Shown piece after piece: positions 1 through 64,000 of a stretch of DNA of 64,000 nucleotides. This DNA is from Methylotenera sp. G11 (lineage in GTDB: Bacteria > Pseudomonadota > Gammaproteobacteria > Burkholderiales > Methylophilaceae). The stretch spans positions 1,054,001 through 1,118,000 of the forward strand of contig NZ_JUHH01000001.1 in the NCBI RefSeq assembly GCF_000799735.1, given 5' to 3'. The translations under genes were made by a program, and so were the position numbers. Numbering within the stretch: position 1 is the first letter of the stretch; each line of letters starts with the position of its first letter. The notes below the pieces were generated by a model. It worked only from the letters and a program-made list of their open reading frames with translations. It had not been told where the DNA came from and made no database searches.

Positions 1-1131
1 GCAGCCCTCCGCCACGATATTCTTGACTAGGGTCGGGTCTTCGGCATACTGAGCGGCACGCTCCTGAATCGGCTTCAGCTCTGCCAGCACGCCCTCAATC
101 ACAGGGCCTTTGCATTCAATACAGCCAATGCTTGCGCCTTTACAGCCAGCCTGAACCCAGTTTTGCGTAGACTCATCTGAATAAATTTCATGCAGTTGCC
201 AAACCGGGCATTTAGCGGGATCACCCGGGTCGGTACGGCGCACGCGCGCCGGGTCAGTCGGCATGGTTTTGATCTTTTTCGCGATGGAATCGACATCTTC
301 ACGCAATGAAATCGTATTGTTATAGGACTTGGACATTTTCTGCCCATCCAGTCCCGGCATTTTTGAAGCCGGAGTCAATTTATAGTCGGGTTCAACCAGA
401 ATGATCTTGCCGCCACCTTCAAGATAGCCCAATAAGCGCTCTTTATCACCCATGCTCATGCCCTGCTGTTCTTCTATCATGGCGCGCGCGGTTTCCAGCG
501 CTTCTTCATCACCGCTTTCCTGATAGGCTTTGCGCATTTCTTCATACAGCGCGCCACGTTTGCTGCCCAGCTTTTTGATTGCGGCTTCGGCTTTTTCTTC
601 AAAACCTTGTTCTTTGCCATAAATATGGTTGAAACGGCGGGCTATCTCGCGTGTGAATTCAATATGCGGGATCTGGTCTTCGCCTACGGGCACCTGTGTC
701 GCCTTATACATCAGGATGTCGGCACTTTGCAGTAATGGATAGCCCAAAAAGCCGTAAGTCGATAAATCCTTGCTGGACAATTTCTCCTGCTGGTCTTTAT
801 ACGTAGGCACACGTTCCAGCCAGCTCAAAGGCGTAATCATGGAGAGCAATGTATGCAGTTCGGCATGCTCAGGCACGCGTGATTGGATGAAAATGGTTGA
901 ACTCGCAGGGTCAACGCCTGCCGCCAGCCAGTCGATCACCATTTCCCATACGCTTTCTTCAATGACTTCCGGCGTATCGTAATGGGTCGTCAATGCGTGC
1001 CAGTCGGCCACAAAAAACAGGCACTCATGCTCATGCTGCAACCGTATCCAGTTTTTAAGTACGCCGTTGTAATGTCCCAGATGCAGATTGCCTGTAGGGC
1101 GCATGCCCGATAAAACGCGTTCTATTGCCAT
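1..1131 (-). CDS. trpS: Tryptophanyl-tRNA synthetase, 3' end cut by window edge
   Basis: Class I aminoacyl-tRNA synthetase that charges tRNA-Trp with tryptophan in the cytoplasm. The first 377 residues are visible and the reading frame is still open at base 1, so the C-terminus is missing. The HIGH-type signature HLGH lies at residues 17-20 and the KMSKS loop at about 265-269, both intact. After the KMSKS loop there is a Cys-rich patch (CKGASIGCIEC). I recall such a patch and a longer overall length from betaproteobacterial TrpRS; the E. coli enzyme is about 334 residues. The start is the ATG at 1131. It is probably first in transcription order downstream of the protease, YciO and PHP genes on the same strand. 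Confidence 0.95.
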   Translation of the reverse strand, partial: MAIERVLSGMRPTGNLHLGHYNGVLKNWIRLQHEHECLFFVADWHALTTHYDTPEVIEESVWEMVIDWLAAGVDPASSTIFIQSRVPEHAELHTLLSMITPLSWLERVPTYKDQQEKLSSKDLSTYGFLGYPLLQSADILMYKATQVPVGEDQIPHIEFTREIARRFNHIYGKEQGFEEKAEAAIKKLGSKRGALYEEMRKAYQESGDEEALETARAMIEEQQGMSMGDKERLLGYLEGGGKIILVEPDYKLTPASKMPGLDGQKMSKSYNNTISLREDVDSIAKKIKTMPTDPARVRRTDPGDPAKCPVWQLHEIYSDESTQNWVQAGCKGASIGCIECKGPVIEGVLAELKPIQERAAQYAEDPTLVKNIVAEGC

Positions 1132-1230
1132 GTGAAGAAAAACCTTAAATTAAATATGTCGTTATTATACTAAGTATCGTATTTAAAACCACGCAAATGC
1201 ATTATTGCGGCGGCTTAACACAACACAGCG

Positions 1231-1866
1231 CTAGAAAATAGCGGATATCAGCGCATAAACCAGGTTAATCAGCGGCTCCAGTATCCTGCCGAGCACGCCG
1301 CTGAATAACAAAATGATCAAAATGATGAATCCATAACGCTCAATCTGCGCGAAAGGCCGGGCCAAATTCATCGGCAGCAGGCTCACGGCAATGCGGCCAC
1401 CATCCAGCGGCGGCAGCGGCAACAGGTTAAGCACCATCAGCACGACATTGATCGTGACGCCAGCCTTGCCCATCAATGCCATAGGCAATGCAAAAGCCTC
1501 CGGCGCACTTACTGAAAACTTCATGACCAGCGCCCAGAATATCGCCATCACAAAATTGGATGCAGGGCCTGCTGCTGCGACCCACAGCATATCTTTCTTA
1601 GGATTGCGCAGGCGGCGGAAATCTACCGGCACCGGCTTTGCCCAACCAAACAATATGCCACCGAGCATGACCGTTAATGCCGGCAATATAATGGTGCCGA
1701 ACAGGTCGATGTGCTTGAGCGGATTAAGGGTAATGCGCCCGGCATTAAATGCAGTCATATCTCCGAAATGCCTGGCCGCGTAACCATGCGCGGCCTCATG
1801 CACGGTAATTGCAAAAATCACGGGTAAAGCATAAATGACTATTTTCTGTATGACTGTTAAATCCAT
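1231..1866 (-). CDS. Site-2 protease family membrane metalloprotease (M50, YwhC type)
   Basis: Small multi-pass zinc metalloprotease of the S2P/M50 family, 211 residues. The zinc-binding HEAAH motif is at residues 23-27 in the first membrane segment. GPASN is at 100-104, and the third-ligand motif appears as LDGGR around 154-158. No PDZ domain is present, so this is the minimal YwhC type and not RseP; its substrate cannot be told from sequence. It sits between trpS and the YciO gene, all on one strand, an order I recall as common in betaproteobacteria. The ATG at 1866 starts just ahead of the first hydrophobic segment. Confidence 0.9.
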   Translation of the reverse strand: MDLTVIQKIVIYALPVIFAITVHEAAHGYAARHFGDMTAFNAGRITLNPLKHIDLFGTIILPALTVMLGGILFGWAKPVPVDFRRLRNPKKDMLWVAAAGPASNFVMAIFWALVMKFSVSAPEAFALPMALMGKAGVTINVVLMVLNLLPLPPLDGGRIAVSLLPMNLARPFAQIERYGFIILIILLFSGVLGRILEPLINLVYALISAIF

Positions 1867-1917
1867 AAGGCTCTCTATAATTTAAAAATTACAACATACC
1901 ATCACTGCCGATACGGC

Positions 1918-2541
1918 TCAAAAACCGAAAGGCGAAATATCACCCAGTCCTTCGCGCACAAGTGCCGGAATGTCTTCCGTTAGGTTAATCACGGTCGTGG
2001 CACCCTCAAGACAATGCTCGACTTCAATCACCAGGTCAACCTGCCGCTGCAGGCGCTCACGGATCTCCCAGGGCTCTACCGTTGCAATATCCACGTCCGG
2101 AAAATGAAGCGACATCGTCAGCAACGGCGCATCGATTGCCTCCAGGATAGCCTGCACGACCGTATGCTGCGGAACGCGGATACCAATGGTACTGCGCTTG
2201 GGGTGCTGCAGCTTGCGCGGCACTTCACGCGTGGCATTCAGGATGAAAGTATAAGCGCCAGGGGTATTGGCTTTAAGCAGGCGAAACTGGCCATTGCTGA
2301 CTTTCGCATAATTACCGAGCTCACTCAGGTTACGGCACATCATCGCAAACAAATGCTCGTCATCCACACCGCGAATCTGGCGAATGCGCGCCTGCGCATC
2401 GGCATTACCCAGCATACAGCCAAGCGCGTATCCGGAATCCGTGGGGTAAACGATGACACCGCCCTTGCGCAAGATATCTGCGGTTTGTGCGATCAGGCGC
2501 GGCTGCGGGTTATCCAGGTTGATATTAAAAAACTGTGACAT
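1918..2541 (-). CDS. Sua5/YciO/YrdC-family L-threonylcarbamoyladenylate synthase-like protein
   Basis: Protein of 207 residues spanning a single YrdC-like domain. True Sua5/TsaC enzymes make threonylcarbamoyl-AMP for the t6A modification of tRNA; YciO paralogues share the fold but their role is less clear. The N-terminal strand-turn region contains GGVIVYPTDSGYALGC (roughly residues 28-43), the family's nucleotide/threonine-binding area, and RSTIGIRVP lies near the middle. The sequence looks closer to YciO than to TsaC because of its position beside a PHP phosphatase and trpS, but this is a judgement. The ATG at 2541 follows the PHP gene by 24 bases, so the two are probably co-transcribed. 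Confidence 0.87.
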   Translation of the reverse strand: MSQFFNINLDNPQPRLIAQTADILRKGGVIVYPTDSGYALGCMLGNADAQARIRQIRGVDDEHLFAMMCRNLSELGNYAKVSNGQFRLLKANTPGAYTFILNATREVPRKLQHPKRSTIGIRVPQHTVVQAILEAIDAPLLTMSLHFPDVDIATVEPWEIRERLQRQVDLVIEVEHCLEGATTVINLTEDIPALVREGLGDISPFGF

Positions 2542-2565
2542 GATTTTTTATTGATATTGTACTGC

Positions 2566-3414
2566 TCAAGCAGCCAGTAATGCATCCATCTGCGGCCAAT
2601 CCTGCCAGACCGGAATGCAATTGGCCGGCAACTCAGGCAAACGCCCCATACCCATGAAGCTGATACCTTTGCCATGATAGTCAGACCCTTGGGAGGCTTT
2701 CAACCCAAACAGCTGTGCATATTTGGCGTACTCCACATATTGTGCGGCAGTATGGCTGCCGGTGACCACTTCAATTGCGGTGCCGCCCAATGCCCTGAAT
2801 TCTTCCAGCAGCAGCAACATATTGGTTCGCTTGATTTCATAGCGTCCGGGATGTGCCAGGACCGCAACACCGCCGCTATTGATGATCAAATCAATCGCCG
2901 ACCCCAGGCTCATCCACTCATGGTTCACAAAACCGGGCTTGCCTTTGACCAGATACTTCTTGAACACGCTCTTAGGGTCTTTAGCATAGCCTTTTTCTAC
3001 CAGAAACCGCGCAAAGTGCATGCGTGTCAGGATGCTTTGCTGCGCATATGAAGAAGCCGCCTCAAAGCTGCCATGAATGCCAGACTTCTCCAGGCTAAGC
3101 GCCATCTGCCGCGCGCGCTCAAGCCGCCCCGAACGCACTGCCGCCAGTCCTGCCTGCAAAACAGCATTATCGGGGTTCACATTCAGCCCGACGATATGCA
3201 ATGTGCGTTTTTTCCAGGTCACTGAAATCTCAACGCCATTGATCAATGTGATACCGTGCTGTACCGCGGCCTGCTGCGCTTCCTGCAAGCCGCCAATATC
3301 ATCGTGATCTGTCAACGCCAGCACGCGCACACCGTTATTAGCCGCATGCGCTACCAGTTCAGCCGGGGAAAGCAGCCCATCTGAAATATTGGAATGTGAG
3401 TGAAGGTCAATCAT
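2566..3414 (-). CDS. PHP-domain phosphoesterase (3',5'-nucleoside bisphosphate phosphatase / RNase AM type)
   Basis: Metal-dependent phosphoesterase of 282 residues. PHP motifs are clear: DLHSHSNISDG at residues 3-13, LTDHDD near 34-39, LAHPGRYE in the middle, and GSDYHGKG near the C-terminus supplying further metal ligands. Characterised relatives (YciV/TrpH of E. coli and a Chromobacterium homologue) hydrolyse nucleoside 3',5'-bisphosphates and trim the 5' ends of short RNAs. It is the first gene of the minus-strand run toward trpS and is divergent from yciB, with a 228-base shared upstream region. The ATG at 3414 gives the expected start just before the first motif. Confidence 0.88.
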   Translation of the reverse strand: MIDLHSHSNISDGLLSPAELVAHAANNGVRVLALTDHDDIGGLQEAQQAAVQHGITLINGVEISVTWKKRTLHIVGLNVNPDNAVLQAGLAAVRSGRLERARQMALSLEKSGIHGSFEAASSYAQQSILTRMHFARFLVEKGYAKDPKSVFKKYLVKGKPGFVNHEWMSLGSAIDLIINSGGVAVLAHPGRYEIKRTNMLLLLEEFRALGGTAIEVVTGSHTAAQYVEYAKYAQLFGLKASQGSDYHGKGISFMGMGRLPELPANCIPVWQDWPQMDALLAA

Positions 3415-3642
3415 TAAGATATTTGTAGTCGGCGCACAGCGCCTGCATTACATCCAGAAAATTAGAGGTCAAATACTGTAAAAACCATCGCTGACAGCAC
3501 CCTGCGGCACTGCTTAAAGTATTACAATTTACGCCTTGCGGCGCATAGCTAATCATAGCAAAATAGCGCACTCGCCTAAAGCATTGTTTTAAATTTGTTT
3601 TTGGCGTTTATATTGAAAAAGCCACCTAACTTAAGAGCCCAT

Positions 3643-4194
3643 ATGAAGTTTTTGTTCGATTTATTTCCGGTCATACTGTTTTTTATTGCATTCAAATATT
3701 TTGGCATTTTTACGGCAACCGCAGTCGCAATGGCCGCCACGATCGCCCAGATCATTTACGTCAAAATCCGTCATGGTGCGGTTGATAAAATGCTCATGCT
3801 GAGCGGCGCGATCATTACCGTATTCGGCGGCGCTACGTTACTGCTGAAAGACCCGCAATTCATACAGTGGAAACCGACTATTCTTTACTGGCTATTTACG
3901 GCAGGCTTGTTAGGTTCACAGTTGTTTTTCAAAAAAAACCCCATACGCAGCCTGATGGAAAAACAAATCAGCCTGCCTGACCCGATCTGGTCGAAGCTGA
4001 ATATCGCCTGGGCAATGCTGTTCCTGGGGTTGGGTTTTTTAAACCTGTATGTTGCCTATCACTACTCGCAGGATATCTGGGTAGATTTCAAACTCTTCGG
4101 CATTACCGGCATCATGATTTTATTCATTATTGTGCAGACAGTATTTATCAGCAAATACATACCTAAAGAAGAATCAAATGGAGACTCCGAATAA
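3643..4194 (+). CDS. yciB: Inner-membrane spanning protein YciB (septation protein A family)
   Basis: Polytopic inner-membrane protein of 183 residues with about five hydrophobic segments. The family (IspZ/YciB) is linked to septation and envelope synthesis, but its biochemical role is not settled. I chose the ATG at 3643 because the protein then begins MKFLFDLFPVILFFIAF, the usual family N-terminus; an open frame extends upstream to 3595 but adds only an unrelated 16-residue tail. The stop overlaps the start of yciI (TAATG), so the two are translationally coupled. Confidence 0.9.
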   Translation: MKFLFDLFPVILFFIAFKYFGIFTATAVAMAATIAQIIYVKIRHGAVDKMLMLSGAIITVFGGATLLLKDPQFIQWKPTILYWLFTAGLLGSQLFFKKNPIRSLMEKQISLPDPIWSKLNIAWAMLFLGLGFLNLYVAYHYSQDIWVDFKLFGITGIMILFIIVQTVFISKYIPKEESNGDSE

Positions 4195-4493
4195 TGTGGT
4201 ATGCAATCATGGCTGAAGATGCTCCCGATAGCCTGGAAAAACGCCTGCAAGCCAGACCTGAACACTTGAGCCGACTGACATCCCTGCAAAATGCAGGCCG
4301 CCTGCTGCTGGCCGGCCCTTTCCCGGCGATCGACAGTAACGACCCCGGCACCAATGGCTATAGTGGCAGCCTGATCGTCGCAGAATTCAACACCCTGGAT
4401 GAAGCCAGGGCGTGGGCAGACAATGACCCATTCACGATTAATGGCGTGTACCGGCAGGTAACCGTCAAACCTTTCCGGAAAACCTTACCTTGA
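4194..4493 (+). CDS. yciI: YciI family protein
   Basis: Small soluble protein of 99 residues with a ferredoxin-like YCII fold. The typical N-terminal strand MWYAIMAED, the LLAGPFP segment near 38-44 and a late DPF motif (ADNDPFTINGVY) are present. The DPF motif holds the conserved His/Asp-type pocket region of the family, whose reaction in most bacteria is unknown. It is coupled on both sides: its ATG overlaps the yciB stop and its TGA overlaps the bolA ATG. The unbroken yciB-yciI-bolA order supports co-regulation. Confidence 0.9.
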   Translation: MWYAIMAEDAPDSLEKRLQARPEHLSRLTSLQNAGRLLLAGPFPAIDSNDPGTNGYSGSLIVAEFNTLDEARAWADNDPFTINGVYRQVTVKPFRKTLP

Positions 4494-4753
4494 TGTCATT
4501 GATTGATGAAATCAGCAGCCGCCTCAGGGTGCTGGAACCGACCGAACTGAAAATTATCGACGATAGCGCCTTGCATGCAGGCCACCAGGGCAACGGTGGT
4601 GGCGGGCATTTTACGCTCTATATAACAAGCTCGCATTTTTGCAAAAAATCGCTGATAATGCGCCATCGTCTTATTTATCAACCCCTTAGCGATCTTATGC
4701 CGCACAAAATACACGCTCTGAGTATTCATGCCACGGCAACAGATGAAATATAA
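4493..4753 (+). CDS. bolA: BolA family protein
   Basis: BolA-like protein of 86 residues, a class II-KH-like fold. It shows the family core: DDSALHAGHQGNGGGGHF, then a hydrophobic strand, then RHRLIYQ and IHALSIHA. BolA proteins act with monothiol glutaredoxins in Fe-S trafficking and in E. coli also bind DNA. The ATG at 4493 overlaps the yciI stop (TGATG); an in-frame TTG one codon earlier is less likely. It precedes a periplasmic prolyl isomerase by 81 AT-rich bases. Confidence 0.9.
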   Translation: MSLIDEISSRLRVLEPTELKIIDDSALHAGHQGNGGGGHFTLYITSSHFCKKSLIMRHRLIYQPLSDLMPHKIHALSIHATATDEI

Positions 4754-4834
4754 ACTGCGCTTTATAAGCTTTATTATTTTCAGTTCTTTATTTTAGGCTT
4801 TTTATTTTAAATTCAACACATTAGGGATTTTTAC

Positions 4835-5623
4835 ATGAAATTCACAAAAACGTTAATTACACTTGCAGTTTTATCGTTTGCCCCATCAGTTTTTGCTGCC
4901 GATGCAATCGCAACCGTCAACGGCAAGCAGATCAAAGACTCTATTTACGATGTCATTTCCAAAGACATCGCAGCAAGCGGCCAGAAAATTGATGACAATA
5001 CAAAAAACGCCATCATCAACGAGCTGGTAAGTTCAGAACTGGTCTATCAGGAAGCGCAGAGACTTGGCCTTGATAAACAGCCGGATTACCTGGCCCGTGA
5101 AGAATTAGGCCGCCGCAAACTGCTGACCAGCATATTCCTGCAGGACTACGTAAAAAAGCACCCGATTTCAGATGCAGACACCAAAGCCGCATACGAGCAG
5201 TATAAAAAAGCCTATGGCGATAAAGAATATAACGCCCGCCATATTCTGGTTAAAACCGAAGCAGAAGCCAAAGACATCATTGCCCAGTTAAACAAAGGCG
5301 GCGACTTTGCAAAACTGGCTAAAGATAAATCAATCGACCCCGGCTCTAAAGAAAAAGGCGGCGATCTGGGCTGGTTCTCTCCTGCCTCTATGGTCAAACC
5401 ATTCAGCGACGTTGCTGCCAACCTGCAGAAAGGCGCTGTTTCGGCAAGCCCGGTACAAACGCAATTCGGCTGGCATGTGATCAAACTGATTGATACGCGC
5501 CCGGCACAGCCGATGGCTTACGACAAACTGAAAGACGGCCTGCAAAAAAACCTGCAGCAGCGCAATCTTGAGAAATTCATGTCCGAATTACGCAGCAAGG
5601 CAAAAATCGAGATCGCCAAATAG
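4835..5623 (+). CDS. Periplasmic parvulin-type peptidyl-prolyl cis-trans isomerase
   Basis: Exported folding factor of 262 residues that isomerises Xaa-Pro bonds and probably chaperones outer-membrane or periplasmic proteins. A Sec signal peptide (MKFTKTLITLAVLSF... cleaved after FAA near residue 22) is followed by a SurA/PrsA-like helical N-terminal part. A single rotamase domain spans about 128-225, with ARHILVKTEAEA, GGDLGWFSPASM and TQFGWHVIKL as hallmark strands. One parvulin domain distinguishes it from SurA, which has two. It ends the yciB-yciI-bolA cluster and is followed directly by a strong terminator. Confidence 0.92.
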   Translation: MKFTKTLITLAVLSFAPSVFAADAIATVNGKQIKDSIYDVISKDIAASGQKIDDNTKNAIINELVSSELVYQEAQRLGLDKQPDYLAREELGRRKLLTSIFLQDYVKKHPISDADTKAAYEQYKKAYGDKEYNARHILVKTEAEAKDIIAQLNKGGDFAKLAKDKSIDPGSKEKGGDLGWFSPASMVKPFSDVAANLQKGAVSASPVQTQFGWHVIKLIDTRPAQPMAYDKLKDGLQKNLQQRNLEKFMSELRSKAKIEIAK

Positions 5624-5647
5624 CCATCACCCGCTGGCAACATCAAT

Positions 5648-5677
5648 AAAAAAAGACCCTGAACAGGGTCTTTTTTT
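5648..5677 (+). terminator. Rho-independent terminator after the parvulin gene
   Basis: A run of A is followed by GACCCTG, a tight loop, CAGGGTC and seven T. It begins about 25 bases after the stop codon at 5623. The flanking A and T tracts make it potentially active on both strands. Confidence 0.9.
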
Positions 5678-5726
5678 ATTTATTAAATAGTCCATTTCCA
5701 GCACATACACAGGCAAATAATTATGC

Positions 5727-5745
5727 GATAATAAGAATAATTATC
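5727..5745 (+). promoter_or_regulatory. Fur box upstream of feoAB
   Basis: The 19-mer GATAATAAGAATAATTATC matches the classical Fur consensus GATAATGATAATCATTATC at 16 of 19 positions by direct comparison. It ends 29 bases before the feoA ATG, a usual place for an iron-responsive operator. Inference: Fe(II)-Fur represses feoAB when iron is sufficient. Confidence 0.8.
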
Positions 5746-5774
5746 ATTTATAAATAGGCATCCACTTAAAAAAT

Positions 5775-6002
5775 ATGCAACCTTTATCTCAATTGGAAGC
5801 TGGTCAGCAGGCTGTCATCTCAGCGATTGAAGCTGATGAGTCGCTATTTCACAGACTATCGGCATTGGGTTTCCGCGTAGGCAAAACATTAAGTATCATG
5901 CGTCGTGCAAGCTTTAATGGGCCGCTTCAGATCAGGCTTGGCACTACAGATGTCATCCTGCGTGCAAACGAAGCATCACGCATTCAAACCCACCCCATCT
6001 AG
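5775..6002 (+). CDS. feoA: Ferrous iron transport protein A
   Basis: Cytoplasmic SH3-like protein of 75 residues that assists FeoB-dependent Fe(II) uptake. The FeoA core is visible: a short N-terminal strand region, LSALGFRVGKTLSIMRR in the middle and a C-terminal strand ending in VILRANEASRI. It lies under the Fur box and 12 bases ahead of feoB, so the two form an operon. No feoC follows. Confidence 0.93.
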   Translation: MQPLSQLEAGQQAVISAIEADESLFHRLSALGFRVGKTLSIMRRASFNGPLQIRLGTTDVILRANEASRIQTHPI

Positions 6003-6014
6003 AAGTCAGTTAAT

Positions 6015-7805
6015 ATGAAGCGCATTGCCCTTTTAGGGATGCCCAACACCGGCAAATCCACCCTGTTCAATCGTATCAGTGGCGCATCCGCACGCGTGGG
6101 GAACTGGCCAGGCATAACCGTAGATTTGATGAGTGCAAAAATCCTGCTTGGCGGGCATATCGCAGAACTGATCGACTTACCGGGCATATACGACCTGCAC
6201 GGCTTTTCTGAAGATGAACAGGTTGTCAGGCACTTCCTGACCAACAACCCAGTCGACCTGCTGATCGTACTCCTGAACAGTACGCAGATAGAACGCCAGC
6301 TTTCATTATTGCTGCAACTGAAAAAACTTGGGGCACCTGTCGTCCTCGTCCTGAACATGACGGATGAGGCAAGGCGCGCCGGCATCACCATCAACACCGA
6401 AAACCTCGCAGCCGAACTGGCATTGCCGGTGATCCCGATCAGCGCAAAATACGGCGAAGGCTTGCCTAAAGCATTGGAAGTGGCCGCTCACATTGTGAAC
6501 GAGCAAAAAGCGACCACCAACCCCAAAAACATCAACCTGCTGCTGCAGGAAGACAGCCAGATTGAACACGAGATGGAGAATCTGATACAGAAGCACGTAC
6601 AGATCCCGACTACGCTGGCCGATGACACCACAGATAAAATCGACAGGATCCTGCTGCACAAATGGCTGGGGCTGCCTTTGTTCTTTATCGCCATGTTCCT
6701 GCTGTTCCAGTTCATTTTTGCGGTCGGCGGCCCTTTGCAGGACGCGCTCGCATGGGTATTGGATCTCATCCGCAGTAGCCTGCTGGAACCGCTGCTCAGC
6801 GGCAGCCCGGCATGGCTCGAAGGCCTGCTGCTGGACGGCGTCTATAACGGCGTAGCCACGGTGGCTGCCTTTGTTCCTATCATCATCCTGTTCTTCCTGG
6901 TCATGTCGATGGTAGAAGACAGCGGCTACCTGTCGCGCGCGGCGTTCCTGATGGATGCCCTGATGGCAAAAATGGGGCTGGATGGCCGCGGCTTTGTGAT
7001 GATGCTGATGGGATTCGGCTGCAACGTACCGGCCATCATGGGCACCCGCATCATGCGCTCGCGTCCGATGCGGCTGCTGACCATGCTGGTCATTCCGCTC
7101 TCACTCTGCTCCGCACGCTTGCAGGTATTCATCTTCATCATCGCCGCCCTGTTCAGCGCAAAACATGCTCCGCTAGTGCTGTTCTCGCTGTATGTGATGA
7201 GCTTCCTGACCATGTTCCTGACCGCAGTGCTGTTCCAGAAGCAATATAAAAATGCAGAGCCATTCATTCTTGAACTACCGCCTTACCGCTTCCCTACGCT
7301 CCGCCAGATTGTTCTGCGCGGCTGGCAGGAAGTAAAACACTTTTTGAACCGCGCCACAAAATTCATTATCCTGGGGGTAATATTAGTCTGGCTGCTGACC
7401 AACTTCCCAAGCAATGTGGCACCTGCAAGCATCGGCACTTATGCAGGCCAGATCGGCGTATTCTTCAGCCCGTTACTGGACCCGATCGGCATCAACCATG
7501 AACTGGCGATTGCCTTGATATTTGGCTTTGTGGCCAAAGAAATTGTCGTCGGCGCGCTGGCCGTGATCTATGGCATGCAGGGTGATGCATTGATGGCGCA
7601 GATGGCAACGCAGATCGACTGGGTGCAGGCCATGAGCTTCATGCTGTTCACGCTGATCTATACACCTTGCCTGTCCACGATTGCCACGATCAGGAATGAA
7701 TCCAAAAGCAATGGATTCATGTGGCTATCTATCGTGTGGTCACTTGGCCTGGCATGGGTGGTAAGCTTTGTGTTCTACCAGGGAGCGAGAGCGCTTGGTT
7801 ATTAG
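6015..7805 (+). CDS. feoB: Ferrous iron transporter B
   Basis: GTP-binding inner-membrane Fe(II) permease, 596 residues. The N-terminal G domain has the P-loop GMPNTGKST at 8-16, DLPG at 54-57 and NMTD at 114-117. A linker is followed by the membrane part with the two GATE-type regions, including the conserved Cys in FGCNVPAIMGTR and a second in PLSLCSARL. E. coli FeoB is about 770 residues; this shorter form lacks the extended C-terminus but keeps both G domain and permease core. Expression is expected to follow the Fur box upstream of feoA. Confidence 0.95.
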   Translation: MKRIALLGMPNTGKSTLFNRISGASARVGNWPGITVDLMSAKILLGGHIAELIDLPGIYDLHGFSEDEQVVRHFLTNNPVDLLIVLLNSTQIERQLSLLLQLKKLGAPVVLVLNMTDEARRAGITINTENLAAELALPVIPISAKYGEGLPKALEVAAHIVNEQKATTNPKNINLLLQEDSQIEHEMENLIQKHVQIPTTLADDTTDKIDRILLHKWLGLPLFFIAMFLLFQFIFAVGGPLQDALAWVLDLIRSSLLEPLLSGSPAWLEGLLLDGVYNGVATVAAFVPIIILFFLVMSMVEDSGYLSRAAFLMDALMAKMGLDGRGFVMMLMGFGCNVPAIMGTRIMRSRPMRLLTMLVIPLSLCSARLQVFIFIIAALFSAKHAPLVLFSLYVMSFLTMFLTAVLFQKQYKNAEPFILELPPYRFPTLRQIVLRGWQEVKHFLNRATKFIILGVILVWLLTNFPSNVAPASIGTYAGQIGVFFSPLLDPIGINHELAIALIFGFVAKEIVVGALAVIYGMQGDALMAQMATQIDWVQAMSFMLFTLIYTPCLSTIATIRNESKSNGFMWLSIVWSLGLAWVVSFVFYQGARALGY

Positions 7806-7895
7806 CGGGCGCACTTAAACCATCAAACTATCACATAAGGTGTCATTCACGGGGAACTCAGGGCCTGGCATCGCCCTGATAGCAACGCCTGAACA

Positions 7896-8237
7896 TCAAG
7901 CCCTGAACATGAAATACACAGCGCCCATCAAGCACAGTCCCGCCCACAGGAAATCAAGCTTCAAAGGCTGCTGCATATAAAACACGGCAAACGGCACGAA
8001 CACCGACAGGGTAATCACTTCCTGCAGTATCTTAAGCTGCGCCACGGACATGACGGTAAACCCGATGCGATTTGCCGGCACCTGAAACATGTATTCAAAC
8101 AGCGCAATGCCCCAGCTCGCCAGTGCAGCAATCATCCATGGCTTGTTATTCAGGTTCTTGAGATGGGCATACCAGGCAAACGTCATGAAGACGTTTGATA
8201 CGGTAAGTAGCAGGATTGTCTTTAAAACAGCCGGCAT
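7896..8237 (-). CDS. DUF486 family membrane protein (DMT-like)
   Basis: Small hydrophobic protein of 113 residues with four predicted membrane segments, like half of a drug/metabolite transporter. The segment NRIGFTVMSVAQLKILQEV is typical of the DUF486 family as I know it. Substrate and function are unknown. It converges on feoB, with 90 bases between the stops that include an imperfect hairpin (7858-7879) without a T tract. Confidence 0.82.
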   Translation of the reverse strand: MPAVLKTILLLTVSNVFMTFAWYAHLKNLNNKPWMIAALASWGIALFEYMFQVPANRIGFTVMSVAQLKILQEVITLSVFVPFAVFYMQQPLKLDFLWAGLCLMGAVYFMFRA

Positions 8238-8274
8238 TAATTAGTGTATTTTTGATATAAAACAACAATCACTA

Positions 8275-8346
8275 GGAAGCAAGCCGCAGACAGTACGAAT
8301 AGTACGGCAAGGCGAAGCTGACAACGTGAGTGTTGAATTTATATTA
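8275..8346. repeat. Possible dispersed intergenic repeat downstream of glnB
   Basis: The stretch contains GCCGCAGACAGTACG, then AGTACGGCAAGGCG, a structured block with repeated GTAC and CGC/GGCG segments that codes for nothing. I recall similar blocks repeated in intergenic regions of related betaproteobacteria. No second copy occurs in this window, so the repeat status is not shown here. Confidence 0.3.
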
Positions 8347-8350
8347 AAAA

Positions 8351-8728
<378 letters not shown>

Positions 8729-8822
8729 TTAAGCTTTTCAGCGAAATTTCTTACAGATACCGATACATCTGCCCATCGTTTCATTGACCGCGGATGCATT
8801 TATCACAACTTACTACTATAGC

Positions 8823-10427
8823 TTACCAAAAATCAGAAAGTTTGGCCGTAATCGGGTACCGCCTGTCTTTACCAAACCCCCTGTGCGTAATGCGAACCCC
8901 GACTGGCGCTTGGCGGCGCTTGTATTCATTACGGTCGATCATGGTAATCACCCTGTTGACATCAGTAGCCAAATAGCCCTGCGCGATGATGGCTTCACGG
9001 CCAAGGTCATATTCAACATAGGCTTCAATGATACCGTCCAGTATGTCATAAGGCGGCAGGCTATCCTGATCCACCTGATTGGCGCGCAGCTCTGCTGAAG
9101 GCGGCCGCGTAATAATACGCTCGGGAATCGCCCTGGATAAACCGTTACGGTAATGGCACAGCCTATACACCAGCGTCTTGGGTACATCTTTCAGCAAAGC
9201 GAAGCCGCCAGCCATATCACCATACAAAGTACAGTAACCCACCGCGGTCTCGCTCTTGTTGCCTGTTGTGACCACAATACTGCCGAACTTGTTTGAAACA
9301 GCCATTAACAGCATGCCGCGTATACGCGCCTGCAGGTTTTCTTCAGTGGCGTCGAACGGCATATCGCCGAACTGCGGTGACAAGGCTTCCAGATATTTAT
9401 CAAATAGTCCTTTAATCGCTATTTCACTATACTTTACGCCCAATATATCAGCCATTTCGCGTGCGTCATTGACGCTGATATCAGCGGTGAATTCAGAAGG
9501 CATCATGATTGCATGCACTTTGTCCGCTCCAAGTGCATCCACGGCTATCGCCAGTGTCAAGGCAGAATCGACGCCTCCTGACATGCCCAGCACCACGCCC
9601 GGGAACCGGTTTTTATTGACGTAATCAGCCAACCCCAGCTTCAATGCAGCGTAAACAGAAGCCTCTATCGCCAGGGGCGCTGCAAGCGAGCCGGCCAAAG
9701 GCGCTGCGTGTTCAAAATCAACAACGCACAGGCTTGTTTCAAAGGCCGGCAGCTCGTGCGTGATCTCTCCTTGTGCATTCAGCACGAATGAAGCCCCGTC
9801 AAATACCAGCTCATCCTGCCCACCCACCAGGTTGGCATAGACAATCGGCAGCTGGGTCTCTGTCACGCGCTGGCGAAGTTTTTCTATGCGCGTGAATTGT
9901 TTTTCCATATGAAAAGGCGAAGCATTCAGCGCAAGCAGCAACTCTGCGCCAGCCGCTTTACTGGCCAGTGCAGGTGCAGCTTCCCACACATCTGCACAGA
10001 TCAGCACGCCGATATTAACGCCCTGATGCTGAAACACCAGCGCATCGTTACCGGGATTGAAATACCGTTTTTCATCAAACACCGCATAATTCGGCAGTAC
10101 ATGTTTGTGGTAAGTCGCCAGTATCTTTCCATCCTGCAGCACGGATGCCGCATTAAAACAGGCACCGCCTTCCAGATGGGGATGCCCCACGATCACAGTC
10201 ATGCCGGCAAGCCGTGCGGCAAGCGCATACAGCCCCTGCTCACACGCTTCCAGAAAGTCTGTCCTTAACAGCAGGTCCTCAGGCGGATAGCCGCACAGGG
10301 AAAGTTCCGGCGTCAGCACCAGTGTAGCGCCCTGCGACTTTGCCTGCGCCGCATATCGGGCAATTTTTTCTACATTGCCGGCGATGTCACCGACAACACA
10401 GTTGATTTGAGCAATTGCGATTTTCAT
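8823..10427 (-). CDS. nadE: Glutamine-dependent NAD+ synthetase
   Basis: Last enzyme of NAD biosynthesis: amidates nicotinate adenine dinucleotide using ammonia channelled from glutamine. It is a two-domain protein of 534 residues. The N-terminal nitrilase-type glutaminase has the triad E41, K108, C144 (in TPELSLCGYPP, YHKHVLP and LICADVW). The C-terminal synthetase has the PP-loop SGGVDS at 282-287. I chose the ATG at 10427, one codon inside a TTG. With nadB at 53.6 kb, two steps of de novo NAD synthesis are in this window. Confidence 0.95.
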   Translation of the reverse strand: MKIAIAQINCVVGDIAGNVEKIARYAAQAKSQGATLVLTPELSLCGYPPEDLLLRTDFLEACEQGLYALAARLAGMTVIVGHPHLEGGACFNAASVLQDGKILATYHKHVLPNYAVFDEKRYFNPGNDALVFQHQGVNIGVLICADVWEAAPALASKAAGAELLLALNASPFHMEKQFTRIEKLRQRVTETQLPIVYANLVGGQDELVFDGASFVLNAQGEITHELPAFETSLCVVDFEHAAPLAGSLAAPLAIEASVYAALKLGLADYVNKNRFPGVVLGMSGGVDSALTLAIAVDALGADKVHAIMMPSEFTADISVNDAREMADILGVKYSEIAIKGLFDKYLEALSPQFGDMPFDATEENLQARIRGMLLMAVSNKFGSIVVTTGNKSETAVGYCTLYGDMAGGFALLKDVPKTLVYRLCHYRNGLSRAIPERIITRPPSAELRANQVDQDSLPPYDILDGIIEAYVEYDLGREAIIAQGYLATDVNRVITMIDRNEYKRRQAPVGVRITHRGFGKDRRYPITAKLSDFW

Positions 10428-10469
10428 CAATCGAAATTTTTTCTGGACATGAAAAAACTGAATGCGGCT

Positions 10470-11435
10470 TTAATAGCTGCCGCCTGCATCTTTGATCAAC
10501 TTGACGATTTCAGTATCCTGCGCCTTGAGTGCATAAACCAGTGCGGTCAAGCCATATTGATCTTTAGCTTTGACCTTTGCATTGTTTGCCAGCAGCAGCT
10601 TCACCATCTCTGCATTGCCGTTATCTACAGCCATATGCAGCAGCGGCGTACCTTCTGAATCCAGGTTGTTAACATTCGCGCCGGCGTTCACCAGCACCTT
10701 AGCCACGTCGATCTGGTTCTTTTTTACAGCCCAGCTCAGGGCTGTCCACTTGGACAGGTCTTTCTGGTCAACTTTTGCGCCGCGCTTGATCAACGCATCT
10801 ACCACCGGTGCGTGCCCTCCGCGAGCCGCGATCATCAGAGCCGTCACGCCCAGCTGATCCCGGGCAGCCAGATCAGCTTGATGGTCAATCAACACCCCCA
10901 CCGTAGCAAGGTCGCCGCTCTTGGCAGCATGCATCAACACGGTTTTACCGTCATCACTTTTGATATTGGCATCGACCCCATGCTGAATAAACAGCTCAAC
11001 CATGGATGAATAGCCTGACATTGCAGCCAGGCCGAATGCGCTCCAGCCGGCACCGTCCCGCACTTTAAAATCAGCACCTTTATCCAGCAATACTTTTGCG
11101 GTAGCGATGTTGTTTTTCTTGGCAGCATGCATCAGCGCGGTCCATGCCCCCTTGTCCCTGGCGTTGATGTCGGCACCTTTTGCGATCAGCGCTGAAACGA
11201 CGTCCGCTTTATCTTTACGAGCCGCATACATCAATGCCGTCAGCCCGTCTTCATCCACTACATTCGGGTTGACGCCACTGCCAAGCATTGCGTTAACCGT
11301 AGCCAGGTCCCCCTTCGAGGCTGCCGTGAGCAGGTATGGGATATCTTCGGCTGCGATAACCGGCGACGTGACGGTAATAAGCCCTGCCATCAAAGCAGCA
11401 ATGAAACCTTTAACTGATATATGCATGCGATTCAC
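10470..11435 (-). CDS. Exported ankyrin-repeat protein
   Basis: Protein of 321 residues with a Sec signal peptide (MHISVKGFIAALMAGLITV from the third residue, cleavage near VIAA). The rest is about eight ankyrin repeats of about 33 residues. Repeats such as DGLTALMYAARKDKADVV and GAWTALMHAAKKNNIATA fit the consensus closely. Ankyrin arrays bind proteins, so a periplasmic scaffolding or inhibitor role is possible, but no partner can be named. It is a separate gene downstream of sucD and is unrelated in length to the ankyrin protein at 22.5 kb. Confidence 0.85.
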   Translation of the reverse strand: MNRMHISVKGFIAALMAGLITVTSPVIAAEDIPYLLTAASKGDLATVNAMLGSGVNPNVVDEDGLTALMYAARKDKADVVSALIAKGADINARDKGAWTALMHAAKKNNIATAKVLLDKGADFKVRDGAGWSAFGLAAMSGYSSMVELFIQHGVDANIKSDDGKTVLMHAAKSGDLATVGVLIDHQADLAARDQLGVTALMIAARGGHAPVVDALIKRGAKVDQKDLSKWTALSWAVKKNQIDVAKVLVNAGANVNNLDSEGTPLLHMAVDNGNAEMVKLLLANNAKVKAKDQYGLTALVYALKAQDTEIVKLIKDAGGSY

Positions 11436-11506
11436 TAAAGAATTAGCCCTTAATCATGACTGGGACACTGACACGGACGCTGCGCCTGCCTATCCGTGCA
11501 AATATC

Positions 11507-12385
11507 TCATTTTTTGTTATTAATCGCAGCAAGCACCGCTTCACCCAGACCGGCCGGTGAACTCGCAACCACTGCCCCTGCATTTTCCAAAGCACGGATC
11601 TTGTCGACGGCTTTGCCGCTGCCGCCGGAAATAATCGCGCCGGCATGCCCCATACGCTTACCGGCCGGAGCAGTCTGCCCGGCAATGTACGCAGCCACCG
11701 GCTTGGTCACATTGCTCTTGATGAATTCAGCCGCGGCTTCTTCATCGGAACCACCGATCTCGCCCACCATGATAATCGCTTCCGTTTCAGGGTCTGCCTC
11801 GAACATCTGCAGGCATTCAATGAAATTCAGCCCTTTGATCGGGTCGCCGCCTATACCTACACAAGTGCTTTGACCCAGGTTCAGGGCTGTGGTTTGATGC
11901 ACAGCTTCATAGGTCAGGGTACCGGAACGTGACACCACACCGACTTTACCACGCTGATGGATGCTGCCCGGCATAATGCCGATCTTGCATTCATCCGGCG
12001 TAATCACGCCCGGGCAGTTAGGGCCGATCAACCTGGTGCCGTTCGCCCTTAATGCAGCTTTGACGTTCAGCATATCCAGCACCGGAATGCCTTCCGTAAT
12101 ACAGATAATCAGCTCGATACCGGCATCACTCGCCTCAAGAATTGAATCCGCCGCGAAGGCTGGCGGCACATAAATCACACTGGCATTAGCGCCGGTAGTG
12201 CTGACCGCATCGCGCATGGTATTAAAAACCGGCAGGCCAAGATGCAGCTGGCCGCCCTTGCCCGGCGTGACGCCGCCGACCATTTTGGTACCATAGGCCA
12301 GCGCCTGTTCGGAATGGAAAGTGCCTTGCTTACCGGTAAAGCCCTGGCATAAAACTTTAGTGTTTTTATTGACTAAAATACTCAT
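11507..12385 (-). CDS. sucD: Succinyl-CoA ligase, alpha subunit
   Basis: Alpha subunit (292 residues) of the ADP/GDP-forming succinyl-CoA synthetase, which interconverts succinyl-CoA and succinate with substrate-level phosphorylation. The CoA-binding N-terminal Rossmann part starts with [17 protein letters not shown]. The phosphorylated active-site His is H247 in RMGHAGAII. It overlaps the end of sucC by four bases (ATGA), the usual sucCD coupling. No sucAB or other TCA genes are adjacent. Confidence 0.96.
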
Positions 12386-13560
12386 GCTGTCACCGCCTGA
12401 CCGTTTACAGACTTCACCGCCTGCAACGCAGCATCCGTCAAGCCTTCAGCCGAAATAATATTTAAACCGCTTTCACGCAGCATTTTTTTACCTAAATCCA
12501 CATTAGTACCTTCTAAACGCACAATCACCGGAATCTGCATCCCGACTTCTTTCACCGCGGTGATAATACCCTCCGCAATAATGTCGCAGCGCATGATGCC
12601 GCCGAAAATATTGACTAAAATAGCCTTAACGTTGCTGTCTGCCAGAATGATCTTGAACGCCTTCGCCACTGTTTCAGCAGTAGCCCCACCGCCCACATCC
12701 AGGAAGTTAGCCGGCATGCCACCATGCAGTTTGATTAAATCCATGGTTGCCATCGCAAGGCCTGCACCATTCACCATACAGCCGATATTGCCGTTCAGTG
12801 CGATGTAATTCAGGCCGGCATGGTGCGCTGTTGCCTCTTTGCTGTCTTCCTGGCTCCAGTCGCGCTGTTCCGCAAGGACTTTCTGGCGATAAAGCGCATT
12901 ATCGTCAACGCTCATCTTGCAGTCCAATGCAAACAGCTTGCCCTCTGCGGTCACCACCAGCGGGTTGATTTCCAGCAGCGCCAGGTCGTTTTCCTTGAAC
13001 AGGCGATACAGGCCTTTAAGCAGCTTGGTGAAACTGCCGATCTGGTCACCGCTGAGATCCAGCTTAAACGCCAGGTTACGTGCCTGAAAATCCACCAGGC
13101 CGTTCAACGGGTCACACACTTCCTGCAGGATTTTTTCCGGGCTGGTATGTGCAATTTCTTCAATATCCATACCGCCGGCAACAGAAGCCACCACAACAAC
13201 GCGCTCAAGGGTTCTGTCTACCAGCATGGACAGGTAAAGTTCACGTGCAATAGGCAGGGTTTCTTCGATCAGCACCTGGTTCACAGGCTGGCCATCCGGC
13301 GCGTTCTGGTAAGTCACGAGTGTTTTGCCTAACAGCTCGGTTGCAACGTTCTGCGCCTCAACCGGCGATTTGACGACCTTGACGCCGCCGGCCTTGCCGC
13401 GGCCGCCGGCATGCACCTGTGCCTTGACGACCCAGGCATTGCTGTTGATTTCACTGGCTGCCGCAACCACCTCGTTCGCAGCGGCCACCACCTGCCCACG
13501 CGGAACGGGTATTCCGTATTTCTGTAATAGTGCTTTGGCTTGATACTCGTGCAGATTCAT
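12382..13560 (-). CDS. sucC: Succinyl-CoA ligase, beta subunit
   Basis: Beta subunit (392 residues) with an N-terminal ATP-grasp domain beginning [20 protein letters not shown] and a C-terminal CoA-ligase domain containing [13 protein letters not shown]. It binds the nucleotide and succinate. [16 protein letters not shown] at about 46-61 is the characteristic ATP-grasp glycine-rich loop. The gene starts the sucCD operon and is divergent from serB; the 120-base region between them must hold both promoters. Confidence 0.96.
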
Positions 13561-13680
13561 AAAAAATAGCTCTGATTAATGATTATTCACATTTTCTCGC
13601 AATTCAGGCAATTGCGCCAGTAAAGTAATGTTTAAGCTCAAGGTATAATAAGACTTTAATATAAAAAAACCCTCACCATC

Positions 13681-14520
13681 ATGCGTTTAGTTGTTCAAGG
13701 CAGTGCCGTTACCGTTTCACATTTAGCCCATATTCATCAGCTTTGTGCTACCAGCGTGCAGTTCGTGCAGATTGCACAGCATGGCTACTATCTGGCAAAC
13801 CAGCCGGTAATCAATCCTGATGTACAGCAATTCTGTGCCGAGCAGCAGATTGACTGCGCTTATGTGCAAGACAGTCACCTGCTGCCAAATTTCGGTTTGT
13901 GCGTGATGGATATGGATTCCACCTTGATCAGCATCGAGTGCATTGATGAAATCGCGGATATGGTTGGAATCAAGCCGCAAGTGGCGGCAATCACCGAGCG
14001 CGCCATGCAGGGCGAGCTGGATTTTGCACAAAGCCTGCGTGAACGCGTCGCTTTGCTTGAAGGCCTGACGGAATCTGACCTGATGCGCGTGCTGAACGAA
14101 CGGCTGAAACTCAATCCGGGCGCAAAAGAATGGATAGCATGCTGCAAACAGAACAACATCACGACCCTGCTGGTTTCGGGCGGATTCACATTCTTTGCCG
14201 AGCGCGTCAAAACCATGCTGGGACTGGACTATGCGGTTTCCAACACGCTGGAGATCATTGACGGCAAACTCACCGGAAAAGTGCTGGGAGACATTGTGGA
14301 TGCACAAAGGAAAGCCGATGAACTGTGTAAGCTGCGTGACCGCTTAGGCCTGACTGCTGCCCAGACCATCGCCATCGGCGATGGTGCGAACGACCTCAAG
14401 ATGATGTCTGCCGCCGGGGCAGGCGTTGCTTACCATGCCAAGCCAGTGGTGCAGGCACAGGCGACTTATGCACTGAACCACAACGGCCTGGACGGCGTGA
14501 TTAACCTGTTCTCCAGCTGA
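13681..14520 (+). CDS. serB: Phosphoserine phosphatase
   Basis: HAD-family phosphatase of 279 residues that releases serine from O-phosphoserine in the last step of serine synthesis. The catalytic motif DMDST is at 77-81 with D77 as nucleophile. LVSGGFTFFAERV provides motif II and GDGANDLKMM motif IV. The 70-residue N-terminal region corresponds to the ACT-like extension of SerB proteins but looks short and divergent. It converges on the DUF455 gene with 14 bases between stops. Confidence 0.94.
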   Translation: MRLVVQGSAVTVSHLAHIHQLCATSVQFVQIAQHGYYLANQPVINPDVQQFCAEQQIDCAYVQDSHLLPNFGLCVMDMDSTLISIECIDEIADMVGIKPQVAAITERAMQGELDFAQSLRERVALLEGLTESDLMRVLNERLKLNPGAKEWIACCKQNNITTLLVSGGFTFFAERVKTMLGLDYAVSNTLEIIDGKLTGKVLGDIVDAQRKADELCKLRDRLGLTAAQTIAIGDGANDLKMMSAAGAGVAYHAKPVVQAQATYALNHNGLDGVINLFSS

Positions 14521-14534
14521 GGCATTCGGCACCT

Positions 14535-15377
14535 TTACAGCAGGGCCAGCTCTTCTTCAGTAAAACCGGCCTTGCGCCTTGCCTCCATATTGAGCGGTTT
14601 ACGCATCGCAGGCGCACGATACTGGGTGGCTAACGCCCGGTAGGCAGCGATCGGTTCCAGCCCGCGCTGTGAGCACAGCCAATTAAACCAGTGGTTGCCG
14701 ATAGCGACATGGCCGATTTCATCGCGCAGGATAATGTCCAGGATGCCGGCGGCGTCCGCATCGCCAATCTGCAGAAACTTATTGCGTAACGGCGGGCTGG
14801 CATCCAGTCCGCGCGCCTCCATGGTTCTTGGCACCAGCGCGATTCTTGCCAGCACATCGTCCCGGGTACGCTCGGCCATTTCCCACAGGCTGTTATGCGC
14901 GCTGAAATCCCCATACCGGTAACCGGCATTCAGCAAATATCCATTCAGCAATTCAAAATGATAGGCCTCTTCTGCCGCCACTTTAAGCCAGTCTGCATAG
15001 TATTGAACCGGCATGCCGGCAAAACGCCAGATTGCATCCAGCGCCAGGTTGATGGCGTTGAATTCAATATGCGCGAGTGCATGAACCAGTGCAGCTCTCC
15101 CCTCCGGCGTGCGCATGGAGCGCTTGCCGACTTCTAGCGGTGAAACAAGCAGCGGCTGCTCAGGGCGGCCCGGAATAGCGGCAGGCTCCGGCAGCGTGGC
15201 GGCAGTATCAAGTGCAAGCTGCCCTGACAGCCATGCCGCATTCAGGCTCTTAACGCCTTCCGCTTTGCGGGACGGGTTTGTGCTGACCAGCCAGTTCATG
15301 GCTGCATGACGCATATCCACGGCTTCCAGCGTGCAGCCGTCCGCCTGGCACGGCTGTTTGTGATTACTGTTTGTCAT
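14535..15377 (-). CDS. DUF455 family ferritin-like protein
   Basis: Protein of 280 residues. It carries a ferritin-like/rubrerythrin-type helical bundle: HALAHIEFNAINLALDA, AAEEAYHFELL and RDEIGHVAIGNHWF supply the Glu and His residues expected for a di-iron site. The family is widespread in proteobacteria and is sometimes described as MiaE-like, but I know of no settled reaction. Its ATG lies inside the 3' end of the sensor kinase gene (14-base overlap), so it is probably translated from the same message as the two-component system. Confidence 0.8.
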   Translation of the reverse strand: MTNSNHKQPCQADGCTLEAVDMRHAAMNWLVSTNPSRKAEGVKSLNAAWLSGQLALDTAATLPEPAAIPGRPEQPLLVSPLEVGKRSMRTPEGRAALVHALAHIEFNAINLALDAIWRFAGMPVQYYADWLKVAAEEAYHFELLNGYLLNAGYRYGDFSAHNSLWEMAERTRDDVLARIALVPRTMEARGLDASPPLRNKFLQIGDADAAGILDIILRDEIGHVAIGNHWFNWLCSQRGLEPIAAYRALATQYRAPAMRKPLNMEARRKAGFTEEELALL

Positions 15378-16824
15378 AAGGTTTGGAATCTACTGTTTTG
15401 AATTGTACCGTGATGTTGGTTCCATACACATTCGTGCCGCCTGCATGCCTGTGAGGCAGGCCATCCTGTATGCTGATAGTGGCGTGATGGGCAAGCACGA
15501 TCTCCCTGACAATCGCAAGACCGAGCCCGCAGCCATCGCCTGCATTGGCCTCAACCCGGTAGAACCGGTTAAAAACCAGCGTCCTTTTTGCAGGCACAAT
15601 GCCAATGCCGTTGTCAATCACCTGCAGCACTGCATTGTCACCCTGCCGCGATAAAGCCACAGTCACTTCGCCGCCCATGGGCGTATAACAGATCGCGTTA
15701 TCAATCAGGTTGGAGAGCATTTCCCTCAACATGAAGGCGTTGCCGGAAATGATCAGATCCTGGCTCTCGCTGCTCTCAAAACCCAGGTCGATATTTTTAC
15801 TGAGCGCACGCGGCACCCACTCGGCGGTCACCCCCTGCACCAGCTGCGTCAGGTTCACCTCTTTGAATTCGAACTGGCTTTCCGTGCCCGGTTCGATCCT
15901 GGCCAGGGTCAGCAGCTGCTGCACCAGGCGCGACAGGTGCCGGCTGCTGACGGCGATGTTCTCCAGCGCATGCTGCACTTGCGCCGAAACCGGTTCACGC
16001 AAGGCCAGTTCCACCTGGTTCTGCAAAGCGGCAATCGGCGTTCTGAGCTGATGCGAAGCATCCGCAACAAAAGCTTTCTGGAAATCGACCCCAACCTTGA
16101 CCCTTAACATCAAGTCATTCATTTCATTCAATAGCGGCATGATTTCCTGCGGCGCGTTATCAGCCACCACCGGGCTCAGGTCCTCATGAGAACGCCTGGC
16201 GAAAGAATCCCTTAACTGATTGAGCGGAAACAGGCTGCGCTTGATGCTCAGGAAAATGACCATGGCCGTCACCAGCATAATGAGAATCTGCGGTATCAGC
16301 ATTTCCTCGATAATCTCAAGCGCCATTTTCTCCCGCTTGGTACGGGTCTCGGTGACCTGGATCAACAGGTTGCCTTTCAATTCGGAATTAATAATCGGCA
16401 GGGCATACGCGACCACCCTGACCTTTTCGTTATCCAGCATATCGTCATAATAAATATGGCTACCGCTTGCAAGCGCCTTCCTGGGGGGCTTGATGGCAGG
16501 CTCACCGACGACCAGGCTGCCATCGGGTGCCGAAATACGGTAATTGATGAAGTCATCCTTGTCATACTCCAGCAGATTCCTGGCGATCTCGGGCAAATCT
16601 ATCATCACCTGGTTATTCACCACATCCACCTGCTCGGCCAGCGCGAGCACTTCACGCAGCAAAGCGCGGTCATATGCCACATTGGCCGAGCGGTAAGCAC
16701 GCGAGTAAGAAACGACAGCACTGATACTCAGGATGATAAAAAGGCATATCATCAGCCACAGCAGCAACTGGCCGCTGAGCGAATAATGGCGCGCGGTTTG
16801 GTTATTGAGAGGATTTTTTTGCAT
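15364..16824 (-). CDS. Two-component sensor histidine kinase (PmrB/QseC-like)
   Basis: Inner-membrane histidine kinase of 486 residues. Two membrane segments (about 18-40 and 176-194) flank a periplasmic sensor of about 135 residues. These are followed by a HAMP-like linker, the H box ADASHQLRTPIAALQ with H258, and a HATPase domain with N box NLIDNAICYTP and G boxes DNGIGI and GDGCGLGLAI. I chose the ATG at 16824 (MQKNPL); frames open further upstream are out of register with family N-termini. It overlaps the regulator gene by 23 bases. The signal is unknown. Confidence 0.88.
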   Translation of the reverse strand: MQKNPLNNQTARHYSLSGQLLLWLMICLFIILSISAVVSYSRAYRSANVAYDRALLREVLALAEQVDVVNNQVMIDLPEIARNLLEYDKDDFINYRISAPDGSLVVGEPAIKPPRKALASGSHIYYDDMLDNEKVRVVAYALPIINSELKGNLLIQVTETRTKREKMALEIIEEMLIPQILIMLVTAMVIFLSIKRSLFPLNQLRDSFARRSHEDLSPVVADNAPQEIMPLLNEMNDLMLRVKVGVDFQKAFVADASHQLRTPIAALQNQVELALREPVSAQVQHALENIAVSSRHLSRLVQQLLTLARIEPGTESQFEFKEVNLTQLVQGVTAEWVPRALSKNIDLGFESSESQDLIISGNAFMLREMLSNLIDNAICYTPMGGEVTVALSRQGDNAVLQVIDNGIGIVPAKRTLVFNRFYRVEANAGDGCGLGLAIVREIVLAHHATISIQDGLPHRHAGGTNVYGTNITVQFKTVDSKPYDKQ

Positions 16825-17482
16825 TTTCAAGCAGGTAGCCCAAACCCCGTATTGTCCTGATCTGCACATTTGCAGAAGCGATTTTTTTCCTGAGGCGATG
16901 AATGTATACCTCAACCGCATTATCACCGAGCTCATCATCCCAGTTACAGAGAGACTCCAGAACCTGCTCCTTGCTCACCACCTTGTTCTGCTTATGCATC
17001 AATATTTCCAGCAAAGCCAGCTCGCGCGTTGACAGGAGCAGGTCCTGGCCTCCGCAGATTGCGCGCTTATCGGCAGCATCAAATACCAGATCACCGCACA
17101 CCAGAGAAGCGTTGGAACCCATTTTTCCGCGCCGTATCAAGGCACGTACGCGCGCTTCGAGCTCGCTCAGGTTGACCGGCTTTATCAGGTAATCATCAGC
17201 GCCCAGATCCAGACCCTTGACGCGGCTTTCTATCGCATCCTGTGCCGTCAGTATCATCACTGCAGCATGATCGCCGCGGCTACGCAGGCGCTTAAGCACT
17301 TCGAATCCATCAACCCTGGGCAAACCAAGGTCCAGCAGGATCAGGTCATAGGCAGTCTGCTGCAGGAATGCATTGGCAATTTCGCCATTCGCGGCATGGT
17401 CAACTGCGTACCCCGCCTGCGTGAGCGCATCTACCAAGCCCTCCGCTAAAATTTTATCGTCTTCAACTACCAGTAAACGCAT
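16802..17482 (-). CDS. OmpR-family response regulator (PmrA/QseB-like)
   Basis: DNA-binding regulator of 226 residues. The receiver domain has acidic residues EDD at 7-9, the phosphoacceptor D51 in LILLDLGLP and the switch Lys in LIKPVNLSELEARV. A winged-helix output domain contains LSTRELALLEILM and VEVYIHRLRKKI. The ATG at 17482 gives the standard N-terminus MRLLVVEDDK; upstream in-frame codons add an atypical tail. It pairs with the overlapping kinase, and an 11-bp direct repeat resembling a PmrA/QseB box lies immediately upstream. Confidence 0.92.
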   Translation of the reverse strand: MRLLVVEDDKILAEGLVDALTQAGYAVDHAANGEIANAFLQQTAYDLILLDLGLPRVDGFEVLKRLRSRGDHAAVMILTAQDAIESRVKGLDLGADDYLIKPVNLSELEARVRALIRRGKMGSNASLVCGDLVFDAADKRAICGGQDLLLSTRELALLEILMHKQNKVVSKEQVLESLCNWDDELGDNAVEVYIHRLRKKIASANVQIRTIRGLGYLLENAKKSSQ

Positions 17483-17483
17483 A

Positions 17484-17505
17484 TGTAAGGCTCGTGTAAG
17501 GTTCG
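17484..17505 (+). promoter_or_regulatory. 11-bp direct repeat, putative PmrA/QseB-type operator
   Basis: TGTAAGGCTCG is followed directly by TGTAAGGTTCG. Two TGTAAGG half-sites 11 bp apart match the layout of PmrA/QseB-type boxes (two TTAAGG-like half-sites one helical turn apart). The site begins two bases from the regulator's start codon and lies about 97 bases before the divergent gene at 17602. It may serve autoregulation, control of that gene, or both. Confidence 0.5.
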
Positions 17506-17601
17506 AAGCGTATTGTTGCATTCATGGAAGGTGAGTTGCAACTTGAACGTGTCATTCATTTATCCTGACAAAGAACCGATTTTAACCTTTAAGGAGTTAA
17601 C

Positions 17602-17865
17602 ATGAACAAAATCTTATCAGCATTATTAGTAGGCTTATTTGCCGTGTCCGTCAATGCATTTGCTGAAGCGCCTGCTGCCAAAACCGACTTAACAGCGGCC
17701 GCGGCAACTGCAGCAGCACCTGCAAAAGAAGAAGTGAAACACACGGCGGCACCGGCAAAAAAAGCCAAACACAAAAAAGCAGCAAAAGCAGAAGAGAAAA
17801 AGGCTACGCCAGCCACACCCGCTACGCCAGCAACTCCTGCTGTACCAGCTACACCAGCTAAATAA
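17602..17865 (+). CDS. Small exported Ala/Lys/Pro-rich protein
   Basis: Protein of 87 residues with a strong ribosome-binding site (AAGGAG) seven bases upstream. A Sec signal peptide (MNKILSALLVGLFAVSVNAF, cut after AFA) leads into a low-complexity mature part. That part has an Ala-rich segment, a KKAKHKKAAKAEEKK basic stretch and a Pro/Thr tail made of TPA units. No fold is recognisable. The gene is divergent from the PmrAB/QseBC-like system, whose putative operator lies between them, and is closed by its own terminator. A cationic periplasmic or envelope-associated role is a guess. Confidence 0.75.
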   Translation: MNKILSALLVGLFAVSVNAFAEAPAAKTDLTAAAATAAAPAKEEVKHTAAPAKKAKHKKAAKAEEKKATPATPATPATPAVPATPAK

Positions 17866-17902
17866 TCCAGAGATTATTCAGCTTGCAGCTTAACGAGTAA
17901 GC

Positions 17903-17932
17903 AAAAAAAGCCGCGTAAATTCGCGGCTTTTT
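17903..17932 (+). terminator. Rho-independent terminator
   Basis: AAAGCCGCG, a six-base loop (TAAATT), CGCGGCTTT and further T. It starts 37 bases after the stop of the small exported protein gene. Confidence 0.88.
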
Positions 17933-17955
17933 AATTGGGTGGCAGTTGAATGCCG

Positions 17956-17997
17956 GCTGATCAATGCATGCTGATCAATGTCAGCTGACCAATGCCA
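17956..17997. repeat. Three tandem 14-bp repeats
   Basis: GCTGATCAATGCAT, GCTGATCAATGTCA and GCTGACCAATGCCA lie end to end. A degenerate copy (GCAGTTGAATGCCG) precedes them at 17942-17955, and a partial GCT follows. The array fills the space between the terminator and the stop codon of the converging gene at 18012. Confidence 0.8.
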
Positions 17998-18011
17998 GCT
18001 ATCCGACCCTG

Positions 18012-18890
18012 CTATTTTAAAGGAATGAAGTCCAGCTCGCCCGCTTTCATGTCCGGTACAAGCAGATACGCCTCGTCCTTGGTGATGGCGATATCAGCTG
18101 CAGCCTGATAACCCGACCTGACCACAGCCACATCGCCTTTGGTGTTCACGCTGAATACCTTGCCATTCTTCCAGTCACTCACATACATGGTACCGTTAGA
18201 GTGATGCACCAGACCGTCACCGCCGCCAAAGCCTTCAGCAATGTCTGTAAGCTGTCCGGTTTGTGTGTTCAGGCTATATAAAATACCGGATGCAAAATCC
18301 ACCTCCAGCAGGAAGTTACCGGTATCATCCGCCAGCAGTCCATTCGGGCCTGCGATACGGGCATCCTGCTTATCATTGATCAGCAGCGTCACCTGGCCTT
18401 TGGCGTCAATCCTGTAAATGGCACCGCCACCGCCTTTGCCCAATACGTCACCGCTGTCGCTTACGTAAAGGTTGCCCTGCGGGTCGGCTTCCAGGTCATT
18501 CAGGAATATAGGCGGACTCGGGAAGGCAGTGCTGGCAACAAACACACTGGTTTTACCGTCGGGGCCAATCCTGATGATTTTATTCTTATCGGCTGCATAC
18601 AAGTACTGACCGATGATCGCCAGCCCTTTCGGGTCATCCAGGCCGGTAGCAAAAACCGCTGTTTTGCCGTTGCGGTCAAGTACCGTAATCTGCCCGTCGC
18701 CATCTTTACCGAACTCATTGATTTCGGAAATATAAATGCGACCGTCCCTGGCCTGCACCACTGATTCCGGTGTTTTCAGGCCGGTGATTTTCTGCGGATG
18801 GTTAAGCGCCGTTTTTACCGTGCCATGGCAACCGATTACCATGGCAGCGGATGCCAGCAATGCTGCATACTTGTAATGATTTTTCAACAT
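18012..18890 (-). CDS. SMP-30/NHL-type beta-propeller lipoprotein
   Basis: Protein of 292 residues with a lipobox (MVIGC, Cys at 21), so it is probably a lipid-anchored periplasmic protein. The rest consists of repeated blades such as ARDGRIYISEI, DPQGNLYVSDSGDVLG and HSNGTMYVSDWKNGKVF, typical of SMP-30/gluconolactonase or NHL propellers. Metal-ligand positions cannot be assigned with confidence, so lactonase activity is only possible. It is the last gene of the exported redox cluster, nine bases after the preceding gene. A good ribosome-binding site (AAGGGGAAATC) precedes the ATG. Confidence 0.82.
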   Translation of the reverse strand: MLKNHYKYAALLASAAMVIGCHGTVKTALNHPQKITGLKTPESVVQARDGRIYISEINEFGKDGDGQITVLDRNGKTAVFATGLDDPKGLAIIGQYLYAADKNKIIRIGPDGKTSVFVASTAFPSPPIFLNDLEADPQGNLYVSDSGDVLGKGGGGAIYRIDAKGQVTLLINDKQDARIAGPNGLLADDTGNFLLEVDFASGILYSLNTQTGQLTDIAEGFGGGDGLVHHSNGTMYVSDWKNGKVFSVNTKGDVAVVRSGYQAAADIAITKDEAYLLVPDMKAGELDFIPLK

Positions 18891-18899
18891 GATTTCCCC

Positions 18900-19499
18900 T
18901 TAAAACGGTAAAGCGCGGCGCAATGCATTTGTCGGCAGCAATGTCACCATGCTGCATGGCGTTGTCTCTGCGGCCTGGTTTGCGGCAGCGCCGAACTGTG
19001 CCTGCAATGCATTGTCTGCTTTCATTTTGCTTACCACATGGTCTATCGCCAATGCATAGGACTGTTTGATACGGGTTTCAGCCTGCAAACCCAGCGTGCC
19101 GCGCACATTGGCCTCACCCACGTAGGTGCCGATGTGCTTACCGATCCCGGTATAAACCTCGGCTGTCACTTTGCCGTAGAATTGCTGCACCTGCGGGTTG
19201 TAGAACATTTTTGGCTGCAGCCATACCAGCGCACGCCCCGACTGGTTGGCGTCACAGACTTCCACTTTGCCGTATGCCTTGCCTAGTTTATCAACGGCAA
19301 TGGCTTCTACCGGCGGCCCCTGGTAAAACCAGTAATCAGTATAGGGGTGCCAGAGCTTGATCGGGTTGGTGAACTCCACAGGCTGGATATAAACCAGCAT
19401 GTCGGGGCCGGGCGCAGCGTTTGCAGTACTTTCCGCCCATGCGCCGAAACTCAGCATCAGACCTGAAACCACCCACCATTTACTTATATGTTTTTTCAT
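18900..19499 (-). CDS. Unrecognised exported protein in redox cluster
   Basis: Protein of 199 residues that I cannot assign to a family. The ATG at 19499 gives a Sec signal peptide (MKKHISKWWVVSGLMLSFG, cut near AWA or NAA). The mature part has an aromatic-rich patch (LWHPYTDYWFYQGPP), two well-separated Cys and a C-terminal helix region (SYALAIDHVVSKMKAD). The aromatic patch could bind a carbohydrate or flat cofactor, which is speculation. It lies between the sorbosone-dehydrogenase-like and SMP-30-like genes with 9-10-base gaps, so it belongs to the same operon. Confidence 0.75.
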   Translation of the reverse strand: MKKHISKWWVVSGLMLSFGAWAESTANAAPGPDMLVYIQPVEFTNPIKLWHPYTDYWFYQGPPVEAIAVDKLGKAYGKVEVCDANQSGRALVWLQPKMFYNPQVQQFYGKVTAEVYTGIGKHIGTYVGEANVRGTLGLQAETRIKQSYALAIDHVVSKMKADNALQAQFGAAANQAAETTPCSMVTLLPTNALRRALPF

Positions 19500-19509
19500 T
19501 TTATTTTCT

Positions 19510-20739
19510 CTATTTACCTTGATAACTAATACGATATATCGCGCCTGAATCATCATCTGATACATAAAGGGCGCCATCAGGCCCTACCGCCACATCTACC
19601 GGCCGCCCGAAAACCTGATTCCTTTTGAGCCAGCCGCTGTCAGCATTATTGACCAGCCAGCCCGTTGCGAAATCTTCTACTTTGACAGGTTTATTATCCC
19701 TGAATTTCACGCGCACCAGTTGATAGCCTGCCGGTTGTTTCCGGTTCCATGAGCCATGCAAGGCAACTATCGCATCCGATTTATACTCCGCAGGCCAGTT
19801 TGTCCTGTCCAGGAAAGTGATGCCTATCGGCGTGGTATGCGATATGAATGTAATGGCGGGAGCCTGCGCGGCCTTGCAGAACTCCGGTTCGGCCTTGAAA
19901 TTCGGGTCTTCTATCATCGCCTTACTGCCGGGGTCGCCCCAGCAATGCGGCCAACCGTAATGCTTACCGGCCTCGATTTTATTCAGGTGCTCAGGTGGAA
20001 TCTCATCATTGACCTTACCGCCTACGCTATCTGCACGGTTATCTGCCCCGTTGTTGGTAGCATACATGTCACCGGTTACCGGATGCCAGGCAAAGCCCTG
20101 GGAATTGCGCAAGCCCCTGGCCCATATCGCAGACGGTTCATGCCTGCCTAGCGCAGTTAACGCTCCCGCAGGCTTGCCATCTATGGTGTAGCGCAGTATC
20201 GTGGCTCGCGAGGGATTACTCTCCAGGCACACATTACAGCTTGAACCTACATTGATATATAAATAACCGTCTGGACCAAGCTTGATCGTTTTAAGCCGGT
20301 GCCCGCCCGTGGGCAGGTTCGAGATCAACGGCTCTGCCGCAGACCAGCGGCCATTGACCCGCCTGATTTTCACTACGCCATCCTGATTGGCGATCAGCAG
20401 GGCGTCGCCGACAAAAGCCAGACCCTGCGGAAAATTCAGCCCTTGCGCTACCGTCACCACTTCATCCGCGATGCCGTCCTTGTTCGCATCCGGCAGCATC
20501 AGCACTCTGCCGCCTGCCGATGAAGACACGAACAGGTTGCCGTCCGCATCAAATGCCATGAACCTGGCACTGCTTAACAGCTTGCCCTGCTTACTGGAAC
20601 CGGAGGCAAATTGCGTCAGCTTGAAACCGGCAGGCAGCCTGATCACGGCCTCATCTGCATCCGCAGGCTTCCCCATTGTGGCCAGGCAGGCACCAAAAAC
20701 AAAGGCAAATAGAACACTGGAACGTAAATTGATGTACAT
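19510..20739 (-). CDS. Exported glucose/sorbosone dehydrogenase-like beta-propeller (PQQ type)
   Basis: Protein of 409 residues with a signal peptide (start at ATG 20739: MYINLRSSVLFAFVFGACLA) and a six-bladed propeller like soluble aldose sugar and L-sorbosone dehydrogenases. Landmarks are PTGGHRLKTIKLGPDGYLY with the family His, SSCNVCLESN, ARGLRNSQGFAWHP, WPHCWGDP and a late ALHGSWNRKQP. Such enzymes use PQQ to oxidise sugars in the periplasm and pass electrons to cytochromes or quinone; cofactor and substrate are inferred. It lies 17 bases after the flavoprotein gene, which hints at shared electron flow. Confidence 0.85.
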   Translation of the reverse strand: MYINLRSSVLFAFVFGACLATMGKPADADEAVIRLPAGFKLTQFASGSSKQGKLLSSARFMAFDADGNLFVSSSAGGRVLMLPDANKDGIADEVVTVAQGLNFPQGLAFVGDALLIANQDGVVKIRRVNGRWSAAEPLISNLPTGGHRLKTIKLGPDGYLYINVGSSCNVCLESNPSRATILRYTIDGKPAGALTALGRHEPSAIWARGLRNSQGFAWHPVTGDMYATNNGADNRADSVGGKVNDEIPPEHLNKIEAGKHYGWPHCWGDPGSKAMIEDPNFKAEPEFCKAAQAPAITFISHTTPIGITFLDRTNWPAEYKSDAIVALHGSWNRKQPAGYQLVRVKFRDNKPVKVEDFATGWLVNNADSGWLKRNQVFGRPVDVAVGPDGALYVSDDDSGAIYRISYQGK

Positions 20740-20756
20740 GATACCAATCCCGATCA

Positions 20757-22034
20757 TCAGGTCAGGATGTCTGACCAGATATTGTGTGCCCATGCGCCTG
20801 CATACGTGCCCTCCTGCTCGCTGGGGGCAGCCGAAACACCGCCACCCTCTGCAGAAACCATGATCTTTTTCGCAGCGTCATAGCGATATACATTCGCGAC
20901 ATGCATTGCCGATTTATCAGACACATAGCTATAGCAGGTATTTGCAAATACTGGCGCCGGGTCAGGCTCTGCACCTGCCATCAACTGCACGATGGCATTG
21001 GCGCAGATTTTCGCCTGATTGCTTGCCATGTGCGCGGACTTGGGCAACGCCGCGGAGACTGCATCACCGATGACATGCACATTGGCAGCAAGCCTGGATT
21101 CATAAGTCAGGAAATCAACCTCACACCAGCGCTTGTCTACATTGTTAAGCCGTGCCATTTGCGCAGGCTTGCCGGCACGCTGCGGTGGAATCACATTCAG
21201 CACATCGGCGCGTACGGTTTCAAATTCTGTGTTAACGGTTCTGCTGGCTACATCGACGGCAACCAATGCGTTATTCGGCCGGTAATCCACCAAGCCAGCG
21301 TACATTTCATTAAATACTTTGGTAAACAGGCCTTTTTTAGAAATGATCTCTGCATTCGCATCCAGCACAACCACTTTAGATTTCGGCTTGTGGTTTTTGA
21401 AGTAGAACGCCACCTGCGCAGCCCGCTCATAAGGCCCCGGCGGACAGCGGTAAGGCGCGGCCGGCACATTCATGACGAACACGCCCCCATCTGGCATCGC
21501 TTCCAGCTGTTTGCGTAAATTAACGGTTTGCCAGCCGGCTTTCCATGCGTGGGGCACCTGTTTTTGTGCCTCAGCGCTTTGCAGGGTTGGCAGGCCATCG
21601 TAAATAAAATCCACTCCCGGCGCGATGATTAACCTGTCATAGCTTAATTCGCCCCGCGCCAGGCTGACTTTTCTCGCATCTGTGTCAATGGCTGTCACCT
21701 GATCCTGTACCCACTGGATGCCATGATTGGCTTTGAGCAGCCGGTAGTCAAAGGTCAAGTCATCTATGGATTGACTGCCACCCAGCACCAGGTTGCTTAA
21801 AGGGCAGGAAACAAACTGCCGGTTAGGTTCAACCACGATCACTTCAATGGCGCCCAGACTCCACATGCGCAGATATTTTGCAGCTGCGGCACCGGCATAA
21901 CCACCGCCAATCACCACCACGCGACCAACCGGCGGCCTGCTTGCCCTGGCAAATGCCGTCAGGCCATGCGCAGACAAACCCGCCATGGTCAGCAATCCGG
22001 CCAGCTTGATAAAGTCGCGGCGATCAGTTTGCAT
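20757..22034 (-). CDS. Flavocytochrome c sulfide dehydrogenase-type flavoprotein (FccB-like)
   Basis: Exported FAD oxidoreductase of 425 residues. A twin-arginine signal (TDRRDFIKLAG) precedes the FAD-binding VVIGGGYAGAAAAKYL. Cys residues match those of FccB by position: C77 in VSCPLSN (covalent FAD attachment in FccB), C197 in APYRCPPGPYERA and C366 in ANTCYSYV (redox disulfide pair). FccB oxidises sulfide with electrons passing to FccA; a different substrate is possible in this setting. It overlaps the cytochrome gene by 11 bases. Confidence 0.88.
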   Translation of the reverse strand: MQTDRRDFIKLAGLLTMAGLSAHGLTAFARASRPPVGRVVVIGGGYAGAAAAKYLRMWSLGAIEVIVVEPNRQFVSCPLSNLVLGGSQSIDDLTFDYRLLKANHGIQWVQDQVTAIDTDARKVSLARGELSYDRLIIAPGVDFIYDGLPTLQSAEAQKQVPHAWKAGWQTVNLRKQLEAMPDGGVFVMNVPAAPYRCPPGPYERAAQVAFYFKNHKPKSKVVVLDANAEIISKKGLFTKVFNEMYAGLVDYRPNNALVAVDVASRTVNTEFETVRADVLNVIPPQRAGKPAQMARLNNVDKRWCEVDFLTYESRLAANVHVIGDAVSAALPKSAHMASNQAKICANAIVQLMAGAEPDPAPVFANTCYSYVSDKSAMHVANVYRYDAAKKIMVSAEGGGVSAAPSEQEGTYAGAWAHNIWSDILT

Positions 22035-22410
22035 GGTCTGCCTGCAATTTCTGTGATTTTAAAGTGACCGGCGTTTTTGGCGCCAACCTGGAGAAATATT
22101 CAGCCAAGGCTGTGATTTCGTCTGAAGTCAGGCCTTTGGCATGACGCTGCATGACGGTGGCAGGACGCTCACCTGATTTGAATGCCGTTAATTGGGCGAT
22201 GATGTCAGCTTTTTGAACTCCGGCAAGCGCAGGAATGGAATCCGCACCGTTATTGCCGGATACCGCATTACCTTGTGTGCCATGGCAGGCAGCGCAGGAG
22301 GCTGCCAGGCTGCGAATATGTACATCGGATGCCGATGCAATATCTGCCGCATTTGCAATCATCGGGCTGAAAAGCCCGATGATTGCTGCTGATGCGATCG
22401 TTTTTTTCAA
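22024..22410 (-). CDS. Class I cytochrome c, partner of the FCSD-type flavoprotein
   Basis: Periplasmic monohaem cytochrome of 128 residues. A signal peptide (MKKTIASAAIIGLF, cut near ANA) precedes the haem-binding CAACH at 39-43; M87 in ATVMQRHAKGL is the likely distal ligand. It resembles one half of cytochrome c4/FccA. The start is a TTG at 22410, supported by AAGGA seven bases upstream and by the signal peptide beginning there. It is first in the five-gene operon, so it should be the electron acceptor for the flavoprotein and perhaps for the sugar-dehydrogenase-like protein. Confidence 0.88.
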   Translation of the reverse strand: MKKTIASAAIIGLFSPMIANAADIASASDVHIRSLAASCAACHGTQGNAVSGNNGADSIPALAGVQKADIIAQLTAFKSGERPATVMQRHAKGLTSDEITALAEYFSRLAPKTPVTLKSQKLQADHAN

Positions 22411-22507
22411 ACAATATTCCTTAAAATATTGCTATCGGCCCATACCCGAACGTGCTGGACGAATCCGATATGATTAGAAAAAACTACAGTTCAAGAACAA
22501 TTTACAG

Positions 22508-22999
22508 TTACAGACACTTCTCTTCCATACAGCCGTCATCGTTAACACCTAATGATTTAAGCAGTGTGACCATTTTTTCATTACCCAGATCTGTCATGGC
22601 GCGGATCAGGCTGACATCGCCACGCATTTTTTTATTCACATCTGCGCCTTTAGCTGCAAGGTATTTCACCATTTCCTCATTGTTATTGTAAGCAGCATGG
22701 TGGAAAGCAGTCAGTTTGTTGACGGGATGGGCGTAATCAATATCAGCGCCATGCTCAACGAAGTATTTCACTAGTTCGAACTGGTTCTTGGATGCGGCCA
22801 TCAACAGCGGCGGCCATGCAAAATAGCTCACATTAAGATCCACACCGGCTTCAACATATTTTTTTACAACCTTGAGATTACCCTCACCGATCGCCTGCGC
22901 AAAATCAACGGATTCTTCATCCGTCAGGGCTTTGGCTGCCATGGCATTGAATGAAAAACTTAACACTAATGCTGCTAATACAACTCTTAAAAAATTCAT
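22508..22999 (-). CDS. Small exported ankyrin-repeat protein
   Basis: Protein of 163 residues with a signal peptide (MNFLRVVLAALVLSFSFNAM, cut near AMA) and about four ankyrin repeats. Examples are FAWPPLLMAASKNQFELV and NKLTAFHHAAYNNNEEMV. It ends with a short Cys pair (DDGCMEEKCL) that could form a disulfide. The role is unknown. It stands between purL and the cytochrome gene on the same strand, separated from each by its own gap. Confidence 0.82.
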   Translation of the reverse strand: MNFLRVVLAALVLSFSFNAMAAKALTDEESVDFAQAIGEGNLKVVKKYVEAGVDLNVSYFAWPPLLMAASKNQFELVKYFVEHGADIDYAHPVNKLTAFHHAAYNNNEEMVKYLAAKGADVNKKMRGDVSLIRAMTDLGNEKMVTLLKSLGVNDDGCMEEKCL

Positions 23000-23047
23000 G
23001 TACCCATCTCCAAAGTCATTTATTAAATTTTTACTTCTGTTTTTATA

Positions 23048-26000
23048 TTACGCTATATAGCGTCTTGCATTCTGGAACATACGCAACCATGCACTATCTT
23101 CCGCATCGCCGCAACGCTGCCATGTGTTCTGCACGTTGCGGATCACGCGTTCTGGATGTGGCATCATAATACTAAAACGCCCATCCGTGCTTGTTAAACC
23201 GGTCACCCCTTGCGGCGAACCGTTTGGATTAAACGGATAAACCTCGGTAGCGGCTGATGCATGGTCTACAAAGCGCATCGTCACCAGCTTTTGTGCCAGC
23301 AACTCATTGACAGCGCCCGCCTGAGAAAATTCCGCAAAGCCTTCGCCATGTGCAACCGCAATCGGCAGTTTGCTGCCGGCCATGCCGTTAAAGAACAGTG
23401 ACGGCGACTCCAGAATCTCCACCATGCTCAGGCGCGCTTCAAACTGCTCGGACTTGTTGCGCACAAAATGCGGCCAATGTGCAGCGCCCGGAATCAATTC
23501 ACGCAGGTTACTCATCATCTGGCAGCCGTTACATACGCCAAGCGCAAAACTATCATCGCGGTGGAAGAACGCAGAGAACTCATCACGCGCACGTGAATTG
23601 AACAGGATGGATTTTGCCCAGCCTTCACCCGCGCCCAGCACGTCGCCGTAAGAGAAACCGCCGCAGGCGACAAAACCTGCGAAGTCTTTCAATGACACAC
23701 GACCGGAGATGATGTCGCTCATGTGCACGTCATAAGCGGCAAAACCGGCACGGTCGAATGATACTGCCATTTCCACATGGCCGTTTACGCCCTGCTCACG
23801 CAGGATCGCCATTTTCGGACGTGCGCCGGTGGCAATGTAAGGCGCTGCGATGTTCTCGGCAGGATTGAAGGCTGGCTCGGAAAACAAGCCACGGTCGGCC
23901 TCATTCAGCAGGCGGTCATACTCCTGCTGAGCGCTCAACGGATTATCACGCAGCTTCTGCATCCGGTAAGTAGTTTCAGACCAAATTCTATGTAAAGTTA
24001 CGCGGGTATCGCTGAACACGACTTTGCCGTTCTGTTTGATCGTTATCTGATTATCGTTAACTACGTCACCAATAACGTGTGCAAGGCCGTTAAACTGGGC
24101 AGCAATCGCTACTGCATCCTGTGCAGCCACCTGAATCACGGCACCCAGTTCTTCATTGTAAAGCGCGCTCACCACATCGCCCGGCAGTGCTGACACATCG
24201 GCATCGATGCCGCAGTGACCGGCAAACGCCATCTCAACCAGTGTAGTAAACAAGCCGCCGTCTGAACGGTCATGGTAAGCCAAGAGCTTGCCGGCTTTGT
24301 TCAGCTGCTGAATCGTGTTGAAGAAATGCTTGAGCTGGTTCGCATCATCCACATCCGGCGCGGTATCGCCTACTTCGCCATACACCTGCGCCAGGCTGGA
24401 GCCGCCCATGCGGTTTTTACCTGCACCCAAATCAATCAGAACCAATTTAGACGCAACATCGGTTTGCAGTTGCGGCGTCAAGGTTTTTCGCGCATCCGGT
24501 GTGGCGGCAAACGCAGTCACCACCAGTGAAATCGGCGAGGTCACGGCTTTATTCTCGCCGTTATCGTTCCACACCGTTTTCATGCTCATAGAGTCTTTAC
24601 CCACCGGAATGCTCACGCCCAGTTGCGGGCACAGTTCCATGCCTACCGCTTTTACGGTTGCAAACAGCGCGGCATCTTCACCGGCATGCCCTGCCGGCGC
24701 CATCCAGTTGGCAGACAGTTTCAGCTCGCTGATGTCATCAATCAGGCTGGCAGCGATATTGGTGATGGATTCACCAATCGCCATGCGGCCGGAAGCCGGC
24801 GCGTTAATCAACGCCAGCGGCGCCTTTTCACCGATGGCGAAAGCCTCGCCACGGTAGGTTTCATAACCGGCTACGGTCACGCCAACGTCAGCCACCGGCA
24901 CCTGCCATGGCCCTACCATCTGTTCACGTGCCACCAAACCTGTCACGGAGCGGTCGCCGATGGTAATCAGGAAAGTCTTGTCAGCCACGCCCGGCAAGCG
25001 CAGCACGCGCGCCGCAGCTTCTTTCAAATCAATGCTGCCGGTATCAAAGGCTTTTAACTGCTTTGTCGCGCTTTTCACATCGCGCGTCATTTTTGGCGGC
25101 TTGCCCAGCAATACGGATAAATCCATATCCACCGGTTTGTTGTCAAAATGGCTGTCAGCCACAGTCAGGTGACGCTGTTCTGTCGCATAACCCACCACGG
25201 CAAACGGGCAACGCTCGCGCTCGCAGATTTCCTTGAAACGCGGCAGGTCCTCTTTGGCGATCGCCATCACGTAGCGCTCCTGCGCTTCGTTGCTCCACAG
25301 CTCACGCGGTGACATGCCTGGCTCTTCGTTGTGCACGTCACGCAGCTGGAACAATGCGCCTACGCCTGCGTCATTCACCAGCTCCGGGAAGGCATTGGAG
25401 ATACCTCCCGCGCCCACGTCATGGATGCTCAAGATCGGGTTGGCATCACCCAGTTGCCAGCAGCGGTCAATCACTTCCTGCGCACGGCGCTCCAGTTCAG
25501 GGTTGCCGCGCTGCACGGAGTCGAAGTCCAGGTTCTCGACGTTGCTGCCGGTATCCATGCTGGAAGCAGCACCGCCGCCCAAACCGATCAGCATTGCTGG
25601 GCCGCCCAGCTGAATCAGCGCAGCACCGGGGGGTATCGGGTTCTTTTTGGAGTGTTTTGCAGAAATGCTGCCGATACCGCCAGCCAGCATGATGGGCTTG
25701 TGGTAACCGCGCACTTCGGTTTGGCCATCAGCGCCAGGCGCAGCTATTTCCAGCGTGCGGAAATAACCGGTAATGTTCGGGCGGCCAAATTCATTGTTGT
25801 AAGCCGCACCGCCCAAAGGGCCGTCAATCATGATCTGCAATGGTGAAGCAATGCGGCCAGGTTTGCCGTAAGCCGCGGATTCCCAAGGCTGGGTAAAATC
25901 TGGAATATTCAGGTTCGACACTGAAAAGCCGGTCAGGCCTGCTTTAGGTTTTGAACCGCTGCCGGTGGCGCCTTCGTCACGGATTTCACCGCCTGCGCCG

Positions 26001-26971
26001 GTTGCCGCACCCGCAAATGGCGAGATTGCGGTCGGATGGTTATGCGTTTCCACCTTCATCAGGTAGTGCATGTCTTCTTCAACGACGCTGTACGCGCCGT
26101 CCTTAGTAGGATAGAAACGTTTAGTCGGCTCGCCGTCTTTCTGGCCGGCCACGATAGATGCGTTGTCAGAATAAGCCACCACGGTCTTGCCCGGGTTCAG
26201 CTTGTGCGTATTGCGTATCATGCCGAACAGCGACATTTCCTGCTGCTGGCCGTCAATCACCCAATCCGCGTTGAAGATTTTGTGGCGGCAGTGCTCGGAG
26301 TTGGCCTGCGCAAACATCATCAATTCAACATCAGTCGGGTTGCGCTGCATTCTGGTGAAATTGTCAAACAGGTAATCCACTTCATCCGGTGACAGCGCCA
26401 GCCCCATATCGCTATTGGCCTGATTTAATGCGGCTTTTCCGCCTTGCAGGACATCTACGGTACACAGTGGTTTAGGCGTATCGGTATGGTAGAGCTTCGC
26501 CGCATCCGCCAGCGCCGGAAATACAGATTCCGTCATGCGGTCGTGTATCAGCGGCAACAGCTGCTGGCGTTCCGCCGCACTCAAGGGCTGGCCGTTTTTA
26601 GTTTTAATGTAATAGGCAATGCCGCGCTCCACGCGCTGGATTTCCGGCAAACCGCAATGGTTCACAATATCGGTTGCACGCGATGCCCAAGGTGAAATCG
26701 TACCCACGCGCGGCAGCACCAGAATCAGCTCGCCCTGAGCATCCTCAACCTGCATGCTTGGCCCGTACGTCAGGATCTGATTGAGCGTATTTTCCTGCCC
26801 GGCGGAAAGCGCACTTTCCACCCAGGCAAAGTGCCAGAACTCAGCATATACATGGCCGATATTCGGGCAAATTTCATCCAGCTTTTTCTGGATTTTCTCA
26901 ATACGGAACGGTGACAAGGCAGCACTGCCGCGCAGGCTGATCATTTGGGGGGTAGGATTGGATTGGCTCAT
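23048..26971 (-). CDS. purL: Phosphoribosylformylglycinamidine synthase
   Basis: Large single-chain FGAM synthase, 1307 residues, converting FGAR, glutamine and ATP to FGAM in purine synthesis. The N-terminal PurS-like part, the two AIRS-type synthetase repeats ([19 protein letters not shown] in the first) and the C-terminal class I glutaminase ([12 protein letters not shown] with the catalytic Cys, PHPERV with the catalytic His) are all present. I prefer the ATG at 26971 (MSQSNPTPQ); an upstream ATG adds seven residues. Its length matches the proteobacterial long form. Confidence 0.97.
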
Positions 26972-27023
26972 TAAAACTCGGCTAAATATCAATGATTTGA
27001 ATAAAGCAGAATTTTAACAGATT

Positions 27024-27073
27024 AGCGGCGATTCCGCCGCTTAAACGGCGACATAAATCGGGTTTATATCGCC
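27024..27073. other. Two consecutive hairpins between DUF4197 gene and purL
   Basis: AGCGGCG-ATTC-CGCCGCT (27024-27041) is followed by GGCGACATAAA-TCGGG-TTTATATCGCC (27047-27073), which pairs with one mismatch. On the minus strand they lie after the DUF4197 gene and ahead of the purL start. No T tract follows, so they could be a weak terminator, a processing site or a leader structure. Confidence 0.45.
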
Positions 27074-27150
27074 ATTTACGGAATTCACAGAAACTGGTGT
27101 TTTAATGCCTGTGCATAATGGCAGCGTCGCGAAAACGGCATCGCCATGCA

Positions 27151-27837
27151 CTAATTGCTCAGCGCGCCAAACACCTTTTTGAGCAAAGCGCTGCTCTGCC
27201 CGATCGGGTCTTTGCGAATGGCGGCTTCCTCTTTTGCCATCATCAGGTAAACGCCATCCAGCGTTTTCTGCGTGACGTACTGCTCAAGGTTTACCTGCTC
27301 TTTTTTCACCACGCCGAACTGGCTGCCCATTTCGGCATATTTATTGTACTGCTGCGCAAGCTGTACATTCTCGGTCGCTTTTTTCACGATAGGCAGAAAC
27401 TTCTCCGCCATCTGCTTCGAGGTGGTTTTTTTAAAATACTGCGTTGCGGCATCATCGCCACCGGTCAGGATGTTTTTTGCATCGGTGACGGTCATTTTCT
27501 TTGCAGAATCCACCAGCAAGGCTTTGGCTTCCGGCACTGCAGCTTCTGCCGCGCGGTTCATTTTAAGCACCAGCTCGTCTGCCTGTGCGCCCATCCCCAG
27601 CATGCGCATTGCTTTCTCGGTTTTTTTCAGCGCATCCGGCAGCGGGATCTTAACTTCTTTATTGCCCAGGAAACCATCCGTCTTGCTCAGCTCGCTGACA
27701 GCTTTGCCTGCCCCCTGGATCAACGCGGTTTTAAGGCCGCTGCTGGCTTCAGCATTGGTCAGGTCAGCAACTCCCTGCGCGCTGGCGTGCCCGGCAAATA
27801 ATGCAAAAATTAAAACTGCAGATAATAAACGTCGCAT
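27151..27837 (-). CDS. DUF4197 family exported protein
   Basis: Protein of 228 residues with a Sec signal peptide (MRRLLSAVLIFALFAGHASA) and an all-helical mature part. IKIPLP-type (KEVKIPLPDALKK), MNRAAEAAVPEAKALL and LDGVYLMMAKEEAAIRKDP segments match the DUF4197 family as I know it. Function is unknown; members are periplasmic and common in proteobacteria. It lies between glgP and purL on the same strand, with hairpins downstream. Confidence 0.87.
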   Translation of the reverse strand: MRRLLSAVLIFALFAGHASAQGVADLTNAEASSGLKTALIQGAGKAVSELSKTDGFLGNKEVKIPLPDALKKTEKAMRMLGMGAQADELVLKMNRAAEAAVPEAKALLVDSAKKMTVTDAKNILTGGDDAATQYFKKTTSKQMAEKFLPIVKKATENVQLAQQYNKYAEMGSQFGVVKKEQVNLEQYVTQKTLDGVYLMMAKEEAAIRKDPIGQSSALLKKVFGALSN

Positions 27838-28006
27838 GACTTTCTCCGGTTATTTTCGAGGATCTGTAAATAACAATAGCTTAGCGCAAATCATGGTTAA
27901 TGCAACACCAGCAGCAGATATTTACGCCAAGCGAGCAGTACAACAAACCTGCGGACGAAGCCTGTGCGGCCGGGCTTTGCTTCACCACACCCGGCCTGAA
28001 CATGCA

Positions 28007-30508
28007 CTAACTGTTACCGGGACTTACATGCCAGATATTTTTAGCATAGTCGCCAATCGCACGGTCACTTGAAAACTTGGACATATTCGCTACGTTCAAC
28101 ACTGCCATGCGTATCCACGCATCACGGTCCCGATACAGCTTACCGACCTCATCCTGCGTCTTGATATAGCTTGCGTAATCTGCCAGCAGCAGATACTGGT
28201 CATTATTCAGCAGGTTATCCACGATATTCTGGTAACGGCCGGGCTCCTCTACCGAGAAGTATCCGCTGGCAATCATATCCAGCACCTGCTTCAACTCGGC
28301 ATTACCATTGTAGTAATCACGCGGGTTATAGCCATTTGCTTTCAGCTCCGCCACCTGCGGCGTGGTCAGGCCGAAAATAAAGATATTCTCATCGCCGACT
28401 TCCTCTTTGATCTCAACGTTTGCCCCATCCAGGGTACCAATCGTCAATGCCCCATTCAAAGCCATTTTCATGTTACCGGTGCCGCTGGCCTCGGTGCCGG
28501 CGGTTGAAATCTGCTCGGACAGGTCACTGCCGGGGAACAGGATTTCTGCGGCGGAAACCTCATAGTTCGGATAGAAGACCACTTTCAGGCGGTCGCCCAC
28601 CACCACGTCTTCATTCACGATCGCAGCGACATCGTTGATCAGGCGGATGATCTGCTTGGCCATCGCATAACCTGGCGCGGCCTTACCCCCAAAAATGACG
28701 GTGCGAGGCGTCATTCCCTGCTCGCCGCTGCGGATGCGGTTATACAAGGTAACCACATGCAGCACATTCAACAGTTGCCGCTTGTATTCATGAATACGCT
28801 TGATCTGCACATCAAACAGGCTGTCGGGATTCAGCACAACCCCTGTCACCTTCTGGATTTTCTCTGCCAGCCGCATCTTGTTAGCCTGCTTTACCTGTGC
28901 AAACGCTTTTCTGAAGTCTGCATCATCAGCCAGCGGCGTGATCTTTTTAATATGGCTCAAGTCTTTTTTAAAGTCCGGACCTATCGCTTTTTCGATCAGG
29001 CCGGTCAAACCAGGGTTCGCCTGGTTCAGCCAGCGCCGCGGCGTGATGCCATTGGTCACATTCGTCATCTTGCCCGGATAGATCCTGTCAAAATCGGCGA
29101 ACAAAGTGCTTTTCAGCAGCTCGCTGTGCAATGCAGCCACGCCATTGACCGTATGGCTGCCCACCACGGCAAGGTGCGCCATACGTACGCGGCGGCCATG
29201 CGTCTCGTCGATAATGGACACCCGTTTCAGCAGCTCCACGTCACCCGGGAAATGGTGATTCACCATATGCAGGAATTCGTGATTGATCTTATAGATGATT
29301 TCGAGATGGCGCGGCAACAGGCGGCCGAACAGGTCAACAGACCAGGTTTCGAGCGCTTCCGGCATCAGTGTATGGTTGGTGTAAGCGAATATCTTGCCGA
29401 CCAGGCCCCAGGCAAAATCCCAAGGCAGGTGATGCTCATCCACCAACTGGTACATCATTTCCGCAACACCGATCGAGGGATGGGTATCGTTGAGCTGAAT
29501 GGCGATTTTTTCCGGCAGGATTTTCCAGTCTTCCTGGCATTTGATTTCACGCGAGGTCAGGAAGCGGCGCAGGATATCCTGGATAGAAGCCGAAACAAAG
29601 AAATACTGCTGCTTCAGGCGCAGTTCCTTGCCCAGCTCACAGACGTCGTTCGGGTAAAGGATCTTGGAAATGCTTTCCGTCGCATTTCGCTCCTGAACAG
29701 CGCGCTCGTAATTACCATCGTTAAAATGGCGTAAATCAAATTCACGCGCGGCCTTAGCCGCCCATAGCCTTAAATTATTCACCGTCTCGGTGCCGTAGCC
29801 GGGCACCGGAACATCATATGCCATCGCGACGACATGCTCGGCATCCACCCAGCGCTGAGCCTGGCAGCCATCTTCCGGATACGTCACCACATGGCCATAG
29901 AACCTGATGTTGTAATGCGCCTCAGGGCGCTGGAACTCCCAGATATTGCCGTAACGCAGCCAGTTATCAGGATTCTCAACCTGCTGACCATTCTCGATAC
30001 TTTGCCTGAACATGCCATATTCATAACGGATACCATAACCCGCTGCAGGAATATCCATGGTCGCCATTGAATCGAGAAAACACGCAGCAAGCCTGCCCAG
30101 GCCGCCGTTACCGAGCGCCGCATCATTCTCAATCTCCACGGTAGCTTCCAGGTCACGGCCTAAAGCGGCCAAACCTTCCTTCAACTCATCATTCAAGCCC
30201 AGATTTAGTGCAGTATTGCTCAGCATGCGCCCGATCAGGAACTCTAACGATAGGTAATAAACACGCTTGGGGTCATCCTTATAGTAGGACTCCGCCGTTT
30301 TGACCCAGCGTTCGACCACATGGTCACGCACGGTATAACTTGCAGCCTCGTACCAGTCGCGCGGCGTTGCGGCATCGCTGGTCTTGAATGTAGAGAATAT
30401 CAGATGCTGCTGCAAACCCTGCTTGACCGGAGGCAGCTTGATATTGGCCGTGACTTTGTTTTTGGGGTTACGCTTGGGGGTCTTTGGGCTTTCGTTTGGC
30501 GTTTTCAT
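28007..30508 (-). CDS. glgP: Glycogen/starch/alpha-glucan phosphorylase
   Basis: PLP-dependent GT35 phosphorylase of 833 residues that releases glucose-1-phosphate from glycogen. The N-terminal domain contains SLEFLIGRMLSNTALNLG and the C-terminal domain the PLP-lysine motif TEASGTGNMKMALNGA with the adjoining TIGTLDGANVEI. I chose the ATG at 30508 (MKTPNESPKTPK); earlier in-frame codons add an unlikely tail. No other glycogen gene is adjacent, so storage metabolism here is inferred from this one gene. Confidence 0.95.
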   Translation of the reverse strand: MKTPNESPKTPKRNPKNKVTANIKLPPVKQGLQQHLIFSTFKTSDAATPRDWYEAASYTVRDHVVERWVKTAESYYKDDPKRVYYLSLEFLIGRMLSNTALNLGLNDELKEGLAALGRDLEATVEIENDAALGNGGLGRLAACFLDSMATMDIPAAGYGIRYEYGMFRQSIENGQQVENPDNWLRYGNIWEFQRPEAHYNIRFYGHVVTYPEDGCQAQRWVDAEHVVAMAYDVPVPGYGTETVNNLRLWAAKAAREFDLRHFNDGNYERAVQERNATESISKILYPNDVCELGKELRLKQQYFFVSASIQDILRRFLTSREIKCQEDWKILPEKIAIQLNDTHPSIGVAEMMYQLVDEHHLPWDFAWGLVGKIFAYTNHTLMPEALETWSVDLFGRLLPRHLEIIYKINHEFLHMVNHHFPGDVELLKRVSIIDETHGRRVRMAHLAVVGSHTVNGVAALHSELLKSTLFADFDRIYPGKMTNVTNGITPRRWLNQANPGLTGLIEKAIGPDFKKDLSHIKKITPLADDADFRKAFAQVKQANKMRLAEKIQKVTGVVLNPDSLFDVQIKRIHEYKRQLLNVLHVVTLYNRIRSGEQGMTPRTVIFGGKAAPGYAMAKQIIRLINDVAAIVNEDVVVGDRLKVVFYPNYEVSAAEILFPGSDLSEQISTAGTEASGTGNMKMALNGALTIGTLDGANVEIKEEVGDENIFIFGLTTPQVAELKANGYNPRDYYNGNAELKQVLDMIASGYFSVEEPGRYQNIVDNLLNNDQYLLLADYASYIKTQDEVGKLYRDRDAWIRMAVLNVANMSKFSSDRAIGDYAKNIWHVSPGNS

Positions 30509-30739
30509 ATTGGCAGTCTTTGATGTTGAATATATTGAATATTCTAGCAAAAGTTAGGCCAGTTCCAGAAGCCTTTCTGCAACCAGGGCGACTTGCTTCC
30601 GCCGGATGTCCGCCCGGCCGCATTCAACGAGATAAAGCCACATCAAAAAAAGGGAATAAATCCCTTTTAAAATAATCGCTTGCCTGTATAATTGATTGGG
30701 TCCAATTCTCAAAAACAACAGCACCAAGGGAGCATGACC

Positions 30740-31408
30740 ATGACGGATAATAGCAATACCAACACCACAACAACGAATGCAGCTGGCAACCCATCAAAAA
30801 CCAGCACCATCTTAAAAGCACTGGAAGACCTGACGCTGTATATAAAAAAGGGGGCCATATCCAGCGACATGGTGCTATACGCACTGGACAGGGAGCTCAC
30901 AGATGCCGGCTTCCGCAGCAATCTGGCTCGAGAATACACCACGCAAAACACACAATCCATCAACAGAGGCCATGGCGGCTTGTCAGCTGAAGATATCATG
31001 GCTCAGGCAGGCCACGATAGCACCAGCATCAAGGCCGTGACGCAAACACTGGAACCGCATCGGCAAAGATTACTGTCAGGAACGATCAGCAAGCTAAGTG
31101 TGGCAGCACCTGTGATCAACAGCATCACGCTTGTGCACGACTACACACAAGCGATAGAAAGAGTGCAGCCCTATGTAGATAAAAAACAGATGGGCGAAGA
31201 AGCTGCACGCGATTATGCGGCAGCCATCGTTGAAAGCAAGCTGGAACAAAACTTAACCATGGGCTTATCAGCTGACCTGGGCAACTTCCGGCTTGGTCAG
31301 TGGGTGAAAAACCACCCGGAAATTCCGGAGCGCGTTCTGCAAGAACTGGATTTGGGCGGCGTAAGGACGCTGCAGCAACAGATGTCCGGCGCAATACCGG
31401 AAGCATAA
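30740..31408 (+). CDS. Unrecognised protein, first gene of the accessory island
   Basis: Protein of 222 residues with no family I recognise. It has a low-complexity Asn/Thr N-terminus (NTNTTTTN) and then a largely helical body with polar repeats such as TILKALEDLTLYIKK and GAISSDMVLYALDRELT. No signal peptide or clear membrane span is visible. The ATG at 30740 is chosen because AAGGGAG sits seven bases upstream; an ATG six bases earlier would be too close. It is divergent from glgP and closed by a hairpin just after its stop. Confidence 0.7.
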   Translation: MTDNSNTNTTTTNAAGNPSKTSTILKALEDLTLYIKKGAISSDMVLYALDRELTDAGFRSNLAREYTTQNTQSINRGHGGLSAEDIMAQAGHDSTSIKAVTQTLEPHRQRLLSGTISKLSVAAPVINSITLVHDYTQAIERVQPYVDKKQMGEEAARDYAAAIVESKLEQNLTMGLSADLGNFRLGQWVKNHPEIPERVLQELDLGGVRTLQQQMSGAIPEA

Positions 31409-31410
31409 AA

Positions 31411-31441
31411 AAAGCCGCCCGGAATATCGGGCGGCTCTGCT
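31411..31441 (+). terminator. Hairpin terminator after the unrecognised gene
   Basis: AGCCGCCCG, loop GAATAT and CGGGCGGCT form a perfect nine-base-pair stem (31413-31436) a few bases after the stop, preceded by a run of A. The following bases (CTGCTTT) are only partly T-rich. Confidence 0.7.
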
Positions 31442-31840
31442 TTGGGCGTAAATTCAACGGATCAATCTCCGGGCGTGGCTGCACTGCTAGTTTCAAAGGT
31501 AGAAAACAACAAATGCTACTGCATCACCTGTTGAATGGCAGGCAGTTTAAACCCAGGTTGGCCTTGGCTGTTTTACGAATAGTTGTCTTGGATTTTGTTT
31601 CAGCTTACGTTTTCATCGAAGACAATCCTCGAGTCGAAAATCACTTAAACACTTTGAGTAAAAACTTAAGCCCGCATTGAGATAGTTAATAAACAAGATG
31701 GGCCTTACCAACCTCTATCAATAAAAACCCTTGACAGAAAGCCAAACTTATATATATTTAAATGGGATTTTTTACCACTTTTAGATTAATCTCTGGGTTT
31801 AAGTTTAAATTAGCAATCAACATAATTAATGGAGGGAATA
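31442..31840. other. Non-coding gap with AT-rich right half
   Basis: About 400 bases separate the two unrecognised genes. No convincing coding frame is present; a 126-codon open frame crossing from the upstream gene has no ribosome-binding site and runs through the terminator. The right half is clearly AT-rich and ends with a promoter and leader for the gene at 31841. I see no transposase remnant or RNA gene. Confidence 0.55.
31731..31758 (+). promoter_or_regulatory. Sigma-70-type promoter for the gene at 31841
   Basis: TTGACA (31731-31736) and TATATT (31753-31758) are separated by 16 bases. The -35 is a perfect match and the -10 matches five of six. The start codon follows about 82 bases downstream, with a strong ribosome-binding site (GGAGG). 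Confidence 0.65.
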
Positions 31841-32290
31841 ATGGCTGAAACTATCACAATTAATGGAGGAATCCTGCATCGAGAAAGACCTGAAATAATA
31901 AAAAAATTAATCACAGAGTTAGCCCCTCCGACAGGTAGCCCACTACCTGATATGTTAAACAAATCAACCGCTACAGAACAGCAATTAAACGCTGCTCTTG
32001 AAATCGTTACGCTGTTTAAAAAAGAAAATCCAGAAGCATTTGATAAAAATTCATCCAAGGCACTTAATATCTTTATCCAATCCTTAGAAAAAGTGCGCAC
32101 GGATGGAATTTCTCTTAAGGAGGCAGAACAAGGTTATAACGTTAGTTCATATCGCAATAGAAGCATACCAGTTATAGAAAGCCTCACGCTTTCAACCCCC
32201 GATACCAGACTAGAATTAAAGCTGCCGCGAAATGAAGGCTTTGATAATAACAAACAGCATGACGTCATGAAGTTAGGCCCAAGTCGATAA
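31841..32290 (+). CDS. Unrecognised AT-rich protein, second gene of the accessory island
   Basis: Protein of 149 residues that I do not recognise. It is soluble and mixed in predicted structure, with helical segments (PEIIKKLITELAPP, NAALEIVTLFKKENPEAF) and a polar C-terminus. The ATG at 31841 follows GGAGGG by four bases; an upstream in-frame ATG at 31829 would place that site inside the gene. The coding region is visibly more AT-rich than its neighbours and has its own promoter and terminator, which suggests recent acquisition. It shows no obvious similarity to the gene at 30740. Confidence 0.7.
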   Translation: MAETITINGGILHRERPEIIKKLITELAPPTGSPLPDMLNKSTATEQQLNAALEIVTLFKKENPEAFDKNSSKALNIFIQSLEKVRTDGISLKEAEQGYNVSSYRNRSIPVIESLTLSTPDTRLELKLPRNEGFDNNKQHDVMKLGPSR

Positions 32291-32369
32291 CTGCGAGAAC
32301 CAATTCAAAAGCTTACGTTTATTCGCACAATCGTCAATTAAACAATTTTCTTATTAATTATTAATAAAA

Positions 32370-32396
32370 AAAACCGCACTTAAAAGCGCGGTTTTT
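32370..32396 (+). terminator. Terminator between the island and htpG
   Basis: AAACCGC (32371-32377), loop, GCGGTTTTT. Flanking A and T runs allow function on both strands, closing the gene at 31841 on the plus strand and htpG on the minus strand. Confidence 0.75.
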
Positions 32397-32418
32397 AATT
32401 AAAAATAAGCCTTCAGCC

Positions 32419-34320
32419 TCAACTAATTAAACTATTCATGCGTTTTACAAAGCTGGCCGGATCCTCCAGCGTGCCGCCTTCCGCAAGCAAGGCCTGGTCA
32501 AACAGCACATGCGCCAAGTTTGCAAACACATCCTCTGCACTTTCTGCCTCAATGCGCTTAACCAGCTTGTGTGCCGGGTTGATCTCCAGGATCGGTTTCG
32601 CTTCCGGCGCTTTCTGCCCGGCTGATTTCAGGATACGCGCAAGATTCCCTGACAGGTCATTCTCGTCGCTCACCAGGCAGGCCGGTGAATCCGTCAGCCG
32701 ATGCGTCACACGCACATCCTTGACCTGCTCACCCAGCGTCTGCTTGATTTTCTCAACCAGGGTCCTGGCTTCTTCTTCAATCTTTTTCTGGATCTCTTTT
32801 TCAGTATCGGACTCCAGCTTGCCTAAATCCAGGTCGCCCTTGGCAATAGATTGCAGTTTCTTGCCTTCAAACTCCGTCAGGCTGCCGAGCAGCCATTCGT
32901 CCACACGGTCACTCATGAGCAACACTTCAATGCCTTTTTTGCGGAAAATCTCAAGGTGCGGGCTATGCTGCGCGGCAGAAAAACTGTCGGCAGTGATGTA
33001 GTAAATTGCATCCTGCTCCGGCTGCATGCGCGAGATGTAGTCTTTCAGCGAAACATCCTGCACATCGCTATCGGCCTTGGTGGAAGCAAAGCGCAGCAGG
33101 CCGGCGATCCTGTCTTTATTGGCAAAGTCTTCACCGGGACCTTCTTTCAGCACGCGGCCAAACTCCTTATAGAATCTGGCGTAATCTTCAGGTTTGTTTT
33201 CTGCCATGTCTTCAAGCAGGGCAAGCAGCTTTTTCACCGAGCCGGCCTTAATCGCTTCCACATCGCGGCTGGACTGGAGGATCTCGCGTGACACATTGAG
33301 CGGCAGGTCAGATGTGTCAATCACGCCGCGTACAAATCGCAGGTATTGCGGCATGAGCTTTTCAGCATCTTCCATGATGAATACCCGTTTGACATAAAGC
33401 TTGATGCCGTGGCTGCGCTCGCGGTCATACAGGTCAAACGGCGCCTTGCCCGGAATATACAATAATGAGATATATTCCTGCTTGCCCTCTACGCGGCTGT
33501 GGGTATAAGCCAGCGGGTTTTCAAAATCATGTGAAACGTGCTTGTAGAACTCCTGGTACTCTTCTTCAGTAATATCGTTCTTGCTGCGCGCCCACAAAGC
33601 CGATGCCTTGTTAACGGTTTCATCTTCATCTGTCGCGATCTCAGCGCCATCCTTCCACTCCGTTTTTTTCATCACGATAGGCAGTATGATGTGGTCTGAA
33701 TACTTGCGGATGATGGATTTCAGTTTCCAGTCGCTCAGGAACTCATCTTCACCCTCACGCAGGTGCAGCACAATATCCGTACCGCGGCTGGCTTTATCTG
33801 CATCTTCGAGCGTAAACTCGCCTTCACCGGCCGATTCCCAGCGCACCGCCTCAGATGCGCCGGCGCGGCGCGTAGTCAGGGTCACTTTATCCGCAATAAT
33901 GAACGCTGAATAGAAGCCGACGCCAAACTGGCCGATCAGGTTGGCATCTTTTGCCTGATCTCCGGTAAGTGCGTTGAAAAACTCCTTGGTGCCGGATTTG
34001 GCAATGGTGCCGATATTCGCAATGACTTCGTCGCGGCTCATGCCGATACCGTTATCCGAGATCGTTAATGTGCGTGCCTCGCGGTCGAAGGCGATGCGAA
34101 TCTTCAGCTCGCTGTCATTTTCATACAGCGCGCCATTTGCCAACGCCTCGAAACGCAGCTTATCCGCTGCATCAGACGCATTGGAGATCAGTTCACGCAA
34201 TACGATTTCCTTGTTGCTGTACAAGGAGTGGATCATGAGCTGCAAGAGTTGTTTAACCTCGGCCTGGAATGCCATTGATTGTTTCTGGTGACTGTTTTTT
34301 TGTGCTGCCTCAGTGGACAT
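32419..34320 (-). CDS. htpG: Chaperone HtpG (Hsp90)
   Basis: Cytosolic Hsp90-family ATP-dependent chaperone, 633 residues. The GHKL ATP-binding domain shows [27 protein letters not shown] and [11 protein letters not shown]. The middle domain contains [18 protein letters not shown] and the C-terminal dimerisation domain completes the family length. A sigma-32-like promoter lies 44-71 bases upstream on the same strand. It stands alone, divergent from ppx. Confidence 0.97.
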
Positions 34321-34363
34321 AAGATTAAGCTCCCGATGTTATAAATGTAAAACAATGTTGACT

Positions 34364-34391
34364 ATGTGGGGATGGTTTGCATGATTTCAAG
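34364..34391 (-). promoter_or_regulatory. Sigma-32 (RpoH)-type heat-shock promoter for htpG
   Basis: Read on the minus strand: CTTGAAA (34391-34385), 13 bases, CCCCACAT (34371-34364). The sigma-32 consensus is CTTGAAA, 13-15 bases, CCCCATNT. The -10 element ends 43 bases before the htpG ATG, leaving a leader of roughly 35 bases. Confidence 0.78.
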
Positions 34392-34533
34392 CATGGCGGC
34401 ACTGATGGGGCACCAATACTAAATTTTCGATTTGTCATCAAAGTTTCAAACAAAAACCATAAAAATAAACAATAATATTGTTTTACAAGACTAGAATGCA
34501 CAATATCTGGCGCAATCTCACCGGCAAATAATT

Positions 34534-36054
34534 ATGGAAAACAACGACACCCCGACCCCAGCAGACAAAGCGCTATTAGCCGCAATAGACCTTGGCTCGA
34601 ACAGTTTCCGGCTCGAAATCGGCCGTCTCGATGGCGGCCAGATACAACGCGTTGAGTACATTAAAGAACCGGTACGCCAGGGCGGCGACCTCGATGAAGA
34701 CCGCAACCTCACGCCAGAAGCGATTGAACGCGGCCTGCGTTGCCTGGCAAGATTCGCCGAACGCCTGCACGGGTTTGATGCATCGCATGTGCGTGCAGTC
34801 GCCACGCAGACATTGCGTGAGGCCAATAACCGCGATGTTTTCCTGAAACTTGCCAATAGAACCCTGGGCTTTGATGTAGAGGTGATTTCCGGCGTTGAAG
34901 AAGCGCGGCTGATATACCAGGGCGTTAACCGGTTCCTGCCTCAATCCGACGAAAAAAGGCTGGTCATCGACATTGGCGGCCGTTCTACCGAGTTCATCCT
35001 GGGCCAGGGCTTTAAATCCCACCACACAGCCTCGCTGCATGTTGGTTCCGTAGCGTGGTCGCTCAAGCATTTCCCCTCCGGCGAATTCACTGAAAAAGCC
35101 TTTTCACGCGCCCAGATCGCAGCCGAGTCTATTTTCGAAACATTAGGCGAACACTACAGCAACAGGCACTGGAATGTCGCCTATGGCGCTTCCGGCACCA
35201 TAGGCGCCGTTGCTGACGTGCTGGTGCAATACGGCAGGCCGCCGGATGTTGTCACCAGGGAAGGTCTCCATTGGCTGCGCGAAGAACTGCTGCGCGCGCG
35301 CAATGCCGAGAAAGTGCGCCTGAACGGCCTGCGTGAAGACCGCAAGCCGGTAATTGCCGGCGGATTGTCGGTATTGATCGCAGTATTCGAGTTCCTGCAG
35401 ATCGAATCGCTGAATGTAGCCAAAGGCGCCTTGAGGCACGGCCTTCTTTACGACATGCTGGCGCGTGAAAACGACATGCTGGATTTAAGGAACGCATCAT
35501 TACGCCGCCTGGCTAAAAAGTTCGATGTAGACCAGAACCATGCCAATACCGTAGCGAATGTCGCCGTAAAACTGTTTGAAAAAGTAACGCAGGATATCAA
35601 CTTTGCCGTGGGCGAGCAGCAGATACACACGCGAAAGCTGCGCTGGGCGGCGCAGCTGCATGAGATCGGCAGCATGATTTCCCCGGTCGATGCGCATATT
35701 CACGGCGCCTACATCCTGGAACATACGGAACCGCAGGGGTTTGCGCAAAGTGAACTGCATTGCCTGAGCCTGCTGATACTTGGGCATCGCGGCAAGATCA
35801 AGCGCCTGGAAGCCGACTTGTCAAACCGCATCTTCACCATGCAGCTGCTGTGCCTGCGCCTTGCCGTCATTATGTGCCATGCACGCAAAAAACCCAACCT
35901 GCGTGGCATCCAGCTATCACTTATTGCCCATAAGATCACTCTGGCGCTCCCCGGCTACTGGCCAGAAAAGTACCCGCAATCCTATTACCTGCTGGATGAA
36001 GAAACACTGGCCTGGCAAAAAACCCACTGGCAGCTGGAGCTGCTTGCCGGCTGA
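34534..36054 (+). CDS. ppx: Exopolyphosphatase (Ppx/GppA family)
   Basis: ASKHA-fold phosphatase of 506 residues that shortens polyphosphate chains or hydrolyses pppGpp. The N-terminus has AAIDLGSNSFRLEIGRL, then VVDIGGRST-type motif (LVIDIGGRSTEFILG) and AYGASGTIGAVADV. The C-terminal part carries an HD-like region (LHEIGSMISPVDAHIHGAYI). Ppx and GppA cannot be separated by sight, but a ppk gene lies 4.7 kb away on the opposite strand, favouring Ppx. The ATG at 34534 lacks a strong ribosome-binding site. Confidence 0.92.
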   Translation: MENNDTPTPADKALLAAIDLGSNSFRLEIGRLDGGQIQRVEYIKEPVRQGGDLDEDRNLTPEAIERGLRCLARFAERLHGFDASHVRAVATQTLREANNRDVFLKLANRTLGFDVEVISGVEEARLIYQGVNRFLPQSDEKRLVIDIGGRSTEFILGQGFKSHHTASLHVGSVAWSLKHFPSGEFTEKAFSRAQIAAESIFETLGEHYSNRHWNVAYGASGTIGAVADVLVQYGRPPDVVTREGLHWLREELLRARNAEKVRLNGLREDRKPVIAGGLSVLIAVFEFLQIESLNVAKGALRHGLLYDMLARENDMLDLRNASLRRLAKKFDVDQNHANTVANVAVKLFEKVTQDINFAVGEQQIHTRKLRWAAQLHEIGSMISPVDAHIHGAYILEHTEPQGFAQSELHCLSLLILGHRGKIKRLEADLSNRIFTMQLLCLRLAVIMCHARKKPNLRGIQLSLIAHKITLALPGYWPEKYPQSYYLLDEETLAWQKTHWQLELLAG

Positions 36055-36088
36055 GAATGCTGTCATAAAAAATTCATTTGCATTAAAG

Positions 36089-36121
36089 AATAAACGATAT
36101 AAACTGTTTATATCGTTTATT
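36089..36121. promoter_or_regulatory. Perfect 33-bp palindrome, putative operator of the RHH gene
   Basis: Two perfect 16-base arms (AATAAACGATATAAAC and its complement) are separated by one base. The right arm ends 14 bases before the ATG at 36136, just ahead of the AAAGG ribosome-binding site. The arms contain TATAAA/TTTATA, which could double as a -10 element. No T tract or GC stem is present, so it is a poor terminator. Ribbon-helix-helix proteins typically bind such sites and repress their own genes. Confidence 0.75.
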
Positions 36122-36135
36122 GGAAAGGTGCCCCT

Positions 36136-36615
36136 ATGTCAAAAATCAACCCCGTACAAGCTGCCGCACTGAAAGACCCTGTTGAGAAAACAGCATCTGA
36201 AAAAACAGTGCCGGAAAAAAAAGCCGCACCGACAAAAGCCGTCGCGACTAAACCAGCCACCGTTAAAGCGCCTGTAGCAAAAACCGCAGCAGCCAAACCT
36301 GTAGCAAAAGCGGCCGTAAAACCTGCTCCAGGCGGTGAGGCATTGAAAACTGCCGCGCCTAAAAAAGCCGAGAAACCCGCAAAAGAAAAGACGCCAAAAC
36401 TCAAAATGGAGCGTGACAGCTTTACCATGCCCAAAACCGAGTATGCGCAGTTTCATGTACTGAAAGAACGCCTGAATACATTAGGCCAGCCAGCCAAGAA
36501 AAGTGAACTGTTGCGCGCAGGCATCATGCAGCTCAGCGCCATGACAGATGCGGCCTTAAAAGCCGCTTTAGCGAAAGTACCGGCCATTAAAACCGGCCGG
36601 CCGAAAAAGAAATAA
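36136..36615 (+). CDS. Histone-H1-like tail plus ribbon-helix-helix and AT-hook DNA-binding protein
   Basis: Protein of 159 residues. Residues 1-90 are Ala/Lys/Pro-rich low complexity, like bacterial H1/AlgP-type tails. Residues 93-136 fit a ribbon-helix-helix: strand RDSFTMP, helix KTEYAQFHVLKERLNTLG, turn, helix SELLRAGIMQLSAM. The end is GRPKKK (154-159), an AT-hook-like core. I recall similar C-terminal domains in uncharacterised betaproteobacterial proteins. A perfect palindrome lies immediately upstream, suggesting autoregulation. It is located between ppx and the ppk operon. Confidence 0.78.
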   Translation: MSKINPVQAAALKDPVEKTASEKTVPEKKAAPTKAVATKPATVKAPVAKTAAAKPVAKAAVKPAPGGEALKTAAPKKAEKPAKEKTPKLKMERDSFTMPKTEYAQFHVLKERLNTLGQPAKKSELLRAGIMQLSAMTDAALKAALAKVPAIKTGRPKKK

Positions 36616-36624
36616 CATGTAAAC

Positions 36625-36671
36625 CCTGCCAGGCTGAATGAATTCCTAGCCCTTAATTTTAGCCTGACAGG
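36625..36671. terminator. Inverted repeat between converging genes, possible bidirectional terminator
   Basis: CCTGCCAGGCT (36625-36635) and AGCCTGACAGG (36661-36671) pair with one mismatch around a 25-base loop. It fills the space between the converging RHH and peptidase genes. The long loop and lack of a clear T tract make terminator function uncertain. Confidence 0.4.
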
Positions 36672-36672
36672 A

Positions 36673-37647
36673 TCACCTGGCTGAGTGTGCGTTGATTTCG
36701 TCCAGGGTTTTCTGAATCTGAGATTGCAGCTTACGGTCTTTTTCAGCCAGTTGCAGCGCTTTTTCGGCAGATGCCCTGGCGGCAGTAACATCGCCTTGCG
36801 CAAGCAGCACATTCGCAAGGTTGTTGTGCGCGGCTGCGGAATCAGGATATGCTTCAATGGCATTGCGGAATGCGCTTGCGGCGCCGCTCAGGTCGCCGGC
36901 AGCATAGGCGCTGTTTCCGAGCCCCGTCAATATTACCAGGTGCCTTGGCCATTGCCTGGCAGCGGCAGCATAAGCCACTTGCAGGTCGGCGGCATCCGCA
37001 GCCTTCTCAAAGCTGACCAGTGCCGCAGCCACTGCGTCTGCCCCGGCGCTGGCAGGCAGGCTGCCCGGTTTTAATGCAACGAACGCCCAATATTGGCTGC
37101 GTGCCCACGTGCGCTGAAAAGTGCTCAAGGTCATTTCAAAGCGTTTAAAAGTGCCGGAGCGCAGCCAGACCAGTTCTTTATCCAGGTCATAACCGACAAC
37201 GACTGCATAATGCCACGAGGGCGCCCAGGATAAGCCCAGGTTCTGCATCACGACCACGACGTTGCCGGCCGCGATCTCTTTCAACACGGCACCGAGTTCC
37301 GGTTCGATCTTCACAGCCAGGGCACCATGCCTGCGTGCGGCAACCAGCATTTCAATCTGCAGACTGCCTTTACGGCTGGGGATATAAACCTCGGGCACGA
37401 GCTGATCGGGACTGACGCCGATGTTGACTGCATTAAGCGCCGTTGCAAGCGCGGCAGGACCGCAATGATATTGCTCCTGCGGGAAGAACGGAGTAGCGGC
37501 CAATTCCGCATGCCGGGGCAACTGCGGATCGTGCGTGGCCTCGCGCACACCCGTGGCAGCACAGGCGCTGAGCAGGAATGCAAAAGCCAGCATGCTGCCT
37601 TTAAGCAGCATACTGGCCGGCCTGGTAGAAAACGCTGTCAATGACAA
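36673..37647 (-). CDS. PA2778-type C39-like cysteine peptidase with TPR repeats
   Basis: Predicted lipoprotein of 324 residues: lipobox LLSAC with Cys at 29, then a papain-like C39-type domain with catalytic C62 (YHCGPAALATAL) and H147 (PSWHYAVVVGYD). The C-terminal third is TPR-like (AAHNNLANVLLAQGDVTAA). This arrangement matches the PA2778 family of cysteine peptidases. C39 peptidases usually cleave double-glycine leaders; here no transporter is fused or adjacent, so the substrate is open. It lies 10 bases after a PA2779-type gene, its usual partner. Confidence 0.85.
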   Translation of the reverse strand: MSLTAFSTRPASMLLKGSMLAFAFLLSACAATGVREATHDPQLPRHAELAATPFFPQEQYHCGPAALATALNAVNIGVSPDQLVPEVYIPSRKGSLQIEMLVAARRHGALAVKIEPELGAVLKEIAAGNVVVVMQNLGLSWAPSWHYAVVVGYDLDKELVWLRSGTFKRFEMTLSTFQRTWARSQYWAFVALKPGSLPASAGADAVAAALVSFEKAADAADLQVAYAAAARQWPRHLVILTGLGNSAYAAGDLSGAASAFRNAIEAYPDSAAAHNNLANVLLAQGDVTAARASAEKALQLAEKDRKLQSQIQKTLDEINAHSAR

Positions 37648-37657
37648 TGACGTGTAT

Positions 37658-38053
37658 CTAGCGGACAGACCTTGTGAAAGGGAAAATCTTGGTGAATCCG
37701 AGAATATCGGTCAGCAGCAGCACGAAGAACACCAGCAGAATTGCACCGATAATGCCGCCAGCCGGTGCCGTATCGAGTTGTGAAGCAACCATGCCGGCTT
37801 CTTCATCAGTCAATGCAGCCACACGATCCTGTGCCTGTGCCGGGTCTATGCCACGGGCCACCAGTGCCGCCTGCACATCTTCACGTGACAGTGCGGCAAC
37901 AATCAGCGCGCGGTTCTGGTTGCCTTCATTGCTCACTGCACTCTCGGCAACCTGCCCTGCACTGATCATGGCTGCCTGAACGGTTTGGATCGAACCGGTA
38001 AACAATATTGATGCCGCAAGAAATGCAGTGAAAAAACGTTTAACAAAAATCAT
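37658..38053 (-). CDS. PA2779-type small membrane protein
   Basis: Protein of 131 residues beginning at the ATG at 38053 with a signal peptide or N-terminal anchor (MIFVKRFFTAFLAASILF, then VQAA). A helical middle has ALSREDVQAALVARGIDP and TDEEAGMVASQLDTAPAGG, and a C-terminal membrane span (GAILLVFFVLLLTDILG) ends in a short basic tail. It matches the PA2779 family, found next to PA2778-type peptidases. The PAGG just before the last membrane span contains a double Gly and could be a peptidase target; that is speculation. Confidence 0.83.
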   Translation of the reverse strand: MIFVKRFFTAFLAASILFTGSIQTVQAAMISAGQVAESAVSNEGNQNRALIVAALSREDVQAALVARGIDPAQAQDRVAALTDEEAGMVASQLDTAPAGGIIGAILLVFFVLLLTDILGFTKIFPFTRSVR

Positions 38054-38282
38054 GATAAATACTCCTTGAGTGAATTTAAAGCTTCTCGATATCCGTAAGA
38101 ATTTAATCACCAACCGGCCTTAAACTATTCGCCAAGTGGCATGCGCATCCCGGAAAGCGCAAATCGTTAAGGCAGCCTGATGCATAGAACGCACATCAAA
38201 AATATCACAGATATACAATTATGCATACCGTTAACTTTACAAGCTTAATAGTTTGAATCTTGAGATGAAAAAGCTTGACGCT

Positions 38283-38756
38283 TCAGCTATCAGGCTGCCT
38301 GACGGTGTGGACATAATATGTTGCATCATTGCCGACAAGGCGTTGCCGCAGCCACCAGACCGAGCCTTTCTTAACGACGCCGGCACTCTGGTGCATACCC
38401 AGCAGCTTCGTGATCAGTAATCCAAGGTTCGGCTGATGCCCGACTATCAATACTGTTTTAGCGCTATATTTAGAGGCCAGCTCTCTGGCGATGCGCTCCG
38501 CACTGCTGTCCACGCTTAAAAACTCTTCGATTTTCACTGGCGCCTGATTCAATGCAGACAGTGCCGCTGCCGTTTCCCGGCAACGCTGTGCAGGGCTACA
38601 CAGCACCACTGTGACGGCAGGCAGGTAATCACTGAGCCACTTTGCCATCCTGGCCGCATCTTTACGGCCGCGTTTGGTCAAGGCGCGGTCTGTATCCCTG
38701 CCGCTGGCGCTGACATCTTCAGCCTCGGCATGCCGCCAGAATATTAAATCCGCCAT
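38283..38756 (-). CDS. sixA: Phosphohistidine phosphatase SixA
   Basis: Histidine phosphatase superfamily protein of 157 residues. The RHG-type catalytic motif appears as FWRHAEAED (catalytic His at 8), with SPAQRCRETA and VGHQPNLG supplying the second Arg and His. SixA removes phosphate from phosphohistidine in proteins such as ArcB or NPr in E. coli. It starts 15 bases after ppk and is probably co-transcribed with it. Confidence 0.9.
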   Translation of the reverse strand: MADLIFWRHAEAEDVSASGRDTDRALTKRGRKDAARMAKWLSDYLPAVTVVLCSPAQRCRETAAALSALNQAPVKIEEFLSVDSSAERIARELASKYSAKTVLIVGHQPNLGLLITKLLGMHQSAGVVKKGSVWWLRQRLVGNDATYYVHTVRQPDS

Positions 38757-38771
38757 AGATATTCCATTCGT

Positions 38772-40835
38772 TTAATCGGCATATTTCTGTATCAGGAACT
38801 GCTGGGCACTGAACACCGGCAGTTTGGCAAGCGCAGGCTGGCTTGCACTTAATTGATAGCTGCCGTCATCCTGTAACAGCCAGGCATCGTGATTATCATC
38901 CAGGTAGACCTGGCAGCATTCCTGCAGGATCCTGGCGCGGTTTTTGGCATCGGTGATCGGCCAGGCGATTTCCACGCGCCGCATCATGTTGCGGTTCATC
39001 CAGTCCGCACTTGAAAGCCACATGCATTCATCGGCATCAATCTTGAAATAGAACACGCGCGAATGTTCCAGCAGGCGGCCAATCACCGAGCGTACACGGA
39101 TGCGGCCATCCAGCCCCTTTGCATTGACCGGCAGGATACACGCGCCGCGCAGTATCAGGTCGATTTCCACCCCGGCGCGCCCTGCCCTGACCAGCGCCCG
39201 CACCAGCATTTCATCGGTCAAGGCATTCATTTTCAGGATAATACGAACCGGCTTGCCCGCCTTGGCAGCCGCTTCGGACGCCCTGATCTTGGCGAGCATC
39301 TGCTTATGCAGGTTAAATGGCGCGACCAGCAGCTTCTGCATGCGTGGCAGCTTGACCTGGCTGGCGATATGCCTGAACAGATGCTCCATATCGCGGGTAA
39401 TCTGGGGGTCGGCAGTGAGCATGCTGACATCGGTATAAAGACGCGCGGTCTTAGGATTGTAATTGCCGGTAGAAACATGACCATAGTATTTAAGGCCTGC
39501 GCCCTCACGCCGCATCACCAGCAGCATTTTTGCATGTGTCTTCAGGCCTACGATACCATACACGACTTGCGCACCGACTGATTCGAGATCCTCAGCCCAG
39601 TTGATGTTGGCTTCTTCATCGAACCTGGCCTTCAGCTCCACGACTGCCATGACTTCCTTGCCGCGCCGGACGGCTTCCTGCAGCAGCTTGAGCATACGCG
39701 GGTCTGAACCGGTACGGTAAATTGTCTGCTGGATAGACAGTACATCGGGGTCATTGACGGCCTCACGCAGAAAATCGATGACCGATTCAAAACTTTCATA
39801 GGGCTGGTGAATCAGGATATCCTGCTGCTTCAGCTGTGTAAAAAATGACTGGTTAGGCTGCAGCAAAGCGCTGATTTTAGGTTCAAACGGCTTGAAATTG
39901 AGATGACTGCCTTCGGCAAGATTCGCCCACATCATCAAACGTGCCAGATTAACAGGACCATGCACGCGATAAAGCGATTCTTTAGGCAGGTCAAACTGTT
40001 TCAATAAGAATTTAGCCAGTTTTTCATCGCAACTGTTGGAGACTTCCAGGCGCACCGCATCGCCAAAGTTTCTCTGCACCAGGCCCTGGCGTAATGCGGT
40101 ACGTAGGTTTTTCACGTCTTCCTCATCCACAGCCAGGTCTGAATGCCGGGTAACGCGGAATTGTGAAAAGCTCAGCATTTCACGCCCGGCAAACAGGCTC
40201 TCCAGATGCGTGCGTATGATGCTTGATAAGGAAACGAACAATTGCTGCTTGCCGCTCAGGTTCTTCGGCAGCTTAATCAGTCTGGGCAAAGCCCTGGGGA
40301 CGCGCACGATCGCAATATTATTCTGCCGCCCGAAAGCATCCGTGCCGCCTAGAGAAACAATAAAATTGAGCGATTTATTGGCCACCTGCGGAAACGGATG
40401 CGAAGGATCCAGCGCTACCGGCACCAGCAATGGGCGTACATTCGAATCAAAATAGCGCGAAACCCAGCGCTTCTGCTCAGCCGTACGCTCACCGTGCGAT
40501 ACCAGGCGAATGCCTTGCGCTTCAAGTGCCGGCACCAGTTCATTGTTGAAAATGTCATACTGCTTATCGACGAGGGCATGCGCTACTTTTGAGATCGCCT
40601 GATAACTCTCGACATTCACGTCACTCTGCTGCTCGCCATCACGCATGGCATCGACATGCGGTGCCGCACGCACCTCAAAGAACTCATCCAGGTTTGATGA
40701 AACAATCGAAAGAAAACGCAGGCGTTCAAGCAGGGGATACTCTGTGTTCTGCGCCAGGCTCATGACACGCTCATTGAACGCAAGAATACTGATGTCGCGA
40801 TTCAGGAGTTTTATTGGGGAATTAATCGTCCGCAT
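38772..40835 (-). CDS. ppk: Polyphosphate kinase 1
   Basis: Reversible ATP:polyphosphate phosphotransferase, 687 residues. The N-terminal domain starts with LLNRDISILAFNERV. The catalytic phospholipase-D-like domains contain YGHVSTGNYNPKTARLYTD with the autophosphorylated His and a late SSADWMNRNMMRRVE. The ATG at 40835 has no visible ribosome-binding site. A possible Pho box lies 33 bases upstream. With ppx close by, polyphosphate synthesis and breakdown are clustered. Confidence 0.96.
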   Translation of the reverse strand: MRTINSPIKLLNRDISILAFNERVMSLAQNTEYPLLERLRFLSIVSSNLDEFFEVRAAPHVDAMRDGEQQSDVNVESYQAISKVAHALVDKQYDIFNNELVPALEAQGIRLVSHGERTAEQKRWVSRYFDSNVRPLLVPVALDPSHPFPQVANKSLNFIVSLGGTDAFGRQNNIAIVRVPRALPRLIKLPKNLSGKQQLFVSLSSIIRTHLESLFAGREMLSFSQFRVTRHSDLAVDEEDVKNLRTALRQGLVQRNFGDAVRLEVSNSCDEKLAKFLLKQFDLPKESLYRVHGPVNLARLMMWANLAEGSHLNFKPFEPKISALLQPNQSFFTQLKQQDILIHQPYESFESVIDFLREAVNDPDVLSIQQTIYRTGSDPRMLKLLQEAVRRGKEVMAVVELKARFDEEANINWAEDLESVGAQVVYGIVGLKTHAKMLLVMRREGAGLKYYGHVSTGNYNPKTARLYTDVSMLTADPQITRDMEHLFRHIASQVKLPRMQKLLVAPFNLHKQMLAKIRASEAAAKAGKPVRIILKMNALTDEMLVRALVRAGRAGVEIDLILRGACILPVNAKGLDGRIRVRSVIGRLLEHSRVFYFKIDADECMWLSSADWMNRNMMRRVEIAWPITDAKNRARILQECCQVYLDDNHDAWLLQDDGSYQLSASQPALAKLPVFSAQQFLIQKYAD

Positions 40836-40867
40836 GTTATTAACAATAATATAGTTTCAAACATACT

Positions 40868-40896
40868 ATGCGTCAATTATGACAATTTAATGAAGT
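40868..40896 (-). promoter_or_regulatory. Possible PhoB box upstream of ppk
   Basis: Read on the minus strand: ACTTCAT, TAAA, TTGTCAT, AATT, GACGCAT. The CAT ends recur exactly every 11 bases, the layout of PhoB direct repeats (consensus CTGTCAT). Only the middle unit is a close match (six of seven). A TATATT element (40853-40848) follows. Confidence 0.4.
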
Positions 40897-41032
40897 TACG
40901 GTGAAAATGAAACCGCGTCAGCCACACAAAAAACCAAACCAGCGCTTGATTGTATTGCAAAGTTCCAATGCGGTGCCAGAGGTATGCATATGAAACCATG
41001 CAAGAAGCGGAACCTCCACGGATAAATCCGCT

Positions 41033-41872
41033 TTATTCGGCAAGTATTTTAGACGCAAGTACCTTTGATAACAGCGCCGCCGCGGCAGCGAATCCGAAAG
41101 GCGCCGTCACACAGACGCTGGAACCATAGCCGGCACAATTCAGCCCGGTGACGGCGGCCTCGGCATCGGTCTCACAGGTACGGTTGGGCTGAATGACATT
41201 TTCATCGGAATAAATGGCAGTAATGCCAAACAGTGAGGCTTTGCGCCGGGAGGTTTTGTTCTTCGAATCGTCGCCTTTAGGGAAGGCATAATCGCGGCGC
41301 AGGCCGTTCCTGACTTTGGCCAGCAAGCGGTCACCCGTCACGAGCGACAGATCAGCCTGCCTGATCCTGGTAGGGTCGAGGCGCCCGCCGGCACCGCCGG
41401 TGGTCACTATCGGGATATTGTTTGATTTGCAGAAAGCCACGATTGCCATTTTGGCCTTGGCGTCATCAATGCAATCAACGATGCCGTCATAGTTGCGACT
41501 CAACATCTCTCCCGCGTTTTCCTGCGTCACGAAATCCTCGATCTCATGCACGGTTGCCAGCGGATTGATACTGTGGATGCGTTCGCGCATTGCGGTTACC
41601 TTGGCTTTGCCAAAAGCGCCATCCACTGCATGCAGCTGGCGATTCACATTGGATTCGGCAATGTTATCCAGGTCGATCAGCGTAATGGTGCCGACCGCAT
41701 TGCGCGCCAATGCCTCTGCCGCCCAGCTGCCGACTCCGCCAATGCCGATCACGCAGATATGCGCTGACTGCAGCCTGGCCAAGCCCTCCGCGCCATAAAG
41801 CCGTGACACGCCGCCGAATCGCCTGGCGACATCGACATCATCATCGGGAACGGTTGAATTACCCACCGTCAT
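41033..41872 (-). CDS. tcdA: tRNA threonylcarbamoyladenosine dehydratase (TcdA/CsdL)
   Basis: E1-like ThiF-family enzyme of 279 residues that uses ATP to cyclise t6A to ct6A in tRNA. ARFGGVSRLYG precedes the nucleotide-binding VIGIGGVGSWAAEALARNAVG, and LIDLDNIAESNVNRQ is typical. The second conserved block (GLNCAGYGSSVCVTAPFG) has Cys residues. The start overlaps the acpS stop by four bases, so it belongs at the end of the pdxJ-acpS run. A weak hairpin follows its stop (41004-41032). Confidence 0.9.
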   Translation of the reverse strand: MTVGNSTVPDDDVDVARRFGGVSRLYGAEGLARLQSAHICVIGIGGVGSWAAEALARNAVGTITLIDLDNIAESNVNRQLHAVDGAFGKAKVTAMRERIHSINPLATVHEIEDFVTQENAGEMLSRNYDGIVDCIDDAKAKMAIVAFCKSNNIPIVTTGGAGGRLDPTRIRQADLSLVTGDRLLAKVRNGLRRDYAFPKGDDSKNKTSRRKASLFGITAIYSDENVIQPNRTCETDAEAAVTGLNCAGYGSSVCVTAPFGFAAAAALLSKVLASKILAE

Positions 41873-42252
41873 GTTTCCAGCACCACGAATGCTGCAGCCA
41901 GGTTTTTTTCATCACTGATACTGATATGCGTGTGGCTGATATTCCTGCTTTGCAGAAAAACCTGCAACTCCGGCGCCAGGATCAGCATCGGCTTGCCGAG
42001 CTCGTCATGCGAGACTGCAATGTTCTGCAAAGTAGCCGGCGCGCGCAAACCGGTACCCAGGGCTTTGGAAAATGCTTCTTTTGCGGCAAAGCGCTTAGCC
42101 AGGAAGCGTGGCTTGATGCCGGATGCGAGATAACTGGCAAATTCACTTTCCGCCAGAATGCGCTGCGCGAATGCGTCACCGAATTCTTCAAGTGATGCCT
42201 TGATGCGCGCAACTTCAACGATGTCTGTGCCTATGCCAAATATCATATGCAT
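41869..42252 (-). CDS. acpS: Holo-[acyl-carrier-protein] synthase
   Basis: Small trimeric phosphopantetheinyl transferase, 127 residues, that activates acyl carrier protein from CoA. The metal-binding GIGTDIVEVARI (near the N-terminus) and the second motif FLAKRFAAKEAFSKALGTG are intact. Two ATG codons (42252 and 42246) are possible. It follows pdxJ by 12 bases, the usual pdxJ-acpS arrangement of proteobacteria. Confidence 0.95.
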   Translation of the reverse strand: MHMIFGIGTDIVEVARIKASLEEFGDAFAQRILAESEFASYLASGIKPRFLAKRFAAKEAFSKALGTGLRAPATLQNIAVSHDELGKPMLILAPELQVFLQSRNISHTHISISDEKNLAAAFVVLET

Positions 42253-42264
42253 TTACGTGACAAG

Positions 42265-42993
42265 TTACTCGGGTGCAAACTCTTTGATCAGCGCCTTCAT
42301 CTCACGCACTGCATTGTCCCAGCCCACAAACAGCGCATGCGCCACGATGGCATGGCCGATGTTCAGCTCTTCCAAACCGTGGATGGCTGCGATTTCATGT
42401 ACATTGTGATAATGCAGGCCATGCCCTGCATTCACGACCAGCCCCAGATCAAGCGCATGCATTACCGCTGCTTTGATACGCTCCAGTTCGGCAGCTTTTG
42501 CCGTTTCATGCTCGGCATCGGCAAAGGTGCCGGTATGCAATTCAATCACCGGCGCACCGGTTTTCTTTGCCGCATCAATCTGCGCAATATCCGGGCCGAT
42601 GAACAACGAAACGCGGATGCCGGCATCGCTGAGCCTTTTGACGGCTTTCTGTACATTGCTGAAATTTCCCGCAACATCCAGCCCCCCCTCTGTCGTGCGC
42701 TCCTCACGGCGTTCCGGCACCAGGCATACATCCTGCGGCGCGACCTGCAAGGCGATATCGATCATTTCATCCGTCACTGCGCACTCGAGATTCATCTTGG
42801 TCTGCAACAAGGGGCGCAGCGCGAATATATCGGCATCCTGCATGTGGCGGCGGTCTTCACGCAGGTGCAGGGTAATGCTGTCCGCACCGGACTGCTCGGC
42901 GCGCAAAGCCGCCTGCACTACGCTCGGGTATTTTGTGCCACGCGCCTGGCGTATGGTTGCGACGTGGTCGATATTGACACCTAATTTAATCAT
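42265..42993 (-). CDS. pdxJ: Pyridoxine 5'-phosphate synthase
   Basis: TIM-barrel enzyme of 242 residues that forms pyridoxine 5'-phosphate from 1-deoxyxylulose-5-phosphate and 3-amino-2-oxopropyl phosphate. It begins [20 protein letters not shown] and has [13 protein letters not shown] with active-site residues and [16 protein letters not shown] near the C-terminus. It is normally directly behind recO; here an inverted-repeat element of about 150 bases lies between them. Confidence 0.96.
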
Positions 42994-43019
42994 TTTTGAC
43001 TTTCTAAAAACTTGGTTTT

Positions 43020-43162
43020 AACCGCCGATGAACGCCGATGCACGCAGATAAAACTTTTTGAGTTTAACTTTATACAGTAGTTGTTAGTACTTATTTTAAA
43101 TTCAAACTACTTGTAAAATACTTAGCAATTCAAGCTGTTTTTATCGGCGTGCATCGGCGGTT
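43020..43162. repeat. Inverted-repeat element A between recO and pdxJ
   Basis: The left arm starts AACCGCCGATG at 43020 and the right arm is its inverse ending at 43162; the terminal 20 bases match at 19 positions. Each arm consists of 10-base units of the type CGCCGATNNA. The roughly 100-base core is AT-rich and non-coding. The element occupies nearly the whole gap between the recO stop and the pdxJ start. Confidence 0.8.
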
Positions 43163-43171
43163 AACTTAAAA

Positions 43172-43906
43172 CTAAAAATCCTGCAAATCTATCAATAACT
43201 GCCTTGTATGCAGCGGCTTATCACCCAGGTAATGCGCCAGCAGATAACGCATGAGCTGCTTGCTCTGCTGCTTGGTTTGCACTTGACCATAATCATCATT
43301 GGCCATATCAATCAGGGTTTTGCCCAGCAACTGTACGCCATTGTCATATTTACCCAAGGCGCCCTGTAACTTGAACGCACCAGATTCTGCCACATAGCGA
43401 TAATTTTGCGCTGCAACAATTGCTTCATCATCCATGTCCGTTGCCAGCGGAATGGCATAACCTAACTCCTGCAGGAACTTCAGCTCAAACCTGCGCAGAA
43501 TTGTTGCTAAATCCTGCCCGGTCGCCAGTCTTTGCAGTGTGTCTGCATAATATTCAAACAATGCCTCATGCGGGTCTTCACGCGGCAGCAATCGCAGCAA
43601 TAGCTCATTGAGGTAAAAGCCGCACATGAGCGCCTCGCCCTGCAACAGCAACAGGCTGCCGTTCCAGTCCAGGCTGTGCAATGTTTTCAGCTCCTGCTTG
43701 CCCGACCAGGTTGCAGACATTGGCTGAAACGCCTGCAGCAGGCCGCGCATCGCTGAACGCGGACGCCTTGCCCCCTTGGCAGTCGTTGCAACGCGCCCGA
43801 AATTGCGCGCAAACAACTCCACCACCAGGCTGGTTTCTTTAAACGGATAGGTATGCAGCACGTAAACTGCCTGGTTATCCTGCCGGTGTGTAGTGACTGT
43901 AGCCAT
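43172..43906 (-). CDS. recO: DNA repair protein RecO
   Basis: Recombination mediator of 244 residues that helps load RecA onto SSB-coated DNA with RecR. The N-terminal OB-fold carries QAVYVLHTYPFKETSLVVEL and RPRSAMRGLLQAFQ. The helical C-terminal part has GFYLNELLLRLLPREDPHEALFEYY cut here into its typical NELLL-PREDPH signature. Zn-type Cys residues are largely absent, as in other proteobacteria. The gene is bracketed by two inverted-repeat elements that separate it from era and pdxJ. Confidence 0.93.
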   Translation of the reverse strand: MATVTTHRQDNQAVYVLHTYPFKETSLVVELFARNFGRVATTAKGARRPRSAMRGLLQAFQPMSATWSGKQELKTLHSLDWNGSLLLLQGEALMCGFYLNELLLRLLPREDPHEALFEYYADTLQRLATGQDLATILRRFELKFLQELGYAIPLATDMDDEAIVAAQNYRYVAESGAFKLQGALGKYDNGVQLLGKTLIDMANDDYGQVQTKQQSKQLMRYLLAHYLGDKPLHTRQLLIDLQDF

Positions 43907-43921
43907 AACAACTTTAATTTA

Positions 43922-44108
43922 AACCGCCGATGCACGCCGATAAACGCAGATAAAACCCATGAATTATATTTCTCTGGACACTGCGGCAATACACATCTCT
44001 ATCATTTCCAAACAAGAAAGAAATTTATACTGAGATTCTAATGACAAAACCACTGATTCACTTTTTCGATGATCTGAAATCGGCGTTTATCGGCGTGCAT
44101 CGGCGGTT
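43922..44108. repeat. Inverted-repeat element B between era and recO
   Basis: Left arm 43922-43951 and right arm 44079-44108 are inverse copies matching at 29 of 30 bases; the arm reads AACCGCCGATGCACGCCGAT and continues with AAACGC. The arm is made of three 10-base units. The 127-base core is unrelated to that of element A. The right end lies six bases from the era stop codon. Confidence 0.85.
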
Positions 44109-44113
44109 AACAA

Positions 44114-45031
44114 TCAATATCCCAGACTCTTCAGCGCCCGCTCGTCGTCTGCCCAGCCGCCTTTTACTTTCACCCAGACTTCAAGATACACTTTTCCGCC
44201 GAACAGTTTTTCCATATCCATCCGCGCTTCGGTGGATATCTGCTTGAGCTTCTCGCCGCCCTTGCCGATCAGCATAGGCTTCTGGCTTTCCTTATCGACG
44301 ATCACTGCGCAGAAAATGCGGCGCAGTTTGCCAACCTGTTCGAACTTTTCGATTTCCACAGCTACTGAATACGGAATTTCATCCCCTGAGAACCTGAATA
44401 CTTTTTCACGCACCAGTTCCGCAGCGAGGAAGCGTTCATTCTTGTCAGTCAGTTCATCTTCGGCATAGATTGCCGGCTGCTCCGGCAGGTATTTGCGGAT
44501 AGTGGTCAGCAGTTCTTCAATATTGAGCGTCTTTTTGGCACTGACCGGCACGATGTCCGCAAACGGGAACTCAAGGTCAAAATCCTGGATCAGCGGCAAC
44601 AGGTTGCCTTTATCACCCATCAGGTCCAGCTTGTTCACCACCAGGATAGTCGGTGTTGTTTCCGACAGCAGTTTGAGCACCATACGGTCAGCATCGCCGA
44701 GCTTCATCGGCTCAATCACGAACAGCACCACATCGACTTCTGACAGTACCTGCGTCACGGTTTTATTCAAGCCTTTATTCAGGGCATTAAGGTGTTTCTG
44801 CTGGAAACCCGGCGTATCCACAAACAGATACTGGGTGTCATCCGTGGTATGGATGCCCAGCAAGCGATGCCTGGTGGTTTGCGCCTTGCGTGAAGTAATG
44901 GCTAACTTGGTACCCAGAATGTGGTTTAACAAAGTAGATTTACCCACGTTCGGGCGGCCGACGATCGCCACCGTTCCGCATTTAAAGACGGATGCCTCAC
45001 CAATATCTGCTTCGAAGTCGTGGTCTGTCAT
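44114..45031 (-). CDS. era: GTPase Era
   Basis: Essential GTPase of 305 residues that binds the 3' end of 16S rRNA and helps 30S assembly. The G domain shows GRPNVGKST at 25-33, DTPGF and NKLD. The C-terminal KH domain contains MLIGKGGEKLKQISTEAR. The start overlaps the rnc stop by four bases (ATGA), a standard coupling. Confidence 0.97.
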   Translation of the reverse strand: MTDHDFEADIGEASVFKCGTVAIVGRPNVGKSTLLNHILGTKLAITSRKAQTTRHRLLGIHTTDDTQYLFVDTPGFQQKHLNALNKGLNKTVTQVLSEVDVVLFVIEPMKLGDADRMVLKLLSETTPTILVVNKLDLMGDKGNLLPLIQDFDLEFPFADIVPVSAKKTLNIEELLTTIRKYLPEQPAIYAEDELTDKNERFLAAELVREKVFRFSGDEIPYSVAVEIEKFEQVGKLRRIFCAVIVDKESQKPMLIGKGGEKLKQISTEARMDMEKLFGGKVYLEVWVKVKGGWADDERALKSLGY

Positions 45032-45720
45032 TTTTTAGTTTTTCCAATATAGTTTTTTTTGATTTCCAGCAAGGCGAGCTGGGCTGCCTGCTGCTCAGCA
45101 AGCCGGCGGCTGCTGCCTTCGCCTACGGTGCGAATATCATGTTTCTGAATAAAACACTCCACTACAAACTTCTGGGCATGTGCTTCACCGCTGGTAAGCG
45201 TAACGGTGTATTCCGGCACGGCGATTTTTCTGCTTTGCAGCAACTCTTGCAGTAATGATTTGGGGTCTTTATCAATCACCTTCGGGTCGATCGTATCCAG
45301 CTTGGCTGCGTAAAGCCCAAGTACAAACGCTTCTGCGGCGTGAAAACCGCCATCGAGATAAACTGCGCCGATAATGGCTTCCAGCGCATCGGCCAGAATG
45401 GAAGGCCTGCGCCAGCCTGCGCTTTTCAACTCACCTTCACCTAATTTAAGCGCATCGCCCAGGTTAAGGGATGTCGCCAGTTCACTCAATGTTGCCTCTT
45501 TTACGAGCTGCGCGCGCAAGCGGCTCAAATCACCTTCTGCCAGTTTCGGGAAGCGCTGGTAAAGCTGATTGGCAATAATGAAGTTGAGAGCGCCATCACC
45601 CAGGAACTCCAGGCGCTCATTATTGTGGGCGCCAAAACTGCGGTGCGTCAGCGCCTGCGTCAGCAGATTAACGTGAGTAAAAGTATGCGACAGGCGCCTG
45701 GCTAATTCCTGCTGAATCAT
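45028..45720 (-). CDS. rnc: Ribonuclease III
   Basis: Double-stranded-RNA endonuclease of 230 residues processing rRNA and structured mRNAs. The signature ERLEFLGDGALN carries catalytic residues E38 and D42; the second cluster lies around ALEAIIGAVYLDGG. A C-terminal dsRNA-binding domain ends the protein. It lies upstream of era. Two repeat-derived hairpins further down the same transcription unit are potential substrates, which is inference. Confidence 0.97.
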   Translation of the reverse strand: MIQQELARRLSHTFTHVNLLTQALTHRSFGAHNNERLEFLGDGALNFIIANQLYQRFPKLAEGDLSRLRAQLVKEATLSELATSLNLGDALKLGEGELKSAGWRRPSILADALEAIIGAVYLDGGFHAAEAFVLGLYAAKLDTIDPKVIDKDPKSLLQELLQSRKIAVPEYTVTLTSGEAHAQKFVVECFIQKHDIRTVGEGSSRRLAEQQAAQLALLEIKKNYIGKTKK

Positions 45721-45744
45721 TGTTGACTTTTAAAATGCATGGTC

Positions 45745-46134
45745 TTACTTTGCATCACCCTGTGTAGAAAAATCAATTAACACACTGATATTGCCGGCAA
45801 TCGGTTTGACAACCTGATACTCCACATTGACGGTTGTACCGGAACTGGTTTTTTCAATCGTTAAATCTGAGCCCTTCACAACTGAAATATAGGCAATATT
45901 GGCCCGCTTATCAAAAGACTTTTTGATATCACTCGCACTCATCGTATCCAGAGGTTCCTGCTTCATGGCACTCAGCACTTTTTTAACCGACAGGAATTCC
46001 ATGTAGGCAGGCACAACCTTCATGCCAACCAGCGCAACGACAACAAGCAAAGCAGATACAACGACCAGGCCCATCAACGTCACACCATTCTGTGTTTTAT
46101 GGTCAGCGCGATAATTCTTCAAGTGATTTGTCAT
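45745..46134 (-). CDS. DUF4845 family membrane-anchored protein
   Basis: Protein of 129 residues starting at the ATG at 46134 with a short cytoplasmic tail and one membrane segment (GLVVVSALLVVVALVGM) that resembles a pilin-like N-terminus (QNGVTLMGLVV). The exported part includes KVVPAYMEFLSVKKVLSAM. The family is regularly found between lepB and rnc in betaproteobacteria, as here; its function is unknown. Confidence 0.85.
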   Translation of the reverse strand: MTNHLKNYRADHKTQNGVTLMGLVVVSALLVVVALVGMKVVPAYMEFLSVKKVLSAMKQEPLDTMSASDIKKSFDKRANIAYISVVKGSDLTIEKTSSGTTVNVEYQVVKPIAGNISVLIDFSTQGDAK

Positions 46135-46211
46135 GTTCTTCCCCGTGATTGATTGAGTTTGAGATGCTATTTTATATAACACGTATTGCTCAAAGCTATT
46201 TTGCAAAAATA

Positions 46212-46991
46212 TTAATGAATCGAATTACCTATTCTAGAACCCTGATCAAAATTCATCCAGATAAAAAACGCCTTGCCGACTAGATTTCTTTCCGGCACGA
46301 ATCCCCACACCCGGCTATCCGAACTGTTATCCCGGTTATCACCCATGGCCAGGTAATGTCCTGGCGGCACGGTAATCTCCTCATCCTTTAAGAATTTCCC
46401 GCCCAGGCTGTCTTCATCATAGCTGCCGACGACATCGTGGATCAGGATATCATGCTGTACGCTGTCCAGCTGTTCACGATATTTTTTCGCCACGATCACA
46501 TTGAGGCCAGCCATTACGTATTCATAATCACCGGCAAGGGCCTGCGGCACCGGTTCGCCGTTGATCGTCAGTTTTTTATCCTGATAGCGGATCCTGTCAC
46601 CTGGCAGGCCGATGACACGCTTGATGTAATCCACTGACGGTGCCGGCGGATAATGGAACACCACCACATCACCGCGTTGAGGCTGGTTCACCTCTAAAAA
46701 AGTATTGTTCAGTATCGGCACACGCAGGCCATAAGTGAATTTATTCACCAGGATGAAATCACCGGCCAACAAGGTAGGCATCATGGAGCCGGACGGGATT
46801 TTAAATGGCTCCACGATAAACGAGCGTACAAAAAACACGACCAGGATTACCGGAAAGAAGCTTTTTGCATATTCCACCAGAATAGGCTCATCTACGCCTG
46901 CCGGGCGCTTTTTCCTTAGCACAAGAATATCCAGCAGCCAGATAAAGCCGGTTACTATCAATATGACAATCATGAACAATGCGAACATCAT
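46212..46991 (-). CDS. lepB: Signal peptidase I
   Basis: Inner-membrane Ser/Lys protease of 259 residues that removes Sec signal peptides. Two N-terminal membrane segments are followed by the catalytic S69 in PSGSMMPTLL and K124 in YIKRVIGLPGD. The C-terminal box MGDNRDNSSDSR is intact. It lies 32 bases downstream of lepA, the classical lepAB pair. Confidence 0.97.
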   Translation of the reverse strand: MMFALFMIVILIVTGFIWLLDILVLRKKRPAGVDEPILVEYAKSFFPVILVVFFVRSFIVEPFKIPSGSMMPTLLAGDFILVNKFTYGLRVPILNNTFLEVNQPQRGDVVVFHYPPAPSVDYIKRVIGLPGDRIRYQDKKLTINGEPVPQALAGDYEYVMAGLNVIVAKKYREQLDSVQHDILIHDVVGSYDEDSLGGKFLKDEEITVPPGHYLAMGDNRDNSSDSRVWGFVPERNLVGKAFFIWMNFDQGSRIGNSIH

Positions 46992-47023
46992 GGCGTTTTA
47001 CCTTAATTTTGTATGTTTTAAGA

Positions 47024-48817
47024 CTACTTATCTTCAACCCGCAAAATGGCCAGGAACGCTTCTTGCGGGATCTCAACGCTGCCCACCTGCTTCATGCGTT
47101 TCTTACCTTCTTTCTGTTTCTCCAGCAACTTGCGCTTACGGGTAATATCACCGCCGTAGCATTTCGCCAGAACGTTCTTACGCATGGCTTTCACCGTTTC
47201 ACGCGCAATGATGTTGGCACCGATTGAGGCCTGAATCGCCACATCGAACATCTGGCGTGGAATCAGCTCACGCATCTTGGCAGCCACTTCACGGCCTCGG
47301 TAGACGCTGCTGCTCCGGTGCACGATCAGGCTTAGCGCATCCACGCGTTCGCCATTCACCATGATATCCAGTTTCACCAGATCCGCGGCACGGAACTCAA
47401 GGAACTCGTAATCCATACTTGCATAGCCACGGGAAACAGATTTCAGCTTATCAAAGAAATCGAGCACCACTTCATTCAGCGGCATCTCGTAACTGAGCAT
47501 CACCTGGCGGCCCATGTACTGCATATTGCGCTGGATACCGCGCTTATTGTTACACAAGGTCATTACCGGACCTACATAATCCTGCGGCATCAGCAGGTTC
47601 ACCACGATCATGGGCTCGCGGATCTCTTCAATACGCGAAGGCTCCGGCAGGCGGGACGGATTCTCGATCTGCACCACCTCACCGCTTTTAAGCAGCAGCT
47701 CATACACCACGGTCGGCGCAGTAGTGATCAGATCCATATCGTATTCACGCTCCAGGCGCTCCTGCACAATCTCCATATGCAGCAAACCAAGGAAACCGCA
47801 GCGGAAACCGAAACCCAGCGCAGTCGAATTTTCAGGCTCAAACAGCAGACTGGCGTCATTCAGGCTGAGTTTTTCAAGCGCCGTGCGCAAAGCCTCGAAC
47901 TGGTTGGACTCGACCGGATACAAACCGGCAAACACTTGCGGCTTCACCTCCTTGAAACCCGGCAGAGGTTCGGCAGCAGGCTTGCCGGCCAAGGTCACGG
48001 TATCACCGACTTTAGCAGCAGCCAGCTCTTTGATCCCGGCAATCACGAAGCCTACTTCACCCGCAGAGAGCGCAGTCTTTTGCAGCGATTTAGGCGTAAA
48101 CACACCCACCTGCTCGCACAGGTATTCGGCGCCCGTTGCCATCAGGCGGATTTTTTCCTTAGGCTTCAGCACACCGTCGATCACGCGCACCAGCATCACC
48201 ACACCAACGTAGTTATCAAACCACGCATCAATGACCAATGCTTTCAGGGGCTGGGCTACATCACCCTTAGGCGGCGGCACTTTAGCGATCACCGCTTCCA
48301 GCACATCGCGCACGCCTACACCGGTTTTGGCCGAACAGCGCACGGCATCACTCGCATCGACACCGATCACATCCTCGATTTCCTGGATCACCCGATCCGG
48401 GTCGGCTGAAGGCAAATCAATCTTATTCAGCACTGCCGTGACTTCCACACCCAGGTCAAGCGCTGTATAGCAGTTAGCCACGCTTTGCGCTTCTACACCC
48501 TGGCTGGCATCCACCACCAGCAAAGCCCCTTCACAAGCCGAGAGTGAACGGGACACTTCATAACTGAAGTCCACGTGCCCCGGTGTGTCAATCAGGTTCA
48601 GCTGATAGACCTGGCCATCATCCGCCTTGTACTGCAAAGCCGCTGTCTGCGCCTTGATCGTAATGCCGCGCTCACGCTCAATATCCATGGAATCAAGCAC
48701 CTGCGCCTCCATCTCGCGATCAGCCAGGCCACCGCACATATGGATGATCCGGTCAGCCAGCGTAGACTTACCGTGGTCGATGTGGGCAATGATGGAGAAA
48801 TTACGAATATTTTTCAT
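47024..48817 (-). CDS. lepA: Elongation factor 4 (LepA)
   Basis: Ribosome-associated translational GTPase of 597 residues. It begins [20 protein letters not shown] with the P-loop, followed by DTPGHVDF and NKIDLP. EF-G-like domains and the LepA-specific C-terminal domain ([18 protein letters not shown]) complete the family length. It is followed by lepB and preceded by the mucD gene, from which a long hairpin separates it. Confidence 0.97.
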
Positions 48818-48931
48818 GGTGTATTTTTAATATGTGACGATTTCAATAACTGGCTAAATTTTACAACCTGGTTCTACTGGTACTGATTCTATTTGGTATT
48901 AAGACAAGCCCGATTTCCATCCGACTTACCG

Positions 48932-48972
48932 GTTTAACAACAAGGGCGCTCTAGGCGCCCTTGTTGTTAAAC
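48932..48972. terminator. 18-bp perfect hairpin between mucD and lepA
   Basis: GTTTAACAACAAGGGCGC (48932-48949), loop TCTAG, and the exact complement (48955-48972). The GC-rich top with TTGTTGTT on its 3' side on either strand suggests a bidirectional or partial terminator. It would split the sigma-E operon from lepA-lepB-rnc-era. Confidence 0.65.
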
Positions 48973-49043
48973 TGAACAGCTCGGATTTTACAGCAAATTC
49001 AAAGTATTAACATCTACTGATTACCGCAGGCATGATGCAATGC

Positions 49044-50471
49044 CTATTTACCGACCGGAATTTTCACCGGCACGTACAAAGTGTTTTCACCGCGCAATAC
49101 CAGCAATGCAACAGACTTGCCTGCGGCAAACCCTGCCAGTTGCTTATTAAACTGTTCCAGGCTCTGCACCTCGGAGTTATTCAGCCCCAGGATTACATCG
49201 CCACGGCGAACACCCGCCTGGGCAACGGCTCCCTGCGCATCCAGAACCACCAGGCCATTTTTACCACTCAGCTTCTTGCGCTGCTGGGCGGTTGCCTCTT
49301 TGAGCACCAGGCCAATGCGGTTAACTTCCGGCTTGGCTGCAGGTTTTGCTGTCTGCGCAACCTCGGTGCCTTCGGTCGGCATTTCACCAACCGTAATATT
49401 CAGGGTTTTCTGGCTGCCCTTGCGCAGCACTTCTACCGCCGCAACCTTGCCGGGTTTAGCTGCTGCAACAGCACGCGGCAAATCAGTGGATGCGGTAATC
49501 GGCTTACCGTCAAACCTGGTGATCACGTCGCCGGCTTCAAGGCCACCTTTATCGGCAGGCCCGTTCTTTTCAACAGCAGAGACCAGGGCGCCATTCGTAT
49601 TTTTCATGCCAAATGATTCTGCCAGTTCTTTGCTCAATTCCTGAATGACGATACCGAGCCAGCCACGGTTAACCTTGCCGGTGGCTTTAAGCTGATTGGA
49701 CACATCCAGGGCCACGTCAATCGGAATGCTGAAAGAGAGCCCCATAGAACCGCCGCTGCGGCTATAAATCTGGGAGTTGATGCCCACCACCTCGCCGGCC
49801 AGGTTAAACAGCGGCCCGCCGGAGTTGCCTGGGTTGATCGCCACATCGGTCTGGATGAATGGCACAAAATTCTCCTGCGGCAATGCGCGGCCTTTTGCGC
49901 TGACGATACCGGCAGTCATCGTGTTTTCCAGCCCGAAAGGTGAGCCAATCGCTGCAACCCATTCGCCCACTTTCAATTTATTAGGGTCTCCGGTGGTCAC
50001 TTTCGGCAGGCCGGTGGCCTCGATCTTCACCAAAGCGACATCGGTACGCTTGTCGGCACCGATGATCTTGGCTTTGAACTCACGCTTATCCGACAGCTTG
50101 ACAATCACCTCGTCCGCCTCGGCCACCACATGCGCATTGGTTAAGATGTAACCGTCACTGCTGATAATAAAACCGGAACCCAGTGACTGCGATTTATATT
50201 CCTGCTGCGGTGCGCCATTCTGGCCTGGCACCTGCCCTGGCATAGGAATGCCGAAACGCCTGAAGAATTCCTGCATCTGCTCATCGCCGGGCATCCCGGG
50301 GAACGGCACAGCATTTTCCGCTTTCATATTCTGCGTAATGCTGATATTGACCACGGCAGGCCCTTGTGTCTCGGCCAACACGGTAAAGTCCGGCAAATCC
50401 TTGGCATAGGCATATGACTGAACCACAGCAATCAAACTGAAAGCAACTGCGGCAATCCAACTTTTCTTCAT
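49044..50471 (-). CDS. mucD: Periplasmic serine protease of the Do/MucD family
   Basis: HtrA-type protease and chaperone of 475 residues. A signal peptide (MKKSWIAAVAFSLIAVVQSY) precedes the trypsin-like domain with triad H114 (TNAHVV), D144 (RTDVALVKI) and S217 (GNSGGPLFN). Two PDZ domains follow. It degrades misfolded envelope proteins and in Pseudomonas dampens AlgU signalling. It is the last gene of the rpoE-rseA-rseB-rseC-mucD operon. Confidence 0.94.
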   Translation of the reverse strand: MKKSWIAAVAFSLIAVVQSYAYAKDLPDFTVLAETQGPAVVNISITQNMKAENAVPFPGMPGDEQMQEFFRRFGIPMPGQVPGQNGAPQQEYKSQSLGSGFIISSDGYILTNAHVVAEADEVIVKLSDKREFKAKIIGADKRTDVALVKIEATGLPKVTTGDPNKLKVGEWVAAIGSPFGLENTMTAGIVSAKGRALPQENFVPFIQTDVAINPGNSGGPLFNLAGEVVGINSQIYSRSGGSMGLSFSIPIDVALDVSNQLKATGKVNRGWLGIVIQELSKELAESFGMKNTNGALVSAVEKNGPADKGGLEAGDVITRFDGKPITASTDLPRAVAAAKPGKVAAVEVLRKGSQKTLNITVGEMPTEGTEVAQTAKPAAKPEVNRIGLVLKEATAQQRKKLSGKNGLVVLDAQGAVAQAGVRRGDVILGLNNSEVQSLEQFNKQLAGFAAGKSVALLVLRGENTLYVPVKIPVGK

Positions 50472-50521
50472 CTACTCACCTCGTTTAGTTTGAAATTACA
50501 CAAATCGTATCCACACCTGCA

Positions 50522-51016
50522 TCAATCATGACCGGTGATGTTTTGGTTTGAATTTTCACAGGAACCTGTATCACCTGCATGGCGCAGGACAACAGCACGG
50601 AATTTTTTGCCGTACGGTTTTTTGACCCGGCCAAAACCGACCAGATGCCCTTTCACCCAGGCAAACCCCAGCAGCAGCCCAAGGGCCGCACCCAGCATGA
50701 CGTAAAGCTCGTTATCCAACAGGGCATCAGCCAGCACTGCAGCAAGCAGCATGGTAAAAAGCGGCACGACATAAAGGTAAAAAGCGGAACTGAGTACAAC
50801 GCGCTCATCAATACCGACCACCACACTATCTCCGACATTGGCATTGATCGCGTTATCAGCCGCAAATTCATGGCTGTCATGCCCCAGAAGCCTGCCCCAG
50901 GTGGCATTACCGCAGCCGCGTTTCTGGCCGCAGAGGCCGCAGGCGGTGCGTCTTTCGATTTCAAGCATGACATGGTCATCGAAACGCTTTGTCACTACTG
51001 CAAATTCTTCAATCAT
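50522..51016 (-). CDS. rseC: RseC/MucC-family membrane protein
   Basis: Inner-membrane protein of 164 residues. The N-terminal cytoplasmic part has C26, C29 and C35 (TACGLCGQKRGCG), a Cys cluster conserved in RseC. Two membrane segments follow (FYLYVVPLFTMLLAAV and YVMLGAALGLLLGF). RseC proteins are linked to SoxR reduction and modulate sigma-E signalling. The context between rseB and mucD is exactly that of mucC. Confidence 0.88.
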   Translation of the reverse strand: MIEEFAVVTKRFDDHVMLEIERRTACGLCGQKRGCGNATWGRLLGHDSHEFAADNAINANVGDSVVVGIDERVVLSSAFYLYVVPLFTMLLAAVLADALLDNELYVMLGAALGLLLGFAWVKGHLVGFGRVKKPYGKKFRAVVLRHAGDTGSCENSNQNITGHD

Positions 51017-51054
51017 GGCTGTAAACTACACTATCCGGTTACTTTTAAATGCGG

Positions 51055-52056
51055 TTACTTTTTAAATACAACGGCATTGGCAATCTGGACGACCGTGGCC
51101 TCAGGCACTTCACCGATCACCGTCACTAGATGCCCGTTATTCACATTGGCATAAAAACTGGTGTTACCGGTTGTCGTCAGCACGTTTTTGGGCGCCGGCT
51201 TCTCTTTCGTCGGCTTCACCACAGGCTCTATAAACAGCGAAACGAATGCAAGGCCGTCGGAAAAGATCACGTGGATAACCGGCGCAGGCTTACCCTGAAC
51301 CTTACGGATCACCTGATCCACCTTGCGGTAGCCAGGAGGCAGCACTTTGATTTCCCAGTCGATCGGCGATCCGGGATCAGCAATTAATTCCTGCTCCTGC
51401 TCCATCACGTAGCTCTTGTTGTGATCTATCCTGGGCTTGAACCAGTCCAGCTCAACCGTCTTCATCAAGGCGACCTGGTTGAAGCCTATGCTTTCCAGGA
51501 TTTCATTGCGGTTATTGAGCATGACCGACTTCAGCAGCAAGCCATACTCGGTATCAACCCAAAATCGATAGCTGTAACGCAGCCCATCCTTGGGTTCCAG
51601 CACCAGCACCTGCGCAGCACGCCCCGCTATGCGCTCGGCCTCGCCACTGCGCAGCGTATAACTGGCACGGATAGAATCAAGGTCAGTGGGTAAAATCGCC
51701 GGAAACATATTCTGGGCACGGCGCTTTTCAATGAAAATCTTGCCGTTGCGCGGGTTGTAAATCACGACATTTCCGCTCTGGTTAAATACTTCGCGCGGCG
51801 AACCGTCCAGAACCACGTTACGTGCAAATTCATTCTGGCCATCGAACAGATGTGTAATCTCTACCGATTTCACCTGTTTGGCGGTCTGGCAGACAAAGAT
51901 ACCTTTGTAGCTCAAAGCATGCGCCGCAACTGCCGCTTTCTGCAAAACCTGCCAGGAATCCTCTTCAGAAGCATAACTATTTAAACTTGAGAGTAAAACT
52001 GCAATCAGTGATGCACTGGCAAGATTTCTGGCCAGGACAAAATACTTCATCAACAT
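51055..52056 (-). CDS. rseB: Sigma-E regulatory protein RseB/MucB
   Basis: Periplasmic regulator of about 333 residues that shields RseA from cleavage and senses mislocalised lipids. A signal peptide near the start leads to LQKAAVAAHALSYKGIFVCQ, the lipoprotein-localisation-like first domain. A second domain contains LPPGYRKVDQVIRK and FSDGLAFVSLFIEP. The ATG at 52056 overlaps the rseA TGA; a GTG one codon earlier is an alternative. Confidence 0.92.
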   Translation of the reverse strand: MLMKYFVLARNLASASLIAVLLSSLNSYASEEDSWQVLQKAAVAAHALSYKGIFVCQTAKQVKSVEITHLFDGQNEFARNVVLDGSPREVFNQSGNVVIYNPRNGKIFIEKRRAQNMFPAILPTDLDSIRASYTLRSGEAERIAGRAAQVLVLEPKDGLRYSYRFWVDTEYGLLLKSVMLNNRNEILESIGFNQVALMKTVELDWFKPRIDHNKSYVMEQEQELIADPGSPIDWEIKVLPPGYRKVDQVIRKVQGKPAPVIHVIFSDGLAFVSLFIEPVVKPTKEKPAPKNVLTTTGNTSFYANVNNGHLVTVIGEVPEATVVQIANAVVFKK

Positions 52057-52541
52057 CACTCCGTATAGCTCACTGATTGAATGTAATAAGAACTCGCAGA
52101 TGGCGCGGATGACTGATGCGCTGCCATGTATTCATTCGGAATGGCCTGTTCGACTGCCTCAGCTTTTGCCATTTCAATTGCAGGTACTGCGCTGCCGGGC
52201 TGCACTTGCTGCATCGCCATCCAGCCTACCGCCATCACCGCAGCAAAAGATGCCGCTATCGCCCACCTGGCAGGCAGCCTGTCTTTAACTTCTGACGATT
52301 TTTCTGCATTCACCTGAAGTGACTTTGGCGCCAGCACCGTAGGCTCCATATCAATCCTGTGCATTAGATTCTGCTTGAAATCCTTACTGAGCATCCGACT
52401 ACCGCGCATAGCATCGCCAATCAGATGGTATTGGCTCCAGGTTTCGGCTGACTGCCTGCTGGATTGCAATGATGACATCAGATGTCCGGCATCTTCCACC
52501 GCAATCTCGCCATCCATCAAAGCGGATATTTGTTCACTCAT
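52056..52541 (-). CDS. rseA: Anti-sigma-E factor RseA/MucA
   Basis: Single-pass inner-membrane anti-sigma factor of 161 residues. The cytoplasmic N-terminus MSEQISALMDGEIA and WSQYHLIGDAMRGSRML form the sigma-binding domain. One membrane span (WAIAASFAAVMAVGWMAM, about 93-110) is followed by a periplasmic tail. It holds RpoE inactive until cleaved. It lies 44 bases downstream of rpoE. Confidence 0.92.
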   Translation of the reverse strand: MSEQISALMDGEIAVEDAGHLMSSLQSSRQSAETWSQYHLIGDAMRGSRMLSKDFKQNLMHRIDMEPTVLAPKSLQVNAEKSSEVKDRLPARWAIAASFAAVMAVGWMAMQQVQPGSAVPAIEMAKAEAVEQAIPNEYMAAHQSSAPSASSYYIQSVSYTE

Positions 52542-52585
52542 TTTTTGCTCCTAAACACTAAACCAAGCTCCCACAAATTCTATTC

Positions 52586-53344
52586 TTACCAACGTTTATT
52601 CTCAGGCGTATCCAGCAACGGCCTCAATTTTAAGGCAATGGTTTCACGCGCCCTGAAAATGCGCGAACGCACGGTACCTATCGGGCACCCCATGATATTG
52701 GCGATCTCTTCATAACTGAGGCCTTCAATCTCACGCAATGTAATCGCTGTACGCAGCTCTTCAGGCAAACCCTCGACCGTATCGTTCACGGTCTGCGCGA
52801 TCTGCTTGGTCATCATGCTTGATTCAGGCGTTTCTGTGGTGCGCAGTTCATCACCGCTATCGAAATTCTCAGCATCTTCGATTTCAATATCGGTGCTCAC
52901 CGTAGGCCTGCGGCCGACTGAAACCAGGTAGTTTTTAGCGGTATTGATACCGATACGGTACAGCCAGGTATAAAAAGCACTGTCACCGCGGAAATTAGGT
53001 AAAGCACGATAGGCTTTGATGAATGATTCCTGCACCACGTCTTCGATTTCAGACTGGTCGCGGATCATGCGGGACAGCAGGCGCGCTAATTTGCGCTGGT
53101 ACTTATCCACCAGCAGACCAAAGGCACGCTTATCTCCGCGCTGCGCGCGCAATACAAGCTCATGATCGATCTCACGATTACCTGGAGTTGGAGTAATAGC
53201 CACTACTGTAAGATTTCCTGTAGTCTCAGTCTTATTTTGTTCAATTTTATTATCACGCCTGCCGACCTCATTAGTATACCCTTGCGACGAAGGTTGCATG
53301 AAGTTTAATTGCGTAAATTCCTGTATTTTACCGGGCTGTATCAT
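52586..53344 (-). CDS. rpoE: RNA polymerase sigma factor RpoE (AlgU)
   Basis: ECF sigma factor for envelope stress. The core (REIDHELVLRAQRGDKRAFG, region 2 with SEIEDVVQESFIKAYRAL, region 4 with LREIEGLSYEEIANIMGC) is standard. From the ATG at 53344 it has 252 residues, about 50 more than usual at the N-terminus. A GTG at 53203 with AGGAAA upstream would give a normal-sized protein, so the true start is uncertain. It begins the rpoE-rseA-rseB-rseC-mucD operon and is divergent from nadB. Confidence 0.93.
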   Translation of the reverse strand: MIQPGKIQEFTQLNFMQPSSQGYTNEVGRRDNKIEQNKTETTGNLTVVAITPTPGNREIDHELVLRAQRGDKRAFGLLVDKYQRKLARLLSRMIRDQSEIEDVVQESFIKAYRALPNFRGDSAFYTWLYRIGINTAKNYLVSVGRRPTVSTDIEIEDAENFDSGDELRTTETPESSMMTKQIAQTVNDTVEGLPEELRTAITLREIEGLSYEEIANIMGCPIGTVRSRIFRARETIALKLRPLLDTPENKRW

Positions 53345-53571
53345 TAGTTATTCCCTCACTGTCATTAGGGTATTTCCATTCATTGAAATTAGCAACTTGA
53401 ATCAACAAAAACACCCTTTACTCATTAATAACCTAAAGCACTTGCTTTTCATCCCTGCTGCACTATTTCATGCTTGCTGCACTATTGCTATTGCCTTTTA
53501 CAGTGACCGCGATACACTCTCGTTAGTTCCTCCTGAGTTCAATTTACCTCACCCCTACAGATTAAAAACCT

Positions 53572-55209
53572 ATGCAGCAATTTGACGTTTTAATTATTGG
53601 CAGCGGCCTCGCCGGTTTGTCTCTGGCACTACGCACGGCGGAGCACAAGAAAATATGCCTGATAAGCAAGCGTACCATTGACGATTCGGCCAGCAACTGG
53701 GCTCAAGGCGGTATTGCAGCGGTACTGAACGACGAAGATTCAATAGAAGCGCACATTCAGGATACCCTGACAGCCGGCGCCGGCCTATGTGACGCAGCCG
53801 TGACCAGAAAAGTGGTTGAGCATGGCAAGGAAACCATCGAGTGGCTGATCGAGCAAGGTGTCAGCTTTACACGCGAGCAGGATGACAGCGGTTACCATTT
53901 AACCCGCGAGGGCGGCCATAGCCATCGCCGGGTCATACACGCTGCCGATGCGACCGGCCGCGAGGTGCAGACCACGCTGGCGCAGAAAGTCCGCCAGCAC
54001 CCCAATATCACCCTGCTTGAAAATCATATCGCAGTCGACCTGATCACCACACAGAAAGTAAAAGATCCGGGGCTACTCAACAGCAACGCCTGCCTGGGCG
54101 CCTATGTGCTGAATAACATCACAGGCAAAGTCATCACCATCGGCGCGCAGAACACCGTGTTGGCCTCTGGCGGCGCCGGGAAAGTCTACCTTTACACGAC
54201 AAACCCGGATGTCAGCACCGGCGACGGCATAGCGATGGCCTGGCGTGCAGGCTGCCGCGTCGCCAACATGGAGTTTATCCAGTTCCACCCCACCTGCCTT
54301 TATCACCCGCAGGCAAAATCCTTCCTGATTTCAGAAATCGTCCGTGGTGAAGGCGGCATACTGAAGCTGCCCGACGGCACCCGGTTCATGCCAAACCATG
54401 ACCCCAGGGCAGAACTGGCGCCACGCGATGTCGTAGCGCGCGCCATTGACTTTGAAATGAAAAAACGCGGCCTGAATTGTGTCTATGTAGATATTTCGCA
54501 TAAATCGCTGGAATTCATCCAGGATCACTTCCCTAACATTTACCGCCGCTGCCTGGAACTGGGCATAGACATCAGCAAAACGCCGATTCCGGTAGTGCCG
54601 GCAGTACATTTCATGTGCGGCGGCATCATGACAGACGATATAGGCCGCACCGACATCAAGAACCTTTACGCGATTGGCGAGACTGCATGCACCGGCCTGC
54701 ACGGCGCAAATCGCCTTGCCAGCAATTCACTGCTTGAATGCCTGGTATTCGGCCAGTCCGCCGCGGAAGACATCCTGAAACAGCCGGAAAAGCCTGTGCC
54801 CATCCTGCCTTACTGGGATGAGAGCCGCGTCACCGATGCTGATGAAGAAGTGCTGATCACCCATACCTGGGATGAGCTGCGCCGCTCCATGTGGAACTAT
54901 GTCGGCATCGTACGCACGGATAAACGCCTGAGCCGCGCCTTGCATCGCATCCATATGCTGCGTGACGAAGTGCATGAGTTCTACAGCAATTTCAAGATCA
55001 GCAACGACCTGATCGAACTGCGTAATTTATTGCAGGTTGCCGAACTGATCGTAAGAAGCGCAATGGAACGCAAGGAAAGCCGCGGCCTGCATTACAGCAA
55101 AGACCACCCCAACACGGATGCCGACCCCATCCCGACAGTGCTGGAACCATCCAACTATTACAGCCTGCTTGACCGCGAACACGGTCATCAGCATGAACAC
55201 CGTCACTAG
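53572..55209 (+). CDS. nadB: L-aspartate oxidase
   Basis: FAD enzyme of 545 residues that oxidises L-aspartate to iminoaspartate, the first step of de novo NAD synthesis. VLIIGSGLAGLSLALRTAEH is the FAD motif; ASNWAQGGIAAVL, HRRVIHAADATGREV and GETACTGLHGANRLASNSL are conserved family blocks with the active-site His and Arg region. The C-terminal fumarate-reductase-like helical domain is present. It is adjacent to rpoE, an order common in betaproteobacteria. Confidence 0.95.
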   Translation: MQQFDVLIIGSGLAGLSLALRTAEHKKICLISKRTIDDSASNWAQGGIAAVLNDEDSIEAHIQDTLTAGAGLCDAAVTRKVVEHGKETIEWLIEQGVSFTREQDDSGYHLTREGGHSHRRVIHAADATGREVQTTLAQKVRQHPNITLLENHIAVDLITTQKVKDPGLLNSNACLGAYVLNNITGKVITIGAQNTVLASGGAGKVYLYTTNPDVSTGDGIAMAWRAGCRVANMEFIQFHPTCLYHPQAKSFLISEIVRGEGGILKLPDGTRFMPNHDPRAELAPRDVVARAIDFEMKKRGLNCVYVDISHKSLEFIQDHFPNIYRRCLELGIDISKTPIPVVPAVHFMCGGIMTDDIGRTDIKNLYAIGETACTGLHGANRLASNSLLECLVFGQSAAEDILKQPEKPVPILPYWDESRVTDADEEVLITHTWDELRRSMWNYVGIVRTDKRLSRALHRIHMLRDEVHEFYSNFKISNDLIELRNLLQVAELIVRSAMERKESRGLHYSKDHPNTDADPIPTVLEPSNYYSLLDREHGHQHEHRH

Positions 55210-55230
55210 AACATAACAAAGCACTTGAAG

Positions 55231-55722
55231 ATGTCATTACTGCGTTCCCTTTTTGCAGGCCTGCTGCTTTTATCATCCGCAACAAGCCACGCTGACATCA
55301 GCTATGCGGTCAGCTACGTCTACGATGGCGATACGGTTGAATTGAAATCCAATACCGGTGACAGGCTGAAACTGCGCCTGACCGACATTGACGCTCCAGA
55401 GCGCAACCAGGCATTCGGCCAGAAAGCGCGCCGCGCGCTCTTCAACCTGTGCAAAGACAGCACCATCAGCGTTGAGCTGGCCGGCAAGGACAAATATAAC
55501 CGCCACTTGGGCAAGCTGGAGTGCAACCGGACCGATGCCAGTCTATACATGGCCGAGCATGGCTACGCCTGGCATAACGAAAAATACTCTAACAACCTCG
55601 CCATCAAGCATGCCGCCGCAACTGCACGCAAAATGCATATCGGCCTCTGGGGCGCAGAAAACCCAATACCGCCGTGGGTCTGGCGCCGTTTGCACCAGAA
55701 CGCATATCCGGCTGCCAGATAG
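55231..55722 (+). CDS. Exported thermonuclease-family protein (SNase)
   Basis: Staphylococcal-nuclease-like protein of 163 residues. The signal peptide starts at the ATG at 55231 (MSLLRSLFAGLLLLSS, cut after SHA). VYDGDTVEL, RLTDIDAPERNQAFG and KYNRHLGKLEC are the typical Ca-binding and catalytic segments, with the family Arg and Glu in place (DAPER). It would cut nucleic acids in the periplasm or outside. It lies 21 bases after nadB and may be co-transcribed. Confidence 0.9.
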   Translation: MSLLRSLFAGLLLLSSATSHADISYAVSYVYDGDTVELKSNTGDRLKLRLTDIDAPERNQAFGQKARRALFNLCKDSTISVELAGKDKYNRHLGKLECNRTDASLYMAEHGYAWHNEKYSNNLAIKHAAATARKMHIGLWGAENPIPPWVWRRLHQNAYPAAR

Positions 55723-55779
55723 CCATGACCCCGGACCCACAAAATGCCCATGCGCGCTAACGGATTTAATTAAAAAGTA

Positions 55780-55976
55780 TTGCTGGCTTTAATCGCAATC
55801 TTACGTATAATCCCCTGCAATTCATTTACCCTACGCCAACCAATCAGCGTAGCGGTCTCTTACCCTGATTATCTTCCGTATCCAAATACCGAATATAACC
55901 ACATATGCCTAGACCTCGATTGGTGTTGCTTCATTAAAGTAATAGGTCGGCCTAATACCTAAACTGGAGCACTGCC
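55780..55976 (+). promoter_or_regulatory. Putative promoter and long leader of rhlE
   Basis: A perfect TATAAT lies at 55806-55811, with a TTGCTG upstream at 55780-55785 (20-base spacing, longer than ideal). This would give a leader of about 160 bases before the TTG start at 55977. Long leaders are known for cold-induced DEAD-box helicase genes. Only the -10 is convincing. Confidence 0.4.
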
Positions 55977-57578
55977 TTGACAGCACAAACAACGAATACA
56001 AATGAAATAAACTCGCCTATTGATGGGTTTCAACCCGAAGCCATCAAAGCGGATCTTTCGATTGAAAAAAGCACACTCAGCTTTAATGAGTTAGGACTAT
56101 GCGAGCCGATTCTGCGCGCGATTTCCGATACCGGTTACACCAACCCGACACCGATACAGGCGAAAGCCATTCCGCTGGTGCTGAACGGCGGCGACCTGCT
56201 GGCCGGCGCGCAAACCGGTACCGGCAAAACCGCAGGCTTCACATTGCCGATCCTGCATTTACTGAGCCAGAAACCACATGCTGAAGCTGCAAAAGGCCGC
56301 CCGCGCTGCCTGATGCTGACCCCGACACGTGAACTGGCCGCCCAGATTGAAGAATCCGTAAAAGTCTACGGCAAACATCTGCCGCTCACTTCTACCGTGA
56401 TCTTCGGCGGCGTCAATATCAATCCGCAGATCAGCCGCCTGAAAAAACCGCTGGATATCCTGGTGGCCACGCCGGGCCGCCTACTGGACCACGCCGGACA
56501 GAAAACCATTGATCTGTCAGGGGTGGAAATCCTAGTATTGGATGAAGCCGACCGCATGCTGGATATGGGCTTTATCCGCGATATCAAGAAAATCCTGGCT
56601 ATGCTGCCTAAACAGCGTCAGAACCTGCTGTTCTCAGCTACATTTTCGGATGAGATCAAAGCCCTGGCCGACGGCTTGCTGCATAACCCGGGCTTTGTTG
56701 AAGTAGCGCGCCGCAACACCGCATCAGAGCTGGTGACGCAAACCGTGCACATGGTGCCGCAATCGCATAAGCGCGACCTGGTGAGCCATCTGGTAACCGC
56801 TAATGACTGGAAACAGGTACTGGTATTCACCCGCACCAAACACGGCGCGAACCGCCTGGCAGAAAAACTGGTTAAGGATGGCATCGAAGCTGCGGCCATT
56901 CACGGCAACAAAAGCCAGGGCGCACGCACCAAGGCACTCGCCCAGTTCAAAGATGGCAGCGTACGCGTACTGGTCGCAACCGATATTGCAGCGCGCGGCC
57001 TGGATATCGACCAGCTGCCGCAAGTGGTTAACTTTGAGCTACCGAACGTGCCGGAAGACTATGTACACCGCATTGGCCGTACTGGCCGTGCCGGCAGCAG
57101 CGGCGCAGCGGTATCGCTGGTAGACCGTGAAGAACTCAAACTGCTTAAAGATATTGAAAAGCTGATCAAACGCGAGATTCCAAAAGTGCAGGTTGAAGGC
57201 TTTACACCGAACGCCAACCCAGAACCGGAAGCGCCACGCGCACCACGCCCGCAGCACGGCCAGAAGCGCAAGCCGCAAAGTGCCGGCCAGCAGAACGGCA
57301 GTCAGAAAAACAGTGGCCAATCAAGCAATAACCAGCCAACCGGCAACAAACCGGCACAAGACAGGCAGCCAAACAGAAACGCCCCAAAAGCAGCAAACAA
57401 ACCTATGTCGGAAGCGGCGCGCCACCAGGCCATGCCGCAATCAGCATTGTTCAGCCCGCCTCCCAGCCCGTACGGCAACAGACCGCGCTCAAACAATGGC
57501 GGCACACGTACAAATGGTGGCGGCAGATCAGCTACCAACCCAAACAGCCAGCATAGAAGCGGTGGCAGAGGCCGCTAG
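55977..57578 (+). CDS. rhlE: DEAD-box RNA helicase RhlE
   Basis: ATP-dependent RNA helicase of 533 residues. It has the Q motif ([10 protein letters not shown]), motif [14 protein letters not shown] in [14 protein letters not shown] in LFSATFSDE and motif [12 protein letters not shown]. The C-terminal extension of about 130 residues is rich in Pro, Asn, Gln and Gly with basic residues, typical of RhlE tails that bind RNA. No ATG lies near the start, so the TTG at 55977 with GGAG seven bases upstream is used. Confidence 0.93.
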
Positions 57579-57590
57579 AACCTGAGGTCT

Positions 57591-57616
57591 GTCATACCAG
57601 CGGAGGCTGGTATGAC
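57591..57616. repeat. REP-like perfect hairpin after rhlE
   Basis: GTCATACCAGC, loop GGAG, GCTGGTATGAC: a perfect 11-base stem starting 13 bases after the rhlE stop. Hairpins of this GTCAT...ATGAC type are scattered in many proteobacterial genomes. No second copy occurs in this window. It could also act as a terminator, though the T tract is missing. Confidence 0.6.
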
Positions 57617-57688
57617 GAGGGTTCTAATAGCTGCATATAAAGCGACCAAATTTACTTGTATAAATATTTTGAAAAAAGTTTTTAGTCC

Positions 57689-58141
57689 ATGAAAATCTGG
57701 GTCGATGCCGATGCCTGTCCGGTAGTGATTAAAGAAATTTTATTCAGGGCCGCGATACGTGCGCAAATTACAACCACACTGGTGGCCAACCAGTTTTTGC
57801 GCACACCGCCATCGGCCTTTATCAAAACCATGCAGGTGCCAGGCGGCTTTGATGTAGCTGACAACCGGATTGTGCTGGAGATGGAATCTGGCGACCTGGT
57901 CATTACTGCCGACATTCCGCTGGCTGCTCAAGTGGTGGAAAAAGGCGGTTTTGCGCTTAATCCGCGCGGCGAGCTTTATACGATTGCCAATATTAAAGAA
58001 CGGCTGGCCATGCGCAACCTGATGGAAGAATTACGCAGCAACGGCGTAGATATCAACGGCCCGGCCAGCTTTAACCAGGGCGACCGACAGGCCTTTGCGG
58101 CGACACTTGACCGCCTGATTACAAAACACCACAAAACCTGA
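57689..58141 (+). CDS. YaiI/YqxD family protein (DUF188)
   Basis: Protein of 150 residues with a PIN-like/NYN-type fold. It starts [20 protein letters not shown]; the Asp residues of VDADACP and of [11 protein letters not shown] fit a metal-binding nuclease-like site. No activity has been assigned to the family as far as I know. It stands between rhlE and the SlyD-like gene, all on one strand. Confidence 0.88.
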
Positions 58142-58284
58142 ATACCTGCCTGAACCGGAATATTTAATTTAAGAATATTCAAAATATAGTTTAAAATCTT
58201 ACACTTAATTTTTTTACACAGCGTTATTTTACCGTTAATTTTATCTGGGCTTTTATTCACAAAGCCCAGCTTGAGGAACCAACC

Positions 58285-58764
58285 ATGCAAATCGCAATGA
58301 ACACCGTAGTATCAATGACTTATGAATTAAAAGATGCCGATGGCAACGTGCTTGAATCAAGCAGCGACCCAGTGGCTTACCTGCACGGTGGCTATGACAA
58401 CATTTTCCCTAAGGTTGAAGAAGCCATGCATGGCAAAAATGTGGGCGATGTTGTGACTGTAGACTTGCAGCCAGTCGATGCTTTCGGTGACTATGACGAA
58501 GAACTGGTGCAAATCGAGCCGGCAAGCGCTTTCCCTGCCGCTGAGCTGAAAGTAGGCATGCAGTTTGAAGGTGAAGATGAAACCGGCGAAGTGATCCTGT
58601 ACACAGTTTCAGAAATCGCTGATGGCAAAGTCGTGGTTGACGGCAACCATCCTTGGGCTGGCGAACGTGTAATTTTCACTGCGACCATCACCGATGTGCG
58701 TGAAGCCAATAAAGAAGAAGTTGCCCATCAGCACGTACATGGCGCCGGCGGCCACCACCACTAA
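58285..58764 (+). CDS. FKBP-type peptidyl-prolyl isomerase, SlyD-like
   Basis: Cytoplasmic FKBP-fold isomerase and chaperone of 159 residues. MTYELKDADGNVLESS, then the interrupted FKBP domain with an insert-in-flap region (DLQPVDAFGDYDEELVQ) as in SlyD. The C-terminus is His-rich (HQHVHGAGGHHH), a probable Ni/Zn-binding tail as in SlyD, though much shorter than in E. coli. A good ribosome-binding site (GAGG) precedes the ATG. Confidence 0.92.
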   Translation: MQIAMNTVVSMTYELKDADGNVLESSSDPVAYLHGGYDNIFPKVEEAMHGKNVGDVVTVDLQPVDAFGDYDEELVQIEPASAFPAAELKVGMQFEGEDETGEVILYTVSEIADGKVVVDGNHPWAGERVIFTATITDVREANKEEVAHQHVHGAGGHHH

Positions 58765-58838
58765 ATGCATGACAGCCGCTTGTCGTAAACAATCCGGCTG
58801 TCATTCTCGTAAGCAGCTGCCACGTTGCACCTGGGTTT

Positions 58839-61451
58839 TCAGGGTGCACTGGCAGCTATATTTTTCAGCTTATACAGCATTTCCAGCGCCTGCCTGGGCG
58901 TTAAATCATCTGGCTGAATAATTTCCAGCTCGGAAACTACCGGATGCACCAGAACCTCTTCTGGCAGCGTATCCACAACAAACATATCCGGCTGTACTGA
59001 ACTCACCGCAACCTGATTACTCTCCAGCTGTGTCAACTTCCGCTTTGCGGCATTCACCACGCTCCTGGGGATTCCGGCCAGCTGGGCAACCTGCAGGCCA
59101 TAGCTTTGATTGGCCGCCCCTTCTTCGACCTTGTGCATGAATACGATATTGTTGCCATGCTCTACTGCATCCAGATGCACATTCGCTGCGAATTTGAACT
59201 CATCCACGATGCGCGTCAGCTCAAAATAATGGGTTGCAAACAAGGTATATGACCTGTTCTTTTCGAGCAGTTGTTTGGCAACTGCCCAGGCCAGGCTCAA
59301 ACCGTCAAACGTAGAGGTGCCGCGGCCGATTTCATCCAGCAGCACCAGTGTCTTATCGGTTGCGTTATGCAGGATATTCGCGGTTTCCGTCATTTCCACC
59401 ATGAATGTGGAACGGCCGCCCGCCAAGTCATCCGACGCGCCGATGCGCGTCATGATGCGGTCAATTTCACCAATTTTCGCCGAGGTAGCCGGCACGTAGC
59501 AGCCACAATTCGCAAGCAGGACGATCAGCGCCGTTTGCCGCATAAAAGTAGATTTACCGCCCATATTAGGCCCGGTTATCAATAATAGCTGGCGGTAAGG
59601 GTTCAGGCTTACATCATTGGCAATAAACGGCTGACCGGAAGATTGCACAGTAATCTGTTCCACAACCGGATGACGGCCATTGACAATCTCGATACCAGCC
59701 TCGGTAGTAAACTGTGGCGCAACGTAATTCAGGCTGATTGCCCGTTCGGCAAAACAGCACAGCACATCCAGGCTTGCCACTGCACCGGCATTAGTCTGCA
59801 ACACGGCAATATGCTGGCCAAGCTCAGCCAGTACTTGCTCATACAGCATTTTTTCGCGCGCCAGCGCACGGTCATTCGCACTCAGCACCTTATCCTCAAA
59901 CGCTTTGAGTTCAGGCGTAATGAAACGCTCTACGTTCTTGAGTGTCTGGCGGCGGCGGTATTCGGCAGGTGCGCTTTCGGCCTGCGTGCGGCTCATCTCG
60001 ATATAAAAACCATGCACACTGTTGTATTCGACTTTCAGGTTGGCAATACCGGTGCGTTCTTTTTCGGCCGCTTCGAATTGCAGCAGAAAGTCGCCGTGAT
60101 CGGTCTGAATCGCACGCAGCTCGTCCAGCTCTGCATCGTAACCATCGGCGATCACGCCGCCCTCGCGCAATACCACACTGGGCTCGGCCTTGATTGCAGT
60201 GGTGAGCAGGTTCACTACCGCAGGCGGCGCGGATAAATGTTCACCCAAAGTTTGCAGCAGACCGGCAGCCTGGTTGTGCAGCAGAGCCTGCAATAATGGC
60301 AGCTGTTGCAAACTTGCGGCAAGCCCCGACAAATCGCGAGGCCGTGCTGTTTTTAAAGCAACTCGCGCCGTAATGCGCTCTATATCGCCGATTGGCCTGA
60401 GCCCCTGCCTCAACGCAGCGTCACTCCCATTTTGTATCAAGTCATCAATCGCCTCGTGGCGCTTCATACTCAGGCTTCTATCCCGCAGCGGATGATGCAG
60501 CCATTGCCTGAGCAGACGCGCGCCCATGGCGGTTTGCGTAGTATTCAGCAGCGAATACAGCGTAGGCGATGCCTCACCGCGCAGCGTAACGTCGATCTCA
60601 AGGTTGCGGCGCGTTGCGGCATCCAGCTGGATATAAGCGCTAGTGCTTTCTACACTGATTGCATTGATATGCGGCAAGGTCGTGCGCTGCGTATGCTTGA
60701 CATAATCAAGCAGAGCGCCGGCGGCACAGATCGCCGGTTTTAAATCTGCACAGCCGAAGCCATTCAGATCATAAGTATTGAACTGCCTGGTAAGCGTACT
60801 GAACGCGCTGTCGAAATCAAACTGCCACGGACTTAAGCGTTTCCTGGCAGCCTTAGTCGAGTTGATGGCAACATGCTGGAAATCATCAGCAAACAATATC
60901 TCACTTGGCGCAATACGCTCAATCTCCTGCGCAAGCAAACCAACGGCAATCTCACTTAAAACGAAACTGCCGGAAGCCAGATTCAGCCGTGCCAGACCCA
61001 GCACGCCATCTAACTGAAAAATACTGAGCAGCTGATTATCCCGTGACTCGTCCAGCAAGGCCGTGTCTGTCAGAGTACCTGGCGTTAAGATTCTTGCAAC
61101 CTCGCGCGCCACCGGGCCTTTACTGGTGGCCGGGTCACCCACCTGTTCGCAGATTGCAACAGCCTCACCCAGCTTGGCCAGCTTGGCCAGGTACTGCTCT
61201 GCCGCATGATACGGTACGCCGGCCATTTTAATAGGCTGGCCATTGCTGCTGCCACGCTGTGTGAGGGTAATGCCGAGTAATTTAGCGGCTTTTTCGGCAT
61301 CCTCGAAAAACAGCTCATAGAAATCACCCATGCGATAGAACAGCAGCATATCCGGATGCTGCGCTTTCAACCCCAGATACTGGCGCATCATGGGCGTGTG
61401 GCTCTCAAATGAATTAATATCTGGTTTATTATGTTCTTGTGATGTTTTCAT
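58839..61451 (-). CDS. mutS: DNA mismatch repair protein MutS
   Basis: Mismatch-recognition ATPase of 870 residues. The N-terminal domain has [15 protein letters not shown], which holds the Phe-X-Glu mismatch wedge in the family. The C-terminal ATPase shows Walker [14 protein letters not shown], the Walker B region [16 protein letters not shown] and the helix-turn-helix tail. It starts at the ATG at 61451 and converges on the SlyD-like gene. No mutL is nearby. Confidence 0.97.
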
Positions 61452-61688
61452 TTACGGATTAATAACTGCAAGCTAAGGTAAGTTGATTTTAACCCACTTG
61501 AATATCAGGCGACCTTCTTTTTCCACACAACCTGACATGATCAGTTAGTTTAGCACTTTAATTTTTACGGAATTAAAAACAGGCTGGTAGTCAATCGAAT
61601 TAAAAATGGGTTAAAATCCCATACAATAAATGCGTGTTATTTGCATAACTAATCATTAGTATTACATTATGTCTCTGATAAAAAACAT

Positions 61689-62627
61689 ATGTCATCACAA
61701 AAAATACTAAACCACGTCTGCATACTCATGTCTACCTACAACGGCGGGGAGTATCTAGCGGAGCAACTGCAATCGATTGCAGACCAGACACACCAGGACT
61801 GGCGCGTCATAATCAGTGACGATGGCTCTAGCGACAATACATTGACTATTGCCAGACAATTCCAGTTGAAATGGGGTTCTGACCGCCTGCAAATACGTCA
61901 AGGCCCACAGCAAGGGTTCTGCTTAAACTTTTTATCCATGGCCTGCGACGCAACGATTTATGCTGACTTCTATGCTTTTTCAGATCAGGACGATGTTTGG
62001 ATGGCAGACAAACTAGAGAGAGCGATCGCCTATTTTAATGACAATAATGAATCGCAACTGCCCAGAGCCTATGGTAGTCGCACGCAGATAGTAGATGAAG
62101 CACTGAACCCAGTTGGCTTCTCACCTGAATTCACGCTGCCAAGATCATTCAGGAACGCTTTAGTGCAGAGTATAGCTGGCGGAAACACCATGATGTTTAA
62201 CCAAGCCGCTAAATCACTGATGGAACAAGCCGGCTTGCAAAAAGTAGTCGCCCACGACTGGTGGCTATACCAGTTGGTGAAAGGCGCTGGCGGCATATTT
62301 TATTACGACCCTAAACCAGCATTGTTTTACCGACAGCACACACATTCCGTCATAGGTGCGAATACTTCATTAAAAGCCAGGATTGAACGGATATTCTTTG
62401 TTTTTAATGACCGCTTCAAAATCTGGAATAACCTGAACTACACAGCCTTATGTAACAACCGCCACTTACTCACTAAAGATAACCAGGATGTTTTAGATGT
62501 ATTCGGAAAATTCCGCGGTGCAAAACTAAAAGATAGAATTCGCTTATTGGAAGTATGCGGGCTTTATCGCCAGACTTGGCGAGGCACACTATCGCTTTGG
62601 CTGGCGACTATTATTAATAAAATTTAG
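61689..62627 (+). CDS. Family 2 glycosyltransferase
   Basis: Inverting GT-A glycosyltransferase of 312 residues. ILMSTYNGGEYLAEQL is the typical start; IISDDGSSDN at 41-50 binds the nucleotide, and FSDQDDVWMADK at about 97-108 provides the metal-binding Asp residues. Closest in feel to rhamnosyltransferases of O-antigen loci, but donor and acceptor are unknown. It lies in DNA that is AT-richer than the window average. Confidence 0.87.
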   Translation: MSSQKILNHVCILMSTYNGGEYLAEQLQSIADQTHQDWRVIISDDGSSDNTLTIARQFQLKWGSDRLQIRQGPQQGFCLNFLSMACDATIYADFYAFSDQDDVWMADKLERAIAYFNDNNESQLPRAYGSRTQIVDEALNPVGFSPEFTLPRSFRNALVQSIAGGNTMMFNQAAKSLMEQAGLQKVVAHDWWLYQLVKGAGGIFYYDPKPALFYRQHTHSVIGANTSLKARIERIFFVFNDRFKIWNNLNYTALCNNRHLLTKDNQDVLDVFGKFRGAKLKDRIRLLEVCGLYRQTWRGTLSLWLATIINKI

Positions 62628-62817
62628 ATTTTCTTGATAAGAACAGTACAGTATGCATGGAACTGTAGTAACGGCACTTCGCAACTAAAGTACCCCTACC
62701 CTGCCCCATCAAACTGGAACCCTCAAGCAGAAAGTGCATACCTAACTAGATGGCGTTTTTTGTTCCGCCAATATCTTTGGGGGTATTCAAGGAATGTCAT
62801 TCAGTTACATGAGGAAT

Positions 62818-64000
62818 TTAAGATTTATTTTTCAATCTAGGTGGCCATGCAAGGCTAAAATCCTCACGATCAGCTAAATTCAAATTGTAAGATGGATCAC
62901 TGGCTAATAAGTATTGCCAGTTTTTCTTCATGTAATCAATTTCATTTTGAAATCGCTCCCTTTTTTCTTCAGTATCCTCTAACCCTCGAGTTGCTGACTC
63001 ATGATGGTATAACTCGGCATAGGGCGTCCAAATATTTTTATAACCTCTAATAAACAGCCTTAAACAGAAATCCACATCGTTAAATGCTACTTTGAGATCT
63101 GTTTCATTTAGTCCACCAACCTCTTCATAAAGAGATTTTCTTACAATTAAACAAGCCGCTGTAACAGCACAAAAACTTTGAATCAAATCCGCCCTTCCAA
63201 AGTATCCAGAACTCCCTCGTTTAATACCTTTGTGTGCATGTCCTGCAACTCCACTGACTAGTATTACACCTCCATGCTGAAGTGTATCATCTGGATACCA
63301 CAATCTTGCCCCAACAGCGCCAACCTCAGGGCGAACTGCATGGCTGACCATTTCAGTTAGCCAGTCTGGCGTTATCACTTGAATGTCATTGTTGACAAGA
63401 CCGATCAACTCACCATTCGCATGTTTAACAGCCTCATTATTAAGTGCAGAATAATTAAAAGGTCCCGCATCTCGCAAAACTTTAACTCTTGAGTCAGATT
63501 CTAATAACTGAAAATATTCAAGTGTTTTAGCTTCATCAGAGCCATTGTCTACAATAATAATTTCATATTCAGGATAGGCAGTATCAGCAAGGATGCTATC
63601 AATACACTGTTTTATGAGTTCATAACCATTTCTGGTTGGAATGATAAGACTGACCAAAGGCAGGTTATCAGGCAATGGGTATCGCACACGGAATCCGCTC
63701 GGCGTTAACTCGGCTTTAGCTCCCAAGTCTAGTCGCGACAAATGTTCATTCAATGCGGTAAGGCCTGCATTTAGTGCATATGACTTGTTGTCTATTGCTA
63801 GCGATGTACTTGCACTATGCATGCGCCAGTGATATAGCACCCTGGGGATGTGATGTATATTCTCAGCCCCAATTTTTTCTATACACCGCAAAGCTAAATC
63901 GTAATCCTGCGCGCCCTCAAAACCAAGCCTGAATCCGCCAATATCTCGCACAAGATCCGCTCTGTAAACTCCTAAATGCGTAATAAGATTATGTGAATAA
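62818..64000 (-). CDS. Family 2 glycosyltransferase, 5' end cut by window edge
   Basis: The frame is open to the right edge, so the N-terminus is missing; 393 codons are visible. The first part (HNLITHLGVYRADLV, GFEGAQDYDLALR) is the end of one GT2 domain. A second GT2 domain starts at PLVSLIIPTRNGYELI, with IIIVDNGSD and GLVNNDIQVITPDW as nucleotide and metal sites. Such tandem-GT2 proteins build O-antigen or capsule. A GTG at the position of 63951 is an internal codon, not the start. AT-rich codon use suggests a polysaccharide locus subject to exchange. Confidence 0.85.
   Translation of the reverse strand, partial: YSHNLITHLGVYRADLVRDIGGFRLGFEGAQDYDLALRCIEKIGAENIHHIPRVLYHWRMHSASTSLAIDNKSYALNAGLTALNEHLSRLDLGAKAELTPSGFRVRYPLPDNLPLVSLIIPTRNGYELIKQCIDSILADTAYPEYEIIIVDNGSDEAKTLEYFQLLESDSRVKVLRDAGPFNYSALNNEAVKHANGELIGLVNNDIQVITPDWLTEMVSHAVRPEVGAVGARLWYPDDTLQHGGVILVSGVAGHAHKGIKRGSSGYFGRADLIQSFCAVTAACLIVRKSLYEEVGGLNETDLKVAFNDVDFCLRLFIRGYKNIWTPYAELYHHESATRGLEDTEEKRERFQNEIDYMKKNWQYLLASDPSYNLNLADREDFSLAWPPRLKNKS

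Follow-up and report, generated by a model that had tools for sequence, protein, structure and literature searches.

The window analyzed here is a 64,000-nucleotide stretch of the genome of Methylotenera sp. G11, in which a gene at 36136–36615 (+ strand) encodes a protein of 159 amino acids. The protein contains a Lys/Ala/Pro tail (residues ~1–90), a ribbon-helix-helix (RHH)-like core (residues ~92–150) and a C-terminal KTGRPKKK. The gene sits between a ppx-like gene and the sixA-ppk1 genes. The ppx-like gene (34534–36054, + strand), an open reading frame that we take to encode a member of the exopolyphosphatase family, adjoins the gene in most relatives that have sequence there. On the minus strand, an open reading frame at 38283–38756, which is also found in relatives, is presumably a sixA-like phosphohistidine phosphatase gene, and ppk1 (38772–40835) encodes a polyphosphate kinase that matches TIGR03705 (G000:C1:1092787-1094808, E 3.2e-257). 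Genus loci with flanking sequence contain ppx, sixA-ppk1 or both; ppx is absent within ~3 kb upstream in L044 and L046 and lies some 0.6–1.5 kb away in a few other genus loci. A toxin-antitoxin reading was dropped, as the gene is flanked by ppx, sixA and ppk1 and no toxin-like partner is found among the nearby open reading frames.

Between the gene and sixA (36673–38113, − strand) lie a C39-peptidase/TPR-like gene and a small membrane-protein-like gene, which we take to be PA2778/PA2779-like. The same pair is present in other loci (e.g. L034, L036, L038 and L055), and sixA follows the gene directly in others (e.g. L041 and L042). Judged from these arrangements, an insertion or loss has occurred inside the polyphosphate locus at this pair.

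A basic tail joined to an RHH-like core

Residues 1–90 contain 21 Lys, 23 Ala, 12 Pro, seven Asp/Glu and no Arg, with a pI of 10.2. Of the 92 homologues with a measurable tail, 91 have one with a net positive charge, the tail lengths being approximate because the start codons of the homologues were set by rule. In the core, R-D-S-F-T-M-P is followed by a helix, KKSELLRAG by a second helix, and a short third helix by KTGRP. The AlphaFold2 monomer model of the 75-residue core (pLDDT 77, pTM 0.51) contains helices at residues 16–31, 38–51 and 54–62, and the strand stretch is unformed and of low confidence. Of the strand-helix-helix region claimed in the earlier note, the helices are therefore reproduced by the model and the strand is not. 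In RHH dimers, the strand of one chain pairs with the strand of its partner, so the strandless monomer model is taken as evidence neither for nor against an RHH fold.

PDB fold searches with this moderate-confidence model returned no matching solved fold, and the best matches of a PDB sequence profile search had E values of 0.64 or worse. Pfam and NCBIfam scans of the protein, RHH and PhaR-type models included, gave nothing above the cut-off. The protein was aligned by hhalign, profile to profile, with 25 RHH_1 (PF01402) proteins (25 of 29 loci from related genomes), which gave a probability of 70.5 for an 18-row alignment and 54.6 for a 140-row alignment. The 140-row score of 26.1 exceeds the maximum of 60 column shuffles (14.3) and the score of the reversed profile (10.7), and the match falls in the expected strand-helix-helix register, which supports the RHH-like core that had been claimed. 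The protein resembles RHH_1 moderately in profile, with the register matching, and differs from it in the negative direct Pfam scan, the extra third helix of the model and the C-terminal KTGRP. Taken at the level of the profile, the protein probably belongs to the ribbon-helix-helix proteins and probably binds DNA.

An AT-hook is defined by an RGRP core between basic residues. AT-hook membership was rejected, as KTGRPKKK has no RGRP core; the motif [KR][TA]GRP is found in 85 of the 94 homologues. The three DNA-contact modes proposed earlier are thus not borne out: the C-terminus carries KTGRP rather than RGRP, and contact of the tail with DNA rather than with polyphosphate is only presumed.

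A unique palindrome precedes the gene and is conserved with it

Positions 35900–36700 contain a single inverted repeat, which has 16-nt arms at 36089–36104 and 36106–36121 that are 100% complementary and separated by one base. This perfect 16-1-16 palindrome (36089–36121, no strand assigned), which reads AATAAACGATATAAAC-T-GTTTATATCGTTTATT, is the proposed operator and is separated by 14 bases from the ATG at 36136. The inverted-repeat search thereby confirms the flawless arms, the one-base centre and the distance to the start codon that were given in the earlier note. The 2.545 Mb genome contains no further copy of the 16-nt arm at up to two mismatches, and no second copy of the 23-base core occurs in it (2,545,099 bases, single contig) at up to three mismatches. 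A promoter-like element (TTGCA, 15 bp, TATAAACT; 36078–36105, + strand), with weak −35 and −10 sequences, may be read upstream of the gene, and its −10 is made up of bases from the palindrome's left arm and centre. The identical 15-bp spacing is present in 31 of 46 genus upstream regions. A scan for consensus sigma-70 promoters found none at the scan threshold, and a terminator scan found no terminator-like site.

To follow the palindrome through the genus, 54 loci were reduced to 46 distinct upstream regions by dropping duplicates and those with fewer than 110 bases upstream; L034–L059 and L063 were assigned to the genus by core similarity. A site that matches AACGGTATAAACTGTTTATACCGTT at at least 21 of 25 positions is present in all 46 regions, which disfavours a chance origin of the palindrome. 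The sites lie 15–20 bases before the called start codon, or 8 bases in L064, whose called start differs. A perfect 12-1-12 palindrome is retained in 12 of the 46 regions. At one palindrome position the asymmetry is mostly G-T (14/46), and A-C and C-A are also seen.

A weight matrix built from the 46 genus sites was used to scan 94 order-wide loci with a mean length of 13.9 kb, and the best match of each locus was compared with a scored stretch that runs from 250 bases before the open frame through to the core. The best match falls in this stretch in 82 of 94 loci when one direction is scanned (4.7 expected by length) and in 84 when both are, so that the palindrome is kept upstream of the orthologues; in the remaining 10 loci the site is not the top match. 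Column-shuffled matrices reach a mean of 23.5 and a maximum of 46 loci (40 shuffles), and palindromic shuffles a mean of 22.9 and a maximum of 67 (40 shuffles), with an overall range of 9–67. AT-rich promoters hence account for part of the operator signal, but not for all of it. The site is also top-ranked in loci without any sought phosphate gene (L203, L184, L157, L188 and L133), which indicates that the palindrome tracks the gene and not only its neighbourhood. The palindrome is probably a self-operator of the adjoining gene. For the self-regulation claimed in the earlier note, the part that stands is a conserved putative operator that lies at the gene's own promoter and travels with it across families; repression would follow from it.

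We compared operator scores with the strand residues of the core, of which R, S and T were taken as outward (DNA-facing) and D, F and M as inward. All three outward residues are kept in 80 of 94 homologues, with a median operator score of 18.5, and the median is 9.6 in the 14 homologues with an outward change (Mann-Whitney P 0.001), a post hoc split that was chosen after the list was seen and in which cases are clustered in families and include several sister genomes. Inward-only changes (28 homologues) are not accompanied by lower scores (median 20.2 vs 18.2), and overall strand identity shows no correlation with the operator score (rho 0.05). The outward strand residues hint at operator recognition. 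Together with the conserved palindrome, this comparison lends indirect support to a putative dimer whose paired strands would enter the major groove.

Pho-box-like repeats across the locus

Half-site scoring and a pattern search revealed a Pho-box-like pair of 11-bp repeats (CTGTCATAAAA AATTCATTTGC) at 36060–36081 (+ strand), which ends 54 bases before the ATG of the gene. The pair carries 10 of 12 half-site letters, compared with a mean of 7.2 and a maximum of 9.2 in 50 shuffles of its own sequence; its second half-site is weak. This pair is the sole exact match to TGTCAYAAAWNNTTCA in the genome, and one of the five single-mismatch matches lies upstream of ppx. Genome-wide, the Pho pattern has six matches, against three for a backward control. 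Upstream of the gene, at least 9/12 letters are found in 37 of 46 genus regions, and in 33 of the 46 the score exceeds every one of 50 shuffles of the same region, mostly at equal distance.

Similar repeats precede ppx (34432–34453, + strand; pattern search) and ppk1 (40875–40896, − strand; read by eye), and both are also present in genus relatives. In 220-base stretches that were scored without shuffles, at least 9/12 letters occur upstream of ppx in 30 of 32 genus regions and upstream of ppk1 in 31 of 31; outside the genus, this holds for one of five ppx and two of four ppk1 upstream regions. PhoB is present in the genome, and one of its two pstS-like genes has TTGTCATCAATTTGTCA upstream. 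On sequence grounds, the 11-bp repeats ahead of the gene and the presence of PhoB make it a putative member of the Pho regulon. As such repeats also stand before ppk1 and ppx, Pho control in Methylotenera seems to cover the entire locus as one unit.

Linkage to phosphate genes and distribution

The 94 order loci comprise 80 newly fetched loci, 11 earlier ones and three named ones (L060–L062); among 103 places outside the gene's own, nine were earlier and 80 were fetched, and the 14 lowest-scoring were left out. ppk1 or ppx is present in the fetched locus of 48 of the 94 homologues, in 9 of 21 families (L060–L062 being assigned to none) and in several gene orders, and in none of 40 control regions, which were arbitrary 16-kb regions placed at rounded positions in 20 of these genomes. 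In one family, all 14 loci contain ppk1 or ppx. Any phosphate or polyphosphate gene is found in 59 loci and 11 of 21 families, against 0 of 40 controls, with the ppx and ppk1 queries taken from the window and the phoU, CHAD, pstS and pstC queries chosen after such genes had been seen in loci. The pstC matches at 27–32% identity may be other permeases, and all such loci hold ppk1, which leaves the 59 unaffected. The alternative neighbours are pstS, phoU and a CYTH-CHAD gene. The other 35 loci lack any sought phosphate gene, and 10 of these are shorter than 10 kb. Of the chromatin-like protein that the earlier note described, the histone-like Lys/Ala/Pro tail stands, whereas the locus points to polyphosphate, more than to general chromatin, as the likely purpose.

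Two further arrangements were seen. In L149, L175 and L180, the homologue lies ~95–145 bases upstream of pstS, which is followed by pstC and phoU, all in the same orientation; all three have a T-to-A change in the strand, and no operator match is found in L175 and L180. Three homologues (L161, L165 and L178) occur together in a single genome of family f21; ~1.5 kb downstream of the copies with the operator GTATAAAGTGTTTATAT, a CYTH-CHAD-like gene lies on the opposite strand.

The family occurs in 97 of 399 sampled genomes of the order, presumably Burkholderiales in GTDB, and spans at least 21 of its families; the named members here are a Comamonadaceae MAG, a Ramlibacter MAG and Trinickia. A sample of the class contains it in 8 of 276 genomes, among them the gene's own genome and another order member, and the family is therefore thin beyond the order. 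No match to the protein was found in a phage collection, and a plasmid collection gave 11 records, nine of them larger than 600 kb, with the protein entered as 'hypothetical protein' in five and with no listed gene in six.

Within the genus, the gene is present in 48 of 52 genomes, all of which also have ppk1. The four genomes without it are small or incomplete; ppk1 is not found in three of them, and the fourth retains a broken remnant of it (G041:C16:22096-22555, in a small genome without a match for the RHH-like gene). This joint loss may reflect a single deletion of adjacent genes or missing sequence. In other genera of Methylophilaceae, 7 of 9 genomes have ppk1 and no match for the gene, which indicates that the gene is not essential to polyphosphate synthesis.

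Discussion

The protein family is matched by no Pfam or NCBIfam model and is neither AlgP nor of the PhaR type. AlgP of P. aeruginosa, as described in the available part of its report, is a 352-residue protein in which a helical N-terminal domain is followed by a KPAA tail at the C-terminus, and its gene adjoins algR and algQ (PMC9239181). It is found on polyphosphate granules and has been speculated to tether them to the chromosome, and its loss leads to fewer, larger granules (PMC9239181, same part). The protein described here shares with AlgP a histone H1-like Lys/Pro/Ala disordered domain (PMC9239181). In contrast to what that part describes, its tail is N-terminal and irregular, its folded part is RHH-like, and its gene lies in a polyphosphate locus behind a conserved palindrome. 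AlgP family membership was rejected, as no long C-terminal KPAA repeat follows an N-terminal helical domain.

PhaR of Ralstonia eutropha, an autorepressor that binds PHB and whose derepression is tied to polymer synthesis (PMC3570403, available sections), offers a model of how an autorepressor that is also a polymer binder could work; here, polymer binding is only proposed. The polymer of PhaR is PHB, and PhaR-type membership was rejected, as the Pfam and NCBIfam scans found no PhaR domain. PhaM and PhaF likewise have histone-like basic domains, which attach storage granules to the nucleoid (PMC13052382); they differ in acting on PHB granules and in having a C-terminal DNA-binding end, and the portion of the review available mentions no RHH-like domain or operator for them. 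ParG of plasmid TP228 shares a flexible N-terminal tail, a C-terminal RHH domain and repression of its own operon, but is a plasmid partition protein with ParF as partner, for which the accessible text mentions no polyphosphate link (PMC7308502). In Herbaspirillum, an HC2 histone-like protein and a CYTH-CHAD protein are reported on PHB granules (PMC3783465, in part). By analogy, the protein may work like AlgP, like PhaM and PhaF and like PhaR in different respects. In searches of the open-licence literature, no publication came up that describes an RHH or histone-like protein from a ppx-ppk1 locus.

We consider it reasonably probable that the protein is a PhoB-activated, self-repressed dimeric RHH protein that has affinity for both DNA and polyphosphate and helps to tether granules of the latter to the nucleoid. 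In a module of ppx, the RHH-like gene, sixA and ppk1, PhoB would activate the promoter in phosphate starvation, and the RHH dimer would sit on the palindrome over the −10, limiting its own synthesis; both steps are proposed from the sequence. The Lys/Ala/Pro tail would most likely bind polyphosphate, as well as DNA without sequence preference. On the strength of the tail composition, the gene linkage and the analogy, the protein would coat or tether polyphosphate granules on the nucleoid, as proposed for AlgP. A more tentative possibility is that the protein is a polyphosphate-sensing autorepressor, in which the polymer competes through the Lys-rich tail and frees the operator, and which also coats or spaces the granules. 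Titration off the operator by polyphosphate, like that proposed for PhaR by PHB (PMC3570403), would then raise synthesis of the protein in step with the polymer.

The protein might instead act as a local transcription factor only, which represses itself and tunes a few phosphate genes and in which the tail raises DNA affinity and has no granule role. A conserved operator and an RHH-like core suit such a factor, and RHH proteins in which flexible N-terminal tails modulate DNA binding and repression exist, for instance ParG in the accessible text of its report (PMC7308502). However, a genome search at up to three mismatches gave no further operator and so no other visible target, none of the best eight window matches lies near ppk1 or ppx, and a basic Lys/Ala/Pro tail is kept across families, which together make this reading possible, if doubtful. 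It is improbable that the palindrome serves a different regulator as its operator and is not bound by the protein. AT-rich motifs do score well in promoters generally, as seen with the shuffles (9–67 of 94 loci), but more sites would be expected of another regulator than the one found, the site accompanies the gene through many families and locations, and operator decay accompanies the outward strand changes in the post hoc comparison.

The resemblance of the tail to histone H1 and the 35 of 94 loci without sought phosphate genes would fit a general bacterial histone-like protein, for which the polyphosphate linkage is incidental. We find this quite improbable, given ppk1 or ppx in 48 of 94 loci, in 9 of 21 families and in varied gene orders, against 0 of 40 controls, and given that other neighbours are again pstS, phoU and CYTH-CHAD genes. 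An mRNA hairpin near the ribosome-binding site could also produce a palindrome here: a transcript from an upstream start would fold a 15-bp hairpin (MFE −18.6, z −2.67), and the asymmetry is mostly G-T (14/46), which is tolerated in RNA. The promoter-like −10 inside the palindrome would nevertheless leave the whole hairpin untranscribed, A-C and C-A asymmetries occur, and no terminator-like site is found, so that this explanation is highly improbable.

The preferred reading, a PhoB-activated and self-repressed protein that tethers granules, bears on the question of how bacteria place and count polyphosphate granules, for which AlgP is the only polyphosphate-granule organiser in the table of a review, as far as its available part goes (PMC13052382). 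If titration off the operator by polyphosphate takes place, one protein would unite the sensor role of PhaR with the tether role of PhaM, PhaF and AlgP. If the granule role is true, a whole order, with the family in 97 of its 399 sampled genomes, would gain a genetically linked candidate organiser, and its ready operator would allow the control of transcription by polyphosphate to be examined.
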